Assembly: GCF_014489535.1 (NCBI RefSeq)
Contig: NZ_CP060783.1
Location: 372,001-436,000 of the forward strand
Direction of reading: 5' to 3'
Source: Diaphorobacter aerolatus
GTDB lineage: Bacteria; Pseudomonadota; Gammaproteobacteria; Burkholderiales; Burkholderiaceae_C
DNA length: 64,000 nucleotides
In this document: piece after piece, positions 1 to 64,000 of the stretch
How positions within the stretch are numbered: the first letter of the stretch is position 1
Layout of the letters: the number at the start of each line of letters is the position of its first letter
Made by a program: the position numbers and the translations under genes
The notes under the pieces: model-generated
Databases searched by the model: none
What the model was told of the DNA's origin: nothing
What the model saw: only the letters and a program-made list of their open reading frames with translations

Positions 1-1
1 T

Positions 2-170
2 GCTGACCCGCGTGTTGCCGCAGGAGGCGAGGTTCACGCGCACGTTCTGGATGAGCATGCCGCAGGAGGCAAAGCAGCTCGCGCGCATCCAGGCGGTATG
101 GAATCTGCTCAAGGAAGTGGCGCAGAAGGAGAAGGCGCTCCTGCAGCCGGATGCGCAGGGCGGGCGCTGA
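2..170 (+). CDS. 3' end of a LysR-type regulator (partial)
   Basis: Frame 2 is open from the window edge to the TGA at 168-170, giving the last 55 or so residues of a protein. The tail includes FTRTFWMSMPQEAKQLARI followed by an amphipathic helix. That resembles the C-terminal helix of a LysR-type substrate-binding domain, where an aromatic strand leads into a final helix around an R-x-x-A-V-W pattern. No DNA-binding part is visible, so the family call is tentative. Confidence 0.5.
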   Translation, partial: LTRVLPQEARFTRTFWMSMPQEAKQLARIQAVWNLLKEVAQKEKALLQPDAQGGR

Positions 171-392
171 TCTGATCGACGGGCCCTAAATAACCATAGT
201 CCTTGATTTTTCTCTCGTTGGCGTCAGGTTTTCGGGAAACCCCGGATATTCAAACGCATCATTGCGGCGCTTTCGCGCGCCCTCGCATCCTTCTTCCTGA
301 CCTTCATTGTCGAGGCCGGTGCGCGACGCAAACATGGCCGCATCGGAGGGCCATGCCTTGTTTGATTTGATCCCATCACGGAGTTTTCACCC

Positions 393-1851
393 ATGGTTCA
401 ACCAGTCAAGCCCGCGCCTCAGGAAGCGCACACGGGTCAGGACGACCTGCAACGCAATCTAAGCAACCGCCATATCCAGTTGATCGCCATCGGTGGCGCC
501 ATCGGCACCGGCCTGTTCATGGGCTCGGGCAAGACCATCAGTCTGGCCGGCCCGTCGATCATCTTGGTCTACGCAATCATCGGCATCATGTTGTTCTTCG
601 TGATGCGCGCGATGGGCGAGCTGCTGCTGTCCAACCTCAGGTACCGCTCGTTCATCGACTTCTCGGCCGACTTGCTGGGGCCCTGGGCCGGGTTCTTCAC
701 GGGCTGGACCTACTGGTTCTGCTGGATCGTCACCGGCATCGCCGACGTGATCGCAATCTCGGCCTATGCGCAGTTCTGGTTTCCCGATCTTCCGCAGTGG
801 GTGCCCGCGATTGCCTGCGTGGCGCTGTTGCTGTCGCTGAACCTGCTGACCGTGAAATTGTTCGGCGAGATCGAATTCTGGTTCGCGATGATCAAGATCG
901 TGGCCATCGTCACGCTGGTCGGCACCGGTCTCTACATGGTGCTCACGGGCTTCACCTCCCCCGCAGGCCGCGCGTCCAGTGTGTCGAATCTCTGGAGCGA
1001 CGGCGGCATGTTTCCGCACGGGCTGATGGGATTCTTTGCAGGCTTTCAGATCGCGGTGTTCGCATTCGTGGGCATCGAACTGGTCGGCACCACGGCCGCC
1101 GAAGCCAGGGATCCCGAGAGGACGTTGCCGCGCGCAATCAACTCGATCCCGATCCGCATCATCATCTTCTACGTCTGCGCGCTGGTTGCGATCATGGCCG
1201 TGACACCGTGGCGTGAGGTGGTTCCGGGCAAGAGCCCGTTCGTGGAACTGTTCGTGCTTGCCGGGCTCCCGCAGCGGCTGGCGTGATCAACTTCGTGGTG
1301 CTCACCTCTGCCGCATCGTCTGCCAACAGCGGCGTGTTCTCGACGAGCCGCATGCTGTTCGGCCTAGCGCTCAAGGGCGACGCGCCGCGCGCCTTTGGCG
1401 TGCTCTCCAAGGCCAGCGTGCCTTCACGCGGGTTGCTGTTCTCATGCATCTGCCTGTTGGGGGAGCATTCCTGATGTGGGTGATTCCCGATCTGGTGCAG
1501 GCGTTCACGTTGGTGACCACCATCTCGGCGATCCTGTTCATGTTCGTCTGGTCGCTGATCCTGCTGTCCTATATCCAATATCGCCGCACACGCGCCGAAC
1601 TGCATGCCAGTTCGCGCTACCGCATGCCGGGCGGGGTGTTCATGTGCGGCCTGTGCTTGGTGTTCTTTGCGTTCATCCTCGTGTTGCTGACCTTCGAGGC
1701 GGACACGCGTTCCGCGCTGATCGCCACACCCGTCTGGTTTGCACTGCTGGGCGCGGCCTATGCGTGGCTGCGCGCTCGGCGTGCTGCCGCTCCCGCCTTG
1801 ATGACGCCCGCAGAACTGGAGCGCGCGGAGCAGCACAACGGTCCAGCCTGA
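393..1851 (+). CDS. cycA: CycA-like D-serine/D-alanine/glycine permease, two frameshifts
   Basis: Inner-membrane amino-acid:H+ symporter of the APC superfamily. The protein follows E. coli CycA almost line by line from memory: NRHIQLIAIGGAIGTGLFMG near residue 25, WTYWFCWIVTG in helix 4, and FAFVGIELVGTTAAEA in the middle. The ATG at 393 has GGAG about 9 bases upstream. Reading is lost twice by one missing base, at the C run 1268-1270 and the G run 1459-1463. Restoring one base at each gives AGLPAAAGVINFVVL and ICLLGGAFLMWV and a normal protein of about 486 residues ending at 1851. These are probably sequencing errors. Substrates are inferred from CycA. Confidence 0.85.
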
Positions 1852-1882
1852 TCTGTGGCCCACAGGGCCCGACCAGCCGTTC

Positions 1883-1906
1883 AAGAAGCCCGTTCGCGGG
1901 CTTCTT
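1883..1906 (+). terminator. Possible terminator after cycA
   Basis: Perfect 10-bp stem AAGAAGCCCG / CGGGCTTCTT with a TTCG tetraloop, 31 bases after the cycA stop. The downstream T tract is poor (GCGCTTTGG), so termination may be weak or factor-assisted. Confidence 0.55.
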
Positions 1907-1976
1907 GCGCTTTGGACGCGGCCTTCGGCGGACGATGGCAAACTGGCGCGCTTGCGCTCCAACGATTGCCCGATTC

Positions 1977-3406
1977 ATGCAGACACCCGACGCCTCCCAG
2001 TTATCGCCGATGAAGAACAAGCTCCTGTGGCTCGTGTCGCTGGGTTTTTTCATGCAGACGCTGGACGGGACAATCGTCAACACCGCATTGCCCGCGATGG
2101 CGCGGGACCTGGGCGAGAGTCCGCTGCAAATGCACTCGGTGATCGTCGCCTATTCGCTCGCGATGGCGGTGTTGATTCCCGCATCCGGCTGGCTTGCCGA
2201 CAAGTTCGGCACGCGGCGGGTATTCATGTGCGCGATTGCGCTGTTCGTGCTCGGATCGGTGCTGTGCGCGATCTCGCCGAATGTCGATCTGCTCGTCGCC
2301 GCGCGTGTCGTGCAAGGGCTTGGCGGCGCATTGCTGCTGCCGGTAGGGCGGCTTGCGGTGCTGCGCGAGTTTCCGCGCGAGCAGTTCATCCGGGCCATGA
2401 GTTTCGTCGCGATTCCGGGTCTGGTCGGGCCGTTGATTGGCCCGACGCTCGGCGGCTGGATGGTGGAATTTGCTTCCTGGCACTGGATCTTCTGGGTGAA
2501 CGTGCCGGTGGGCATCATCGGTCTGCTGGCAGCGCGCAAATACATGCCGCTGGGCGAGCAGATGCCGCCGCGCGGCTTCGATGTCTGGGGCTACTTGATG
2601 CTGGCCGTCGGCATGGCGCTGGTCTCGCTTTCGGTCGAAAGCATGGCGGGCGGCGGCGTGCGCAGCGCCTCGGCACTGATCATGATGGTGTTCGGGCTGG
2701 CATGTCTTGCAGGCTATTGGCTGCATGCGCTGCGCCGTCCCGATCCGCTGTTTCCCCCGAACTGTTCGCGGTACGCACGCTGCGTGTGGGCTTGCTCGGC
2801 AACCTGTTTTCGCGCCTTGGCAGCTCGGCCATGCCGTTCATGATGCCGCTGGTGCTGCAGGTCAGCCTGGGGTTTTCGCCGATGTATGCGGGCATGATGA
2901 TGCTGCCGACGGTGCTGGGCAGCATGCTGATGAAGCCGCTGGTCACGCGCGTGATCTACCGCTTCGGCTATCGCGAGGTGCTGGTCACCAACACCTGGGT
3001 GCTGGCTTTGCTGATCTGCAGTTTTGCGTTCATGTCGCCGAGCGTACCGGTGCCGGTGCTCGTGGTTCAGCTCGCGCTGTTTGGTGCGATGAATTCGCTG
3101 CAGTTCTCGGCCATGAACACCGTCACGCTCAAGGATCTGATGCCTCATTTTGCGAGCAGTGGCAACAGCCTGCTCTCGATGGTGCAGATGCTTGCCATGG
3201 GAATGGGCGTGGCGGCCGCAGGCGCGGTGCTGGCGGCGCTGCAGGGCCACTTCGGTACGGCCACCGCGAGCGCGACGCTCTGGTCGTTTCGCTGGACCTT
3301 CGTGGTGATGGGACTATTGACGCTCGCGGCCACGATGCTGTTCGTGCAGTTGCCGCCAAAAGAGCCGCCGACCCCGCATGCCGCAGGGCCGGAGGAACAG
3401 AGCTGA
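1977..3406 (+). CDS. mdtD: MdtD-like MFS drug exporter (DHA2 type), one frameshift
   Basis: Proton-driven multidrug exporter of the inner membrane. The N-terminal half has LGFFMQTLDGTIVNTALPAM, the WLADKFGTRR loop A motif and WHWIFWVNVPVGI, all closely matching E. coli MdtD (YegB). The C-run 2754-2758 is one base short. Adding one C joins RRPDPLFPP to ELFAVRTLRVGLLGNLF and gives about 476 residues. The start at 1977 (MQTPDASQ) is taken over the ATG at 2010 because it is the longer form, but either could be used. The exporter class is clear; the drug range is unknown. Confidence 0.8.
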
Positions 3407-3420
3407 GGTCTGCCCGTTGA

Positions 3421-5277
3421 TCAGCTCGCGATCAGTTGATCGCTCGAGTTTTCTCCGAGGAAGCCGCCGCTCTGGTGTGCCCAGAGCTTGGCGTAAATGC
3501 CGGCCTTCTCCAGCAACTCGGCGTGCGTGCCTTGCTCGACGATCTGGCCCTTGTCCATGACGATCAGCCGGTCCATCGCGGCGATGGTCGAGAGGCGGTG
3601 GGCAATCGCGATCACGGTCTTGCCGTGCATGAGTCCGTCAAGGCTCTGCTGAATGGCCGCTTCGACCTCGCTGTCGAGCGCGCTCGTGGCTTCGTCGAGC
3701 AGCAGGATCGGCGCGTCCTTGAGCATCACGCGCGCAATCGCCACGCGCTGGCGCTGTCCACCCGAGAGCTTGACGCCGCGCTCGCCGACCTGCGCGTCGT
3801 AGCCGCTGCGGCCCTTGAGATCGGTGAGGCTGTCGATGAAATCGGCGGCTTCCGCCTTGATGGCGGCGGCGCGCATTTGCTCCTCGCTCGCATCGGGGCG
3901 ACCGTAGAGGATGTTGTCGCGCATCGAGCGGTGCAGCAGCGAGGTGTCCTGCGTGACCATGCCGATGGCGGAGCGCAGGCTGTCCTGCGTCACGTGGCGA
4001 ATGTCCTGGCCGTCGATGGTGATGCGTCCGCCCTGCACATCGTGAAAGCGCAGCAGCAGGTTCACGAGCGTGGACTTGCCCGCGCCCGAGCGACCGATCA
4101 GGCCGATGCGTTCGCCGGGGCGGATGTTCAGGTCGAGATGGTCGATGACGCGCTTGCCACCATCCTTGTAGCCAAAGCTCACGTCCTCGAAATGGATGCC
4201 GCCGTGATCGACCACGAGCGGCTTGGCATCGGCATCGTCCACGATGGTGCGCGGCTTGGTGAGCGTGAGAATGCCGTCCTGGATCGTGCCGATGTTCTCG
4301 AACAGGCCCGTCATCTGCCACATCACCCAGTGCGAGTAGCCGGAGATGCGCAGCGCCATCGCGATCACTGCCGCGACGACGCCCGCGCCGACCTGTCCAT
4401 GGCTCCAGAGCCACAGCGCAAAGCCCGAGCTGCTGAGAATCAGCAGCGTGATCATGACGTGATTGGTCAGCTCGAACAGGCTCACGAGGCGCATCTGCGC
4501 ATAGCCGGTCTGCTTGAACGCGTCCATGGCGTTGCGTGCGTATTCGGCCTCGCGGCGGGTGTGCGCAAACAGCTTGACGGTCGCAATGTTGGTGTAGGCA
4601 TCGGTGACGCGGCCCGTCATGAGTGAGCGCGCGTCGGCCTGTTCCTTGCCGATCTTGCCCAGACGCGGCACGAAGAAAAAGCAGGCCGCCGTGTAGCAGC
4701 AAAGCCAGACGCCGAACGGGATCATCATGCGCGCGTCGAAGCTCGCCGCGAGCAGCAGGATGCTGATGAAGTAGACGCCAACGCCCACGAGAATGTCCAC
4801 GACGATGAACACCACCTCGCGCACGGCGAGCGCGGTCTGCATGATCTTGGTGGTGATGCGTCCCGCGAATTCGTCGGCATAGAAGGACATGCTCTGGCCG
4901 AGCATAAGCCGGTGGAATATCCAGCGCATGCGCATCGGAAAATTGATCGCCAGCACCTGATGCATGATCAGGGTGTGCACCGCCAGCAGCACGATGCTCA
5001 TGAGCAGAATGGCCGCAATGCCGATCAGGCTGCCTTCGCGCTGCTCCCAGAACTGCGCCGCCGGGGTCGTGGACAACCAGTCCACGACGCGGCTCATGAC
5101 CCCGAACAGAAACGCCTCATAGACCGAGAGCAGCGCCGATGTCAGCGTCAGCAGGGCGATCCAGCCGCGCATGCCTTTAGTGCACGTCCACAGGAAGGCG
5201 AAAAAGCCTTTGGGCGGCAATGAAGGGTCGCGGGGCGGGTAAGGCGATATTCGCCTTTCAAAGATATCGAACAACAC
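3421..5277 (-). CDS. ABC exporter, fused permease and ATPase (MsbA-like)
   Basis: Half-transporter of 618 residues that would work as a homodimer in the inner membrane. The N-terminal half holds about six membrane helices. The C-terminal half has Walker A GLIGRSGAGKST, signature LSGGQRQRVAIARV, Walker B ILLLDEATSALD and switch IAHRLSTIA. It starts at a GTG (5277) with GGAG about 10 bases upstream. It converges on the MFS gene, whose stop is 14 bases away. Substrate (lipid or drug) cannot be told from the sequence. The gene is intact. Confidence 0.85.
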   Translation of the reverse strand: MLFDIFERRISPYPPRDPSLPPKGFFAFLWTCTKGMRGWIALLTLTSALLSVYEAFLFGVMSRVVDWLSTTPAAQFWEQREGSLIGIAAILLMSIVLLAVHTLIMHQVLAINFPMRMRWIFHRLMLGQSMSFYADEFAGRITTKIMQTALAVREVVFIVVDILVGVGVYFISILLLAASFDARMMIPFGVWLCCYTAACFFFVPRLGKIGKEQADARSLMTGRVTDAYTNIATVKLFAHTRREAEYARNAMDAFKQTGYAQMRLVSLFELTNHVMITLLILSSSGFALWLWSHGQVGAGVVAAVIAMALRISGYSHWVMWQMTGLFENIGTIQDGILTLTKPRTIVDDADAKPLVVDHGGIHFEDVSFGYKDGGKRVIDHLDLNIRPGERIGLIGRSGAGKSTLVNLLLRFHDVQGGRITIDGQDIRHVTQDSLRSAIGMVTQDTSLLHRSMRDNILYGRPDASEEQMRAAAIKAEAADFIDSLTDLKGRSGYDAQVGERGVKLSGGQRQRVAIARVMLKDAPILLLDEATSALDSEVEAAIQQSLDGLMHGKTVIAIAHRLSTIAAMDRLIVMDKGQIVEQGTHAELLEKAGIYAKLWAHQSGGFLGENSSDQLIAS

Positions 5278-5688
5278 GCGTGGTTAACTCCTGCTGCGAT
5301 GGTACGTGCGCGCGCACGGGCTTGTCCGGCTCCCATGGAGAAACCGTAGGACATTCGGGGACGGATTGCGAACACAGCGGATTCACTTTGTTGCGCGGCT
5401 ACAAATAATCAAGAAAACACAAGCCGCATTTTGCCCAGTCGTCGATGAACCACGTCAAGGGCACCGGGCGACTGGCTCTCCGCAAGATCGCGCCAAATCA
5501 GCAGGCCGACTGGAATGAAAGACAGGCCCGTCATCCCGGTTATGTAATTTCAATTAGACCAGAGACAACGATATGTAAGAAAATGCGGCATCGATTAACT
5601 ATTGGTTTCATTTGTGAATAGCTGCGGAAGGTATCGCCGTTGCAGATCCAGAGTCAACCACCATTTTTCAGGCTTGCCTGATCGCTCG
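5278..5688. other. Intergenic region without a supported gene
   Basis: This 411-base gap separates the divergent ABC exporter and the cyclic-di-GMP gene. It is richer in A+T from about 5540 to 5640, where promoters for either gene could lie. I see no convincing ORF, RNA gene or repeat. Confidence 0.5.
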
Positions 5689-8600
5689 ATGTCCGCGCTC
5701 GCGTCTTCACGTTTTCCGTTTCGGTTCTGGCTGCCGAGCCTGCTCGTGGCCATTTCCGGCCTGCTGGGCAGCTACGCGCTGTGGAGACACCAGCAGAGCT
5801 CGACCATGGCCATGGCCGAAATGCGTCTGGAGCAGGAGGCCAGCGCCTTCACGCAGGCGATTCAGCGGCGGTTCCAGTCCTATATGGACATCCTGAGTGG
5901 CCTGCAGGGCGTGCTCAAGCTCAATCCGCAATTGCAGCGCCGCGACTTTGAACGGCTGGTCGGCAACATGGAACTCTAGCGTCGGCATCCGGGCGCCCTG
6001 TGCGTTTCATTCACGCGCTACGTGCCGGGCGCGGAGCGCGACAGCTTTCTTGCCCGCACGCGCAATGAACCCTCGTTCACGGGTGAATCCCACCAGGGCT
6101 TTGAGTTCCGGCCAGCGGATTTCTGGCCGGAATATTTCGTGATCGAATACCTCTGGCCGGCCAAGGGCAACCAGGTGCTGGAAGGCCTGGAAATGCACGC
6201 CCAGCCGCTCAACATGCAGGCCGTGCTGCGTGCGCGCGATACCCGAAACATGGCGATTTCGGCGCCGTTCTCGCTGATCCAGAGGTCTGGCACGGCAGCA
6301 AACGGTGTGGTGATGCGCATGCCGGTTTTCGCGCCTGCAAGTCTGGATGCGAAGGAGGGCGCGTTCTCCGGCACCGTCGACGTCGCCGTGAGCATCAGTG
6401 AACTGGTGGAGAGCGTGCAGACGGAGGGACGCTGGGATCACGTGACCCTGCGCATGCAGGATCTGGGCGAACTCAACGCCGACGGCGTGCTCGTGCCGCT
6501 CAAGTCGCCCGCCAATCTGTACGAGTCGGTATCGTCGGCGCCGCAGATCGGCGTGCAAAGTCAGAAAGAGGTGCATTTCGGCGGGCGGCTGTGGCGGCTG
6601 AAATTCGATCATCTGACGCCGCTGCTCTCGCCGTTCGAGAAGAGCCTGCCGTGGCTCATGGCTGCGATGGGCATTCTGTTCACCTCGCTTCTGACCACGC
6701 TCATCGTGCTGCTGAGTTTTCGCCGCGCGCAGGCGCTGAACAACGCCAACGATGCCAACGCCGCGCTGCTTGCGAGCGAGGAGCGTTTTCGCACCATGTT
6801 CGGTCAGGCGGCGGTGGGCGTGATTCAGGTCCGAAGCGCGACGGGCGAGATCGAGCGCGCCAACCAGACCTTTGCCGACATGCTGGGTTATGCAGTGGAT
6901 GAAATCGAAGGCCGCACCTTCCAGGACTTCACGCACCCCGATGACCGCACGATTGGCGCCGAGCAGATGCAGCGCATGATCAACCACAACCTGCCAACGG
7001 TGCGTCTGGAAAAGCGCTATGTGCGCAAGAACGGCACGGCCTTGTGGGTCGATCTGACGGCGACGCCGGTGTCGCATCGCAACGGACTTCCCGTGCAAAA
7101 CGTGTCGGTGATTCTGGACATCAGCGAGCGCAAGCAGATGGAAGAGGCGCTTCGCAACAGCGAGGAACGTTTGCGCGGCATCCTGAACCGTTTGCCGATC
7201 GGCATCGCGCAGGTCAAGGATGGCGCGTTTGACTTCAGCAACGAGCGCTACGCGCAGATTTGTGGCTACGACACGCAGGAACTCAGCACGCTCGACGCGT
7301 GGTGGACCGCCATGGTGCCCGAGCCGCAGGAGCGCGCGCTGCATCGCACGCGCTGGAACGAAGCCTGCAAGGAGGCACGCGAGGGCAACGGCTACATCCG
7401 CGCGATGGAATGTGTGGTCAGGCACAAGACCGGACACTCGCGTTCGCTCGAAATGGCGGGCGTGATCCTGGGCGACAACTACCTCGTCACGCTCGTGGAC
7501 GTCAGCCAGCGCAAGGCCGTCGAGGAACGCGCGCGCTATCTCGCGTACTACGACCCGCTCACGCAGTTGCCCAATCGACGTCTGCTGCTCGACCGCCTGC
7601 AGCAGGCGCTGGCGATGAGTGCCCGGCACCAGACCTACGGCGCGGTGCTGATGCTCGATCTGGACAACTTCAAGAACCTCAACGAGACCCAGGGACACGA
7701 CATGGGCGACCGCCTGCTGGGCATCGTCGCGCAGCGGCTTCGCAGTTGCGTGCATGCCGACGACACGGTGGCCCGCCATGGCGGCGACGAGTTCGTCGTC
7801 GTGCTGCGCTCGCTCGGCGAGAGCGAGCAGGTCGCCGCCGCCGGGGCGGAGGAGGTGGCGCAGAAGATCCTGCACGTGATGCGCGAGCCCTTCGAACTCA
7901 GCGACGAGCACCATCACACGACGCTCTCCATCGGCATCACGCTGTTCCATGGGCAGCGCCAATCGCCCGATGAACTGCTCAAGCGCGGCGATCTGGCGAT
8001 GTACCGCGCCAAGGCCGAGGGGCGTAACGCGTTGCGCTTCTTCGACCCGGAAATGCAGGCCGTGGTCGAGGCGCGCGTGGCGCTGGAGGCCGACATGCGT
8101 ACCGGCATCGCGCAGGGCCAGTTCGAGCTGGCCTACCAGCCGCAGATGCGACACGGCAAGATCGTAGGCGCCGAGGTGCTGATGCGCTGGCTGCATCCCC
8201 AAAGAGGCGCCATACCGCCCGCGCAGTTCATCGCGCTGGCGGAGGAAAGCGGCCTGATTTTTGGTCTGGGCGCGTGGGGTCTCAAGACCGCATGCGAGCG
8301 GCTGGCGCAATGGGCCACGAATCCGGTGCTCAGCACGCTCACGCTCTCGGTCAACGTGAGCGCGCGCCAGTTCCACCAGGCGGGCTTCGTCGCGCAGACA
8401 CTGGCCGCGCTGGCCAGCACCGGCGCAGATGCGCGCGGTCTGCGCCTTGAGCTGACCGAAAGCCTGCTTCTGGAAGACATCGACGACACCGTCAAGAAAA
8501 TGACGCATCTGAAGAGTTACGGCGTCGGTTTCTCGCTCGATGATTTCGGCACGGGCTACTCCTCGCTTTCCTATCTCAAGCGCCTGCCGCTCGACGAGTT

Positions 8601-8870
8601 GAAGATCGATCAGGGGTTTGTGCGCGATGTGCTCACCGATCCGAACGATGCAGCCATCGCCCGAACCATCGTGGCGCTGGGCACCAGCCTCGGCCTGCAG
8701 GTGACCGCCGAGGGCGTGGAAACCGAGGCGCAGCGCCAGTTTCTGGAACGCAATCACTGTCACGGCTGGCAAGGCTACCTGCTCAGCCCGCCGCTGCCGG
8801 TCGAGGAGTTCGAGACGCTGGTGCTGTCGCTGGCGCGTGCGAAGTCTGCCCTCCGGTGGCACGCGTTTGA
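5689..8870 (+). CDS. CHASE-PAS-PAS-GGDEF-EAL cyclic-di-GMP enzyme, in-frame TAG
   Basis: Membrane-bound sensor that would make and/or degrade cyclic di-GMP. Order: membrane helix ([20 protein letters not shown]), periplasmic CHASE-like domain, second helix near 6640-6720, two PAS domains (about 6780-7530), GGDEF domain with intact HGGDEF, and EAL domain. The EAL signature reads EVL (AEVLMRW), but [22 protein letters not shown] and AEGVET are present. A TAG at 5977-5979 interrupts the CHASE domain in frame. The open frame then runs on to 9249 over ynfA; that tail is unlike any EAL end. One missing base between about 8845 and 8866 would instead end the gene at the TGA 8868-8870 (…APPVARV), which is the end used here. 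Confidence 0.75.
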
Positions 8871-8899
8871 GTCCTCTTGGAGCGATTACCATCGGCGCA

Positions 8900-9223
8900 A
8901 TGACTACGCTCGGCCTGTTTGTGTTGACCGCGCTCGCGGAAATCGTCGGCTGCTATCTGCCCTGGCTGTGGCTGCGCAAGGGCGCGCCGGTCTGGGTGCT
9001 GCTGCCCGCCGCCGCGAGTCTGGCGCTTTTTGCCTGGCTTCTGACCCTGCACCCCGATGCGTCGGGTCGCATCTACGCGGCCTATGGCGGGGTCTATGTG
9101 TGCGTGGCGCTGGTCTGGCTCTGGGCCGTGGATGGCGTGCGGCCCGGTCTGTGGGACGTGGTGGGCGGGGCGGTGACGCTCGCCGGAATGGCCATCATCG
9201 CATTTGCGCCGCGCTCCACCTGA
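8900..9223 (+). CDS. ynfA: YnfA-family small membrane protein (UPF0060)
   Basis: Intact 107-residue protein with four membrane segments, related to the small multidrug resistance family. Typical features are [18 protein letters not shown] at the start, AYGGVYV in the third helix and a final [18 protein letters not shown]. The ATG at 8900 is chosen because family members begin this way; the frame is open further upstream only by chance. Its function is not established. Confidence 0.85.
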
Positions 9224-9339
9224 GCCGCGTTCATTGTCAAATTTGGTAGCACCGGTTGGGGCCTGTCTCGAAGCCGGTGCTTGCACGGTATGATCCGGGC
9301 CTGAATATCCATTGCGCCCTGATCAATACCGCCTGACTC

Positions 9340-12300
9340 GTGCGTCTCAACTCCATCAAACTCGCCGGCTTCAAGTCGTTTGCCGAACCCACCAATTTTC
9401 TGCTTCCCGGCCAGCTTGTGGGCGTGGTGGGGCCGAACGGGTGCGGCAAGTCGAACATCATGGATGCCGTGCGCTGGGTGCTCGGCGAGTCCAAGGCGAG
9501 CGAGCTGCGCGGCGAGTCGATGCAGGACGTGATCTTCAACGGCACCACGCATCGCAAACCCGCCAGCCGCTCGAGTGTGGAACTGGTCTTTGACAACGCC
9601 GATCACCGCGCGGGCGGACAGTGGAACCAGTTCACCGAAATTGCCGTCAAGCGCGTGCTCACGCGTGACGGCACCAGCAGCTACTTCATCAACAACCAGG
9701 CGGTGCGCCGCCGTGACGTGCAGGACGTGTTCCTGGGTACCGGGCTGGGCCCGCGCGCCTACGCCATCATCGGTCAGGGCACGATCAGCCGGATCATCGA
9801 ATCGCGGCCCGAAGAGTTGCGGCTGTTTCTCGAAGAAGCTGCGGGCGTGTCCAAATACAAGGAGCGCCGCCGCGAGACGGAAAATCGCTTGTCCGACACG
9901 CGCGAGAATCTCACGCGCGTCGAAGACATCTTGCGCGAGCTGAATGCCAACCTCGAAAAGCTCGAAAAGCAGGCCGAGGTCGCGGCAAAGTACAACGCGC
10001 TTCAGGCCGACGTCACGCTCAAGCAGCACCAGTTGTGGTTCCTGAAACGCGCGGATTCCGAATCCGATCAGGCCAAGGTGCGCGCTGAAGGCTTGCAGGC
10101 GGTCAACGACCTCGAAGCCCGCATGGCCGATCTGCGTGCCGTGGAGGCCGACCTCGAAACCATCCGCCAGTCGCACTACGCGGCAGGCGATCAGGTCAAT
10201 CAGGCGCAGGGGCGGCTCTACGAAGCGACTGCCGAGGTAGGCAAGCTCGAGGCCGAGATCCGCTACGTGGTCGAAGGTCGCCAGCGCGTGGAGTCGCGGC
10301 TCACGCAACTGGCCGAGCAGATCGCGCAGTGGCAGGGCCGCAGGCAGGAGGCGGAGATCGAGCTGGAGACGCTCTCGGGCGCCGGCATGGACGCCGAGGA
10401 AAAGGCCGAACTGCTGGCCGCACAGGTCGAGGAACAGGCGATGCAGATGCCCGACCTCGAAGACGCGCTGCGCCAGAGCCAGCAGCGTGCCAGCGAGCAG
10501 CGCGCATCGGTCGTGCAGATCCAGCAGCAGATTCAGGTGCTGGCCGCCGAGCAGCGCGGTTTCGGCGAGCAAAGCCGCCAGCTCGAATCGCGTCAGGAAC
10601 GTCTTCGCACCGACCGCAACGCGCTCGCCGCGCCCGATGAGGCGCGCTTGAACAATCTGCGCAGCCAACTTGAGGAGGCGAGCGAACTCGCCGAAATCAG
10701 CGAAGCCCAGCACATGGAGTTGCAGGAATCCGTGCCGCAACTCGACGAGGACCGGCGCACACGCCAGCAGACGGTGAATGCCGAGAGCGGGCGGCAGGCC
10801 GACCTGTCGGCGAGACTCGATGCGCTCAAGGCCTTGCAGGAGAAGGTCAAGACGGACGGCAAGCTGCAGCCCTGGCTGGCCAAGCACGGCCTCGAAGGCA
10901 TGCAGGGCCTGTGGAGCCGCATCCACGTGGAGCCGGGCTGGGAGAGCGCGCTCGAAGCAGCGCTGCGCGAGCGCATGAATGCGCTGGAGATCGGACGCCT
11001 CGACATGGTGCGCGGTTTTCTCGGCCACGGCGGCACCGATGCGCCGCCCGCGCGACTGGCCTTCTACAGCAAGCCGCAGGGTGGGGCGACGGCGGCGGGC
11101 AATGGTCCGTCGCGACTGTCCGATCTGCTGCGCGTGAACGATGTCGGCCTGCATGCGCTGCTGGTCGATTGGCTGACCGGCTGCCACACCGCACCGTCGC
11201 TCGACGAGGCGTTGAACCGCCGCGCGCAGCTCAAGGCGGGCGAGACCATCTACGTCGCCACCGGGCACGCCATCACCGCCCACAGCGTGAGCTTCTACGC
11301 GCAGGATTCCGAACAGTCCGGCATGCTCGCGCGCGCCCAGGAAATCGAACACCTTGAAAAGGAGCTGCGTGCGCAGGTGCTGATCAGCGAGGAATCGCGC
11401 ACGGCCCTGATCCGCGCCGAGGCTGCCTATGCGGACGCGTCGCAGCGCCTGGTCACCGCGCGGCGCGAGGCCTCCGAGGCGAAGACGCGCGCGCACGAGT
11501 TGCAGGTCGAGACGCTGCGTCTCACGCAGATGGCCGAGCAGACCCGCGCGCGCAGCGAGCAGATCGGCGCCGACCTGGCCGAGGTGGAAACGCAACTGGA
11601 CGAGTTGCAGGAGCGCAAGGTGTCGGCCGAGGCACGCTTCGAGGAACTCGACATGCAACTGGCCGACAGCCAGGAGCGCCATGCGCAGCTCGACGAGCGC
11701 GTGATCGATGCCGAGCGCAAGCTCAACGAATGCCGTGAGCAGCAGCGCACGCTCGAACGCCAGGCGCAGGAAGCGGTGTTTTCCAAGCGCAGCATGGAGG
11801 CACGCCGGGCAGAGCTGTCGCGCACCATGGAGACCGCCACCCATCAGGCAAAGGCGCTCGCCGATGAGGACGTGAGAGCGCGCGAGGAAATGGGCCGTCT
11901 GTCGGCAGCGGCGGCGCAGGGTGGCTTGCAGACCGCGCTCGACGAGAAAATGGATCGCGAGAAGTCGCTGGCGGCGCAGCGCAGCCAGTACGACGACCTG
12001 ACCGCCAAGCTGCGCGCAAGCGACGAACGCCGCATGCAGCTCGAACGCGCCATGGACCCGCTGCGTGCGCGCATCACCGAATTTCAGCTCAAGGAACAGG
12101 CGGCGCGTCTTGGTCTTGAACAGTACTCCACGCTGTTGACCGAGGCCGAGGCCGATCTCGCGGCCATCGAGCAATCGATTGCCGAGGGCAACGTGCGCAT
12201 TGGCGGGCTACAGGGCGAGATCGACCGGCTGCATCGCAACATCGCCGATCTCGGCGCGGTCAACCTCGCGGCGCTCGACGAACTGAACCTGGCGCGCGAG

Positions 12301-12864
12301 CGCAAGACGTTTCTCGATGCCCAGACCGAAGACCTGACGCTCGCGATGAACACGCTAGAGGACGCGATCCGCAAGATCGATGGCGAGACGCGCACCTTGC
12401 TGTCGGGCACGTTCGAGACCGTGAACGAGCATTTCGGCCGCATGTTCCCCGAACTGTTCGGCGGCGGGCAGGCCAAGCTCGTGATGACGGGCGATGAGAT
12501 TCTCGATGCCGGCGTGCAGGTGATCGCGCAGCCACCGGGCAAGAAGAACCAAACGATTCACCTGCTCTCGGGCGGTGAAAAGGCGCTGACCGCGATTGCG
12601 CTGGTGTTTGCGATCTTCCAGTTGAACCCCGCGCCGTTCTGTCTGCTCGACGAGGTGGACGCGCCGCTTGACGATGCCAACACCGAACGCTATGCCAAGC
12701 TCGTGGCCAGCATGTCCAAGGGAACGCAGTTCCTGTTTATCAGTCACAACAAGATCGCGATGGAAATGGCCGAACAACTGATCGGCGTGACCATGCAGGA
12801 GCAGGGCGTGTCGCGCATCGTGGCGGTGGACATGGAGTCCGCCTTGTCAATGGCGGAGGTCTGA
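9340..12864 (+). CDS. smc: Chromosome partition protein SMC
   Basis: Intact 1174-residue SMC ATPase, which as a homodimer with ScpA and ScpB organises and segregates the chromosome. The N-terminal head has Walker A VVGPNGCGKSN near residue 30. Two long coiled coils flank a hinge around residues 505-660. The C-terminal head has signature LLSGGEKALTAIALVFA near 1075 and Walker B FCLLDEVDAPLDD. It starts with GTG at 9340 without a clear ribosome site. It is followed by zipA and ligA, the usual order in related betaproteobacteria. Confidence 0.95.
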   Translation: MRLNSIKLAGFKSFAEPTNFLLPGQLVGVVGPNGCGKSNIMDAVRWVLGESKASELRGESMQDVIFNGTTHRKPASRSSVELVFDNADHRAGGQWNQFTEIAVKRVLTRDGTSSYFINNQAVRRRDVQDVFLGTGLGPRAYAIIGQGTISRIIESRPEELRLFLEEAAGVSKYKERRRETENRLSDTRENLTRVEDILRELNANLEKLEKQAEVAAKYNALQADVTLKQHQLWFLKRADSESDQAKVRAEGLQAVNDLEARMADLRAVEADLETIRQSHYAAGDQVNQAQGRLYEATAEVGKLEAEIRYVVEGRQRVESRLTQLAEQIAQWQGRRQEAEIELETLSGAGMDAEEKAELLAAQVEEQAMQMPDLEDALRQSQQRASEQRASVVQIQQQIQVLAAEQRGFGEQSRQLESRQERLRTDRNALAAPDEARLNNLRSQLEEASELAEISEAQHMELQESVPQLDEDRRTRQQTVNAESGRQADLSARLDALKALQEKVKTDGKLQPWLAKHGLEGMQGLWSRIHVEPGWESALEAALRERMNALEIGRLDMVRGFLGHGGTDAPPARLAFYSKPQGGATAAGNGPSRLSDLLRVNDVGLHALLVDWLTGCHTAPSLDEALNRRAQLKAGETIYVATGHAITAHSVSFYAQDSEQSGMLARAQEIEHLEKELRAQVLISEESRTALIRAEAAYADASQRLVTARREASEAKTRAHELQVETLRLTQMAEQTRARSEQIGADLAEVETQLDELQERKVSAEARFEELDMQLADSQERHAQLDERVIDAERKLNECREQQRTLERQAQEAVFSKRSMEARRAELSRTMETATHQAKALADEDVRAREEMGRLSAAAAQGGLQTALDEKMDREKSLAAQRSQYDDLTAKLRASDERRMQLERAMDPLRARITEFQLKEQAARLGLEQYSTLLTEAEADLAAIEQSIAEGNVRIGGLQGEIDRLHRNIADLGAVNLAALDELNLARERKTFLDAQTEDLTLAMNTLEDAIRKIDGETRTLLSGTFETVNEHFGRMFPELFGGGQAKLVMTGDEILDAGVQVIAQPPGKKNQTIHLLSGGEKALTAIALVFAIFQLNPAPFCLLDEVDAPLDDANTERYAKLVASMSKGTQFLFISHNKIAMEMAEQLIGVTMQEQGVSRIVAVDMESALSMAEV

Positions 12865-12953
12865 TCGATCATGATGCCCATTACCGTCACCGCAGCCCGC
12901 ACGCGCCGCACAAGCTATTGAATTGCGTATCCGACTCACGTCACGAATTCACC

Positions 12954-16311
<3,358 letters not shown>

Positions 16312-16396
16312 TTTCAAAAGATTGTCCCCGAAGCAGACGACGCGCCATGCCCCAAACAGCGAAGACAACGTGCAGGCCAGGCCTGCTGACGAATCC

Positions 16397-19085
16397 ATGA
16401 AGGAGCGGGCGCGGGACAGGCTCAGGCGCTTCCCGTGGCCCGGCAAGCCGTGGAAATCCCAGCGCAACCTGTGGTGGCTGCTGGCGGCGGGGCCGATTGC
16501 GCTGTTTCTCTATGTGCTGATCCTGATTCCGTTCACGCCCTCGATCAGCGATCTGCGCAAGGCCAAGACCGATCAGCCCGCGCAACTGGTGTCGGCCGAT
16601 GGGCGGCTGCTCGCCGAATACAAGTGGATCAACCGCGAGTGGATGCCGCTTGACCAGATTGCCCAGCCCGTGAAGGACGCGTTGATCGCCACCGAGGATC
16701 ATCGTTTCTACGACCACTTCGGCCTCGACTGGAGGCGCACGCTCTCGGCGGTCGTGCGCACGCTCGGCGGCAACAAGCAGGGTGGCTCGACGATCACGCA
16801 GCAACTGGCACGCAACCTCTATCCCGAGGAAATCGGCCGCGCACCCACGCTCAACCGCAAGCTCAAGGAAGCGATCACGGCGCTCAAGATCGAGATGACT
16901 TACTCCAAGGACGAGATCCTGGAGACGTATCTCAACACCGTGCCGTTCCTCTACAACGCGTTCGGCATCGAGATGGCGGCGCGCACCTATTTCGACAAGT
17001 CGGCGCATGAACTCAACGTGATCGAAAGCGCCACGCTGATCGGCATGCTCAAGGGCACGGTCTACTACAACCCGGTGCTCAATCCGGAGCGCGCACAGGA
17101 CCGCCGCAACACCGTGCTCGCGCAGATGAAAAAGCGCGAGAAGCTCTCGGAGGCCGACTTCAATGCGCTGAGCAAGCGTCCGCTGCGCATCCGGTTCGAG
17201 CGTCAGGCCGAGGTCAATGGCCTTGCACCGCACCTCGCGCAGCAGTTGCGCCGCCAGCTCATCGACTGGGCCGACCGCGAGGGCTACAGCCTTCATTCCG
17301 ACGGACTGGTGATCCGCACAACCATCAACGGACGGCTTCAGGAACTGGCCAACGAGGCCATCGAAAAGCAGGGCAAGGCGCTGCAGGCCGTTGCCAACAA
17401 GGCGTGGGCACCCCAGAGCGTGTGGGGCGCCAAGAGTGCGCTGGTGCAGAAACTGGTGCGCGAATCGGCGCAGTATGAGCAGGCCGTGGCCAAGGGTGGC
17501 GACCCGGACGAGGCGCTCAAGAGTCTGCTCGACAACAGCGATTTCATGGGCAAGCTCAAACAGCAGAAGACGCGGTTGCAGGCAGGTTTTCTGGCCATGG
17601 ATCCACGCGACGGCACGATCCTCGCCTGGGTCGGCAGCCGCGACTATGCGCAGGACCCGTTCGACCATGTGCAGGCCGCACGCCGCCAGCCGGGCTCGAC
17701 CTTCAAGCCGTTTGTCTATGGCGCGGCTTTCGCCAAGGGCATGCAGCCCGGCGATACCTTCATGGACGAACCGATCGAGATTCCGCTCGACGGCGGTCGG
17801 CAGGTCTGGAAGCCCACCGACGACTCGGCTCCGACCTATGCGCCGATGACGCTGGCGGACGGTCTGGCGTATTCCAAGAACATCATCACCGCCCAGGTCA
17901 TGCAGCAGGTCGGGCCCGAGCGCGTGGCGCAACTGGCGCGGGCGATGGGTGTGCGCGAATCAAAGCTCGACGAGGTGCCGGCCTTGGCGCTCGGCACGAG
18001 CCCGGTGACGCTCAAGGAGATGGTCGCCTCGTATGGAACCATTGCCGGTGCGGGTGCCTATATCGCTCCCACGGTGATCACACGCATCGAAGACAAGGAC
18101 GGCAAGGTGCTCGAAGAATTCGGCACCGCCAAGCCGCAGCGCGCACTGGCGCTCACGCCCGCGCAGCAGTTGCGCGATGCCATGCGCGCGGTGATCAACA
18201 AGGGCACGGGCGTGGCGATCCGCTCGCGCTACGGAATCAATGCCGATGTGGCCGGCAAGACCGGCACCACGCAGGACAACACCGATGGCTGGTTTATCAT
18301 GATGCATCCGCAGATGGTCGCGGGCGCGTGGGTCGGATTCAACGATGGCCGCATCACGCTGCGCAGCGACTACTGGGGCAGGGCGCGCACAGTGCACTGC
18401 CGATCGTCGGTCAGGTGTTCCAGCAGGCGATCCGCGCCAAGATGGTCGACACCAATCTGAAGTTCGTCAATGAGCCGGAACAGAGCATCATCGGCGATGC
18501 CATTGGCTCGGTGCGCAACTGGGTGGTTGATCTGTTCGGCCGTTCCACCGATCAGGTCCAGCCGCCTGCCGCGACCACGCCGCAGGTGCAGGGTTCGCAA
18601 CTGCCGCCGCGCACCCAGCAGGCACCCGTCACTTACGACGACCAACGTCCCGAGATCGGTGAAGCGCCACTCACGCCACTACAGAACGCCACGCCCGCAG
18701 CCGACCCCGAGCCGCCGCCATCTGGCGCAGGCGAATCCCAGGATCCGTTCTGGACACCTCCGGCTACGCGCCAGCCGCTGCAGATCGGTCCCGCCCCGGC
18801 ATCGGGCGGCGCGCCGCCAATGCCGGTGAATGGCCAGATCGTGACGCCCGCGCAGCAACCGGCGCAGCCGCCCAATCCGGCCCCCAGCCGGTTCCGCAAC
18901 CCGTGCAGCCGCCCATGCCGTCACCCATACCGACGCCCCCGGAATACATGCCGCAACCCGCCAACAGCGCGCCGCCGCCCATGCCTGGCGGTGGCCAGCA
19001 GGTACAGCCGCCAGCGCCGGTGCCGGGCGTGGTGATCACGTCGCCAGTGCAGCGCGGCGCTCCCGCCGCCATCGGCCCGAACTAA
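16397..19085 (+). CDS. mrcA: Class A penicillin-binding protein 1A, two frameshifts
   Basis: Bifunctional peptidoglycan synthase in the inner membrane. One N-terminal helix is followed by a glycosyltransferase domain (EDHRFYDHFG, GGSTITQQLARNLYPEE). The transpeptidase domain has its three active-site motifs: STFK, SKN and KTGTT. Missing bases in the G run 18375-18378 (restored: DYWGQGAHSALPIVGQ) and the C run 18881-18885 (restored: NPAPQPVPQPVQPPMP) break the frame. With both fixed the protein ends at 19085 after a long Pro/Gln-rich tail. An in-frame TTG at 16322 could extend the start, and another-frame ATG at 16347 leaves the true start uncertain. Confidence 0.85.
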
Positions 19086-19112
19086 GGCGAGCCGTTGTGA
19101 GCGCATGGGCCG

Positions 19113-19133
19113 CGTGTCGCAAGTTGCGACACG
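19113..19133. repeat. Perfect inverted repeat between PBP1A and the Cls-like gene
   Basis: CGTGTCGCAA, one G, then TTGCGACACG. It lies 28 bases after the PBP1A stop and 130 before the next start. There is no T tract after it, so it could be an operator or a factor-assisted terminator rather than a classical terminator. Confidence 0.5.
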
Positions 19134-19262
19134 ACGGCGCACCGCTGTCCTACATGCGACCGATCACGAGTGCCTTAGTCTGAGCCGTCGCCGCGCCTTG
19201 CCGTTGTCGTCGCTTCACCAGCCGGGTGAGAGCGCACGGTTTTGCGCGGTTCTCACGCCTTG

Positions 19263-20549
19263 ATGGCAGAAGAAAAAAATACCATGTTCTGGACCATAGT
19301 CTGCACGGTGGTGGTGACGCTGCTGGTCGTGGTGGTGGCGAGCAATTTCACGCTGTCCGAAAAAAAGATCGAGCGACGCGTCAAGCATCTCTATCCGGTG
19401 CGCGGCGAGCAATTTCGCCGCGACATGGGCAATTTGCTCGGACCTGCCATCGTCGGCGGCAACCATATACGGGCGCTCCAGAACGGCGACGAGATCTTTC
19501 CCGCGATGCTGGAGAGCGTGCGCGCTGCCAAAACCAGCATTTGCTTCGAGACCTACATCTATTGGTCCGGCGACATTGGCGAGGAATTCGCGGACGCGCT
19601 GGCCGAGCGCGCGCTCGCGGGCGTCAAGGTACACATCACGCTCGACTGGGCAGGTTCGCTCAAGATGGAGGAGCGCCTGATCGAGCGCGTCAAGAAAGCC
19701 GGTGCCGAGGTGCAGCGCTACCGCCCATTGCGTTGGTACACCGTTGACCGGATGAACAATCGCACGCACCGCAAATTGCTGATCGTTGATGGCGAAACCG
19801 CGTTCACCGGCGGTGTCGGCATTGCCGATCAATGGCAGGGCCATGCCCAGGACGAGGACCATTGGCGCGATCTGCATTTCTGTTTCAGCGGCCCTGTCGT
19901 GCTACAGGCGCAGGCCGCGTTCAACGACAACTGGATCAAGACCACGGGCCAGGTGCTGACGGGCGAGGACTACTTTCCGGCCCAGCAGCGTCACGGTCCG
20001 ACCGATGCGCAACTGTTCATCGCATCGCCTGCGGGCGGCAGCGAGAGCATGCACCTGATGTATCTGATGTCGATTGCGGCGGCAACCCGCACCATCGACC
20101 TGCAGGCCGCGTATTTCGTACCCGACGAATTGATCATCAAGGCACTGATAGCGGCGCTTGAGCGCGGTGTGAAGGTGCGCATCACGGTTCCCGGCAAGCA
20201 CATCGATTCCGGATCGGTGCGAACCGCCTCCAAGGCCACCTGGGGCGACCTGCTGGCGCGCGGCGTGAAGATCTACGAGTACCTGCCCACGATGATGCAC
20301 AACAAGCTGTTGATTCTTGACGGTGAAATGGTGTCCGTAGGTTCCACGAATTTCGACGTGCGTTCGTTTCGCCTGAACGACGAGGCGAGCCTGAACGTGT
20401 ACGACGAGGTGTTCGCCGCCAACATGACGCAGGTGTTCGAGACCGATCTGGAACAGTGCCGCGAATACACGCTGGAAATGTGGGAGAACCGCTCGCTCAA
20501 GCAGCGCCTGCTGGAGCTGGTGGTGATGCCGTTTCGCTCGCAGCTCTGA
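19263..20549 (+). CDS. Cardiolipin-synthase-like phospholipase D family protein
   Basis: Membrane-linked enzyme that would transfer phosphatidyl groups to make cardiolipin. There is one N-terminal helix, then two HKD motifs: HRKLLIVDG near the middle and HNKLLILDG near the end. Each is followed by the usual serine or asparagine patch (GSTNFDVRS after the second). The length (about 428 residues) suits the ClsB or ClsC branch. The start is either ATG 19263 or ATG 19284; the second has AGAAGAAA about 8 bases upstream. The gene is intact. Confidence 0.8.
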   Translation: MAEEKNTMFWTIVCTVVVTLLVVVVASNFTLSEKKIERRVKHLYPVRGEQFRRDMGNLLGPAIVGGNHIRALQNGDEIFPAMLESVRAAKTSICFETYIYWSGDIGEEFADALAERALAGVKVHITLDWAGSLKMEERLIERVKKAGAEVQRYRPLRWYTVDRMNNRTHRKLLIVDGETAFTGGVGIADQWQGHAQDEDHWRDLHFCFSGPVVLQAQAAFNDNWIKTTGQVLTGEDYFPAQQRHGPTDAQLFIASPAGGSESMHLMYLMSIAAATRTIDLQAAYFVPDELIIKALIAALERGVKVRITVPGKHIDSGSVRTASKATWGDLLARGVKIYEYLPTMMHNKLLILDGEMVSVGSTNFDVRSFRLNDEASLNVYDEVFAANMTQVFETDLEQCREYTLEMWENRSLKQRLLELVVMPFRSQL

Positions 20550-20558
20550 GAACGCGAC

Positions 20559-21128
20559 TCAGGCAAACGCCTTGGGTGCCTGGAGGTCGACGTCGTGTAC
20601 CTGCACGACGCCGCTTTTGCAGTCCTCGAACCACAGGCGCAGCGTGGTGCTCACGGTGCGAAAGGCAATCTCGTCCCACGGGATTTCATCCTCGCGAAAC
20701 AATCGCGCCTCGATGGTTTCATGGCCCGGATGGAACTGATCGCTCAACAGATCGGCACGGTAGAAAAGGTGCACCTGCCCGACGTGCGGCACGTTGACCA
20801 GCGAGAACAGCCGCCCCATGCGGATTTGCGCACCGGCTTCCTCATCCGTTTCGCGTGCCGCGCCTTCCGAGGTGGTTTCGTTGAGTTCCATGAAACCGGC
20901 AGGCAGCGTCCACTTGCCCCAGCGCGGCTCGATGTTGCGCTTGCACAGCAGCACGCGCCCGTCCGGCATCACCGGGATGGTGCCGACCACGTTGAGCGGG
21001 TTGTCGTAATGAATCGTGTGGCAGGACGGACAGACGGCGCGCGTGCGCGTGTCGCCATCGTCGGGGATGCGGTTCTCAACGGCGGTGCCGCAGTTGCGGC
21101 AAAAACGAACGGGGGCGCGAAATGTCAT
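20559..21128 (-). CDS. Zinc-ribbon Nudix hydrolase
   Basis: Intact 189-residue hydrolase of nucleoside-diphosphate-linked compounds. A short zinc ribbon (CRNCG and CPSC) comes before a full Nudix box, GFMELNETTSEGAARETDEE followed by AG. The layout resembles NudC-type and related housecleaning enzymes, but the protein is shorter than NudC, so the substrate is left open. It converges with the cardiolipin-synthase-like gene, 9 bases apart. Confidence 0.8.
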   Translation of the reverse strand: MTFRAPVRFCRNCGTAVENRIPDDGDTRTRAVCPSCHTIHYDNPLNVVGTIPVMPDGRVLLCKRNIEPRWGKWTLPAGFMELNETTSEGAARETDEEAGAQIRMGRLFSLVNVPHVGQVHLFYRADLLSDQFHPGHETIEARLFREDEIPWDEIAFRTVSTTLRLWFEDCKSGVVQVHDVDLQAPKAFA

Positions 21129-21221
21129 GGGTTGGTTCTGGTGGTGGCGCAGGATGGCATGGGCAGGCAGGCCGAGCCGATGAGTGGCTTGCGCTTCTGC
21201 GGCCCACGGTCCAGTTCGGTC

Positions 21222-21916
21222 TCAGACGAGCTTGACCTTCAGCGCGGGCAGACCCGTGACGCCGCCTTCCAGCACATCGCCCTTGACGACGGCGGCCACG
21301 CCCTCGGGGTGCCCGAGAAGATCAGGTCACCGGCTTGCAGCTCCCAGGCCTGCGAGAGCGCTTCGATGGTTTCGGCAATCGACCAGATCAGCTTGGTCAC
21401 GTCGCTTGACTGGCGCTTCGCACCATTCACCTCGAGCCAGATGGCCGCGTTCGCGATGTCGCCCGCCTGGTCTGCGGGAACGATGGGCGTGATCGGCGCA
21501 CTGTGGTCAAAGCCCTTGGCGATGTCCCACGGACGGCCTTGCTTCTTGGCTTCGGCCTGAAGGTCGCGGCGCGTCATGTCCAGGCCCACGGCATAGCCGA
21601 AGATGTGGCTCGCGGCATCGGCGGCCTTGATGTTTTTGCCGCCTTTGCCGAGCGCCACCACGAGTTCGATCTCGTGGTGCAAATCCTTGGTGAGCGTGGG
21701 GTAGGGCATTTCTCCGGTTGCGCCATCGCCGACGACCATCACGGCATCGGCCGGTTTCAGGAAGAAGAACGGCGCCTCACGGCCCGAGAAGCCCATCTCC
21801 TTGGCGTGCTCGGCGTAGTTACGGCCCACGCAGTAGATGCGATGCACCGGGAAAAGCGCGTCGCTGCCGACGACCGGCACGGTGGCAATGGGAGCGGGAG
21901 TGAATGCGTAGCTCAT
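21222..21916 (-). CDS. Fumarylacetoacetate hydrolase family protein, one frameshift
   Basis: FAH-family enzyme of about 231 residues. It has VGRNYAEHAKEMG, the acidic metal-binding residues in HHEIELVVALG and GYAVGLDMTRRD, and the final GDLIFSGTP. The G run 21306-21309 (C run on the coding strand) lacks one base. Restoring it gives GTPEGVAAVVKGDVLEGG and a normal end at 21222. The ATG at 21916 matches family starts. It is divergent from maiA, 144 bases away, which suggests shared use in aromatic breakdown (gentisate or homogentisate type). Fumarylpyruvate hydrolase is a reasonable alternative name. Confidence 0.8.
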
Positions 21917-22060
21917 GGTCTGGGATGTCTGCTGATATGTTGAAGATGTGCAGCGCTGGCGCGGCATGGACTGCCACAGTGTGCCACGCACCAAGCGGGC
22001 TTGAACATAGTAGTGCCCACGCTGGCGCAATCGGGCGAGCTTGCGTATGCTTTGCTTCCC

Positions 22061-22729
22061 ATGAAGCTGTTCAACTACTTTCGCTCCTCCGCTTCGTTCC
22101 GGGTGCGCATCGCGCTCGCGCTCAAGGGATTGACGTATGAGTATGTGCCCGTGCACCTTGTGCGCGCGGAGCACCGCGATCCCGCCTACGCCGGGCGGGT
22201 GGGCGACACCTTGGTCCCTTCACTCGAAACCGATGAGGGCCACCTGCTCGTGCAGTCGATGGCGATCATCGAATATCTGGACGAGACGCACAGGCAGCCG
22301 CCGCTGCTGCCTGCCGACGCACTCGGCCGCGCGCACGTGCGGGCGCTTGCACAGATGATCGCCTGCGAGATCTCTCCGCTCACCAATCTGCGGGTGCTCA
22401 AGCACCTGCGCAACGATCTGATGGTGGATGAGTCGGGCAAGGACGCGTGGTATCGCCACTGGACACGCAATGGCCTCACGGCCCTTGAGCGCCAGCTTGC
22501 GCTGCTGGCGCGTGAGCGAGCCGCTGCCGGCCAGACCGCGTCGCGCTATTGCTGGGGTGATACGCCGACGCTCGCCGACTGCTGCCTGGTGCCGCTGATC
22601 TTCAATGCCCAGCGTTTTCACGTCGATCTCGATGGACTGAACCTGACGCTTGCGGCATTCAAAAACTGCATGGAATTGCCTGCGTTTCAGAACGCGCAGC
22701 CGTCTGCCTGCCCGGATGCCGAGGCCTGA
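22061..22729 (+). CDS. maiA: Maleylacetoacetate isomerase
   Basis: Zeta-class glutathione S-transferase of 222 residues that converts maleylacetoacetate (or maleylpyruvate) to the fumaryl form using glutathione. It has the thioredoxin-fold start with the zeta signature FRSSASFRVRIALALKG, then QSMAIIEYLDE, and the C-terminal helical domain with YCWGDTPTLADCCLVP. Its product is the substrate of the divergent FAH-family enzyme. The ATG at 22061 gives the family-standard N-terminus. Confidence 0.9.
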   Translation: MKLFNYFRSSASFRVRIALALKGLTYEYVPVHLVRAEHRDPAYAGRVGDTLVPSLETDEGHLLVQSMAIIEYLDETHRQPPLLPADALGRAHVRALAQMIACEISPLTNLRVLKHLRNDLMVDESGKDAWYRHWTRNGLTALERQLALLARERAAAGQTASRYCWGDTPTLADCCLVPLIFNAQRFHVDLDGLNLTLAAFKNCMELPAFQNAQPSACPDAEA

Positions 22730-23540
22730 GGTGCGGCAAGCCTACGCCGCTCCCTACGACTGGTTGACGCCCGATTGGCCCGCACCGGCCCATGTGCGCG
22801 CGCTGTGCACCACGCGCGCCGGTGGCGTCAGCGTGGCGCCGTGGGACAGTCTCAATCTGGGCGAGCATGTGGCCGATGATCCGGCGACCGTCAAGGCGAA
22901 TCGCGCGGTGTTCACGCGGGCTCTCGCGCTCTCGTCACCCGGTCAAACGGCGAGTCCGGTGTTCATGAATCAGGTTCACGGCACCCATGTGGAGTCGATT
23001 CGCCGGAACACGCCCGATGGCATCGAGGCCGATGCCTGCACGACGCAGGAGGCTGGCGTGGCCTGCGTCATCATGGTGGCCGACTGCCTGCCAGTGCTGT
23101 TCACCAACGCGGCCGGTGATCGGGTCGCGGCGGCCCACGCGGGCTGGCGCGGTCTTGCAGGTTCGGCGACCGGAGTGGGCGTGCTTGAAGAGGCGGTGCA
23201 GCGGTTCGACCCGTCCGAGGCGGTATTTGCCTGGCTCGGGCCATGCATCGGATCCAAGGCTTTTGAGGTCGGAGCCGAGGTTCGCGCCGCCTTCTGTGAT
23301 GCGGACGCCAGTGCCGAGGTTTTCTTCAGCGCGCTGGGGGAAAATAAATTCCTCGCCGATCTCGCCGGGATTGCGCGGCACAGGCTCGAGCGTGCGGGAG
23401 TGCGTTCCGTTCACGGCAATGACGGTACCGTAGCGTGGTGCACGTTCAGCAACCCGTCAAGGTTCTTCTCGTACCGGCGCGATCAGCGCATTCTTGGCGG
23501 CAGCGGGCGGTTGGCCGCCGCCGTCTGGATCGACGGCTGA
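22716..23540 (+). CDS. pgeF: Peptidoglycan editing factor PgeF (YfiH/laccase-domain)
   Basis: Intact 274-residue cytoplasmic protein of the DUF152 family, multi-copper-oxidase-like in name, linked elsewhere to correcting peptidoglycan precursors and to purine nucleoside handling. Family motifs: NQVHG, VADCLPVLF, HAAWRG-type AHAGWRGLAGS, and WLGPCIGSKAFEVG. The start ATG at 22716 overlaps the end of maiA by 14 bases, so the two are likely co-transcribed. Confidence 0.85.
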   Translation: MPRPEVRQAYAAPYDWLTPDWPAPAHVRALCTTRAGGVSVAPWDSLNLGEHVADDPATVKANRAVFTRALALSSPGQTASPVFMNQVHGTHVESIRRNTPDGIEADACTTQEAGVACVIMVADCLPVLFTNAAGDRVAAAHAGWRGLAGSATGVGVLEEAVQRFDPSEAVFAWLGPCIGSKAFEVGAEVRAAFCDADASAEVFFSALGENKFLADLAGIARHRLERAGVRSVHGNDGTVAWCTFSNPSRFFSYRRDQRILGGSGRLAAAVWIDG

Positions 23541-23807
23541 ATCGCCGGCAGGGGCAGGCACCGGCCTGGCTGCTGCCTCCTGCTGGGCTTGCCGCCACTG
23601 CCGCTCGGCCTGTTCCTCGCGCGCCTTGCGCAGGCGTTTGCGTGCGGGCGTGCTGAAGATGTAGGCAATGATCGATACCGGCAGCAGCCCGTAGAGCACG
23701 AAGGTGACGAGCGCGCCGAGCACGCTGCCGTTGATGGCGCTGGCCTCTGCCACGGCCACCATCAGCGCGACGTACAACCAGCCGATCACTATCAGCACTA
23801 ACACCAT
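23457..23807 (-). CDS. Small membrane protein of unknown function
   Basis: A 116-residue protein with two predicted membrane helices (MVLVLIVIGWLYVALMVAVA and LGALVTFVLYGLLPVSIIAY), followed by a basic, Gln- and Ala-rich cytoplasmic tail. Its 3' end overlaps the 3' end of pgeF by 84 bases on the opposite strand. It is divergent from phaC, 130 bases apart. The N-terminal helices make it likely to be real, but I do not recognise a family. Confidence 0.6.
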   Translation of the reverse strand: MVLVLIVIGWLYVALMVAVAEASAINGSVLGALVTFVLYGLLPVSIIAYIFSTPARKRLRKAREEQAERQWRQAQQEAAARPVPAPAGDSAVDPDGGGQPPAAAKNALIAPVREEP

Positions 23808-23937
23808 ATTTGGTAAAACTCCGAAACAACTAAAGCGGGATCGGCCCGGACGAAGTAAGGGAAACGCTGGCCGCAAGCGGTAGGATGCTGTGACTGATTC
23901 TCGAAAGTCAGCAAGCAACCAGAACGTAGGAGACACC

Positions 23938-25646
23938 ATGGATTCTGACGCACAATGGGCCAACGGAGCCCGCCAACTCCAGCAAATGTGGGCAGAGAAC
24001 TGGAGCAAGATGATGCAATCAATGCCGCCTGCCGAACTCGGCGCGCTGGCGGCGATGAATCCACAGTCCCAGGTCAACATTTCGCCCGACAAGCTCAAGG
24101 AGCTTCAGCAAAACTACCTGAAGGAACTGCAGGCCCTGATTTCGGGCGGGCTGCAGGCTCAGGCCGAGCCACCGTCCGACCGCCGTTTCAAGGGCGAGGG
24201 CTGGACGCAGAATCCGGTTGCTTCCGCGGTCGCTTCGGCCTACATGTTGCAGGCGAACGCCCTGTTGGGCATGGCAGACGCGGTTCAGGGCGATGAAAAG
24301 ACGCGCCAGCGCATCCGGTTCGGCGTGGAGCAGTGGCTGGCGGCAATGTCTCCGAGCAACTTCCTGGCCTTCAATGCTGATGCCCAGAAGATGGCCATCG
24401 ACACCAAGGGCGAGAGCATCGCCAAGGGCGTGGCCAACCTGCTGCACGACATGCGCCAGGGCCATATCTCGATGACCGACGAGAGCCAGTTCGAGGTCGG
24501 CCGCAATGTCGCCACCACGGAAGGCGCGGTGGTCTACGAGAACGAGTATTTCCAGCTTCTCGAATACAAGCCGCTCACGGCCAAGGTCTATGAACGGCCC
24601 TTCCTGCTCGTGCCGCCGTGCATCAACAAGTTCTACATTCTTGATCTGCAGCCCGATAACTCCGTGATCCGTTATCTGGTCTCCGAAGGCCACCGCACCT
24701 TTGTGGTGAGCTGGCGCAATCCGGACGAGTCCATGGGCAACGCCACGTGGGACGACTACATCGAGGACGCCGTGATCAAGGCCATCGAGACAGTGCAGGA
24801 AATCAGCGGCGCCGAGAAGATCAACGCGCTGGGTTTCTGCGTCGGCGGCACCATGCTGGTCAACGCGCTGGGCGTGCTCCAGGCACGAGGCGAATCGCCC
24901 GTCGCGAGCGCGACGCTGCTCACGGCGCTGGTGGACTTCACCGATACCGGAATTCTCGACGTCTTCATCGACGAGAACTTCGTGCGTTTCCGTGAAATGC
25001 AGATGGGCGGCGGTGGGCTGATGAAGGGGCAGGACCTGGCCTCGACCTTCAGCTTTCTGCGTCCCAACGATCTGGTATGGAACTACGTGGTCGGCAACTA
25101 CCTCAAGGGGAAACGCCGCCCGCATTCGACCTGCTCTACTGGAACAGCGATTCGACGAATCTGCCGGGACCCTGGTATGCATGGTATCTGCGCAATTTCT
25201 ACCTCGAGAACAACCTGCCCAAGCCCGATGGCGTGACGGTCTGCGGCGAGACGCTGGATCTGTCCAAGGTCGATCTGCCGCTCTACATCTACGGCTCGCG
25301 CGAAGACCACATCGTGCCGATCCAGGGCGCGTATGCGTCCACACAGATATTCCCCGGCAAGAAGCGCTTCGTGATGGGTGCATCCGGCCATATCGCCGGA
25401 GTGATCAATCCGCCGGTGAAGAAAAAGCGCAGCTACTGGGTTCAGGCGCAGACCCGCTTCCCGGCGTCGTTCGACGACTGGCTCGATGGTGCGACCGAAC
25501 ACCCGGGCAGTTGGTGGACCGACTGGTCTGGCTGGCTTTCGGGTCACGCGGGCAAGCAGATCGCCGCACCCAAGACCTATGGCAAGGGTGCCCGGTTCAA
25601 GGCGCTGGAGCCTGCTCCGGGAAGCTACGTCAAGCAAAAGGCCTGA
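23938..25646 (+). CDS. phaC: Class I poly(3-hydroxybutyrate) synthase PhaC, one frameshift
   Basis: Polymerises (R)-3-hydroxybutyryl-CoA on the PHB granule surface. The lipase-like box GFCVGGTM carries the catalytic cysteine (Cys301). After frame repair the partners are Asp457 (REDHIVPIQG) and His485 (ASGHIAGV). The G run 25107-25110 lacks one base; restoring it gives NYLKGETPPAFDLLYWNSD and a 569-residue protein. The start at 23938 has AGGAGACACC directly upstream. It is followed by phaA and phaB. Confidence 0.92.
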
Positions 25647-25882
25647 AGCGCAAAGCGTGGGCTGACGCGCTCCGCAAGCTGCCGTTTTGCCGCCCTTGAA
25701 TTCACATTCTGCGGTGGCCTCTAAGGGCAAGTCATGACAGGGTAAGTCAGCGCACGCAGTGTCGCAAAGCTCCGCAAGAATCTTGTGTAAGTGTCGGGAA
25801 CCCATGCCGCAGGCGATGTTGTCACCAACCTCGGCAGCGCCTGGCAGGTGGTTGCCGAATCGTTTGAAAAGGACTGTCAGTC

Positions 25883-27067
25883 ATGAGTGAAGAAATCGTC
25901 ATCGTTTCCGCTGTACGCACGCCGGTAGGCAAGTTCGGCGGAAGTCTCGCCAAGATTCCCGCCACCGAACTCGGTGCCATCGTGATCAAGGAGGCGCTGT
26001 CGCGCGCCAAGGTGCCGCTCGATCAGGTTGGCGAAGTCATCATGGGCCAGGTACTGGCCGCGGGCGCGGGCCAGAATCCGGCACGCCAGGCCATGATGAA
26101 GGCGGGCGTCGCCAAGGAAACCCCGGCACTCACGATCAACGCGGTCTGCGGCTCGGGCCTCAAGGCGGTGATGCTCGCGGCGCAGTCGATTGCCACCGGC
26201 GACAGCGAAATCGTCGTCGCGGGCGGTCAGGAAAACATGAGCGCGTCTGCCCACGTGCTGCCCAATTCGCGCGACGGCATGCGCATGGGCGACTGGAAGC
26301 TCGTGGACACCATGATCGTGGACGGCCTGCAGGACGCCTACAACCACTACCACATGGGCATTACGGCGGAGAACGTGGCCAAGCAATTCGACGTCTCGCG
26401 CGAACAGCAGGACGCGCTTGCGCTCGCAAGCCAGAAGAAGGCCGCTGCCGCGCAGGATGCCGGTCGTTTCAAGAATGAAATCGTCGCTGTGGAAATCCCG
26501 CAGAAGAAGGGCGATCCCGTCAAATTCGAGGCCGACGAATTCATCAATCGCAAGACCGACGAGGCGGCGCTCGAACGGCTGCGCCCGGCGTTCGACAAGG
26601 CGGGTTCGGTGACCGCGGGCAATGCGTCCGGTCTCAATGATGGAGCGGCCGCTGTGGTCGTGATGAAGGCCTCCAAGGCCAAGGAACTCGGCCTCACCCC
26701 GCTTGCACGCATCGTTGCCTACGGCACGACCGGACTTGATCCAACGATCATGGGCATGGGCCCGGTCTCCGCCACCAAGAAGGTGCTCAAGCGCGCTGGC
26801 TGGAAGGTCGAAGACGTCGATCTGTTCGAACTCAACGAAGCCTTCGCGGCACAGGCCTGCGCGGTCAACAAGGAACTCGGCGTGGATCCCGCCAAGGTCA
26901 ACGTTAACGGCGGTGCGATTGCGCTGGGCCACCCGATCGGCGCATCCGGCTGCCGCGTACTGGTTTCGCTGCTGCACGAGATGGAGCAGCGTGGTGCGAA
27001 AAAGGGCATTGCCGCACTGTGCATCGGCGGCGGCATGGGCGTTTCGCTGGCTGTGGAACGAGCATGA
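25883..27067 (+). CDS. phaA: Acetyl-CoA C-acetyltransferase (beta-ketothiolase) PhaA
   Basis: Condenses two acetyl-CoA into acetoacetyl-CoA, the first step to PHB. Intact 394-residue thiolase with nucleophilic Cys in NAVCGSGLKAV, the GHPIGASG histidine motif and the second cysteine in ALCIGGGMG. AAGGA lies 11 bases before the ATG. A 236-base gap separates it from phaC, so it may have its own promoter. Confidence 0.93.
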   Translation: MSEEIVIVSAVRTPVGKFGGSLAKIPATELGAIVIKEALSRAKVPLDQVGEVIMGQVLAAGAGQNPARQAMMKAGVAKETPALTINAVCGSGLKAVMLAAQSIATGDSEIVVAGGQENMSASAHVLPNSRDGMRMGDWKLVDTMIVDGLQDAYNHYHMGITAENVAKQFDVSREQQDALALASQKKAAAAQDAGRFKNEIVAVEIPQKKGDPVKFEADEFINRKTDEAALERLRPAFDKAGSVTAGNASGLNDGAAAVVVMKASKAKELGLTPLARIVAYGTTGLDPTIMGMGPVSATKKVLKRAGWKVEDVDLFELNEAFAAQACAVNKELGVDPAKVNVNGGAIALGHPIGASGCRVLVSLLHEMEQRGAKKGIAALCIGGGMGVSLAVERA

Positions 27068-27203
27068 AAATGTGACGGGATCAATTCACTCCGCCAATAA
27101 AGTGTGAGCATTCGTAGCAGCCAGTGTTTTCCTGCAGTGTGCTGCGCGCAATCTTGGGTAGAGTGAATCCGTATCGGATGAATCATTAACAAAGGAGATA
27201 GTC

Positions 27204-27941
27204 GTGAGTCAAAAAGTAGCGTACGTCACAGGGGGAATGGGCGGCATCGGTACCGCGATTTGCCAGCGTCTGCACAAGGAAGGTTTCAAGGTGATCGCAG
27301 GCTGCGGTCCCACTCGCGACCATGCAAAGTGGCTGGGTGAGCAGAAGGCCCAGGGCTACGACTTCTATGCATCGGTGGGCAACGTGGGCGACTGGGATTC
27401 GACCGTTGACGCGTTCGCCAAGGCCAAGGCAGAACACGGCACGATCGACGTGCTGGTGAACAACGCGGGCATCACGCGTGACCGCATGTTCGTGAAGATG
27501 TCGCGCGAAGACTGGGACGCGGTGATCGAGACCAACCTCAACTCGATGTTCAACGTCACCAAGCAGGTGGTCAGCGACATGGTCGAAAAAGGCTGGGGCC
27601 GGATCGTCAACATCAGCTCGGTCAACGGCGCCAAGGGCCAGGCCGGACAGACCAACTATTCCGCAGCGAAGGCCGGCATGCACGGCTTCTCGATGGCGCT
27701 GGCGCAGGAACTCGCCAACAAGGGCGTGACCGTCAACACTGTGAGCCCGGGCTATATCGGCACGGACATGGTCAAGGCGATTCGCCCTGAAGTGCTCGAG
27801 AAGATCGTCGGCTCGGTCCCGGTCAAGCGTCTGGGCGAGCCGAGCGAAATCGCCTCGATCATCGCTTGGCTGGCCTCGGATGAAGGTGGCTATGCCACCG
27901 GCGCCGACTTCTCGGTCAACGGCGGTCTGCACATGCATTGA
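27204..27941 (+). CDS. phaB: Acetoacetyl-CoA reductase PhaB
   Basis: NADPH-dependent short-chain dehydrogenase of 245 residues that makes (R)-3-hydroxybutyryl-CoA for PhaC. It has the nucleotide loop VTGGMGGIGTAIC, NNAGITRD, the catalytic Ser in NISSVNG, and YSAAKAG with catalytic Tyr and Lys. It starts with GTG at 27204, preceded by a strong AAAGGAG. Confidence 0.93.
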   Translation: MSQKVAYVTGGMGGIGTAICQRLHKEGFKVIAGCGPTRDHAKWLGEQKAQGYDFYASVGNVGDWDSTVDAFAKAKAEHGTIDVLVNNAGITRDRMFVKMSREDWDAVIETNLNSMFNVTKQVVSDMVEKGWGRIVNISSVNGAKGQAGQTNYSAAKAGMHGFSMALAQELANKGVTVNTVSPGYIGTDMVKAIRPEVLEKIVGSVPVKRLGEPSEIASIIAWLASDEGGYATGADFSVNGGLHMH

Positions 27942-27990
27942 TCTGTCGAATTCCGGGGAAGCCAAAAACGGCACCCCGAAAAAGCCAAAC

Positions 27991-28012
27991 CCCGCGATTG
28001 CGGGTTTTTTTT
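27991..28012 (+). terminator. Rho-independent terminator after phaB
   Basis: Stem CCCGC / GCGGG with a GATT loop, followed by eight T. It lies 49 bases after the phaB stop and closes the PHB synthesis genes. Confidence 0.85.
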
Positions 28013-28142
28013 GGCTCGAAGGTAGCGCTGAGCTACAGGATGGGCGGAGATGGCGTGAAGCCGGGCCGCTGCGCGAGGTTCAACTGAGGCGGTGATACAC
28101 GAAACGGCATCTGAACATCAGCTTCCAGGCGGTCTGAACCGT

Positions 28143-28217
28143 TCAGAAACGCAGGGGAGCGCGCTTGCGATCACGTTCGTCGTCGGGCCAGGCAGCGAGG
28201 GTAGCAATGGTGGTCAT
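28143..28217 (-). CDS. Micro-protein A of 24 residues, twin of micro-protein B
   Basis: A 25-codon gene that is too short for ordinary gene callers. ATG at 28217, TGA at 28143-28145. AAGGAG sits 7 bases before the start. The peptide begins MTTIAT, then the core LAAWPDDERDRKRAP and ends LRF. The same core, length and ending occur at 28657-28731, with mostly silent codon differences between the two. The leaders also match: TGTCAACG about 50 bases upstream, GCGTTGAACAC, then AAGGAGTTTTC. The hydrophobic N-terminus is too short for a membrane helix; the rest is strongly charged. I do not recognise the family and give no function. Confidence 0.75.
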   Translation of the reverse strand: MTTIATLAAWPDDERDRKRAPLRF

Positions 28218-28525
28218 GTGAAAACTCCTTTGTGAGTGTTCAACGCTGAGCGATCTTTGTTCGTTGACACCCACTCGAAAGGAAATGCAAATTTACCGAG
28301 GGTTTACGCGGATATCCGTGAAGAAGAAAAATTTGAGGTGTTTTTATTTAAAAATCAAAGGGTTGGAGACAATATCTCAACCATCAAATGAAACTTAGAA
28401 GGCCGAATTCCAAACACGCTTGCCTTACATTTTCAACGCGCTCGAAACATGATCGTGAGGCTCCACCGTCCCTGTTCATGGCGCCAGATTCAATCCGCGC
28501 CATTGAAATCTGATGGACAAAAACA

Positions 28526-28548
28526 AAAACCCCGCATTGCGGGGTTTT
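28526..28548. terminator. Bidirectional-type terminator downstream of micro-protein B
   Basis: Perfect 10-bp stem AAAACCCCGC / GCGGGGTTTT with an ATT loop, with A-rich and T-rich flanks. On the minus strand it lies 108 bases after the stop of the 28657-28731 gene. It separates the two micro-protein units. Confidence 0.75.
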
Positions 28549-28656
28549 GTGTGAGGACCGAGGCCGTGTGTACTGAACAACTATGGAACGTTCACTGCCT
28601 TGCGTCGTTGAAAGGGGCTGGAAATCACGAGCTCCAGCTGACTCGAACGAATCATC

Positions 28657-28731
28657 TCAGAAGCGGACGGGTGCACGCTTGCGATCACGTTCATCATCGG
28701 GCCAGGCTGCGAGAATTGCGGTGAAGATCAT
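28657..28731 (-). CDS. Micro-protein B of 24 residues, twin of micro-protein A
   Basis: ATG at 28731, TGA at 28657-28659, with AAGGAG 9 bases upstream. The peptide begins MIFTAI, then LAAWPDDERDRKRAP and ends VRF. In the shared 18-codon core, seven codons differ from the twin. Six of the changes are silent third-base changes (GCT/GCA twice, GAC/GAT twice, CGC/CGT twice); the only amino-acid change is Leu to Val. That pattern is expected for a selected peptide, not for a chance ORF or RNA. It reads the same way as the ABC-F gene 191 bases upstream but has its own leader. Confidence 0.75.
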   Translation of the reverse strand: MIFTAILAAWPDDERDRKRAPVRF

Positions 28732-28837
28732 TTCAGAAAACTCCTTAGATGCGTGTTCAACGCGTCTCCAAGGGTTTGCGTTGACAGCGCATTCAAAGTT
28801 TTTTGCACTTCGGTTTTGATCGATATATTTTGAAATT

Positions 28838-28876
28838 CATTCAATGCTGACAAGGAATTACCTCACGCATTGAATG
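28838..28876. repeat. Inverted repeat upstream of micro-protein B
   Basis: Perfect 10-bp arms CATTCAATGC (28838-28847) and GCATTGAATG (28867-28876), 19 bases apart. It lies between the ABC-F stop and the micro-protein B leader, about 110-145 bases before that start. It could be a paired operator site. No T tract supports a terminator for the ABC-F gene. Confidence 0.5.
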
Positions 28877-28922
28877 TCGTTTCTTGAATATGCGATACAA
28901 ATTTTCCGAATATTCCACTGCC

Positions 28923-30928
28923 TCAGGCCGTCGCACCCATTTCCTGCTGGATAGCCTCGATTTGCCCCGATAGCTCCAGCCAACGCTCTTCCGACCGTTC
29001 GATGGAGTCGTTCACCGCCTTGAGCTGACGACCCGCCTCGGCGATGTCGGCACCCGACAGGCCCGCGGTGGCCAGCTTGAGCTCAAGCGCCGCGCGCTCG
29101 CTCGCAAGCTGGGGCAGGCGTTTGTCGATCTGATCGAGTTCCTTCCTGTAGGGCTTGGTCTTTTCGGCGACCTGCTGGCGCGCCAGCGCAGCCAGGCGGC
29201 GCTGCTCACGCGGATCGCCCTTGCCCTGGGAGGCGTCGATTGCCGGAGCCTGGGCCACCACCTGCACCGGAACAACCACCGTTTCCTGAGATTGCCTGGC
29301 CTGTTCGCGCAGGCGCTTGGATTCGTCGAGCAGATAGCGCTGGTAATCGTCGAGATCGCCGTCAAACGGATCTACCTTGCCGCGCCCGACCAGCCAGAAA
29401 TCGTCGCACACGGAACGCAGCAGCGCGCGGTCGTGGCTCACGAGCATGACGGTGCCGTCGAAGCTGTTGATCGCCATCGACAGCGCCTCACGCGTCGTGA
29501 GGTCCAGGTGGTTGGTCGGCTCGTCGAGCAGCAACAGGTTGGGGCGTTGCCAGACGATCATGGCGAGCACCAGCCGCGCCTTTTCGCCGCCGCTCATGGT
29601 GCCTACGGCCTGGCCGACCATGTCGCCGTTGAAATTGAAGCTGCCAAGGTAATTGCGCAGATCCTGTTCGCGCGAGGGCTCCTTCGAGTCCGGGCCGAGT
29701 TCCTTGGCGAGCCGGACCATGTGCACGAGCGGTGAATCGTCGGGTCGCAGCACGTCGAGTTCCTGCTGCGCGAAATAGCCGATGTTCAGTCCCTTGCCCT
29801 CGGTGACCGTTCCGGCGAGCTGCGACATCTCGCGCGCAATGGTCTTGACCAGTGTCGATTTGCCCTGGCCGTTCGCGCCCAGGATGCCGATGCGCTGACC
29901 GGCCAGCACCGAGCGGTTGACGCCGTGCAGGATGGTGGTGGCCTGCATGCCGTCCTCGGTGCGGTAGCCGAAGCTCGCGTCGCTGATCGCGAGCATCGGA
30001 TTGGGCAGGTTGGCCGGTTCCTTGAATTCGAAGCTGAAATCCGCGCTGGCCAGCACCGGCGCAATCTTCTCCATGCGCTCGATGGCCTTGACCCGGCTTT
30101 GCGCCTGCTTGGCCTTGGAGGCCTTGGCCTTGAAGCGGTCGATGAACTTCTGCAGGTGAGCAATCTTGTCCTGCTGGCGTTCGTAGCTCGACTGTTGAAG
30201 CACCAGTTGCTGGGCACGCAGTTCCTCGAACTTGCTGTAGTTGCCGCCATAGCGCGTCAGTTTGGCGTTCTCGATGTGCAGGGTGACGTCGGTCACCGCG
30301 TCGAGAAATTCCCGGTCGTGGCTGATCACGATGAGCGTGCCGGCATAGCGCTTGAGCCAGGCTTCGAGCCAGACGAGGGCGTCCAGATCCAGGTGATTCG
30401 TGGGTTCGTCCAGCAGCAGCAGATCGCTCGGGCTCATCAGCGCGCGGGCGAGTTGCAGGCGCATGCGCCAGCCGCCGGAAAAACTGTTCACCGGCCGTTC
30501 CAGCTCGTGTACCTGAAAGCCGAGGCCAGAATCAGCGACTGGGCCCGCGACGTCGCGTCGTGAAAGCCGGCATCGGCGAGGTCGGAATGTGCCTGGGCGA
30601 TGGCCATGCCGTCGCCAGCGACCTCGGCCTCGTGCAGCGCGGCGCGCAGTTCGGTGAGACGCGAATCGCCGTCAAGCACGAATGCGGTTGCCGATTCCGA
30701 GGTCTCGGGCATGTTCTGCTCGACCTGGGCCATGAGCCAGTGCGCGGGAATGTGGAATTCGCCCGCATCTTCATGGAGGCTGCCATTGAGCAGGGCAAAC
30801 AGCGTGGACTTGCCCGCGCCATTGCGCCCGACCAGTCCGACTTTTTCGCCGGGGTTGATGGTGACGGAGGTGCTGTCCAGCAGCACGCGCGCGCTGCGGC
30901 GCAGGGTGACATTGCGAAGGGTGATCAT
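28923..30928 (-). CDS. yheS: ABC-F ATPase, YheS-like, one frameshift
   Basis: Soluble twin-ATPase of the ABC-F family, whose members act on the ribosome. It has two Walker A motifs (GLVGRNGAGKST and GILGANGQGKST) and two signature/Walker B units (SGGWRMRLQLARAL with LLLLDEPTNHLDLDA; SGGEKARLVLAMIVWQRP with LLLLDEPTNHLDL). A charged coiled coil ends the protein. The order and spacing match E. coli YheS. The CC at 30526-30527 lacks one base; restoring it gives SLILGLGFQVHELERPVNSF and 668 residues. The start ATG is at 30928. Confidence 0.87.
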
Positions 30929-31060
30929 GGAGGGGGCGATTATCCCAGTGAATCGATTCAACCCGGTCCAGTCGGGATACATGCGCAAACACCGCCGATC
31001 TCCGGGCCTTGTCGCTGTCTTGGTAAGGTAGGGCATTCGCCGCAGCCTGGAGTCATCGTC

Positions 31061-31947
31061 ATGGAGCAAGGACAAGAGCCCATTTCCCGTCAGTATCACC
31101 GCGACGACCGCAGAGGCAGATCGATCAGGATCGCTCTGAGCGTGCTGGTGATCGCCGCGCTCGCGGTGGCTGGCTGGCTCTACTGGCAACGCTCGTCCAT
31201 CGAGCCGCCAGTACGCGAGGCCGCGCCTGCCGCCACCGCGCCCGCGCAAGACCGCGAAACCACCGTATCCGCGCCCGTCGCCGAAGAGAATCACCCGCTC
31301 GAACCGGAGGCCGACGACAAGGGCAATCCGCCGCTTGCCGCCGACGCCAATGCGGCGCTCGAAGACACGGTGACCCAGTGGCTTGGCAAGGACAGCGTGC
31401 TGCGATTTGTCGCTATCGACGGGCTCGCCCACCGCGTCGTCGCCACGATTGACAACCTGCCACGCGCGCAAGTGGCCTCGCGCCTGTGGCCGCTGCATCC
31501 CGCCGGGGACGCATGGCGGTGGTGCAGACCAACGACGGCATGCAGATCGCTCCCGAGAACGCGGCGCGCTATGACGGCGTGGTGGGTTTCGTTACCGCAA
31601 TCGATCCCGCCAAGGCCGCGTCGGTCTACAAGCACGTCTATCCGGTGCTGCAGCACAGCTATGAGGAACTCGGCTATCCCGGCAAGCAGTTCAACAACCG
31701 GCTGGTCGCGGTGATCGACCACCTGCTGACCACGCCCGAGCCACAGGGGCCGCTGGCGATCAAGCTGGTTCAGGTCCAGGGCGAGGTGCCTTCGCAGCAA
31801 CCCTGGTTGCGCTATGAATTTGCCGATCCCCGGCTGCAATCGCTCTCGTCGGGCCAGAAGATTCTGTTGCGCATGGGGCCGCAGAACACGCAGCGAATCA
31901 AGAGCGCTCTGCGGGCTCTGCGCGCGCAAATTGCGTCCAGGTCTTGA
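31061..31947 (+). CDS. DUF3014-like membrane-anchored protein, one frameshift
   Basis: Protein of about 295 residues with one membrane helix near the N-terminus (IALSVLVIAALAVAGWLYW), a Pro/Ala/Glu-rich linker and a globular C-terminal domain. The C-terminal part (RFVAIDGLAHRVVATIDNLP, then YDGVVGFVTAIDPAKAASVY) resembles the DUF3014 family. The G run 31505-31508 lacks one base; restoring it gives LHPAGGRMAVVQTNDGMQ. The function is unknown. It is divergent from the ABC-F gene. Confidence 0.7.
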
Positions 31948-32141
31948 TCGGGCAGGTCTGAATGCGAGCAAAACCCATTTAAATTGTTTCAAACCTTGTA
32001 CGGCAGGCAGACTGTTGGCATTGACTTACATGCGCCGGCAGAACTGTCATCAAAATGTCCACAGGGGGAAACCCAAGGACAAAAAAAGGATTGCCTGCCA
32101 CCGTTTTCATCGGCCGCGCGGGCATTCCAGGATCAGGACTG

Positions 32142-33005
32142 ATGCAGCAAATATCGACACAAATCCCGCTCGGAACCGACCAGAACGAGCAGCCCGAACG
32201 TGGGCACTGGCAGATTGACGATCTGGATTTCGACGCCATCGAGCGAAGCGCGATTGAAGACAACGAGGATCTCTTCTACCTGCTGATGAGCGCCTCGTTC
32301 ATCGAGACCGGCTCCGAAACCTACGCCGCCAATCTCGCCGAGCACTACAGCGAATATCCCGAAATCACTGCCTGGCTGCGTGACCGCTGGGAATCGGAAG
32401 AACTGCAGCATGGCACCGCGCTGCGCAGATATGTAGAGGCGGTCTGGCCGGAGTTTCCGTGGCAGAAGGCCTATGACAGTTTCTTTGACGAGTATTCCAA
32501 GCTCTGTACGGTCGAGGAGTTGCACCCCGACCGGCATCTCGAGATGGTCGCGCGCTGTGTGGTCGAGACCGGCACCACCGCGTACTACCACACGCTGCGC
32601 GAGCAAAGCGACGAGCCGGTGCTGCGCGAGTTGCTCGGCAATATCCGCAACGACGAGGTGGGCCACTTCAAGCACTTTCTCAAGTACTTCAAGCAGTTGC
32701 AGGAGAACGCCCCTGTGGCTCGAACGCGCATTGCCGGGGCGCTGTACGCGCGCCTGAAGGAATTGCGCGAAAGCGATTCGGATGTCGCGCTGCGCCATGT
32801 CTACGCCCATCGCGGTAACTACTTCGCGCAAAGCCAGCACAGCTTTGCCGACATCGCCCAGCGTGCCTACGAATTGATCAGCTCACAATTGCCCGCCGAT
32901 CTGGCGGTGCGCATGCTGCTCAAGCCCTTGCTGCTGCCAGCCAGGCTCGAAGGCTATCTGCACGCGCCGATTGCCAGACTTGCGACACGCGTGATGGCGC
33001 CCTGA
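32142..33005 (+). CDS. Ferritin-like diiron-carboxylate protein
   Basis: Intact 287-residue protein. Two E...ExxH pairs fit a four-helix diiron site: Glu55 with Glu87/His90 (ESEELQHG) and Glu142 with Glu172/His175 (NDEVGHFKHF). About 30 residues separate the parts of each pair, as in ferritin-like enzymes. The ATG at 32142 is preferred; an in-frame ATG at 32055 would add 29 residues of unlike composition. The reaction is unknown. A related oxidase or iron-handling role is an inference only. Confidence 0.7.
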   Translation: MQQISTQIPLGTDQNEQPERGHWQIDDLDFDAIERSAIEDNEDLFYLLMSASFIETGSETYAANLAEHYSEYPEITAWLRDRWESEELQHGTALRRYVEAVWPEFPWQKAYDSFFDEYSKLCTVEELHPDRHLEMVARCVVETGTTAYYHTLREQSDEPVLRELLGNIRNDEVGHFKHFLKYFKQLQENAPVARTRIAGALYARLKELRESDSDVALRHVYAHRGNYFAQSQHSFADIAQRAYELISSQLPADLAVRMLLKPLLLPARLEGYLHAPIARLATRVMAP

Positions 33006-33030
33006 ACCCTGAGAAGCTCCAGGACGGAAG

Positions 33031-35117
<2,087 letters not shown>

Positions 35118-35127
35118 TCAGGCGCTT

Positions 35128-36291
35128 TTAGTGCGGATGCACGTCGAGCACAATTTCGGTGAATGACGGCTCGTCGTCATCGACGCGCTGGTGCGCCTCG
35201 GCCTGAGCCTGCGCCGCCTTGGATGCGAGCGCGAAGTCGTTTTGCAGACGCCACAACAGATTGGTGGGAGAGTCGGCGTAGGCAAGACCTTCCTTGCGGT
35301 CGATCTTGTTGTCCAGAATCATGTGCGCCAGCGCTTCCTCAAAGGTCTGGGAGCCTTCGGCCATGGATTTCTCCATCGCCTCGCGCACGCCGGAGAAGTC
35401 GCCTTTTTCAATCAGGTCGGCCACCAGCTTGGTGTTGAGCATGACCTCCACCGCCGGCAGACGCGCGCCCTGCGGCGTGCGCACCAGACGCTGGGAAATG
35501 ATGGCCTTGAGGGCCGATGCCAGGTCGCCGAGCATCGTCGGTCGGACTTCGACCGGGTAGAACGAAAGAATCCGGTTGAGCGCGTGGTAGCTGTTGTTGC
35601 CGTGCAGCGTGGCAAGGCAGAGGTGACCGGACTGCGCATACGCAATCGCAGCGGACATGGTTTCGCGGTCGCGAATTTCGCCGATCAGGATCACGTCGGG
35701 TGCCTGGCGCAGCGCGTTCTTGAGCGCCGTCTGCAGCGAATTGGTGTCGGAGCCGATCTCGCGCTGGTTGATGATGGCGCGCTTGTTGGTGAACTGGTAT
35801 TCGACCGGGTCTTCGACGGTCAGCACGTGGCCGGTCTGCTGCTCGTTGCGATGATCGATCATCGAGGCGAGCGTGGTGCTCTTGCCCGAGCCGGTGGCGC
35901 CGACAACGAGGATCAGCCCGCGCTTTTCCATGATCAGGTCGGACAGCACGTCGGGCAGGCTCAGCGTGGCGATCGGCGGAATATTGTCGGGAATGAAGCG
36001 GATCACGACCGCATAGCTGCCGCGCTGGCGCAGCGCGCTCACGCGAAAGCGTCCGACGCCGTCGAGCGGCACGCCCATGTTGAGCTCGCCGGTTTCCTGG
36101 AGTTCCTCGATCCGGTGGGGTTCGACGATTTCCGAGAGCAGATTCAGAGGCGCCTCGGTCGAGAGCATCTGGCTGTTGATGGGAACGCACTGCCCATCGA
36201 TCTTGATGAGCGCCGGCGCATGCGCCGACAGGTACACATCGGATGCCTTCTTTTCTGCCATGAGGCGCAGAATTCTTTCCATCGTGCTCAT
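35128..36291 (-). CDS. pilU: PilU-type twitching-motility ATPase
   Basis: Hexameric retraction ATPase of type IV pili. The 387-residue protein has Walker A VVGATGSGKSTT, the Asp box VLTVEDPVEYQF, Walker B DVILIGEIRDRETM and the His box HLCLATLHGN. The extended acidic C-terminus (QRVDDDEPSFTE) is more like PilU than PilT. No pilT or other pilus gene is in view; instead it sits between dapD (38 bases) and dapE (31 bases). Confidence 0.85.
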   Translation of the reverse strand: MSTMERILRLMAEKKASDVYLSAHAPALIKIDGQCVPINSQMLSTEAPLNLLSEIVEPHRIEELQETGELNMGVPLDGVGRFRVSALRQRGSYAVVIRFIPDNIPPIATLSLPDVLSDLIMEKRGLILVVGATGSGKSTTLASMIDHRNEQQTGHVLTVEDPVEYQFTNKRAIINQREIGSDTNSLQTALKNALRQAPDVILIGEIRDRETMSAAIAYAQSGHLCLATLHGNNSYHALNRILSFYPVEVRPTMLGDLASALKAIISQRLVRTPQGARLPAVEVMLNTKLVADLIEKGDFSGVREAMEKSMAEGSQTFEEALAHMILDNKIDRKEGLAYADSPTNLLWRLQNDFALASKAAQAQAEAHQRVDDDEPSFTEIVLDVHPH

Positions 36292-36329
36292 GTTCTATCT
36301 CCCCGGGTGTGGTTTTGAGTCGCTGGCAA

Positions 36330-37163
36330 TCAGTCGCGCAGCAGGTCGTTCAGGCTGGTGCTCGAACGGGTCTTGGCGTCCACGGTCTTCACGATGATGG
36401 CCGCATAGGTGCTGTATGCCACGCCGTCCTTGGTGGTCTTGGGCAGATTGCCGCTGATCACCACCGAGCCCGAGGGCACGCGGCCAAAGAGGGTCTCGCC
36501 GGTGTCGCGATTGAAGATCGGGGTGCTCTTGCCGATGTATACGCCCATGCCGAGCACCGAGTTCTCTTCGACGATCACGCCTTCGACGACTTCGGAGCGC
36601 GCGCCGATGAAGCAGTTGTCTTCGATGATGGTCGGGTTGGCTTGCAGTGGCTCAAGCACGCCGCCAAGGCCCACGCCACCGGAGAGGTGCACATTCTTGC
36701 CCACCTGAGCGCACGAGCCGACCGTCGCCCAGGTGTCGACCATCGTGCCTTCATCGACATAGGCGCCGATGTTCACATACGAGGGCATGAGGATCGCGCC
36801 CTTGGCCACGAAGCTGCCGCGGCGAGCCACGGCGGGCGGCACGACGCGCACGCCGGTCGCCGCGATCTCGGCTTCGCTCATGCCTTCGAATCGGGTGGGG
36901 ACCTTGTCGAAGAAGTTCAGGTCGCCCGACTTCATCAGCACGTTGTCCTTGAGCCGGAAGGAAAGCAGCACGGCCTTCTTGATCCACTGGTGCACGGTCC
37001 ACTGGCCCACGCCTTCACGCGTTGCCACGCGCAGCTTGCCGGTGTTGAGCTCGGCAATCACGTGTTCCACGGCATCGACCACTTCCTTGGGAGCAGCGGC
37101 GGGAGACATGCTGGCGCGGTTTTCCCAGGCGTTGTCGATGAGGGTTTGCAGTTGTTGAGTCAT
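36330..37163 (-). CDS. dapD: Tetrahydrodipicolinate N-succinyltransferase DapD
   Basis: Transfers succinyl from succinyl-CoA to tetrahydrodipicolinate. The 277-residue protein has a helical N-terminal domain and a left-handed beta-helix of hexapeptide repeats. The repeats include [20 protein letters not shown] and [11 protein letters not shown]. The gene is intact and follows dapC by 15 bases. Confidence 0.94.
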
Positions 37164-37178
37164 GGATCTGTTTCGTCT

Positions 37179-38380
37179 TCAGGTTCGGGATTGGATGAAC
37201 TTCACGATGCGTTCGGCGGCTTCGCGGCATTCGGCAGTTTCGGCCACCAGCGCCATGCGCACACGCTGCGCGCCTGGGTTGATGCCGTTCGCCTCGCGGG
37301 CCAGATAGCTACCGGGCAATACCGTCACATTGTATTGAGCCAGAAGCGCCTTTGCGAACTCGGTGTCGCTCATGCCCAGCGATTGCGGCACACCGGCCCA
37401 CAGATAAAAGCTCGCATCGGGCAGCGCGACATCCATCACCTTGGCTAGCATCGGGGTGATTTCGGCGAATTTCTGGCGATAGAGGGCGCGGTTCTCCACC
37501 ACGTGCTGCTCGTCGTTCCAGGCCGCAATGCTGGCCTGCTGGATCGTCGGGCTCATCGCGCCACCGTGGTAGGTGCGATACAGCAGGAAGGACTTGATCA
37601 ACTCCGCATCCCCTGCGACAAAGCCGCTGCGCATACCCGGCACGTTGCTGCGCTTGGACAGGCTGGTGAACATCATCAGCCGCTTGAAGTCGGTGCGGCC
37701 CAGCCGCGTGGCGGCTTCAAGGCCGCCGAGCGGCGCCTCGTCGCGGAAGTAGATTTCGCTGTAGCACTCGTCGGAGGCGATCACGAAACCATATTTGTCG
37801 GACAGGGCGAACAGCTTTTCCCATTCGGACAGCGGCATCACCGCACCGGTCGGATTGCCGGGCGAGCACACGAAGATGAGTTGCGTGCGCTTCCAGACCT
37901 CGTCGGGAACGCTGTCCCAATCGACCGCGAAATTGCGCTCTGCGACGCTGGGCGCGAAATACGGCTGGGCGCCCGAGAGCAGCGCCGCCCCTTCGTAGAT
38001 CTGATAGAACGGGTTCGGGCAGACCACGGTCGCGCCGGGCTTGCCCGGGTCGATGACGGTCTGCGCAAACGCAAACAGCGCCTCGCGCGAACCGTTCACC
38101 GGCAGAAGCTGGGTGGCGGGATGGACCTTGACACCATAGCGGCGCTCAAGCCATGCCGCGCAGGCTTCACGAAGCCTGATGTCCCCGGCCGTCGCGGGTA
38201 GGCGGCGAGACCATCCATACTGCCCGCCAGCGCATTCTTGATGAGCTCGGGCGTGGGATGTTTGGGCTCCCCGATGCCCAGGCTGATCGCGCGGTGTTCG
38301 GGTGCCGGTGTGACCCCGGCAAAGAGTTCGCGCAGACGCTCGAATGGATAAGGCTGCAAAAGTGAGAGCAGGGGATTCAT
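37179..38380 (-). CDS. dapC: Succinyldiaminopimelate transaminase DapC, one frameshift
   Basis: PLP-dependent class I/II aminotransferase that makes N-succinyl-LL-diaminopimelate from glutamate. The PLP lysine is in FTSLSKRSNVPGMRSGF; SPGNPTG and IASDECYSE are also present. The G run 38196-38198 (C run on the coding strand) lacks one base. Restoring it gives LAAYPATAGDIRLREACAAW and 400 residues. It is the first gene of the minus-strand dap string. Confidence 0.88.
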
Positions 38381-38429
38381 GATTGCAATTATGGTGGAAG
38401 CCTGTGGCGCCGCAGGGCTTGCGTTGAAA

Positions 38430-39113
38430 TCACCCGCGCCGCGCTCGCGCACGTTCGAGCGCGGCGGCGATCATGGCTTTTTTTGGATCGACAGGCTGTG
38501 CTTGCGTCGAAGGCGGCAAGGATGCGCGGGGCTGCTCGGGGGTGGTGACTGTGGGCAGGCGGGATGGGCGCGCGACGTGGCGCACGTAGCGCTCGCGTGC
38601 ATGTTCGGCCTGCTGATCGCTCCATGCCGACCAGCCGGTCGCCGTGCCGCTCAGGTTCTCCAGGCCGATGCAGTCCACCGGGCACACGGGAATGCACAGC
38701 TCACAGCCCGTGCAGTGCTCGGCAATCACCGTGTGCATGCGCTTGTTCGCGCCGATGATGGCATCCGTCGGGCAGGCCTTGATGCACAGCGTGCAGCCAA
38801 TGCACCAGTCCTCATCGATCACCGCGAGCGTGAGCGGGCCTTCAAAACCATTTTCGGGATTGAGCGGTAGCACCGGTTTTCCGGTGATGCGCGACAAGCG
38901 GGCGATGCCTTCATCGCCTCCCGGAGGGCATTGGTTGATCGCGGCTTCGTCGGTCGCAATCGCGCGCGCATAAGCCGCGCAGTCGGGATAGCCGCAGCGC
39001 GTGCATTGCGTTTGCGGCAGGGCCGCATCAATGACAACGGCCAACCCCTCGAGAGGGTTGGCCGCGTGGCTGATGGAGGTGTTTCCAGTCAAAGGGGCGC
39101 GCTGCTCGGGCAT
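38430..39113 (-). CDS. RnfB/RsxB-like ferredoxin without a membrane helix
   Basis: A 227-residue iron-sulfur protein. The N-terminal Fe-S domain has [13 protein letters not shown] and a further cysteine at NQCPPGG, the four-cysteine pattern of RnfB. Two 4Fe-4S ferredoxin motifs follow: [14 protein letters not shown] and [14 protein letters not shown]. The N-terminal helix of true RnfB is missing and no other rnf genes are nearby, so this is probably a free electron carrier. The tail is Pro/Ala/Arg-rich. Confidence 0.8.
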
Positions 39114-39131
39114 GCCCGATGTTATGCCGGA

Positions 39132-40439
39132 TCAGGCTGCCTGACGGTTTGCAGGGGTAGCTGCCTGCTTGACTGCGGGCTGGTGGGCCAGCACGAAGTC
39201 ACGAACGCGCGGATACACCAGTTCGCGCCAGCGGCGACCGCTGAAGATGCCGTAGTGACCCGCGCCGGTGACCTCCATGTGCGAGCGGTCTTCCTTGGGA
39301 ATGCCGGTGCAGATGTCCTGTGCCGCTTCGGTCTGGCCGGAGCCGGAGATATCGTCCAGCTCGCCTTCCACGGTCAGCAGGGCGGTGGTCTTGATGTCCT
39401 GCGGGCGCACGCGCTCGAGCTGGCCATCGGGCGACTTCACATCCCAGGTGCCTTCGACGAGGCTGTATTTCTGGAACACGGTCTCGATGGTTTCGAGGTA
39501 GTAGTCGGCATCCATGTCGAGCACGGCGTTGTACTCGTCGTAGAACTTGCGATGCGCCTCGGCGCTGGCGTCGTCACCGCGCACCAGATCCTTGAAGTAG
39601 TCGTAGTGGCTCTTGGCATGGCGATCAGGATTCATCGCGACGAAACCGCTGTGCTGCATGAAACCGGGGTACACACGGCGACCCGCGCCCGGGAATTTCG
39701 ACGGCACGCGGTAGATCACGTTGTTCTCGAACCAGTCGATGCTGTGCTGCGTCGCGAGGTTGTTCACCGCCGTCGGCGAGCGGCGTGCATCGATCGGGCC
39801 GCCCATCATGGTCATCGTGAGTGGCGTCGTCTCGCCGCGCGAGGCCATCAGCGAAATCGCCGCGAGCACGGGAACCGTGGGCTGGCAGACGCTCATCACG
39901 TGGCAATTGCCGTAGCGGGCCTGCAGATGGCGGATGAAATCCTGCACGTAGTTCACATAGTCGTCGAGGTGGAATTCACCCTCGGACGTGGGAACCAGAC
40001 GGGCATTCTTCCAGTCGGTGATGTAGACCTTGTGTCCGCTGAGCATGGTTTTCACCGTGTCGCGCAGCAGCGTGGCGTAGTGACCGGACAACGGCGCGAC
40101 GATCAGCACCGCAGGCTGATTCTTGAGCGCGCTGAGCGTCGGCGGATCGTCCGAGAAACGCTTGAAGCGACGCAGTTCGCAAAACGGCTTGTCGAGCTCG
40201 ACGCGTTCGTGAATGGCGACTTCCACACCATCGACGTTGACCGTGGAAATGCCGAACTGCGGTTTTTCATAATCCTTGCCCAGGCGATACATCAGGTCGT
40301 AACCCGCGGCCATGCGGTGGGCCACGGTGGTCTGACTGAACGGGGTCTGGGGATTGCTGAACATTTTGGAAGCCACTTGCGCGAGTTCGGCAAACGGTTC
40401 CATCAAAGAGCGCTGTGCTTCGTAGAGGGTGTAGAGCAT
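39132..40439 (-). CDS. phaZ: Intracellular PHB depolymerase PhaZ
   Basis: Breaks down native PHB granules. The 435-residue alpha/beta-hydrolase has a cysteine in place of the usual serine nucleophile (SVCQPTVPVLAA), typical of PhaZ1-type enzymes. Candidate Asp is in VEGELDDIS and His in GAGHYGIFSG. The ATG at 40439 is used; the upstream frame is non-conserved. A promoter-like sequence with an operator-like palindrome lies just upstream. The gene is intact. Confidence 0.9.
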   Translation of the reverse strand: MLYTLYEAQRSLMEPFAELAQVASKMFSNPQTPFSQTTVAHRMAAGYDLMYRLGKDYEKPQFGISTVNVDGVEVAIHERVELDKPFCELRRFKRFSDDPPTLSALKNQPAVLIVAPLSGHYATLLRDTVKTMLSGHKVYITDWKNARLVPTSEGEFHLDDYVNYVQDFIRHLQARYGNCHVMSVCQPTVPVLAAISLMASRGETTPLTMTMMGGPIDARRSPTAVNNLATQHSIDWFENNVIYRVPSKFPGAGRRVYPGFMQHSGFVAMNPDRHAKSHYDYFKDLVRGDDASAEAHRKFYDEYNAVLDMDADYYLETIETVFQKYSLVEGTWDVKSPDGQLERVRPQDIKTTALLTVEGELDDISGSGQTEAAQDICTGIPKEDRSHMEVTGAGHYGIFSGRRWRELVYPRVRDFVLAHQPAVKQAATPANRQAA

Positions 40440-40462
40440 CAGTGAGTCTATTTGGAGTAATG

Positions 40463-40501
40463 TTGCAGTGCAATATAACAGCGGATTTGCCGGATTGTCA
40501 G
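40463..40501 (-). promoter_or_regulatory. Candidate phaZ promoter with overlapping palindrome
   Basis: Read on the minus strand: a -35-like CTGACA (40501-40496), an 18-base spacer, a -10-like TATATT (40477-40472), then the palindrome TTGCA-G-TGCAA (40473-40463). The palindrome touches the -10 box and lies 24 bases before the phaZ start, a place where a repressor could act. A second small palindrome, ATCTGCAGAT, is at 40563-40572. TGC/GCA-type sites recall binding by the PHB regulator PhaR, but that link is inference. Confidence 0.45.
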
Positions 40502-40659
40502 ACAGTGAAATCACCTACTCGCCGTCGGAGTTCAGCTTCTCAGAGGGGCCGGATCACATCTGATCTGCAGATACATTGCAAACATTTGTTATAAAACGAC
40601 ACTACCGGATAAAACTCTGCGTCGAATCGGTTACGAAAGCACCGAGTTTTTCGCCAATC

Positions 40660-41756
40660 TCAAAGGTTTTGCACCGGCACGTTCACCAAAAGCCACGCCT
40701 CGAACGCCTCTCTTGAGCTATTGCGCAGCGCACGGCGGAAAACCGCCTTGTCACCGAGATAGAGGCAGTGGCGGATCACCGTGTACGGGTTGAAGCTGCT
40801 GCCGGGGTTTTGCTCGTCGAAGAACTGCTTATAGCGTTTGACCACGGCGATGTTCTCGCGCATCAGGGCGTTGAAGCGCGAGCGCGTGATGCTCGGCACC
40901 CAGTCGCGCACGTCTTCCACGAACAGGTCCACCTTGTGTGGATCGAATTCGAAGTCCTTGAAGAAATGCTGCGCGATCTTCAGGAACGTGAAGGCGTTGA
41001 GTTCGCTGCCCATGGCCACAGCCTGCCGACGGCTGTCGTCGCCGGTCTCCGGATCTTCCGGATTGGCGGTCTCGTCCACGGCGCGCAGCAGCTCGGCATC
41101 GGTGGCATCGCGAATCTGCCGGAATTCGCGGTCGGCCAGCTCAAACAATGCCGAGAGCACATTGATGCGGCGCTTGAGTTCGGCGGGAATCGACTTCTTG
41201 TACTTGATCTTGTGGTCCAGCACGCTCCAGGAATCCTGAATGATGGTGCGCACCTGTAGCTCGAACGGAATGTGCGCATAGGCCACGTTTTCCGGCAGCG
41301 CGGCCTGCTGCGCGTTGAGGCGCAGATCAAGGTGAAGGCCTTTGTAGCCAAACGAGGCCTCGGTGCTTTCCACGGCGCTGACCTTGTCGGTCACGTCGAT
41401 CACGTCGAAATACCGGCTGACGATCTCAGCGACCTTTTCCAGTTCATCCTCGTACAGGCAGACCACGCGCAGGCCCACCAGATCGGTGATGTAGTGCTGG
41501 ATTTCATAGTGCAGGCCCGCTTCCTCCAGCGTCGCCCGGTACTTGCGCGAGAACTTGCGCAGGCATTCCTCGCGGTCCTTGACGCGCCCCTCGACCTTGG
41601 AAATCTCGATGCGCTCCCCTTGGCGAGCACCGACTGCAAGAGCGCGATGTAGAACGCACAGGCGTGTTCGAGCACCGGCAATTCCTGCCCGTAATACCGG
41701 TGGAACGCGTGTTCCTCGGGCAATAGATCGTTTTCTGTGGGCAAGAAGCTGGGCAT
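40660..41756 (-). CDS. Single-domain RelA/SpoT-type alarmone synthetase, one frameshift
   Basis: Protein of about 365 residues with a (p)ppGpp synthetase domain and no HD hydrolase domain. Expected catalytic landmarks are present: the basic GRVK segment, YITDLVGLRVVCLYEDEL, GYKGLHLDLRL and FELQVRTIIQDSWSVLDHKI. The C run 41616-41619 (G run on the coding strand) lacks one base; restoring it gives SVLAKGERIEISKVEGRVK. The C-terminal 150 residues are helical and not assigned. Start ATG 41756. Confidence 0.75.
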
Positions 41757-41817
41757 GCGCAATACATCCGGAAATTCAGGTCTGCCGTGGCATGAACCAA
41801 TGGCGTGGGGCTCAAGT

Positions 41818-42863
41818 CTACCCAGCCATGGCCGCCGCGTCTGCTCGTGACGTGGAAGCGCCGGGCGGGGTTCGCGCAATCTGCATGACCTCGCGCGCGG
41901 GCAGCGCTTTCAGCCGATGATCGCTCCACACCTGACGCCAGCGACGCGCTCCGGGCAACCCGTTGCGCAGGCCCAGCATGTGGCGCGCAATCGAGTACCA
42001 GTGCGTGCCGTGGCTTGCGGCCTCGGACTCCATGTAGTCGACCATGCGTTCCTCGACCCGCTCCCGCGTGAGGCCATTGGCCGCATCGCCGAAGAAAACC
42101 TCGTCCCAGCGCGCCAGCCACCACGGGTTGTGATACGCCTCGCGCCCGACCATCACGCCATCGAGCGACTGCAATTGCGCGAGCACCGCGTCATCCGCCA
42201 CGAAGCCGCCGTTGATGGCAAATGTGAGATGCGGAAAATCGCGCTTCAACTGCGCCACGACGTCATATCGCAGCGGTGGAATCTCGCGGTTCTCCTTCGG
42301 TGACAGGCCCTTGAGCCAGGCATTGCGCGCATGGGCAATGAATACCGTGCAGCCCGCGTCCGCCACCGTGCCGACGAAATCGCGCACAAAGCCATATTCC
42401 TCGCCCTTGTCGATGCCGATACGGTGTTTCACGGTCACGGGCACGTTCGTCACCACGTCCACCATCGCCTTCACGCAATCGGCCACCAGTTGCGGCTCAT
42501 TCATCAGGCACGCCCCGAACGCGCCGCGCTGCACGCGTTCGCTCGGGCAACCGCAATTGAGATTGATCTCGTCATAACCCCATTGCTCACCGAGCCTGGC
42601 GCTGTGCGCAAGATCAGCGGGCTCGCTGCCCCGAGCTGCAGCGCAACCGGATGCTCTTCGACGCCAAACCGCAGGTGCCGCTCGACGTCGCCATGCACCA
42701 GCGCACCCGTGGTCACCATCTCGGTGTAGAGCAGCGCATGGCGGCTCAGCAGCCGATGCAGATGGCGGCAATGACGATCAGTCCAGTCCATCATCGGGGC
42801 GACGGACATGCGCCACGGGCTGAAGCGCGATGGATTCGAAAGGGTTGGTGCGTCGGTGTGCAT
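41818..42863 (-). CDS. dusA: tRNA-dihydrouridine synthase DusA, one frameshift
   Basis: FMN enzyme that reduces uridine in the tRNA D-loop. SVAPMMDWTDRHCR starts the TIM barrel; YDEINLNCGCPSERVQ holds the active-site cysteine; FIAHARNAWLKGLSPKENRE and GVMVGREAYHNPW are DusA-type motifs. The C run 42629-42632 lacks one base; restoring it gives VALQLGGSEPADLAHSA and a protein of about 348 residues. It starts at 42863, nine bases after the acyl-CoA ligase. Confidence 0.88.
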
Positions 42864-42872
42864 GCGGTGCGT

Positions 42873-44730
42873 TCAGCGTCCTGCTGCGGGTTTCTGGTAC
42901 AGGCCGTCAATGGCCTCGCCGTAGTAGGCCATCAAATTGTTGCGCTTGAGCTTGAGCGTTGGCGTCATGAAGGCGTTTTCGATGGTCCACGTTTCGCGGG
43001 TCAGGTGGATTGCGCGTGGCACGGCGTAGCGCGCGAAGCTGGTGGTCTGCCTGGCGATGCGCGTGAGCGCGGCTTGCTCGACTTCGGACTTGCTCAGGTT
43101 GGCCGGGTCTTCGGGGTCGAGATTCAGTTCTTGCGCGAGCTTGCGCCATTCCTCTTCATTGATCGACGCAACGCAGGCGATGAAGGGGCGGTTCTCGCCC
43201 ACCACAAAGGCCTGTGCGAAAAGCGGATCGCCGGTGATGGCCATTTCCAGATCGCCCGGGGGCACCTTTTCGCCGGTCGAGGTGACGATGATTTCCTTGA
43301 TGCGGCCCAGAATGCGGATGCGATCGCCGTCCACCAGTTCAGCCTGATCGCCGGTGCCAAGCCAGCCGTCTGGCGAGAGAATGCGCGCCGTGTCCTCCGG
43401 GCGTTTCCAGTAGCCCTTCATCACGATGGGGCCGCGCACTTGCAGTTCGCGATTTTCGCCGATGCGCACCTCGACGCCGGGCAGCGGACGTCCGACGGTG
43501 GAGGGGTCATTGTCGGTCAGCGTGTTGACGGACACGACCGGCGTGGTCTCCGTCATTCCGTAGCCCTGGATCAGCGGCAGTCCAAGGCCCAGAAAGCACT
43601 TGGCGATGCCGGGAGAGAGCGGGGCGCCGCCGCTCACGGCAACGCGCACGCGGCCACCGAATTTCTCAAGCAAGGGCTTGGCCACGAGCGCGCGCAGAAG
43701 CGGCCAGGGAGTATGCGCATCCAGCCACCGTTGTTCTTGTGGTCCGCATCGTCCTTGGGCGCGGGCAGTCCTTGTCCGGCGCAAAAACGCGTCCAGCCGA
43801 CGGATTGCGCGGCCTGAAAGAGTTGCATCTTGAAGCTGGAGGCCGACAACACCTCGAGCAGCTTGGCATGCACGCGCTCATAGATGCGCGGCACCGACAC
43901 CAGAATCGTCGGCTTAACGATCATCAGGTCCTGCGCGATCAACGCGACCGAACGCGCGTAGGCCACGCAGCTTCCCGAGGCAATGGGGAGGTAATAGCCA
44001 CCGGTGCGCTCGAAGGTGTGGGACAGCGGCAGAAAAGACAGAAACACATCGGACGCCACTGGCGAGATGCGCTGCATCACCGCCTTCACGTCGGCGATCA
44101 CATTGGCGTGCGTGAGCATCACGCCCTTGGGTTTGCCGGTCGTGCCGCTGGTGTAGACGATGGCTGCCAGATCATCGGGAGCAGGGGGCGGAGGCAGTAA
44201 TTGGTCTGCGGGGGCGTGCGCCACCCATTCGATCAGCGGCGCTACGGGAATCTGGTGCGAGCGTTTGTCACCGGCGGCGGGCAGCGCCTCGCCTTCGGCA
44301 ATGATGACCCCGCGCAGATGGGGAAATCCTCGCATACGTCGGCAATGTTCTGCCATTGCTTGCTGTCGGTCAGCACCAGCAGCGCGACTTCGGCGTCGTT
44401 GAGGATGTAGGCGATGCTGCCCGGGTTGTCGATGGCGTGCAGCGGCACGGGAACGCAGCCGGTGGCCATGACGGCCTGATCGATGCACATTGCGTTCAGC
44501 CCGTTTGGCAGAAGAATGGCGACATGGGCCTTTTCCGGCAGGCCGGTTTCCGCGAGTGCGCGCGAATATCGGGCGATTTCGGTTTCCGCTTCGCGCCAGG
44601 TCAGGCTTTTCCAGTCACCATGCGCGTCGCACTGGCGATAGGCCTCCGCGTTGGGGGTGAGGCGCGCGCGCGTGGCGAGCAATGCTGGAAGGGTATGGAC
44701 GTCTTGTAGTTCGGTGACAGGCGAATTCAT
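42873..44730 (-). CDS. Long-chain acyl-CoA synthetase (AMP-binding), two frameshifts
   Basis: Activates fatty or related acids to CoA esters through an acyl-AMP. The P-loop is IVYTSGTTGKPKGVMLTHAN; later motifs are GYGMTETTPVVS, GWLGTGDQAE and the GRIKEIIVTSTGEKV hinge. Two bases are missing: in the G run 44320-44323 (restored: CEDFPHLRGVIIAEG) and near 43730 (restored: NNRWLDAHTPWPLLRAL). The repaired protein has about 619 residues. The exact acid is unknown. Confidence 0.85.
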
Positions 44731-44853
44731 GCGGCAACCAGTAGGGGAGACGGTGGCCCGCATGCGACGAGTATGTCGATCTGCACACGGGCATCTAAAC
44801 CGGCCATCTTACCCATTGGCGGGAAAACCCGAAGCCCGGCATGTCACGCGAGT

Positions 44854-45489
44854 TCAGCCCGCCGCGTTCAGGCCCTCGGCAAAATGGCTTTGCATGGCCT
44901 TGCGCGCCGCTTCGGCGTCACGCGCATCGAAAGCCGCCATCAGCGAGGCGTGCTCGGCGAGCGAATCTGCAATCCGCCCCGATTTGAGCAGCGAATTGTG
45001 GCGGCTGAGCTTCATCACCCGGCGAAGGTCCTGCACCATCTGGAACAGCCATTTGTTGCTCGTGGCCTCAAGGATGCGCATGTGAAACTGCTCGTTGATG
45101 CCGAAGAATTTTTTGCGGTCAAGCGTCGCCTGTTCCAGTTCGGCGTGCAGCGCATGCAGCTCGGCGCGTTGCAAATCGCTGGCAAATTCGGCCACCCACG
45201 CGGCGGCATCGCTCTCGAGCAGCGCGAGCAGGTGGTAGACCTGCTTCATGTCCTCATGCGTGACCTCGGTCACCCATGCGCCGCGCCGCACCTTCATGGT
45301 GATCAGTCCCTCCGACGCCAGCACCTTGAGCGCCTCGCGCAGTGGGGTGCGGCTGATGCCGAACTCCTCGGCGATCTTCGCCTCGTCAATCCAGCTTCCG
45401 GGCGCCAGTTCGTCAGAGAAGATGCGCTGGCGCAGCAGCTCGGCGACTTCTTCATACAGCGCGCGGGGAGAAAGGGTGGCAATGCTCAT
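44854..45489 (-). CDS. GntR-family regulator (FadR/FCD subfamily)
   Basis: Intact 211-residue repressor or activator. The winged-helix part contains IAEEFGISRTPLREALKVL and SEGLITMKVRRGAWV; a helical FCD effector domain follows. It is divergent from the methylmalonyl-CoA mutase gene. The shared 358-base gap carries an 18-bp palindrome, so control of the propionyl-CoA genes is likely. The effector is unknown; propionyl- or methylmalonyl-CoA-linked acids are guesses. Confidence 0.85.
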   Translation of the reverse strand: MSIATLSPRALYEEVAELLRQRIFSDELAPGSWIDEAKIAEEFGISRTPLREALKVLASEGLITMKVRRGAWVTEVTHEDMKQVYHLLALLESDAAAWVAEFASDLQRAELHALHAELEQATLDRKKFFGINEQFHMRILEATSNKWLFQMVQDLRRVMKLSRHNSLLKSGRIADSLAEHASLMAAFDARDAEAARKAMQSHFAEGLNAAG

Positions 45490-45641
45490 AGGTAAGGGTC
45501 GCGGAAGTCAATCAAGGCAATGCACTCGCAAGAAAGCTGTAACGCAGGGGGGCAGGAAGCGATGCCACAGTTGCCGCACGAAAATGCTCGACTGCGGGTG
45601 ATCAGCTTCGCGTTGTCATCGGTAACTCACAACTCGCTAAA

Positions 45642-45659
45642 ATTGACGTATACGTCAAT
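45642..45659. promoter_or_regulatory. Probable GntR operator, 18-bp perfect palindrome
   Basis: ATTGACGTA followed by TACGTCAAT. The GTATAC centre suits FadR-subfamily sites. It lies 152 bases from the gntR start and 188 from the mutase start, in the 45490-45847 gap. The rest of that gap is A+T-rich (about 45730-45800) and probably holds the mutase promoter; I see no gene in it. Confidence 0.65.
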
Positions 45660-45847
45660 GTGATGCTGACCATCCCGCATTGCATAAATCACGTAGGTGA
45701 CTAGCCAACGCTCCGAATTTCCTGCAAAGGCATGATAATTTACGCTGAATTCAAAATTTTGGATCAATAATTATGAATTCTATGCGTCTTTTTGCATAAT
45801 GAAATTTGACCCGAGCGCTCCACTTCTTTCAAAAGACCTCATCTGCC

Positions 45848-48011
<2,164 letters not shown>

Positions 48012-48015
<4 letters not shown>

Positions 48016-49028
48016 CTCCGGCGCAGTTGTTAGAAGGCATCCTGCACGGCTCTGCCGCAGTGCAGCGCCGCGCCATGGCCAAGGCGATCACGCTGCTCGA
48101 ATCGACCCGCGCCGATCACCGTGCTCAGGCCGATGAACTGCTCACCGCCATGCTGCCGCATACCGGCAAGTCGTTTCGACTGGGCATCAGCGGCGTGCCC
48201 GGAGTGGGCAAGTCGACCTTCATCGAAACGCTGGGACTGCACCTGGTTGCGCAGGGCATGAAGGTCGCGGTGTTGACCATCGATCCGTCTTCCACCGTGT
48301 CCGGCGGTTCGATTCTTGGCGACAAGACGCGCATGGAGCATTTGTCGGTCAACCCGAATGCCTACATCCGCCCGAGCCCGTCGAGCGGCACGCTCGGCGG
48401 CGTCGCAGAGAAGACGCGTGAGGCCATGCTGGTCTGCGAGGCCGCCGCTTATGACGTGGTGATCATCGAGACCGTCGGCGTGGGCCAGAGCGAGATCGCG
48501 GTGCATGGCATGACCGACATGTTCTGCGTGCTGCAATTGCCGAATGCGGGCGACGATCTTCAGGCCATCAAGAAGGGCGTGATGGAGTTGGCCGATCTCG
48601 TGGTCATCAACAAGGCCGACATCGACCCAAATGCGGCCACGCGCGCCCAGGCGCAGATCACGTCGAGCCTGCGCCTGCTCGCCATGCACGGCAACCCCGA
48701 TCACGCGCATCACAACGAGGCGCTGTGGCAGCCCAAGGTCGTGCAGATCAGCGCGCTCAAGGGCGACGGCGTCGAAGGCTTCTGGCATGCGGTGCAGGAG
48801 TTTCGCCGCCTGCAAACCGCCAACGGCAAGTTGCAGACGCGCCGCGAAAAACAGGCGCTCTCATGGATGTGGGAGCGCATCGACTTTGGCCTCAAGCAGG
48901 CCTTCCGCCATCACCCGCAGGTGCGCGAGCTGTTGCCGCGCATGCAGGCCGACGTGTCGGAGGGCCGGATCGCCGCATCGACGGCCGCAAGAACGCTGCT
49001 ACAGCTTGCCGCGCAGCAGGGCGAATGA
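48012..49028 (+). CDS. meaB: MeaB/ArgK GTPase, mutase chaperone
   Basis: G3E-type GTPase of 338 residues that guards and reloads methylmalonyl-CoA mutase with B12. It has P-loop [25 protein letters not shown] and NKAD. It starts with GTG inside the mutase stop. The gene is intact; this position directly after the mutase is typical. Confidence 0.92.
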
Positions 49029-49092
49029 GCGGCGCGACAAAACCATCAACACTCAACGCAAAACACCTAGCATTTCACTGAAAGAAGCGACC

Positions 49093-50624
49093 ATGCAAGA
49101 CATCCTTGAGCAACTGGAAAAAAAGCGCGAACTGGCGCGACTCGGAGGCGGGCAAACACGCATCGACGCCCAGCACAAGAAGGGAAAGCTCACCGCGCGG
49201 GAACGCATCGAACTGCTGCTGGACGACGGCACGTTTGAAGAGTGGGACATGTTCGTCGAACACCGGAACACCGATTTCGGCATGGAGAAAACCAAGATTC
49301 CCGGCGACGGCGTGGTCACCGGCTACGGCATGATCAACGGGCGTCTGGTGTTCGTGTTCAGCCAGGACTTCACGGTGTTCGGCGGCGCGCTGTCGGAGAC
49401 GCATGCCGAAAAGATCTGCAAGATCATGGACCAGGCGATGAAGGTCGGCGCTCCGGTGATCGGCCTGAACGACTCGGGCGGTGCGCGCATTCAGGAAGGC
49501 GTGGCCTCGCTTGGCGGATATGCCGACGTGTTCCAGAGGAACGTGATGGCCTCGGGCGTGATTCCGCAGATCTCGATGATCATGGGTCCTTGCGCGGGCG
49601 GTGCGGTGTACTCGCCTGCGATGACCGACTTCATCTTCATGGTCAAGGATTCGAGCTATATGTTCGTGACCGGCCCGAAGTCGTGAAGACCGTGACGCAC
49701 GAAGAGGTGACGGCCGAGGAACTCGGCGGTGCCATCACCCACACCACCAGGAGCGGTGTGGCCGACATGGCGTTCGAGAACGATGTCGAGGCACTGATGA
49801 TGCTGCGCCGTCTCTACAACTATCTGCCGCTCAACAACAAGGAAAAGCCGCCCGTTCGCCCGAGCCGCGATCCGGCAGACCGCGCCGACTTGAGCCTTGA
49901 CACGTTGGTGCCCGAAAACGCCAACAAGCCCTACGACATGAAGGAGCTGATCACCAAGACGGTGGACGACGGCGATTTCTTCGAGCTGCAGCCCGAGTAC
50001 GCCAAGAACATCATCATCGGCTTTGCGCGCATGGAAGGCCAGACCGTCGGCATCGTCGCCAACCAGCCGCTGGTGCTGGCCGGTTGCCTTGACATCAAGA
50101 GCTCGATCAAGGCCGCGCGCTTTGTGCGCTTCTGCGATGCGTTCAACATTCCGGTCGTCACCTTCGTGGACGTGCCCGGTTTCATGCCGGGCACCAGCCA
50201 GGAATACGGCGGCATCATCAAGCATGGCGCGAAGCTGCTCTACGCGTATGCCGAATGCACGGTGCCCAAGATCACCGTCATCACGCGCAAGGCCTACGGC
50301 GGCGCGTATGACGTGATGGCCTCCAAGCACCTGCGCGGCGACGTGAATCTGGCCTGGCCGCACGCCGAAATCGCCGTGATGGGTGCCAAGGGCGCCGTGG
50401 AAATCATCTTCCGCGAAGACAAGAACGACCCCGTCAAGCTCGCCAGGCGCGAGGCCGAATACAAGGAGCGGTTCGCCAACCCGTTCGTTGCAGGCGCGCG
50501 CGGCTTCATCGACGATGTGATCCTTCCCCACGAAACCCGCAAGCGTATTTGCCGCTCGCTCTCGATGCTCAAGAACAAGCAGATCGAGAATCCGTGGCGC
50601 AAGCACGGGAACATCCCGCTCTAA
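49093..50624 (+). CDS. pccB: Propionyl-CoA carboxylase beta subunit, one frameshift
   Basis: Carboxyltransferase that moves CO2 from biotin to propionyl-CoA. There are two crotonase-fold halves, with [14 protein letters not shown] and [12 protein letters not shown] in the first and [19 protein letters not shown] in the second. The C run 49674-49676 lacks one base; restoring it gives [19 protein letters not shown] and a 510-residue protein. It lies 64 bases after meaB and 27 before pccA. Confidence 0.92.
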
Positions 50625-50651
50625 GAAGAAATACGCACGGAGATTCCATTC

Positions 50652-52699
<2,048 letters not shown>

Positions 52700-52720
52700 T
52701 CGCTGATCGCTGAATGAAGA

Positions 52721-52758
52721 AAGCCGCAGTCGATCAGGGTTGCGGCTTTCTTTTTTCA
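52721..52758 (+). terminator. Rho-independent terminator after pccA
   Basis: Perfect 10-bp stem GAAAGCCGCA / TGCGGCTTTC with a 12-base loop, followed by six T, 21 bases after the pccA stop. Confidence 0.9.
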
Positions 52759-52835
52759 AGCCATCAACGCATTCAACCCTTTGACCAAGCGCTTCGGCCT
52801 GGAATCGGTTACTGAGAAGAAAAGGGGGCGCAAAA

Positions 52836-53620
52836 ATGGAGACACTGCTGGTCTACGTGGCGCTTGGGGTGGGGGCGGGCCTGCTTGCCGGAATGCTCGG
52901 CGTGGGAGGCGGTCAGGTCGTCGTGCCCGGCCTGCTTTATCTCTTTCACGTGAACCATTTCCCTGAGCAGCATCTGGTGCATCTGGCGCTGGGCACGAGT
53001 CTCGCGACGATTGCCGTGACCTCGCTGTCGTCCGCGTGGTCGCACTACCGGCTCGGCTCCATCGACATTCCTTTGGCGCGGCGCATGGCGCCGGGGATCG
53101 TGGTCGGCGCGGTTATCGGTGGGCTGATGGCGGGATTGTTTCCCAGCCATGCGCTCAAGATCGGGTTTGGCGTGTTCCTGATTCTGCTGGGAGTGCAGAT
53201 GGCGTTCGCGCTCAAGCCGAGGCCGGGGCGCGATCTGCCGGGCAGCCTGGGACTGTCGATGGTCTCGGCAGCCATCGGCTGGGTCTCCGCCATCGTCGGC
53301 GTCGGGGCGGCAGCATGGTGGTGCCTTACCTCACCTGGTGCAACGTAGACATGAAAACCGCCGTGGGAACGGCTTCGGCTTGCGGCTTCTTTCTGGCAGT
53401 TGCGGGCATGGTCGGCTATGTGGCATCGGGCTGGAATGCGCCCGGTCTGCCCGAGTACAGCGTCGGCTATGTGTACCTGCCTGCATGGCTGGCGGTTTCG
53501 CTGCTGTCCATCCTGTTCACCCGCGTCGGCGCGACGCTCGCGCATCGCTTGCGGGTCACGAGTCTCAAGCGCATTTTCTCGGTCTGCCTGCTGGTTGCGG
53601 GCGTGCGCATCCTGCTTTGA
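52836..53620 (+). CDS. TauE/SafE-family sulfite or sulfonate exporter, one frameshift
   Basis: Inner-membrane permease of about 261 residues and roughly eight helices. The family signature GLLAGMLGVGGGQVVVPGL is in the first half and its repeat (IVGVGGGSMVVPYLTWC after repair) in the second. The G run 53304-53307 lacks one base. The substrate is inferred only from the family. Confidence 0.8.
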
Positions 53621-53688
53621 ATAGAAGGGGCGGTGTCTTCAATATCGGAGAATGCCCCTCTGCGCCTGCCATCTGCCCGTTCGTTCCC

Positions 53689-54510
53689 TTGAATAACACC
53701 GCCACCGCTCATTCGCCGAGGAAGATTCTCCAACCGCCGTGGCTGCGTGCGCTTTGCAGCGTGATCGGTATATTGCTGCTGGGTGACGCGCTCGTGCTGA
53801 TGATGTACGGGATGTTCAACGTCGGCATCATCGTTCCTGCCGTGACTGGCACGGCGCTGCTTTGCATGGTGATCTGGCGGGGCCGGATTTCGCTGGCGCT
53901 TGAGCGGCACGCGCTGCTGCGCCGTTTGTGGCGATTGGGATGGATGGTATTCGCCCTCTGGCTGATCAGCCTGCTCGCGTTCTGGCTGCGGATCGCGCAG
54001 CAAACGCATGACGACAAGCCTGCCGCAGCCGTCGATGCCATCATCGTGCTGGGCAGCGCCACGCGCGACGGTCAGCCTTCGCAAACGCTGGCGCAGAGGC
54101 TGGATGTGGCCGCGAGGCTGGCCAGGGCGCAGCCAGCCGCGCTGGTGGTGACGAGCGGTGGTGTCGATTTCGGCGAGGTCGAAAGCGAAGGCCGGATCAT
54201 GTCGCGTTATCTCGAGCAGAAGCATGGCATTGCGCCGCAGCGCCTGATCATGGAAGAGAAAAGCACCAGCACCGCGCTGAATCTTTCACTGAGCCTTGCA
54301 TTGCTGGCGGAACGCGGCGTCTCGTCCAATTCCTCCATTGCAATCGTCACCAGCGACTTCCACACGCTGCGCGCGCTCGGGATTGCGCAGAAGGCCGGAT
54401 TGACGAACGCACACACGGTGGGAGCGCCCACGCCGCTTTCGATCCGCTTCAATGCCTGGTTGCGCGAGTATTTTGCGGTGGCGAGCAGCTGGCTGCTACG
54501 CGAGTTCTGA
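53689..54510 (+). CDS. YdcF-like DUF218 membrane protein
   Basis: Protein of about 273 residues with three N-terminal membrane helices and a cytoplasmic or periplasmic DUF218 domain. Domain motifs: DAIIVLGSATRDGQPS, LVVTSGGVDFGEVESEG, EEKSTSTALN and VTSDFHTLRA. The TTG at 53689 is the best in-frame start; there is no strong ribosome site. Family members are linked to envelope polysaccharide or vancomycin sensitivity (SanA/ElyC). The exact role is unknown. Confidence 0.7.
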   Translation: MNNTATAHSPRKILQPPWLRALCSVIGILLLGDALVLMMYGMFNVGIIVPAVTGTALLCMVIWRGRISLALERHALLRRLWRLGWMVFALWLISLLAFWLRIAQQTHDDKPAAAVDAIIVLGSATRDGQPSQTLAQRLDVAARLARAQPAALVVTSGGVDFGEVESEGRIMSRYLEQKHGIAPQRLIMEEKSTSTALNLSLSLALLAERGVSSNSSIAIVTSDFHTLRALGIAQKAGLTNAHTVGAPTPLSIRFNAWLREYFAVASSWLLREF

Positions 54511-54602
54511 AAAGCACCGAAAATGCAGACTGACCGAGCGGCTGGCTGACGGATGGGCCGCAACCTTCACGAAGAATCATCAACCCAAGGAGTACTAATC
54601 AA

Positions 54603-55073
54603 ATGGCGAGCGAACAACGTCCTTTCCGCGTTTTGGGAATTCAGCAGGTAGCCATCGGCGGCACGGACAAGGCGCGCATGAAGACACTGTGGGTGGACAT
54701 GCTGGGCCTTGAACAGACAGGCACCTTCCAGAGTGAGCGCGAGAACGTGGACGAAGACATCCTCGCCATGGGCAAGGGCGCGATGAAGGTCGAGGTGGAC
54801 ATCATGCAGCCCATGGACATCGACAAGAAGCCGGCCGTGCACACCACACCGCTCAACCACATCGGCCTGTGGATCGACGATCTTCCAAGAGCCGTGGAAT
54901 GGCTCACGGCCAAGGGCGTGCGCTTTGCGCCTGGTGGCATTCGCCCCGGCGCTGCGGGTTACGACATCACGTTCCTGCATCCCAAGAGCAACGAGGAATT
55001 TCCGATTGCGGGCGAGGGCGTGCTGATCGAGCTGGTGCAGGCTCCTGCCGACGTCATCGCCGCTTTGGGTTGA
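54603..55073 (+). CDS. VOC-family protein, candidate methylmalonyl-CoA epimerase
   Basis: Intact 156-residue glyoxalase-fold protein. From memory its C-terminal part follows methylmalonyl-CoA epimerase closely: [18 protein letters not shown] with His86, then FLHPKS and GVLIELVQ with Glu143. At the usual first metal histidine (IDHVAYA type) it has IQQVAIG, with Gln15. The second ligand region is [15 protein letters not shown] precedes the ATG by 10 bases. The place two genes after the pcc/mcm operon favours epimerase. Lactoylglutathione lyase is the usual default name and cannot be ruled out. Confidence 0.6.
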
Positions 55074-55088
55074 AAGGAGCGCAGCAGA

Positions 55089-55508
55089 ATGTCCAGCCAC
55101 GTTGATCAGTTCAATACCGCGAGTGAGGGCACCTTGCCAGGTTTGCTCGGCATCCGCGCCGTCAAGGCCGCGCGCGGCGAGCTGCACACCGAAATGCCGG
55201 TGCGCGCCGAGCTTATGGCGCCCAACGGCTATCTGCACGCGGGCAGCCTCGTCACGCTTGCGGATACCTCATGTGGCTACGGTTGCCGTGCCATGCTGCC
55301 CGAAGGCGCGAACGGTTTCACGACCATCGAACTCAAGTCCAACCATCTTTCGACCGCCCGCGAGGGTACGGTGGAATGTGTGGCAACGGTCGTCCATGCA
55401 GGCCGCACCACGCAGGTCTGGGACGCCGTTGTCAAGCACCGTGAAACCGGCAAGACCCTGGTGGTGTTTCGCTGCACGCAGATGATTCTGTATCCAGTGC
55501 CCAGGTAG
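55089..55508 (+). CDS. PaaI-type hotdog-fold thioesterase
   Basis: Intact 139-residue acyl-CoA thioesterase. ELMAPNGYLHAGSLVTLADT holds the typical asparagine-glycine-histidine-glycine catalytic stretch. It starts 15 bases after the VOC gene with its own AAGGAG, so both are probably one transcript. The substrate is unknown; a CoA-recycling role fits the neighbours. Confidence 0.82.
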   Translation: MSSHVDQFNTASEGTLPGLLGIRAVKAARGELHTEMPVRAELMAPNGYLHAGSLVTLADTSCGYGCRAMLPEGANGFTTIELKSNHLSTAREGTVECVATVVHAGRTTQVWDAVVKHRETGKTLVVFRCTQMILYPVPR

Positions 55509-55523
55509 AGACCGCTGCCATTC

Positions 55524-55558
55524 AAGCCGATGCCCCGCTCGTCGGGGCATCGGCTTTT
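55524..55558. terminator. Strong terminator between convergent genes
   Basis: Perfect 14-bp stem AAGCCGATGCCCCG / CGGGGCATCGGCTT with a CTCGT loop and flanking T. It serves the thioesterase on the plus strand and may also stop the minus-strand hydrolase operon. Confidence 0.85.
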
Positions 55559-55587
55559 GGGGCGCGCTAACTCCATCGATCAACCAG

Positions 55588-56789
55588 TCAGTCAACGAAG
55601 CCGCGCTCCGCAAGCCACGCAAGACAGAGCGCTGCGGCTTGCTCGCGTTGATCGGGCTGGCCGATGAAATAGTGATTGGCGCCTTTCAGCACGGTAAAGG
55701 TTTTGTCCTTGGCGGGCACGGCGTCAAAGATCTGGCGCACATGGGGCTGCGGCACGGCGTCGTCGGCACTGTGTTCGATTGCAAGGAACGGAACCGTGAG
55801 CGATGCCGCGCAGCGCACGCCGTCCGCATGGGTGTCTTCCGGCGACCATTGCGAGAGCCAGGAACGCAGCGTGGAAAAGCGCGCAATGCCGATGGGTCCG
55901 TTGTTCACGGTTTCGGGAACGCCCATGAAACAGGTGCCTTCGGGACGGTCATTGGGCTCGATGCTGGCATCCAGAAATCGCGGGTCCGCGAGCGTGCGGT
56001 GTGTGACGAAGCCGCGCTCCACCTCATTGCCGCCGCGTCGGCGCAGCGCCGCCAGCGTTTCCTTGACCCAGTCCGTGCGGCGCTGAAGCCTCGCGCGTTG
56101 TGCGCTGCGAAAGTGCGCGAGGAAATCGGCATCGAACGGAGTGCGACGGTCGGGCGCGTAGAGATCAAGCTCCGGGTCGATCCGCTCGGGGTTGTTTTCG
56201 TCGAGCACGCTGGGATCGATCCACTCGGCCAGCATGCGCGCGCGCCCCGTGTGTGCCGCCTGGAAAATGAACGCGTCAGCCGCGGGCAGCCTGGTATTGG
56301 CAATGCCGCACGGATCGCCCGCCGCGGTCTTCTCGATGGTTGGTTTTTCTGCCTGCGACTGGTAGAGCAGCGACAGCGAGCCGCCGCCCGACCAACCGAT
56401 GATCACGACCTTTTCGTAGTTCCAGACCTCACGCGCATGGCGGATATAGGCCCGAGATCGAGCACCACGCTTTCCATGATCAGCGCGCTGTCGTTGCGCT
56501 GGTAGCGGCTGCCGGCGCACAGCACGTGCGCGTCCTGACGCGCGAGTTCGCGCGGCATGGGCAGAAGCTGTAGGGTCGTGGCCGGATGCATGAACACCAG
56601 CAGGGTTTTCGAGGGGCGCCCCACGGGCGTGTAGCGAATGCCCTCAAGGTTGACCGTTCCGAGCGTGCCGACGAATCCATAGACGTCCTTGTAGGCGTTG
56701 GTTTCGTTCAACTGAAGATGCACCCACTCGGTCTGCACCGCGTACTCGACGAGGCGAGTCCGGTCGTCGGATGTTCGTGCGTGCGTCAA
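55588..56789 (-). CDS. Alpha/beta hydrolase of the liv cluster, one frameshift
   Basis: Hydrolase of about 400 residues. The nucleophile elbow is GWSGGG (Ser). The later acid and His are probably in AIEHSADDAVPQ and LKGANHYFIGQ. The C run 56451-56453 lacks one base; restoring it gives VVLDLGAYIRHAREVWNYEK. The start is a TTG at 56789 with GGAGG 6 bases upstream, overlapping the stop of the VOC gene (TTGA). It is the last gene of the porin-liv-VOC-hydrolase string. The substrate is unknown. Confidence 0.72.
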
Positions 56790-57343
56790 GGCTGACCTCC
56801 TGAGGACGTTGGTTGGCCAGCGCTCGACGCCAGCCGGGCTTGCTTTTCGATGTTCCATGCGGCGCAGGCTTCGTGTGCTTCCTTGCGGTAGCGTTGATGT
56901 TCGATGGCGTCGGCCGTGTCGGTGGTGAGTTCGAGCCGGATGCCATTGGGGTCGAAGAAATAGATCGAACTCACGAAGCCGTCGTGATCGACCGGCCCGA
57001 TGACATCGATGCCTGCATCCACGAGCCGCTTGCGCGCAAGCTCGACCGCCTCGACGTTGTCGACCTTGAGCGCAAGGTGATTGGCCCAGCGCGGCGTGTT
57101 GGGGGAGGGCAGCGGGAGCGTGTTGTTGCCAAGGTCGAAAAACGCCACGCAGCTTCCGTCGTGCATCTCAAAGAACAGATGCACGTAGGGGCAGTGTTCC
57201 TGCGTGCTTGGAATGATGTCCTGGCGCACCACGTGGATCAGCGGCAGGCTGAGCAGGTCTTCGTAGAACCGGCGCGTCTCCTCGGCGTCCCGGCAACAGT
57301 AGGCAAAGTGGTGAAGCCCTCGAATCGGTGTGAATGCTTTCAT
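56786..57343 (-). CDS. VOC-family protein, possible extradiol dioxygenase or lyase
   Basis: Intact 185-residue protein with one glyoxalase/bleomycin-resistance module. Metal ligands appear to be His in GLHHFAYCC, His in ANHLALKVDN and Glu in GIRLELTT. The glycine-rich patch FFDPNGIRLEL is typical of fosfomycin-resistance or ring-cleavage relatives. The start has GAGG 8 bases upstream. Its place after a liv-type transporter suggests it acts on the imported compound. Confidence 0.7.
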   Translation of the reverse strand: MKAFTPIRGLHHFAYCCRDAEETRRFYEDLLSLPLIHVVRQDIIPSTQEHCPYVHLFFEMHDGSCVAFFDLGNNTLPLPSPNTPRWANHLALKVDNVEAVELARKRLVDAGIDVIGPVDHDGFVSSIYFFDPNGIRLELTTDTADAIEHQRYRKEAHEACAAWNIEKQARLASSAGQPTSSGGQP

Positions 57344-57390
57344 TTCAGTACCTCGTGAATGGATTCGGAATGGATATCGCCAGTTCCGCC

Positions 57391-58103
57391 TCAGGCGGAC
57401 GCGAAATAGAGTTGGGAAAGGTCTTCGCGCGCGGCCAGTGCCTCGGCGCGGTCGGCACAGACCACGCGGCCCTTGATGAGCACATAGGCGCGGGTGCTGT
57501 GTTGGAGTGCGATGTCAAGCTTCTGCTCGACCAGCAACATCGTCAAACCGGACTCCTTCAGGACCAGCAGCGCCTCGAGGATCAGTTGAACCACCTTTGG
57601 CGCGAGGCCCAGAAACGGTTCGTCGAGCAGCAGCACGCGTGGCCGGGACATCAGCGCCCGCCCGATGGCGACCATCTGCTGCTCCCGCCCGAGAGCGTTC
57701 CCGCAAGCTGATCGCGACGTTCCGCGAGACGCGGGAACAGCTTGAAGACACTCTCCAGACGCTCCGCGACGGTGTGCCGGTTGCGGTCCGCCAGGCGAAT
57801 GCTTCCCAGCATCAGGTTGTCGATCACCGACAACGGCGTGAACACGTGTCGGCCCTCGGGCACGAGCGCAAGGCCGTGCGCTACGATACGATGGCTGGGC
57901 ATTGCGAGCAGATACTCACCGTCCATGAGCACCTTGCCCGAACGCTCAGGGAGCGTGCCGGTCAGCGCGGCCAGCAGCGTGGACTTGCCGGCACCATTGG
58001 GGCCGAGCAGGGCCACGGTTTCGCCGCGATGCAGTTGCAGATCGACGCCGTGGATCACCGGCGTCATTCCCCAGCCGCCCGAAAGTGCGTGCACGTCAAG
58101 CAT
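57391..58103 (-). CDS. livF: Liv-type ABC transporter ATPase LivF, one frameshift
   Basis: ATPase of 237 residues for a branched-chain-amino-acid-type importer. Walker A is LLGPNGAGKSTL; LVPEGRHVFTPLSVIDNLML is LivF-like. The C run 57684-57686 (G run on the coding strand) lacks one base, restoring LSGGEQQMVAIGRALM before LLLDEPFLGLAP. It overlaps the end of livG by 8 bases. In such clusters the substrate is often an aromatic or aliphatic acid. Confidence 0.87.
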
Positions 58104-58880
58104 GATGTCGTCCTCCCATGTGGCCGAGATAGGCCTCGATCACGGCCGCATCCGCCTTGACGAACTGCGGGTCTCCGTCGGCAATCTTCTTTCCAAAGTT
58201 CAAGACCACGAGTCGTTCCGCCACATCCATCACGAGCGGCATGTCGTGCTCGATCAGCAGCACGGCGACACCTTGCCCGGCAACGCTGCGCACGATGTTC
58301 GCGAGATTCGCGCATTCGGAATGCGTGAGCCCGGCGGCGGGTTCGTCGAGCAGCACCAGCCTGGGCCTGGATGCGAGACAGCGCGCGACTTCCAGAAGCC
58401 GCCCTGACCGAACGACAGCGTGTTGACGTCCAGGTCCCGGCAGTGCGCAAGACCGACGAATTCGAGCAACTCCAGTGCGCGATCCCGTGCTCCCTGCTCC
58501 TCGCCGACGTGCTGGCGAACCTGGGTCAGCGTCTTCCAGAGCGGCCTTTGCAGGCGCGCGTGCATCCCCACCATGACGTTCTCGATGATCGACATTCCGG
58601 CAAACGGATGGTTGTGCTGAAAGGTTCGCGCGATTCCGCGCCGGGCGACCTCGTGCGTTGCTAGATGGTTCATCGGCACGTCGTCAAACAGGATCTCGCC
58701 GTCGGATGGCGCGAGCGCTCCCGCGATCATGTTGAACGTCGTGGATTTGCCTGCGCCGTTCGGGCCGATCAGGCAGACGATCTCTCCAGCGTGTACCTCG
58801 AGATCGAGCGCGGAGACCGCGTGCAATCCGCCAAAGCTGCGCGACAGATTTCTCGTCCTGAGCAGAACGGGAGTGCTCAT
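58096..58880 (-). CDS. livG: Liv-type ABC transporter ATPase LivG, one frameshift
   Basis: Partner ATPase of 261 residues. Walker A is LIGPNGAGKSTTFNMIAG; the LivG region ARTFQHNHPFAGMSIIENV is present. The C run 58400-58402 lacks one base; restoring it gives LSFGQGRLLEVARCLASRP before LVLLDEPAAGLTHSE. It overlaps livM by 4 bases. Confidence 0.87.
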
Positions 58881-59809
58881 GATCGGCCTCCGATGTGCTT
58901 GAGGCGCTGGCCCAGGCCGATCAGCCCGCGAGGCTCGAGCAGCACGATCAGCACCACGACGACACCAAACACCAGCACGTGGTAGTGGCCGATGACCGGA
59001 GCCAGATAGAGCGGCAGTGCAAACACCAGCACGGCACCGATGATCGCTCCCCACATGCTGCCGACACCGCCGACGACCACGGCGAACAGCAGCAGAAACG
59101 AGTATTCGACGCCGAATGCGGCAGGATTCACGTTGCGATCAACGAACGCGTAGCACATGCCTGCGGCTGCGGCCATGACACTCGTGGCCATGTAGGCAAC
59201 GACCTTGGTGCGAACCACGTCGATGCCCATGGCTGCGGCGGTGTTCGGGTCATCGCGCACGGCTCTGCAGGCGCGCCCGAAATACGAACGATCAAGCGCG
59301 CGCAGGGCGGCAACGGTGCCGAGCAGCAACACGGCGATCACGGCGGTGAACGGAAGCCCCTCTGCGCGGATGCCGAATACCGACGGCACGGGGTAGTTGG
59401 CCAGTCCATTGGCCCCGCCGGTCAGCGACCCACCCTCGTGCTGCAACACGGTGACCAGTTGGGCGAGCGCGAGCGTTGCCAGCGCCAGGTAGAACCCGGT
59501 CAGTCGCGTCGAAGGGATGGCGACCGCCAGTGCGATCAAAGCGCACAGAACCAGCGCCAGCACGGCGGCCACGGACACCGGCAGTCCTGCCTGATAGCTG
59601 AGAATCACGACCGAGTAGGCACCCAGGCCGTAGAAGGTGAAGTGCGAGAACGCAAGCTGTCCCGCCACCCCAAAGAGAAAATTGAAGCTCAACGCCATGG
59701 AGACCCAGATCAGCAGCTTGCGGTACACATCGGTCTGGTAGGGGCCCATGGGAATGGCGATCACCACCAGCACCAGCAGAAGGCAGAAATAACGGATGCT
59801 GGTTTTCAT
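58877..59809 (-). CDS. livM: Liv-type ABC permease LivM
   Basis: Intact 310-residue permease with about ten membrane helices. FGVAGQLAFSHFTFYGLGAY and the RAVRDDPNTAAAMGIDV coupling loop are typical of LivM. Its start overlaps the livH stop. Confidence 0.9.
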   Translation of the reverse strand: MKTSIRYFCLLLVLVVIAIPMGPYQTDVYRKLLIWVSMALSFNFLFGVAGQLAFSHFTFYGLGAYSVVILSYQAGLPVSVAAVLALVLCALIALAVAIPSTRLTGFYLALATLALAQLVTVLQHEGGSLTGGANGLANYPVPSVFGIRAEGLPFTAVIAVLLLGTVAALRALDRSYFGRACRAVRDDPNTAAAMGIDVVRTKVVAYMATSVMAAAAGMCYAFVDRNVNPAAFGVEYSFLLLFAVVVGGVGSMWGAIIGAVLVFALPLYLAPVIGHYHVLVFGVVVVLIVLLEPRGLIGLGQRLKHIGGRS

Positions 59810-60690
59810 CGTCCTGCCTCCGCGCGGCCCAGCAGGCCATGGGGTTTGAACAGCAGGATGCCGATGAGCAGCACCAGCGGCACCGCCATCGCGAGCCCCG
59901 AGGCGATTGGCAGATAGCGAATCGCCAGTTGCTCGGCAAGGGCCAGGACGATTCCACCGATCAGCGCGCCGGACACCTTGGTCGCGCCACCAATCACGAG
60001 TGCCGTGAAGCCCTGGATCGCCAGCGGCAGTCCCATCATGTAGTGCGCCGAGGTCATCGGTGCCACCAGCAGGCCCGCAAGCCCTGCGACCATGGCACCT
60101 GCCGCGAACGACAACGAGGTCACGCGTGAAAGCCGTATGCCCATCAAGGCTGCGGCGCGCCGGTTCATGGCGACGGCAGCGAAGGTCTTGCCGATCAGGC
60201 TGCGCTCAAAGAACAACCACACCCCGGCGAACACCACGAGCGTGACGACGATGGTCAACAGGCTTTGGCAGCTTCCCGCGATCGGCCCGATTTCAACGCG
60301 GCCAAAGCCCAGGCCAGGCGGGACGTTGTAAGGGTCCGGGCCGAACGCGAGCGACAGGCATTCGCGCACCACCACCAGCATGCCGAGCAGCACCAGCACG
60401 GCAGCCAGCGGCGGCGCCTGGCGCTCGATGAGCGGACGGATCACCGTGCGTTCCGTGGCCCAGCCGGCGGCAAACATGAAGACCAGAACGGTCAGCGTGC
60501 CCACCATGTATGGCAAGTCGAACCGCGACAATGCGAGATAACCGGCGAAGGCTCCTAGCGCCGCCCATTCGCCGACCGCAAAATTGATGATCCCGGTTGG
60601 CCGTGTGATCAGCAGATAGGACAGTGCCATCAGCCCGTAGATGCAACCGCTTGCCGAGGCGCTTACCAGCAACTCAAGTAGATCCTGCAT
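59806..60690 (-). CDS. livH: Liv-type ABC permease LivH
   Basis: Intact 294-residue permease. LMALSYLLITRPTGIINFAV near the start and AVAMNRRAAALMGIRLSRV in the coupling loop mark LivH. It starts 12 bases after livK. Confidence 0.9.
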   Translation of the reverse strand: MQDLLELLVSASASGCIYGLMALSYLLITRPTGIINFAVGEWAALGAFAGYLALSRFDLPYMVGTLTVLVFMFAAGWATERTVIRPLIERQAPPLAAVLVLLGMLVVVRECLSLAFGPDPYNVPPGLGFGRVEIGPIAGSCQSLLTIVVTLVVFAGVWLFFERSLIGKTFAAVAMNRRAAALMGIRLSRVTSLSFAAGAMVAGLAGLLVAPMTSAHYMMGLPLAIQGFTALVIGGATKVSGALIGGIVLALAEQLAIRYLPIASGLAMAVPLVLLIGILLFKPHGLLGRAEAGR

Positions 60691-60702
60691 GTGGGTGCTC
60701 TC

Positions 60703-61869
60703 TCAACGTGTGCCGACGTGCATCACGCGACCGGCCTTGTCGCCCTCATACACACGCACGACCAGCCCGTTCGGGTCGAAGCCGGTCCGCTTGCCGGGCG
60801 CAAATGCGTATTGGGAGCCCTTGGCACCCACCACGCCGGCATACCCCTTGGTTGCCTGCATGGCGTCCCGCACCCTGGACTTGTCCGTGCTGCCAGCCCT
60901 GCGAATCGCATCCGCCACCAGCATCATTCCGTCATAGCCGTAGCCGCTCAGGTTGTCGGGCTCGCTCCCATGGGACTTCGCAAAGGCTGCGACATAGCGC
61001 TGTGTTTCCGACTTTCCGGGATCGACGGCATCGACGAAAGAGACGCCATCGAGAAGTCCCTTGGCGACCCTTGGGTACTGAGACGAAGAGAGATTGAAAT
61101 TTCCGAGAATCGGAGACTTGAGTCCCAGCAGTCGGTAAGAGCGCAGCATCAGCGTGTTCTCGGGAACCAGCACACCGGTGAAGAAGATGGCATCGGGGTT
61201 GGACGCGCGAATGCGCTGCATCTGTGCGTCGGCGCTGTTGGCACCGCGTGGTACCACCTCTTCGCTCACCACCTGGATATTTTCGGCCTCGATTCCACTT
61301 TTGAATGACTGCTGCGTAAGCTGTCCCAGCGCCGTGTTGTCACCAATGAGGGCGACACGCTTATAGGCCTTGCTGCGCGCGAACGCCAGAAGGGTCTTGA
61401 TCTGCGCGGAACCCAGCGGGCCGGTCTGCCAGAAATTCGGGTTGGCAATCTGGGTGGTGAGCGTGTCGCCGCTGTTGCTCGGCGTGATGTGCGGCGTACC
61501 GGTTTCCACGGTCACCGACTGCGCCTGCTGTGTAGCCGAGGTCAGCGAGATGGAGAGTATGAACGCGGCTCCCGAATCGACGAGCTTTCTCGCGGCGGTG
61601 GCGGACAGGTCGGGGCGGCCTTGGTCATCTTCGATCAACAACGTGACCGGTTGCCCGAGAATGCCGCCCGCGCCGTTGATTTCTTCCGTAGCAAACTCGA
61701 CGCCCTTCAGCACCGGGTCTGAATAGGCCTTGGCGGGGCCGACGCGGTCGGTGATGACGCCGATCTTGATGGGCGAGGGCGGGGCGGCAAGGCTGCCACC
61801 GGCCACCATCGCGGCGAGGGTGAATAGGGCCAGGCGCCGCTTCATGGGTATTGGTGATAGGTATCGCAT
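60703..61869 (-). CDS. livK: Periplasmic substrate-binding protein of the liv cluster
   Basis: Intact 388-residue solute-binding protein (type 1 periplasmic fold). A signal peptide ends near GGSLAA; mature IKIGVITDRVGPAKAYSDPV follows, then the GRPDLSATAARKLVDSGAAF hinge region. AGGAG lies 6 bases before ATG 61869. The ligand is unknown; related proteins bind branched-chain amino acids or aromatic and short-chain acids. Confidence 0.87.
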   Translation of the reverse strand: MRYLSPIPMKRRLALFTLAAMVAGGSLAAPPSPIKIGVITDRVGPAKAYSDPVLKGVEFATEEINGAGGILGQPVTLLIEDDQGRPDLSATAARKLVDSGAAFILSISLTSATQQAQSVTVETGTPHITPSNSGDTLTTQIANPNFWQTGPLGSAQIKTLLAFARSKAYKRVALIGDNTALGQLTQQSFKSGIEAENIQVVSEEVVPRGANSADAQMQRIRASNPDAIFFTGVLVPENTLMLRSYRLLGLKSPILGNFNLSSSQYPRVAKGLLDGVSFVDAVDPGKSETQRYVAAFAKSHGSEPDNLSGYGYDGMMLVADAIRRAGSTDKSRVRDAMQATKGYAGVVGAKGSQYAFAPGKRTGFDPNGLVVRVYEGDKAGRVMHVGTR

Positions 61870-61898
61870 GTTTGTCTCCTGTGCTGATTTTTTCGCAT

Positions 61899-61914
61899 GC
61901 TGGCCGTGGCCAGC
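61899..61914 (-). repeat. Hairpin between porin and livK
   Basis: GCTGGCC, GT, GGCCAGC: a tight GC-rich stem in the 66-base gap. On the transcribed strand it has no T tract, so it is more likely an RNA-processing or stability element than a full terminator. Confidence 0.4.
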
Positions 61915-61935
61915 CTTGTTCATCGACTTCGAGTT

Positions 61936-63059
61936 TCAGAACCGGTGCCACATGCCCACGGACAAAGCCGAGACATCGGCTCCGGCGCGGGCCGGAGTGG
62001 CAACGACCGTGCTGCCCCACAGCCAGTTGCTGCTGGTGGCGTTGTTGTTCAGACGTCCCCAGGCCGCATAGAGGGCCGTGCGCTTGCTCAGCGCATGTTC
62101 GAAGGCCAGTCCCATCGTGAGCGCCTTGCCGTTCTCCACACCGTCCATGTGCCGGTACCGGCTCAGCATGAGCTGCGTGATGACAGTGTTGTTGGGAGAA
62201 ACCGGTATGCGCGCGCCAAGCCATCCCGACTCCGAGCGCAGCGTGGTTGCAGCGGTCACCTTGAGGTTGTCGGTGGATGGAGTGAACCGGTAGTAGCCGC
62301 CGAAAAGCTTCACGAGGCTAAAGTCATACGCACCGCCAACGGCCCACGATTGCTGCCAATCGGGTGTTGCGCCCGCAGGAATGTCGGCCGCAAACTGGCG
62401 GCCCCGATGAACCGCAACGCTCGCGAAAGCCGGACCGCTCTGATAAGCGAGACTGGCGCCGATGGAGCGGCCCGCCGACTTGATTTCGTCCCCGGATGAG
62501 CCCATGACCCGTGCGGTCCAGGCGCCGTAGGTGCTGGAATAGAGCAGCGAGTTGTTGATGCGCGCTGCGGCCTGAAAGCCACCGGTAGCGGGCGTGGCGT
62601 TGGGACTTTGCTGGCCGATGCCGGTTCCCTGCGAGTTGCCCCAGTAGGTCTGACCGAAAGCGTCCGATGCGGCGATCAGCGTATTGATCGGTGAATACTG
62701 CCTACCCGCAGAGACGCTCCAGTGGGTCCCGAGAGTCCCAGGTAAGACTGCCTTCCGAATGCAGAACCGCCTTGCTGCAGCGTTCCCGTATCGGCAGCGA
62801 GCCCTTGTTCGAGCAATACGTTGGCCTTGAGGCCACCGCCGAGGTCTTCCGTGACCCTGAAGCCCAAGCGGGATCCGTAACCGGCACCCGAATCCAGGCG
62901 ATTGGTTCTGAGTCGCTCGACCGGGTCATGTGACGTCGTGGTGGTAATCGACGCATCCACGATGCCATAAATCGTGACGGTTGATTGACTGTGCGCCAGT
63001 CCGGACGCTGCAGCGGCGAGCGGCAAGCAGATGGCGATTGGAATCGCACGTAGGTACAT
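61936..63059 (-). CDS. Gram-negative general porin, one frameshift
   Basis: Outer-membrane trimeric porin of the betaproteobacterial OmpC-like type, about 374 residues. A signal peptide ends near GLAHS, then QSTVTIYGIVDASI; RVTEDLGGGLKANVLLEQG and a final phenylalanine (VGMWHRF) are typical. The CC at 62719-62720 lacks one base; restoring it gives GPTGSVSAGRQYSPINTLI. AAGGAG precedes the ATG. It is the first gene of the liv string, so it likely admits the same substrate. Confidence 0.85.
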
Positions 63060-63215
63060 GGTTGTCTCCTTGGATTTTTCTAGGGAATGCTCTGAAGCGT
63101 TTTCAAACTGTCATCTCTCTTTTTCAATGCTTTTTTTATCGTTGAATCGATCTTCTGCATCTTGCGGAAAAGTATAGAAATACAGGGTTGTCGCCACAAT
63201 ACGAACGACTTATTT

Positions 63216-63240
63216 GTGGTATCAAGTAAATTGATACCAC
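63216..63240. promoter_or_regulatory. Probable LysR operator, perfect inverted repeat
   Basis: GTGGTATCAA, five bases (GTAAA), then TTGATACCAC. It contains the T-N11-A pattern typical of LysR binding. It lies 26 bases before the lysR start and 157 before the porin start, in the gap shared by the divergent genes. Confidence 0.75.
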
Positions 63241-63266
63241 GATGCTTAGACAGGGGTGAATAAAAA

Positions 63267-64000
63267 ATGGATCTTCGAGACTTCAATCTCAACCTGCTTT
63301 TTGCATTTGATGCCGTGGAACGCCATCGCAGCGTTTCGGCAGCCGCGCAAGAGCTGGAATTGACACAACCTGCGGTGACTGCGGCATTGAACAAGCTGCG
63401 GATACGTTTTGAAAATCCGTTGTTCGTTCGCACCTCCCACGGCATGCACCCGACACCGCGCGCGATGGAGCTGGCGCCTCATATCAAACGCATCCTCGAA
63501 GCCGTGCGACGGCTCGACGAGCCCGACACCTTCTCGCCGAAGACGACGAAAAATCACTTCAAGATCTATGTGAACGATGTGGGATTGGTCGCGGTGCTGC
63601 CCCGCGTGGTGGATCGCCTGAGTCACGAGACACCGAATACGCGGCTGACGGTGCTCGATATTCGCCAGGACGAAGTGGTCAGCGCGCTCGACAACGGCGA
63701 GATCGATCTGGCGATCGGCCATTTCTTTGACGTGCCGAATTGGGCGCGCCAGCAGTTTCTGCGCAGCACGCCCTATGTGTGTGCAATGCGCAAGGATCAT
63801 CCGGTGATCAAGGACAGCCTGAGTCTGTCGCAATTTCTCGGATCACGTCACGCGCTGTACTGGACTCACGGATCTACATACGGCCGACTGGACGAAGCGC
63901 TCGCGAGAAGAGGGCACACACGCGACATTGCCCTGCGCATGCCGCGTCTGGGTGCGCTGCCATTCGCGGTGGCGATGTCCGATCTGCTGGTCACCCTTCC
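63267..64000 (+). CDS. LysR-type regulator, 3' end beyond the window
   Basis: The frame is open from ATG 63267 to the window edge (244 residues seen). The helix-turn-helix is HRSVSAAAQELELTQPAVTA, followed by ALNKLRIRFENPLFVR. The effector domain begins near residue 90 (FKIYVNDVGLVAVLPRVVDR). It is closest in style to the NodD/LinR group (MDLRDFNLNLLFAFDAV). It is divergent from the porin-liv cluster and likely controls it and itself. Confidence 0.88.
   Translation, partial: MDLRDFNLNLLFAFDAVERHRSVSAAAQELELTQPAVTAALNKLRIRFENPLFVRTSHGMHPTPRAMELAPHIKRILEAVRRLDEPDTFSPKTTKNHFKIYVNDVGLVAVLPRVVDRLSHETPNTRLTVLDIRQDEVVSALDNGEIDLAIGHFFDVPNWARQQFLRSTPYVCAMRKDHPVIKDSLSLSQFLGSRHALYWTHGSTYGRLDEALARRGHTRDIALRMPRLGALPFAVAMSDLLVTL

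Follow-up and report, generated by a model that had tools for sequence, protein, structure and literature searches.

SigAb is an ECF sigma factor of Acinetobacter whose promoter, in the report by Bacon et al. (PMC12153292), was defined by mutagenesis as a −35 box GTCAAC and a −10 box CGTT separated by a 17-bp spacer. A 16-bp spacer changes little, an 18-bp spacer gives an about threefold weaker promoter, and an A/T UP element contributes tenfold; the promoter is not read by RpoE, whose own promoter is quoted there as GGAACTT/TCAAA, alongside TGTAAC/CGWC for B. subtilis SigX (PMC12153292). The sigma factor is encoded in the operon sigAb-aabA-aabB and is held by a membrane anti-sigma protein and a periplasmic partner; ChIP-seq identifies as direct targets the sigAb operon itself, relA and a small RNA named SabS, and copper and nickel tolerance is linked to the factor (PMC12153292). 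The same account calls SigAb Acinetobacter-specific and mentions no DUF (PMC12153292).

The window, by which we mean the whole 64,000-nucleotide stretch of DNA that was analyzed (G000:C1:372001-436000 of a 4.95 Mb genome), contains a pair of 24-codon open reading frames, each preceded by an element in which the −35 box, the −10 box and the 17-bp spacing are identical to those of the SigAb promoter, with a candidate counterpart of its A/T UP element. We consider it likely that these are tandem conserved 24-residue microprotein genes, each behind a predicted ECF-type promoter (GTCAAC-N17-CGTT) that is probably read by an ECF sigma factor linked to DUF3619 and DUF3106, which would make induction by envelope or metal stress likely as well.

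Layout of the two genes

The pair lies between phaB (27204-27941, plus strand) and an ABC-F-like gene on the minus strand that reaches 28923; both names come from inspection by eye and from the original prediction. The gap after phaB had been put at about 980 bases, which agrees with the sequence as measured, and the two genes had been described as reading in the same direction. They do so, with the correction that both lie on the minus strand and are convergent with phaB. Copy A (MTTIATLAAWPDDERDRKRAPLRF, 24 codons) occupies 28143-28217. Its Shine-Dalgarno sequence AAGGAG is at 28225-28230, 7 bases before the ATG, the predicted −10 box CGTT at 28242-28245, the predicted −35 box GTCAAC at 28263-28268, 17 bases before CGTT, and a T-rich tract that may be an UP element (TTTGCATTTCCTTTC) at 28277-28291. 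Copy B (MIFTAILAAWPDDERDRKRAPVRF, 24 codons) occupies 28657-28731, with AAGGAG at 28741-28746 (9 bases before the ATG), the predicted −10 box CGTT at 28759-28762, the predicted −35 box GTCAAC at 28780-28785, again 17 bases before CGTT, and an A/T-rich tract, also a possible UP element (GTGCAAAAAACTTTG), at 28794-28808. All of these features are on the minus strand; the reading frames and the Shine-Dalgarno sequences were taken from the sequence, the boxes from a search for the element together with comparison across the family, and the tracts from the sequence and the family consensus.

A scan for terminators places a terminator-like hairpin with a T tail after copy B (28526-28548, minus strand) and another between copy A and phaB (27991-28004), matched on both strands with the T tail stronger on the plus strand; three terminator-like sites were found where 1.2 are expected. 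Across the family, 112 of 136 units have such a site after the reading frame; in the reverse complement the figure is 88 of 136. A leader peptide or attenuator was ruled out, as no same-strand gene follows before the convergent phaB.

The description of the peptides themselves held up in every detail that could be recounted. Both have 24 residues, have LAAWPDDERDRKRAP in common, end in RF and follow AAGGAG at the distances given above; between codons 7 and 24 (Leu7 to Phe24) seven of the 18 codons differ between the copies and six of those seven differences are silent. The pieces TGTCAACG and GCGTTGAACAC likewise precede both frames at like spacing. Only copies A and B match when the host genome is searched for the peptide, and no third copy was found there.

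Distribution of the peptide and selection on it

Homologues had been predicted in related genomes; they are present, and peptide, reading frame and two-box element are all kept there. A single-sequence search recovered the peptide in 12 of 149 genomes including the host's own (E ≤ 0.01), and each of the six genomes of the genus (G000-G005) carries two copies. A profile search of the host's family extends this to 60 of 399 genomes, in 17 of 141 genera (E ≤ 1e-4); in an order-wide profile search of 399 sampled genomes, all matches outside that family had E values of 0.004 or worse and were taken as chance. A scan of named contigs that demanded exact DERDRKRA returned 101 relatives, mostly labelled Acidovorax, Comamonas, Paracidovorax, Simplicispira and Giesbergeria, of which 80 were kept. 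What is fixed, also in distant genera, is the unit W-P-x-D-(E/D)-R-D-R-K-R. Both ends vary and the N-termini are free, the peptide ends directly after RKR in 10 of 136 units, and each of the 136 has 8-10 charged residues.

The 136 units are those that remained after removal of duplicates, with Trp-Pro required, at most two core changes permitted and GTCATC allowed in place of GTCAAC (three units). In the 87 of them that are exactly 24 residues long (79 distinct reading frames), dN/dS over codons 2-24 is 0.20, with values of 0.04 for the core and of 0.35 and 0.21 for the N-terminal and C-terminal codons; outside the search seed it is 0.28. At eight core positions the residue is invariant in all 136 units and the codons vary at all but Trp, an invariance that is partly built in, as the loci had been found by the core. 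At the level of sequence comparison, these ratios show the peptide and its reading frame to be under purifying selection, as had been proposed from the silent differences between the two copies, and the observation of two microprotein genes is, on the same footing, real.

Neither window peptide has a match in NCBIfam or a match above cut-off in Pfam (a Malate_DH match below cut-off, E 0.06, was taken as chance). A search of the PDB with the peptide of a relative gave no match, and neither did a search of plasmids with the peptide. No paper containing DERDRKR was found, nor anything relevant on small proteins in Comamonadaceae, in a literature search that covered few subscription papers. The opinion that no described family accounts for the peptides therefore stands for NCBIfam, Pfam, the PDB and the literature searched. 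We regard the peptides as likely to form an undescribed family of stress-induced microproteins.

Copy number ranges from one to three per locus, and 14 of 118 loci have two or three copies. Four Acidovorax and Comamonas loci (L099, L109, L122, L124) hold three diverged copies of the unit in tandem, and most of these copies have a promoter element of their own. The neighborhood is common but not constant: 85 of the 118 loci are flanked by the ABC-F-like gene as well as by convergent phaB, 16 by one of them and 17 by neither, the last figure being an upper bound since contig ends cut some loci. A functional tie to phaB was dropped on these counts, and we take the location beside it to be historical. 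Some of the 17 adjoin what by eye appear to be metK or aldehyde dehydrogenase genes. In one genus (L225, L228, L230, L231) the microgene is found away from phaB and is followed, 300-400 bases downstream and on the same strand, by an aldehyde-dehydrogenase-like gene.

The two-box element and a candidate sigma factor

In the window the two-box element occurs twice where 0.10 occurrences are expected, and only two of 100 shuffles reach two; because of this excess, and because related genomes keep peptide, frame and element, the combination of element and peptide is not attributable to chance. Among 137 non-redundant units GTCAAC-N16/17-CGTT is exact in 133, the exceptions being GTCATC in three and CATT in one. 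The spacer is 17 bases in 129 of 136 units and 16 in seven. Upstream of GTCAAC is a T-rich block with the consensus TTGCATTTTTTTGC (88% A/T at positions −15 to −10 before GTCAAC). In an alignment of 135 units most of the spacer is scarcely conserved, a conserved CATC follows 7 bases after CGTT, then the Shine-Dalgarno sequence, and the 60 bases 3′ of the stop codon carry no more than 0.26 bits per position. The aligned sequences thus show that the two boxes, their spacing, the upstream A/T tract and the Shine-Dalgarno sequence are kept through the family and that the sequence past the stop codon is not.

These comparisons change how the matching leaders are to be understood. The original prediction took the matching pieces as a sign that the whole unit had been duplicated; a duplicated unit is still a fair description, but the reading of the pieces as mRNA leader is not supported, and neither do they mark the two copies alone, for they are common to the whole family. 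As to mechanism, the original prediction went no further than guesses. With the boxes exact in 133 of 137 units across that family, their match reflects selection and not duplication only. TGTCAACG and CGTTG resemble an ECF-type promoter, the former as its −35 box and the latter as its −10 box.

The host genome has eight matches to PF08281, of which four are ECF-like sigma factors and the other four look like response regulators. Two of the four sigma factors are in our reading RpoE and FecI-like, and another, L191, has an unnamed downstream partner. (At about 94-1686 of L191 one open reading frame carries a signal-peptide protein, MVASFQIF..., and directly after it an ECF sigma domain, which could be a fusion, readthrough or a sequencing error.) The fourth, L190 (G000:C1:548073-548642), is followed by DUF3619 and DUF3106 genes, whose products, read by eye from the sequence, are membrane-like and exported, respectively. 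An L190-like gene in another genome (L060, G008:C1:1491035-1491600) is matched in two frames and may contain a frameshift or assembly error. No paper naming DUF3619 or DUF3106 was found in the literature search.

DUF3106 is present in 95 of 369 genomes of the class Gammaproteobacteria, and 29 of the best 30 DUF3106 loci from these genomes have an L190-like sigma factor. An exact GTCAAC-N16/17-CGTT lies upstream of 12 of these 29 sigma genes, within at most 330 bases, compared with none of 29 in a reverse-strand control and 0.015 expected from shuffles; the other 17 have no exact promoter in the stretch examined, which is short in several of them. The loci with the exact site, all in other gammaproteobacteria, are L277, L279, L282, L283, L290, L292, L293, L299, L300, L302, L304 and L306. 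Its presence suggests a widespread, SigAb-like, autoregulated class of sigma factors outside Acinetobacter. In region 4, the −35-reading part, L190 has 19-22 of 32 residues in common with the nine of the 12 promoter-bearing sigma factors that were extracted for alignment; for the three remaining ECF sigma factors of its own genome the figure is 9-11 of 32.

An L190-like sigma factor is encoded in 21 of 22 microgene-bearing genomes, the one genome without a match being G021 (94% complete), and also in 14 of 18 microgene-free genomes tested, so its presence alone is not telling. In the host's family none of 30 sigma-operon loci (of 36 matched L190-like places) has the exact promoter and one has it with one mismatch, from which it follows that the sigma factor is not autoregulated in that way here. 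No ECF sigma gene of the host genome has an exact site upstream, and one exact match lies inside the L190 gene.

Beyond the microgenes, the pattern [GT]GTCAAC[CG]-N16-CGTT is not enriched in 12 genomes (63 sites, 17 of them microgenes, versus 54 in a reversed control), nor is a looser pattern in the host genome (10 sites versus 22 in the control). Many sites must therefore be chance and the regulon, if real, small; a large regulon was dropped on these counts. Some sites recur in different genomes before genes that are similar by eye: MNRNIRQ... in G000, G001, G004 and G005; MKKLLAVL... (L139, L152, L161, L188, and, with a spacer of 16 bases, L129 of the host genome); genes for PVYVAPPP-like proteins rich in proline (L130, L148, L154); and genes for a beta-propeller-like protein (L141, L162). 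The products of these genes look secreted. In four genomes of the genus (L138, L174, L178, L181) the same promoter precedes the gene of a 59-residue, probably exported protein (MNRNIRQGSRALAAF...). A stricter pattern applied to ten other gammaproteobacteria gave 19 sites, including sigma operons and lipoprotein-like genes (L315, L319, L324). L312, from another gammaproteobacterium, has the promoter ahead of a gene for an exported protein whose repeats are of the NRLDQRGDRIDERLDRRGDR type.

Alternative readings and comparison with known systems

The most serious alternative accepts the microprotein genes as real and has GTCAAC and CGTT recognised by a different sigma factor, or serving as the binding site of a transcription factor. 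The host has four ECF-like sigma factors to choose from, the L190-like one is also common where there are no microgenes (14 of 18 genomes), and its operon in the host's family is without the element. Even so we hold this reading to be rather improbable: elsewhere the exact element stands before 12 of 29 operons of the DUF3106-linked sigma factor, region 4 of L190 is much closer to the promoter-bearing sigma factors than to the other three of its own genome, and a fixed two-box geometry with a free spacer is that of an ECF promoter as described for SigAb. A second possibility, that the unit functions chiefly as a small regulatory RNA, comparable to SabS in the SigAb system, with an incidental or secondary reading frame, would fit the short predicted transcript, the terminator-like hairpin after copy B and the precedent of SigAb, which uses this promoter to express an sRNA (PMC12153292). 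It is very unlikely, given that conservation follows codons (dN/dS 0.20) with Shine-Dalgarno sequence and start kept, that no conserved RNA segment lies outside the reading frame (at most 0.26 bits per position over 60 bases past the stop in 135 units) and that the window has no Rfam match at the gathering threshold, only weak ones below it.

Two further readings have a negligible chance of being correct in our estimate. If the leader were an RNA thermometer or riboswitch, a hairpin would hide the Shine-Dalgarno sequence until heat or a ligand released it, and in both window copies that sequence is indeed paired in the predicted folds (z −2.65 and −2.26 for 96-base pieces). But most other leaders do not show this fold, the stem pairs in 61.9% of cells over 21 leaders where shuffles give 61.7%, two-sided changes are not in excess, base 7 varies (G in 89, C in 45, A in 2) opposite an invariant partner, and the boxes match a proven promoter (SigAb, PMC12153292); a hairpin hiding the Shine-Dalgarno sequence was rejected, for in the family leaders the boxes are fixed, the spacer is free and covariation is absent. 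That the genes form a tandem array encoding a type I toxin peptide is suggested by their tiny size and by the two or three copies at 14 of 118 loci, and is hardly compatible with hydrophilic peptides that all (136 of 136) carry 8-10 charged residues and have no membrane segment, or with the lack of any conserved element past the stop.

On the preferred reading, of microprotein genes behind ECF-type promoters, the DUF3106-linked sigma factor would transcribe each copy, by analogy with SigAb under envelope or metal stress, being held until then by a membrane anti-sigma protein (DUF3619) and a periplasmic partner (DUF3106), as in the SigAb system. Each copy would yield a short transcript of its own that begins about 7 bases past CGTT and has a leader of about 20 bases, and extra copies would raise the dose of peptide. 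Having no signal sequence or membrane segment, the peptide would stay in the cytosol, where it may act as a bare binding motif (WPxDERDRKR), a short charged helix that starts with Trp-Pro and binds a single conserved partner. The order of Pro, then acidic, then basic residues suits a short capped helix, and the free ends of the peptide argue for a linear binding motif; from its basic end we would guess that the partner is RNA or part of the transcription or translation machinery.

The analysis adds a conserved protein family without an NCBIfam match or a Pfam match above cut-off, and since this microprotein family is tied to a defined promoter, its inducer and regulator are directly testable. 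It also connects ECF operons that contain DUF3106 with the promoter class of a sigma factor described as Acinetobacter-specific, and it points to anti-sigma and sensor functions as likely for DUF3619 and DUF3106. More speculatively, and with considerable doubt, DUF3106-linked SigAb-like sigma factors may constitute a widespread unrecognised gammaproteobacterial class with one promoter, whose main output in one lineage would be the WPxDERDRKR motif, made as free microproteins in adjustable copy number and exerting feedback on RNA polymerase itself or on the sigma factor. Were that the case, the 'non-coding' SabS of Acinetobacter might also hide a microprotein.

DUF1127 proteins such as CcaF1 are very small, arginine-rich and stress-linked, and occur in several copies per genome, and the microproteins resemble them in size, arginine content and copy number and, on the preferred reading, in the link to stress. 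However, the window peptides have no Pfam DUF1127 match, are half the DUF1127 length, have another core and come from an unrelated lineage.

The RpoE and SigX promoters, as quoted in the SigAb account, have the same two-box ECF layout as the element described here, with different box sequences. The sigma operon of the host genome has the same order as that of SigAb (by eye, a sigma gene, a membrane-like gene and an exported gene). The two systems differ in regulation and output: the SigAb operon carries its own promoter, whereas the sigma operon of the host's family is without the exact promoter, and SigAb acts on its own operon, relA and SabS, whereas the most regular target here is predicted to be a microprotein gene.
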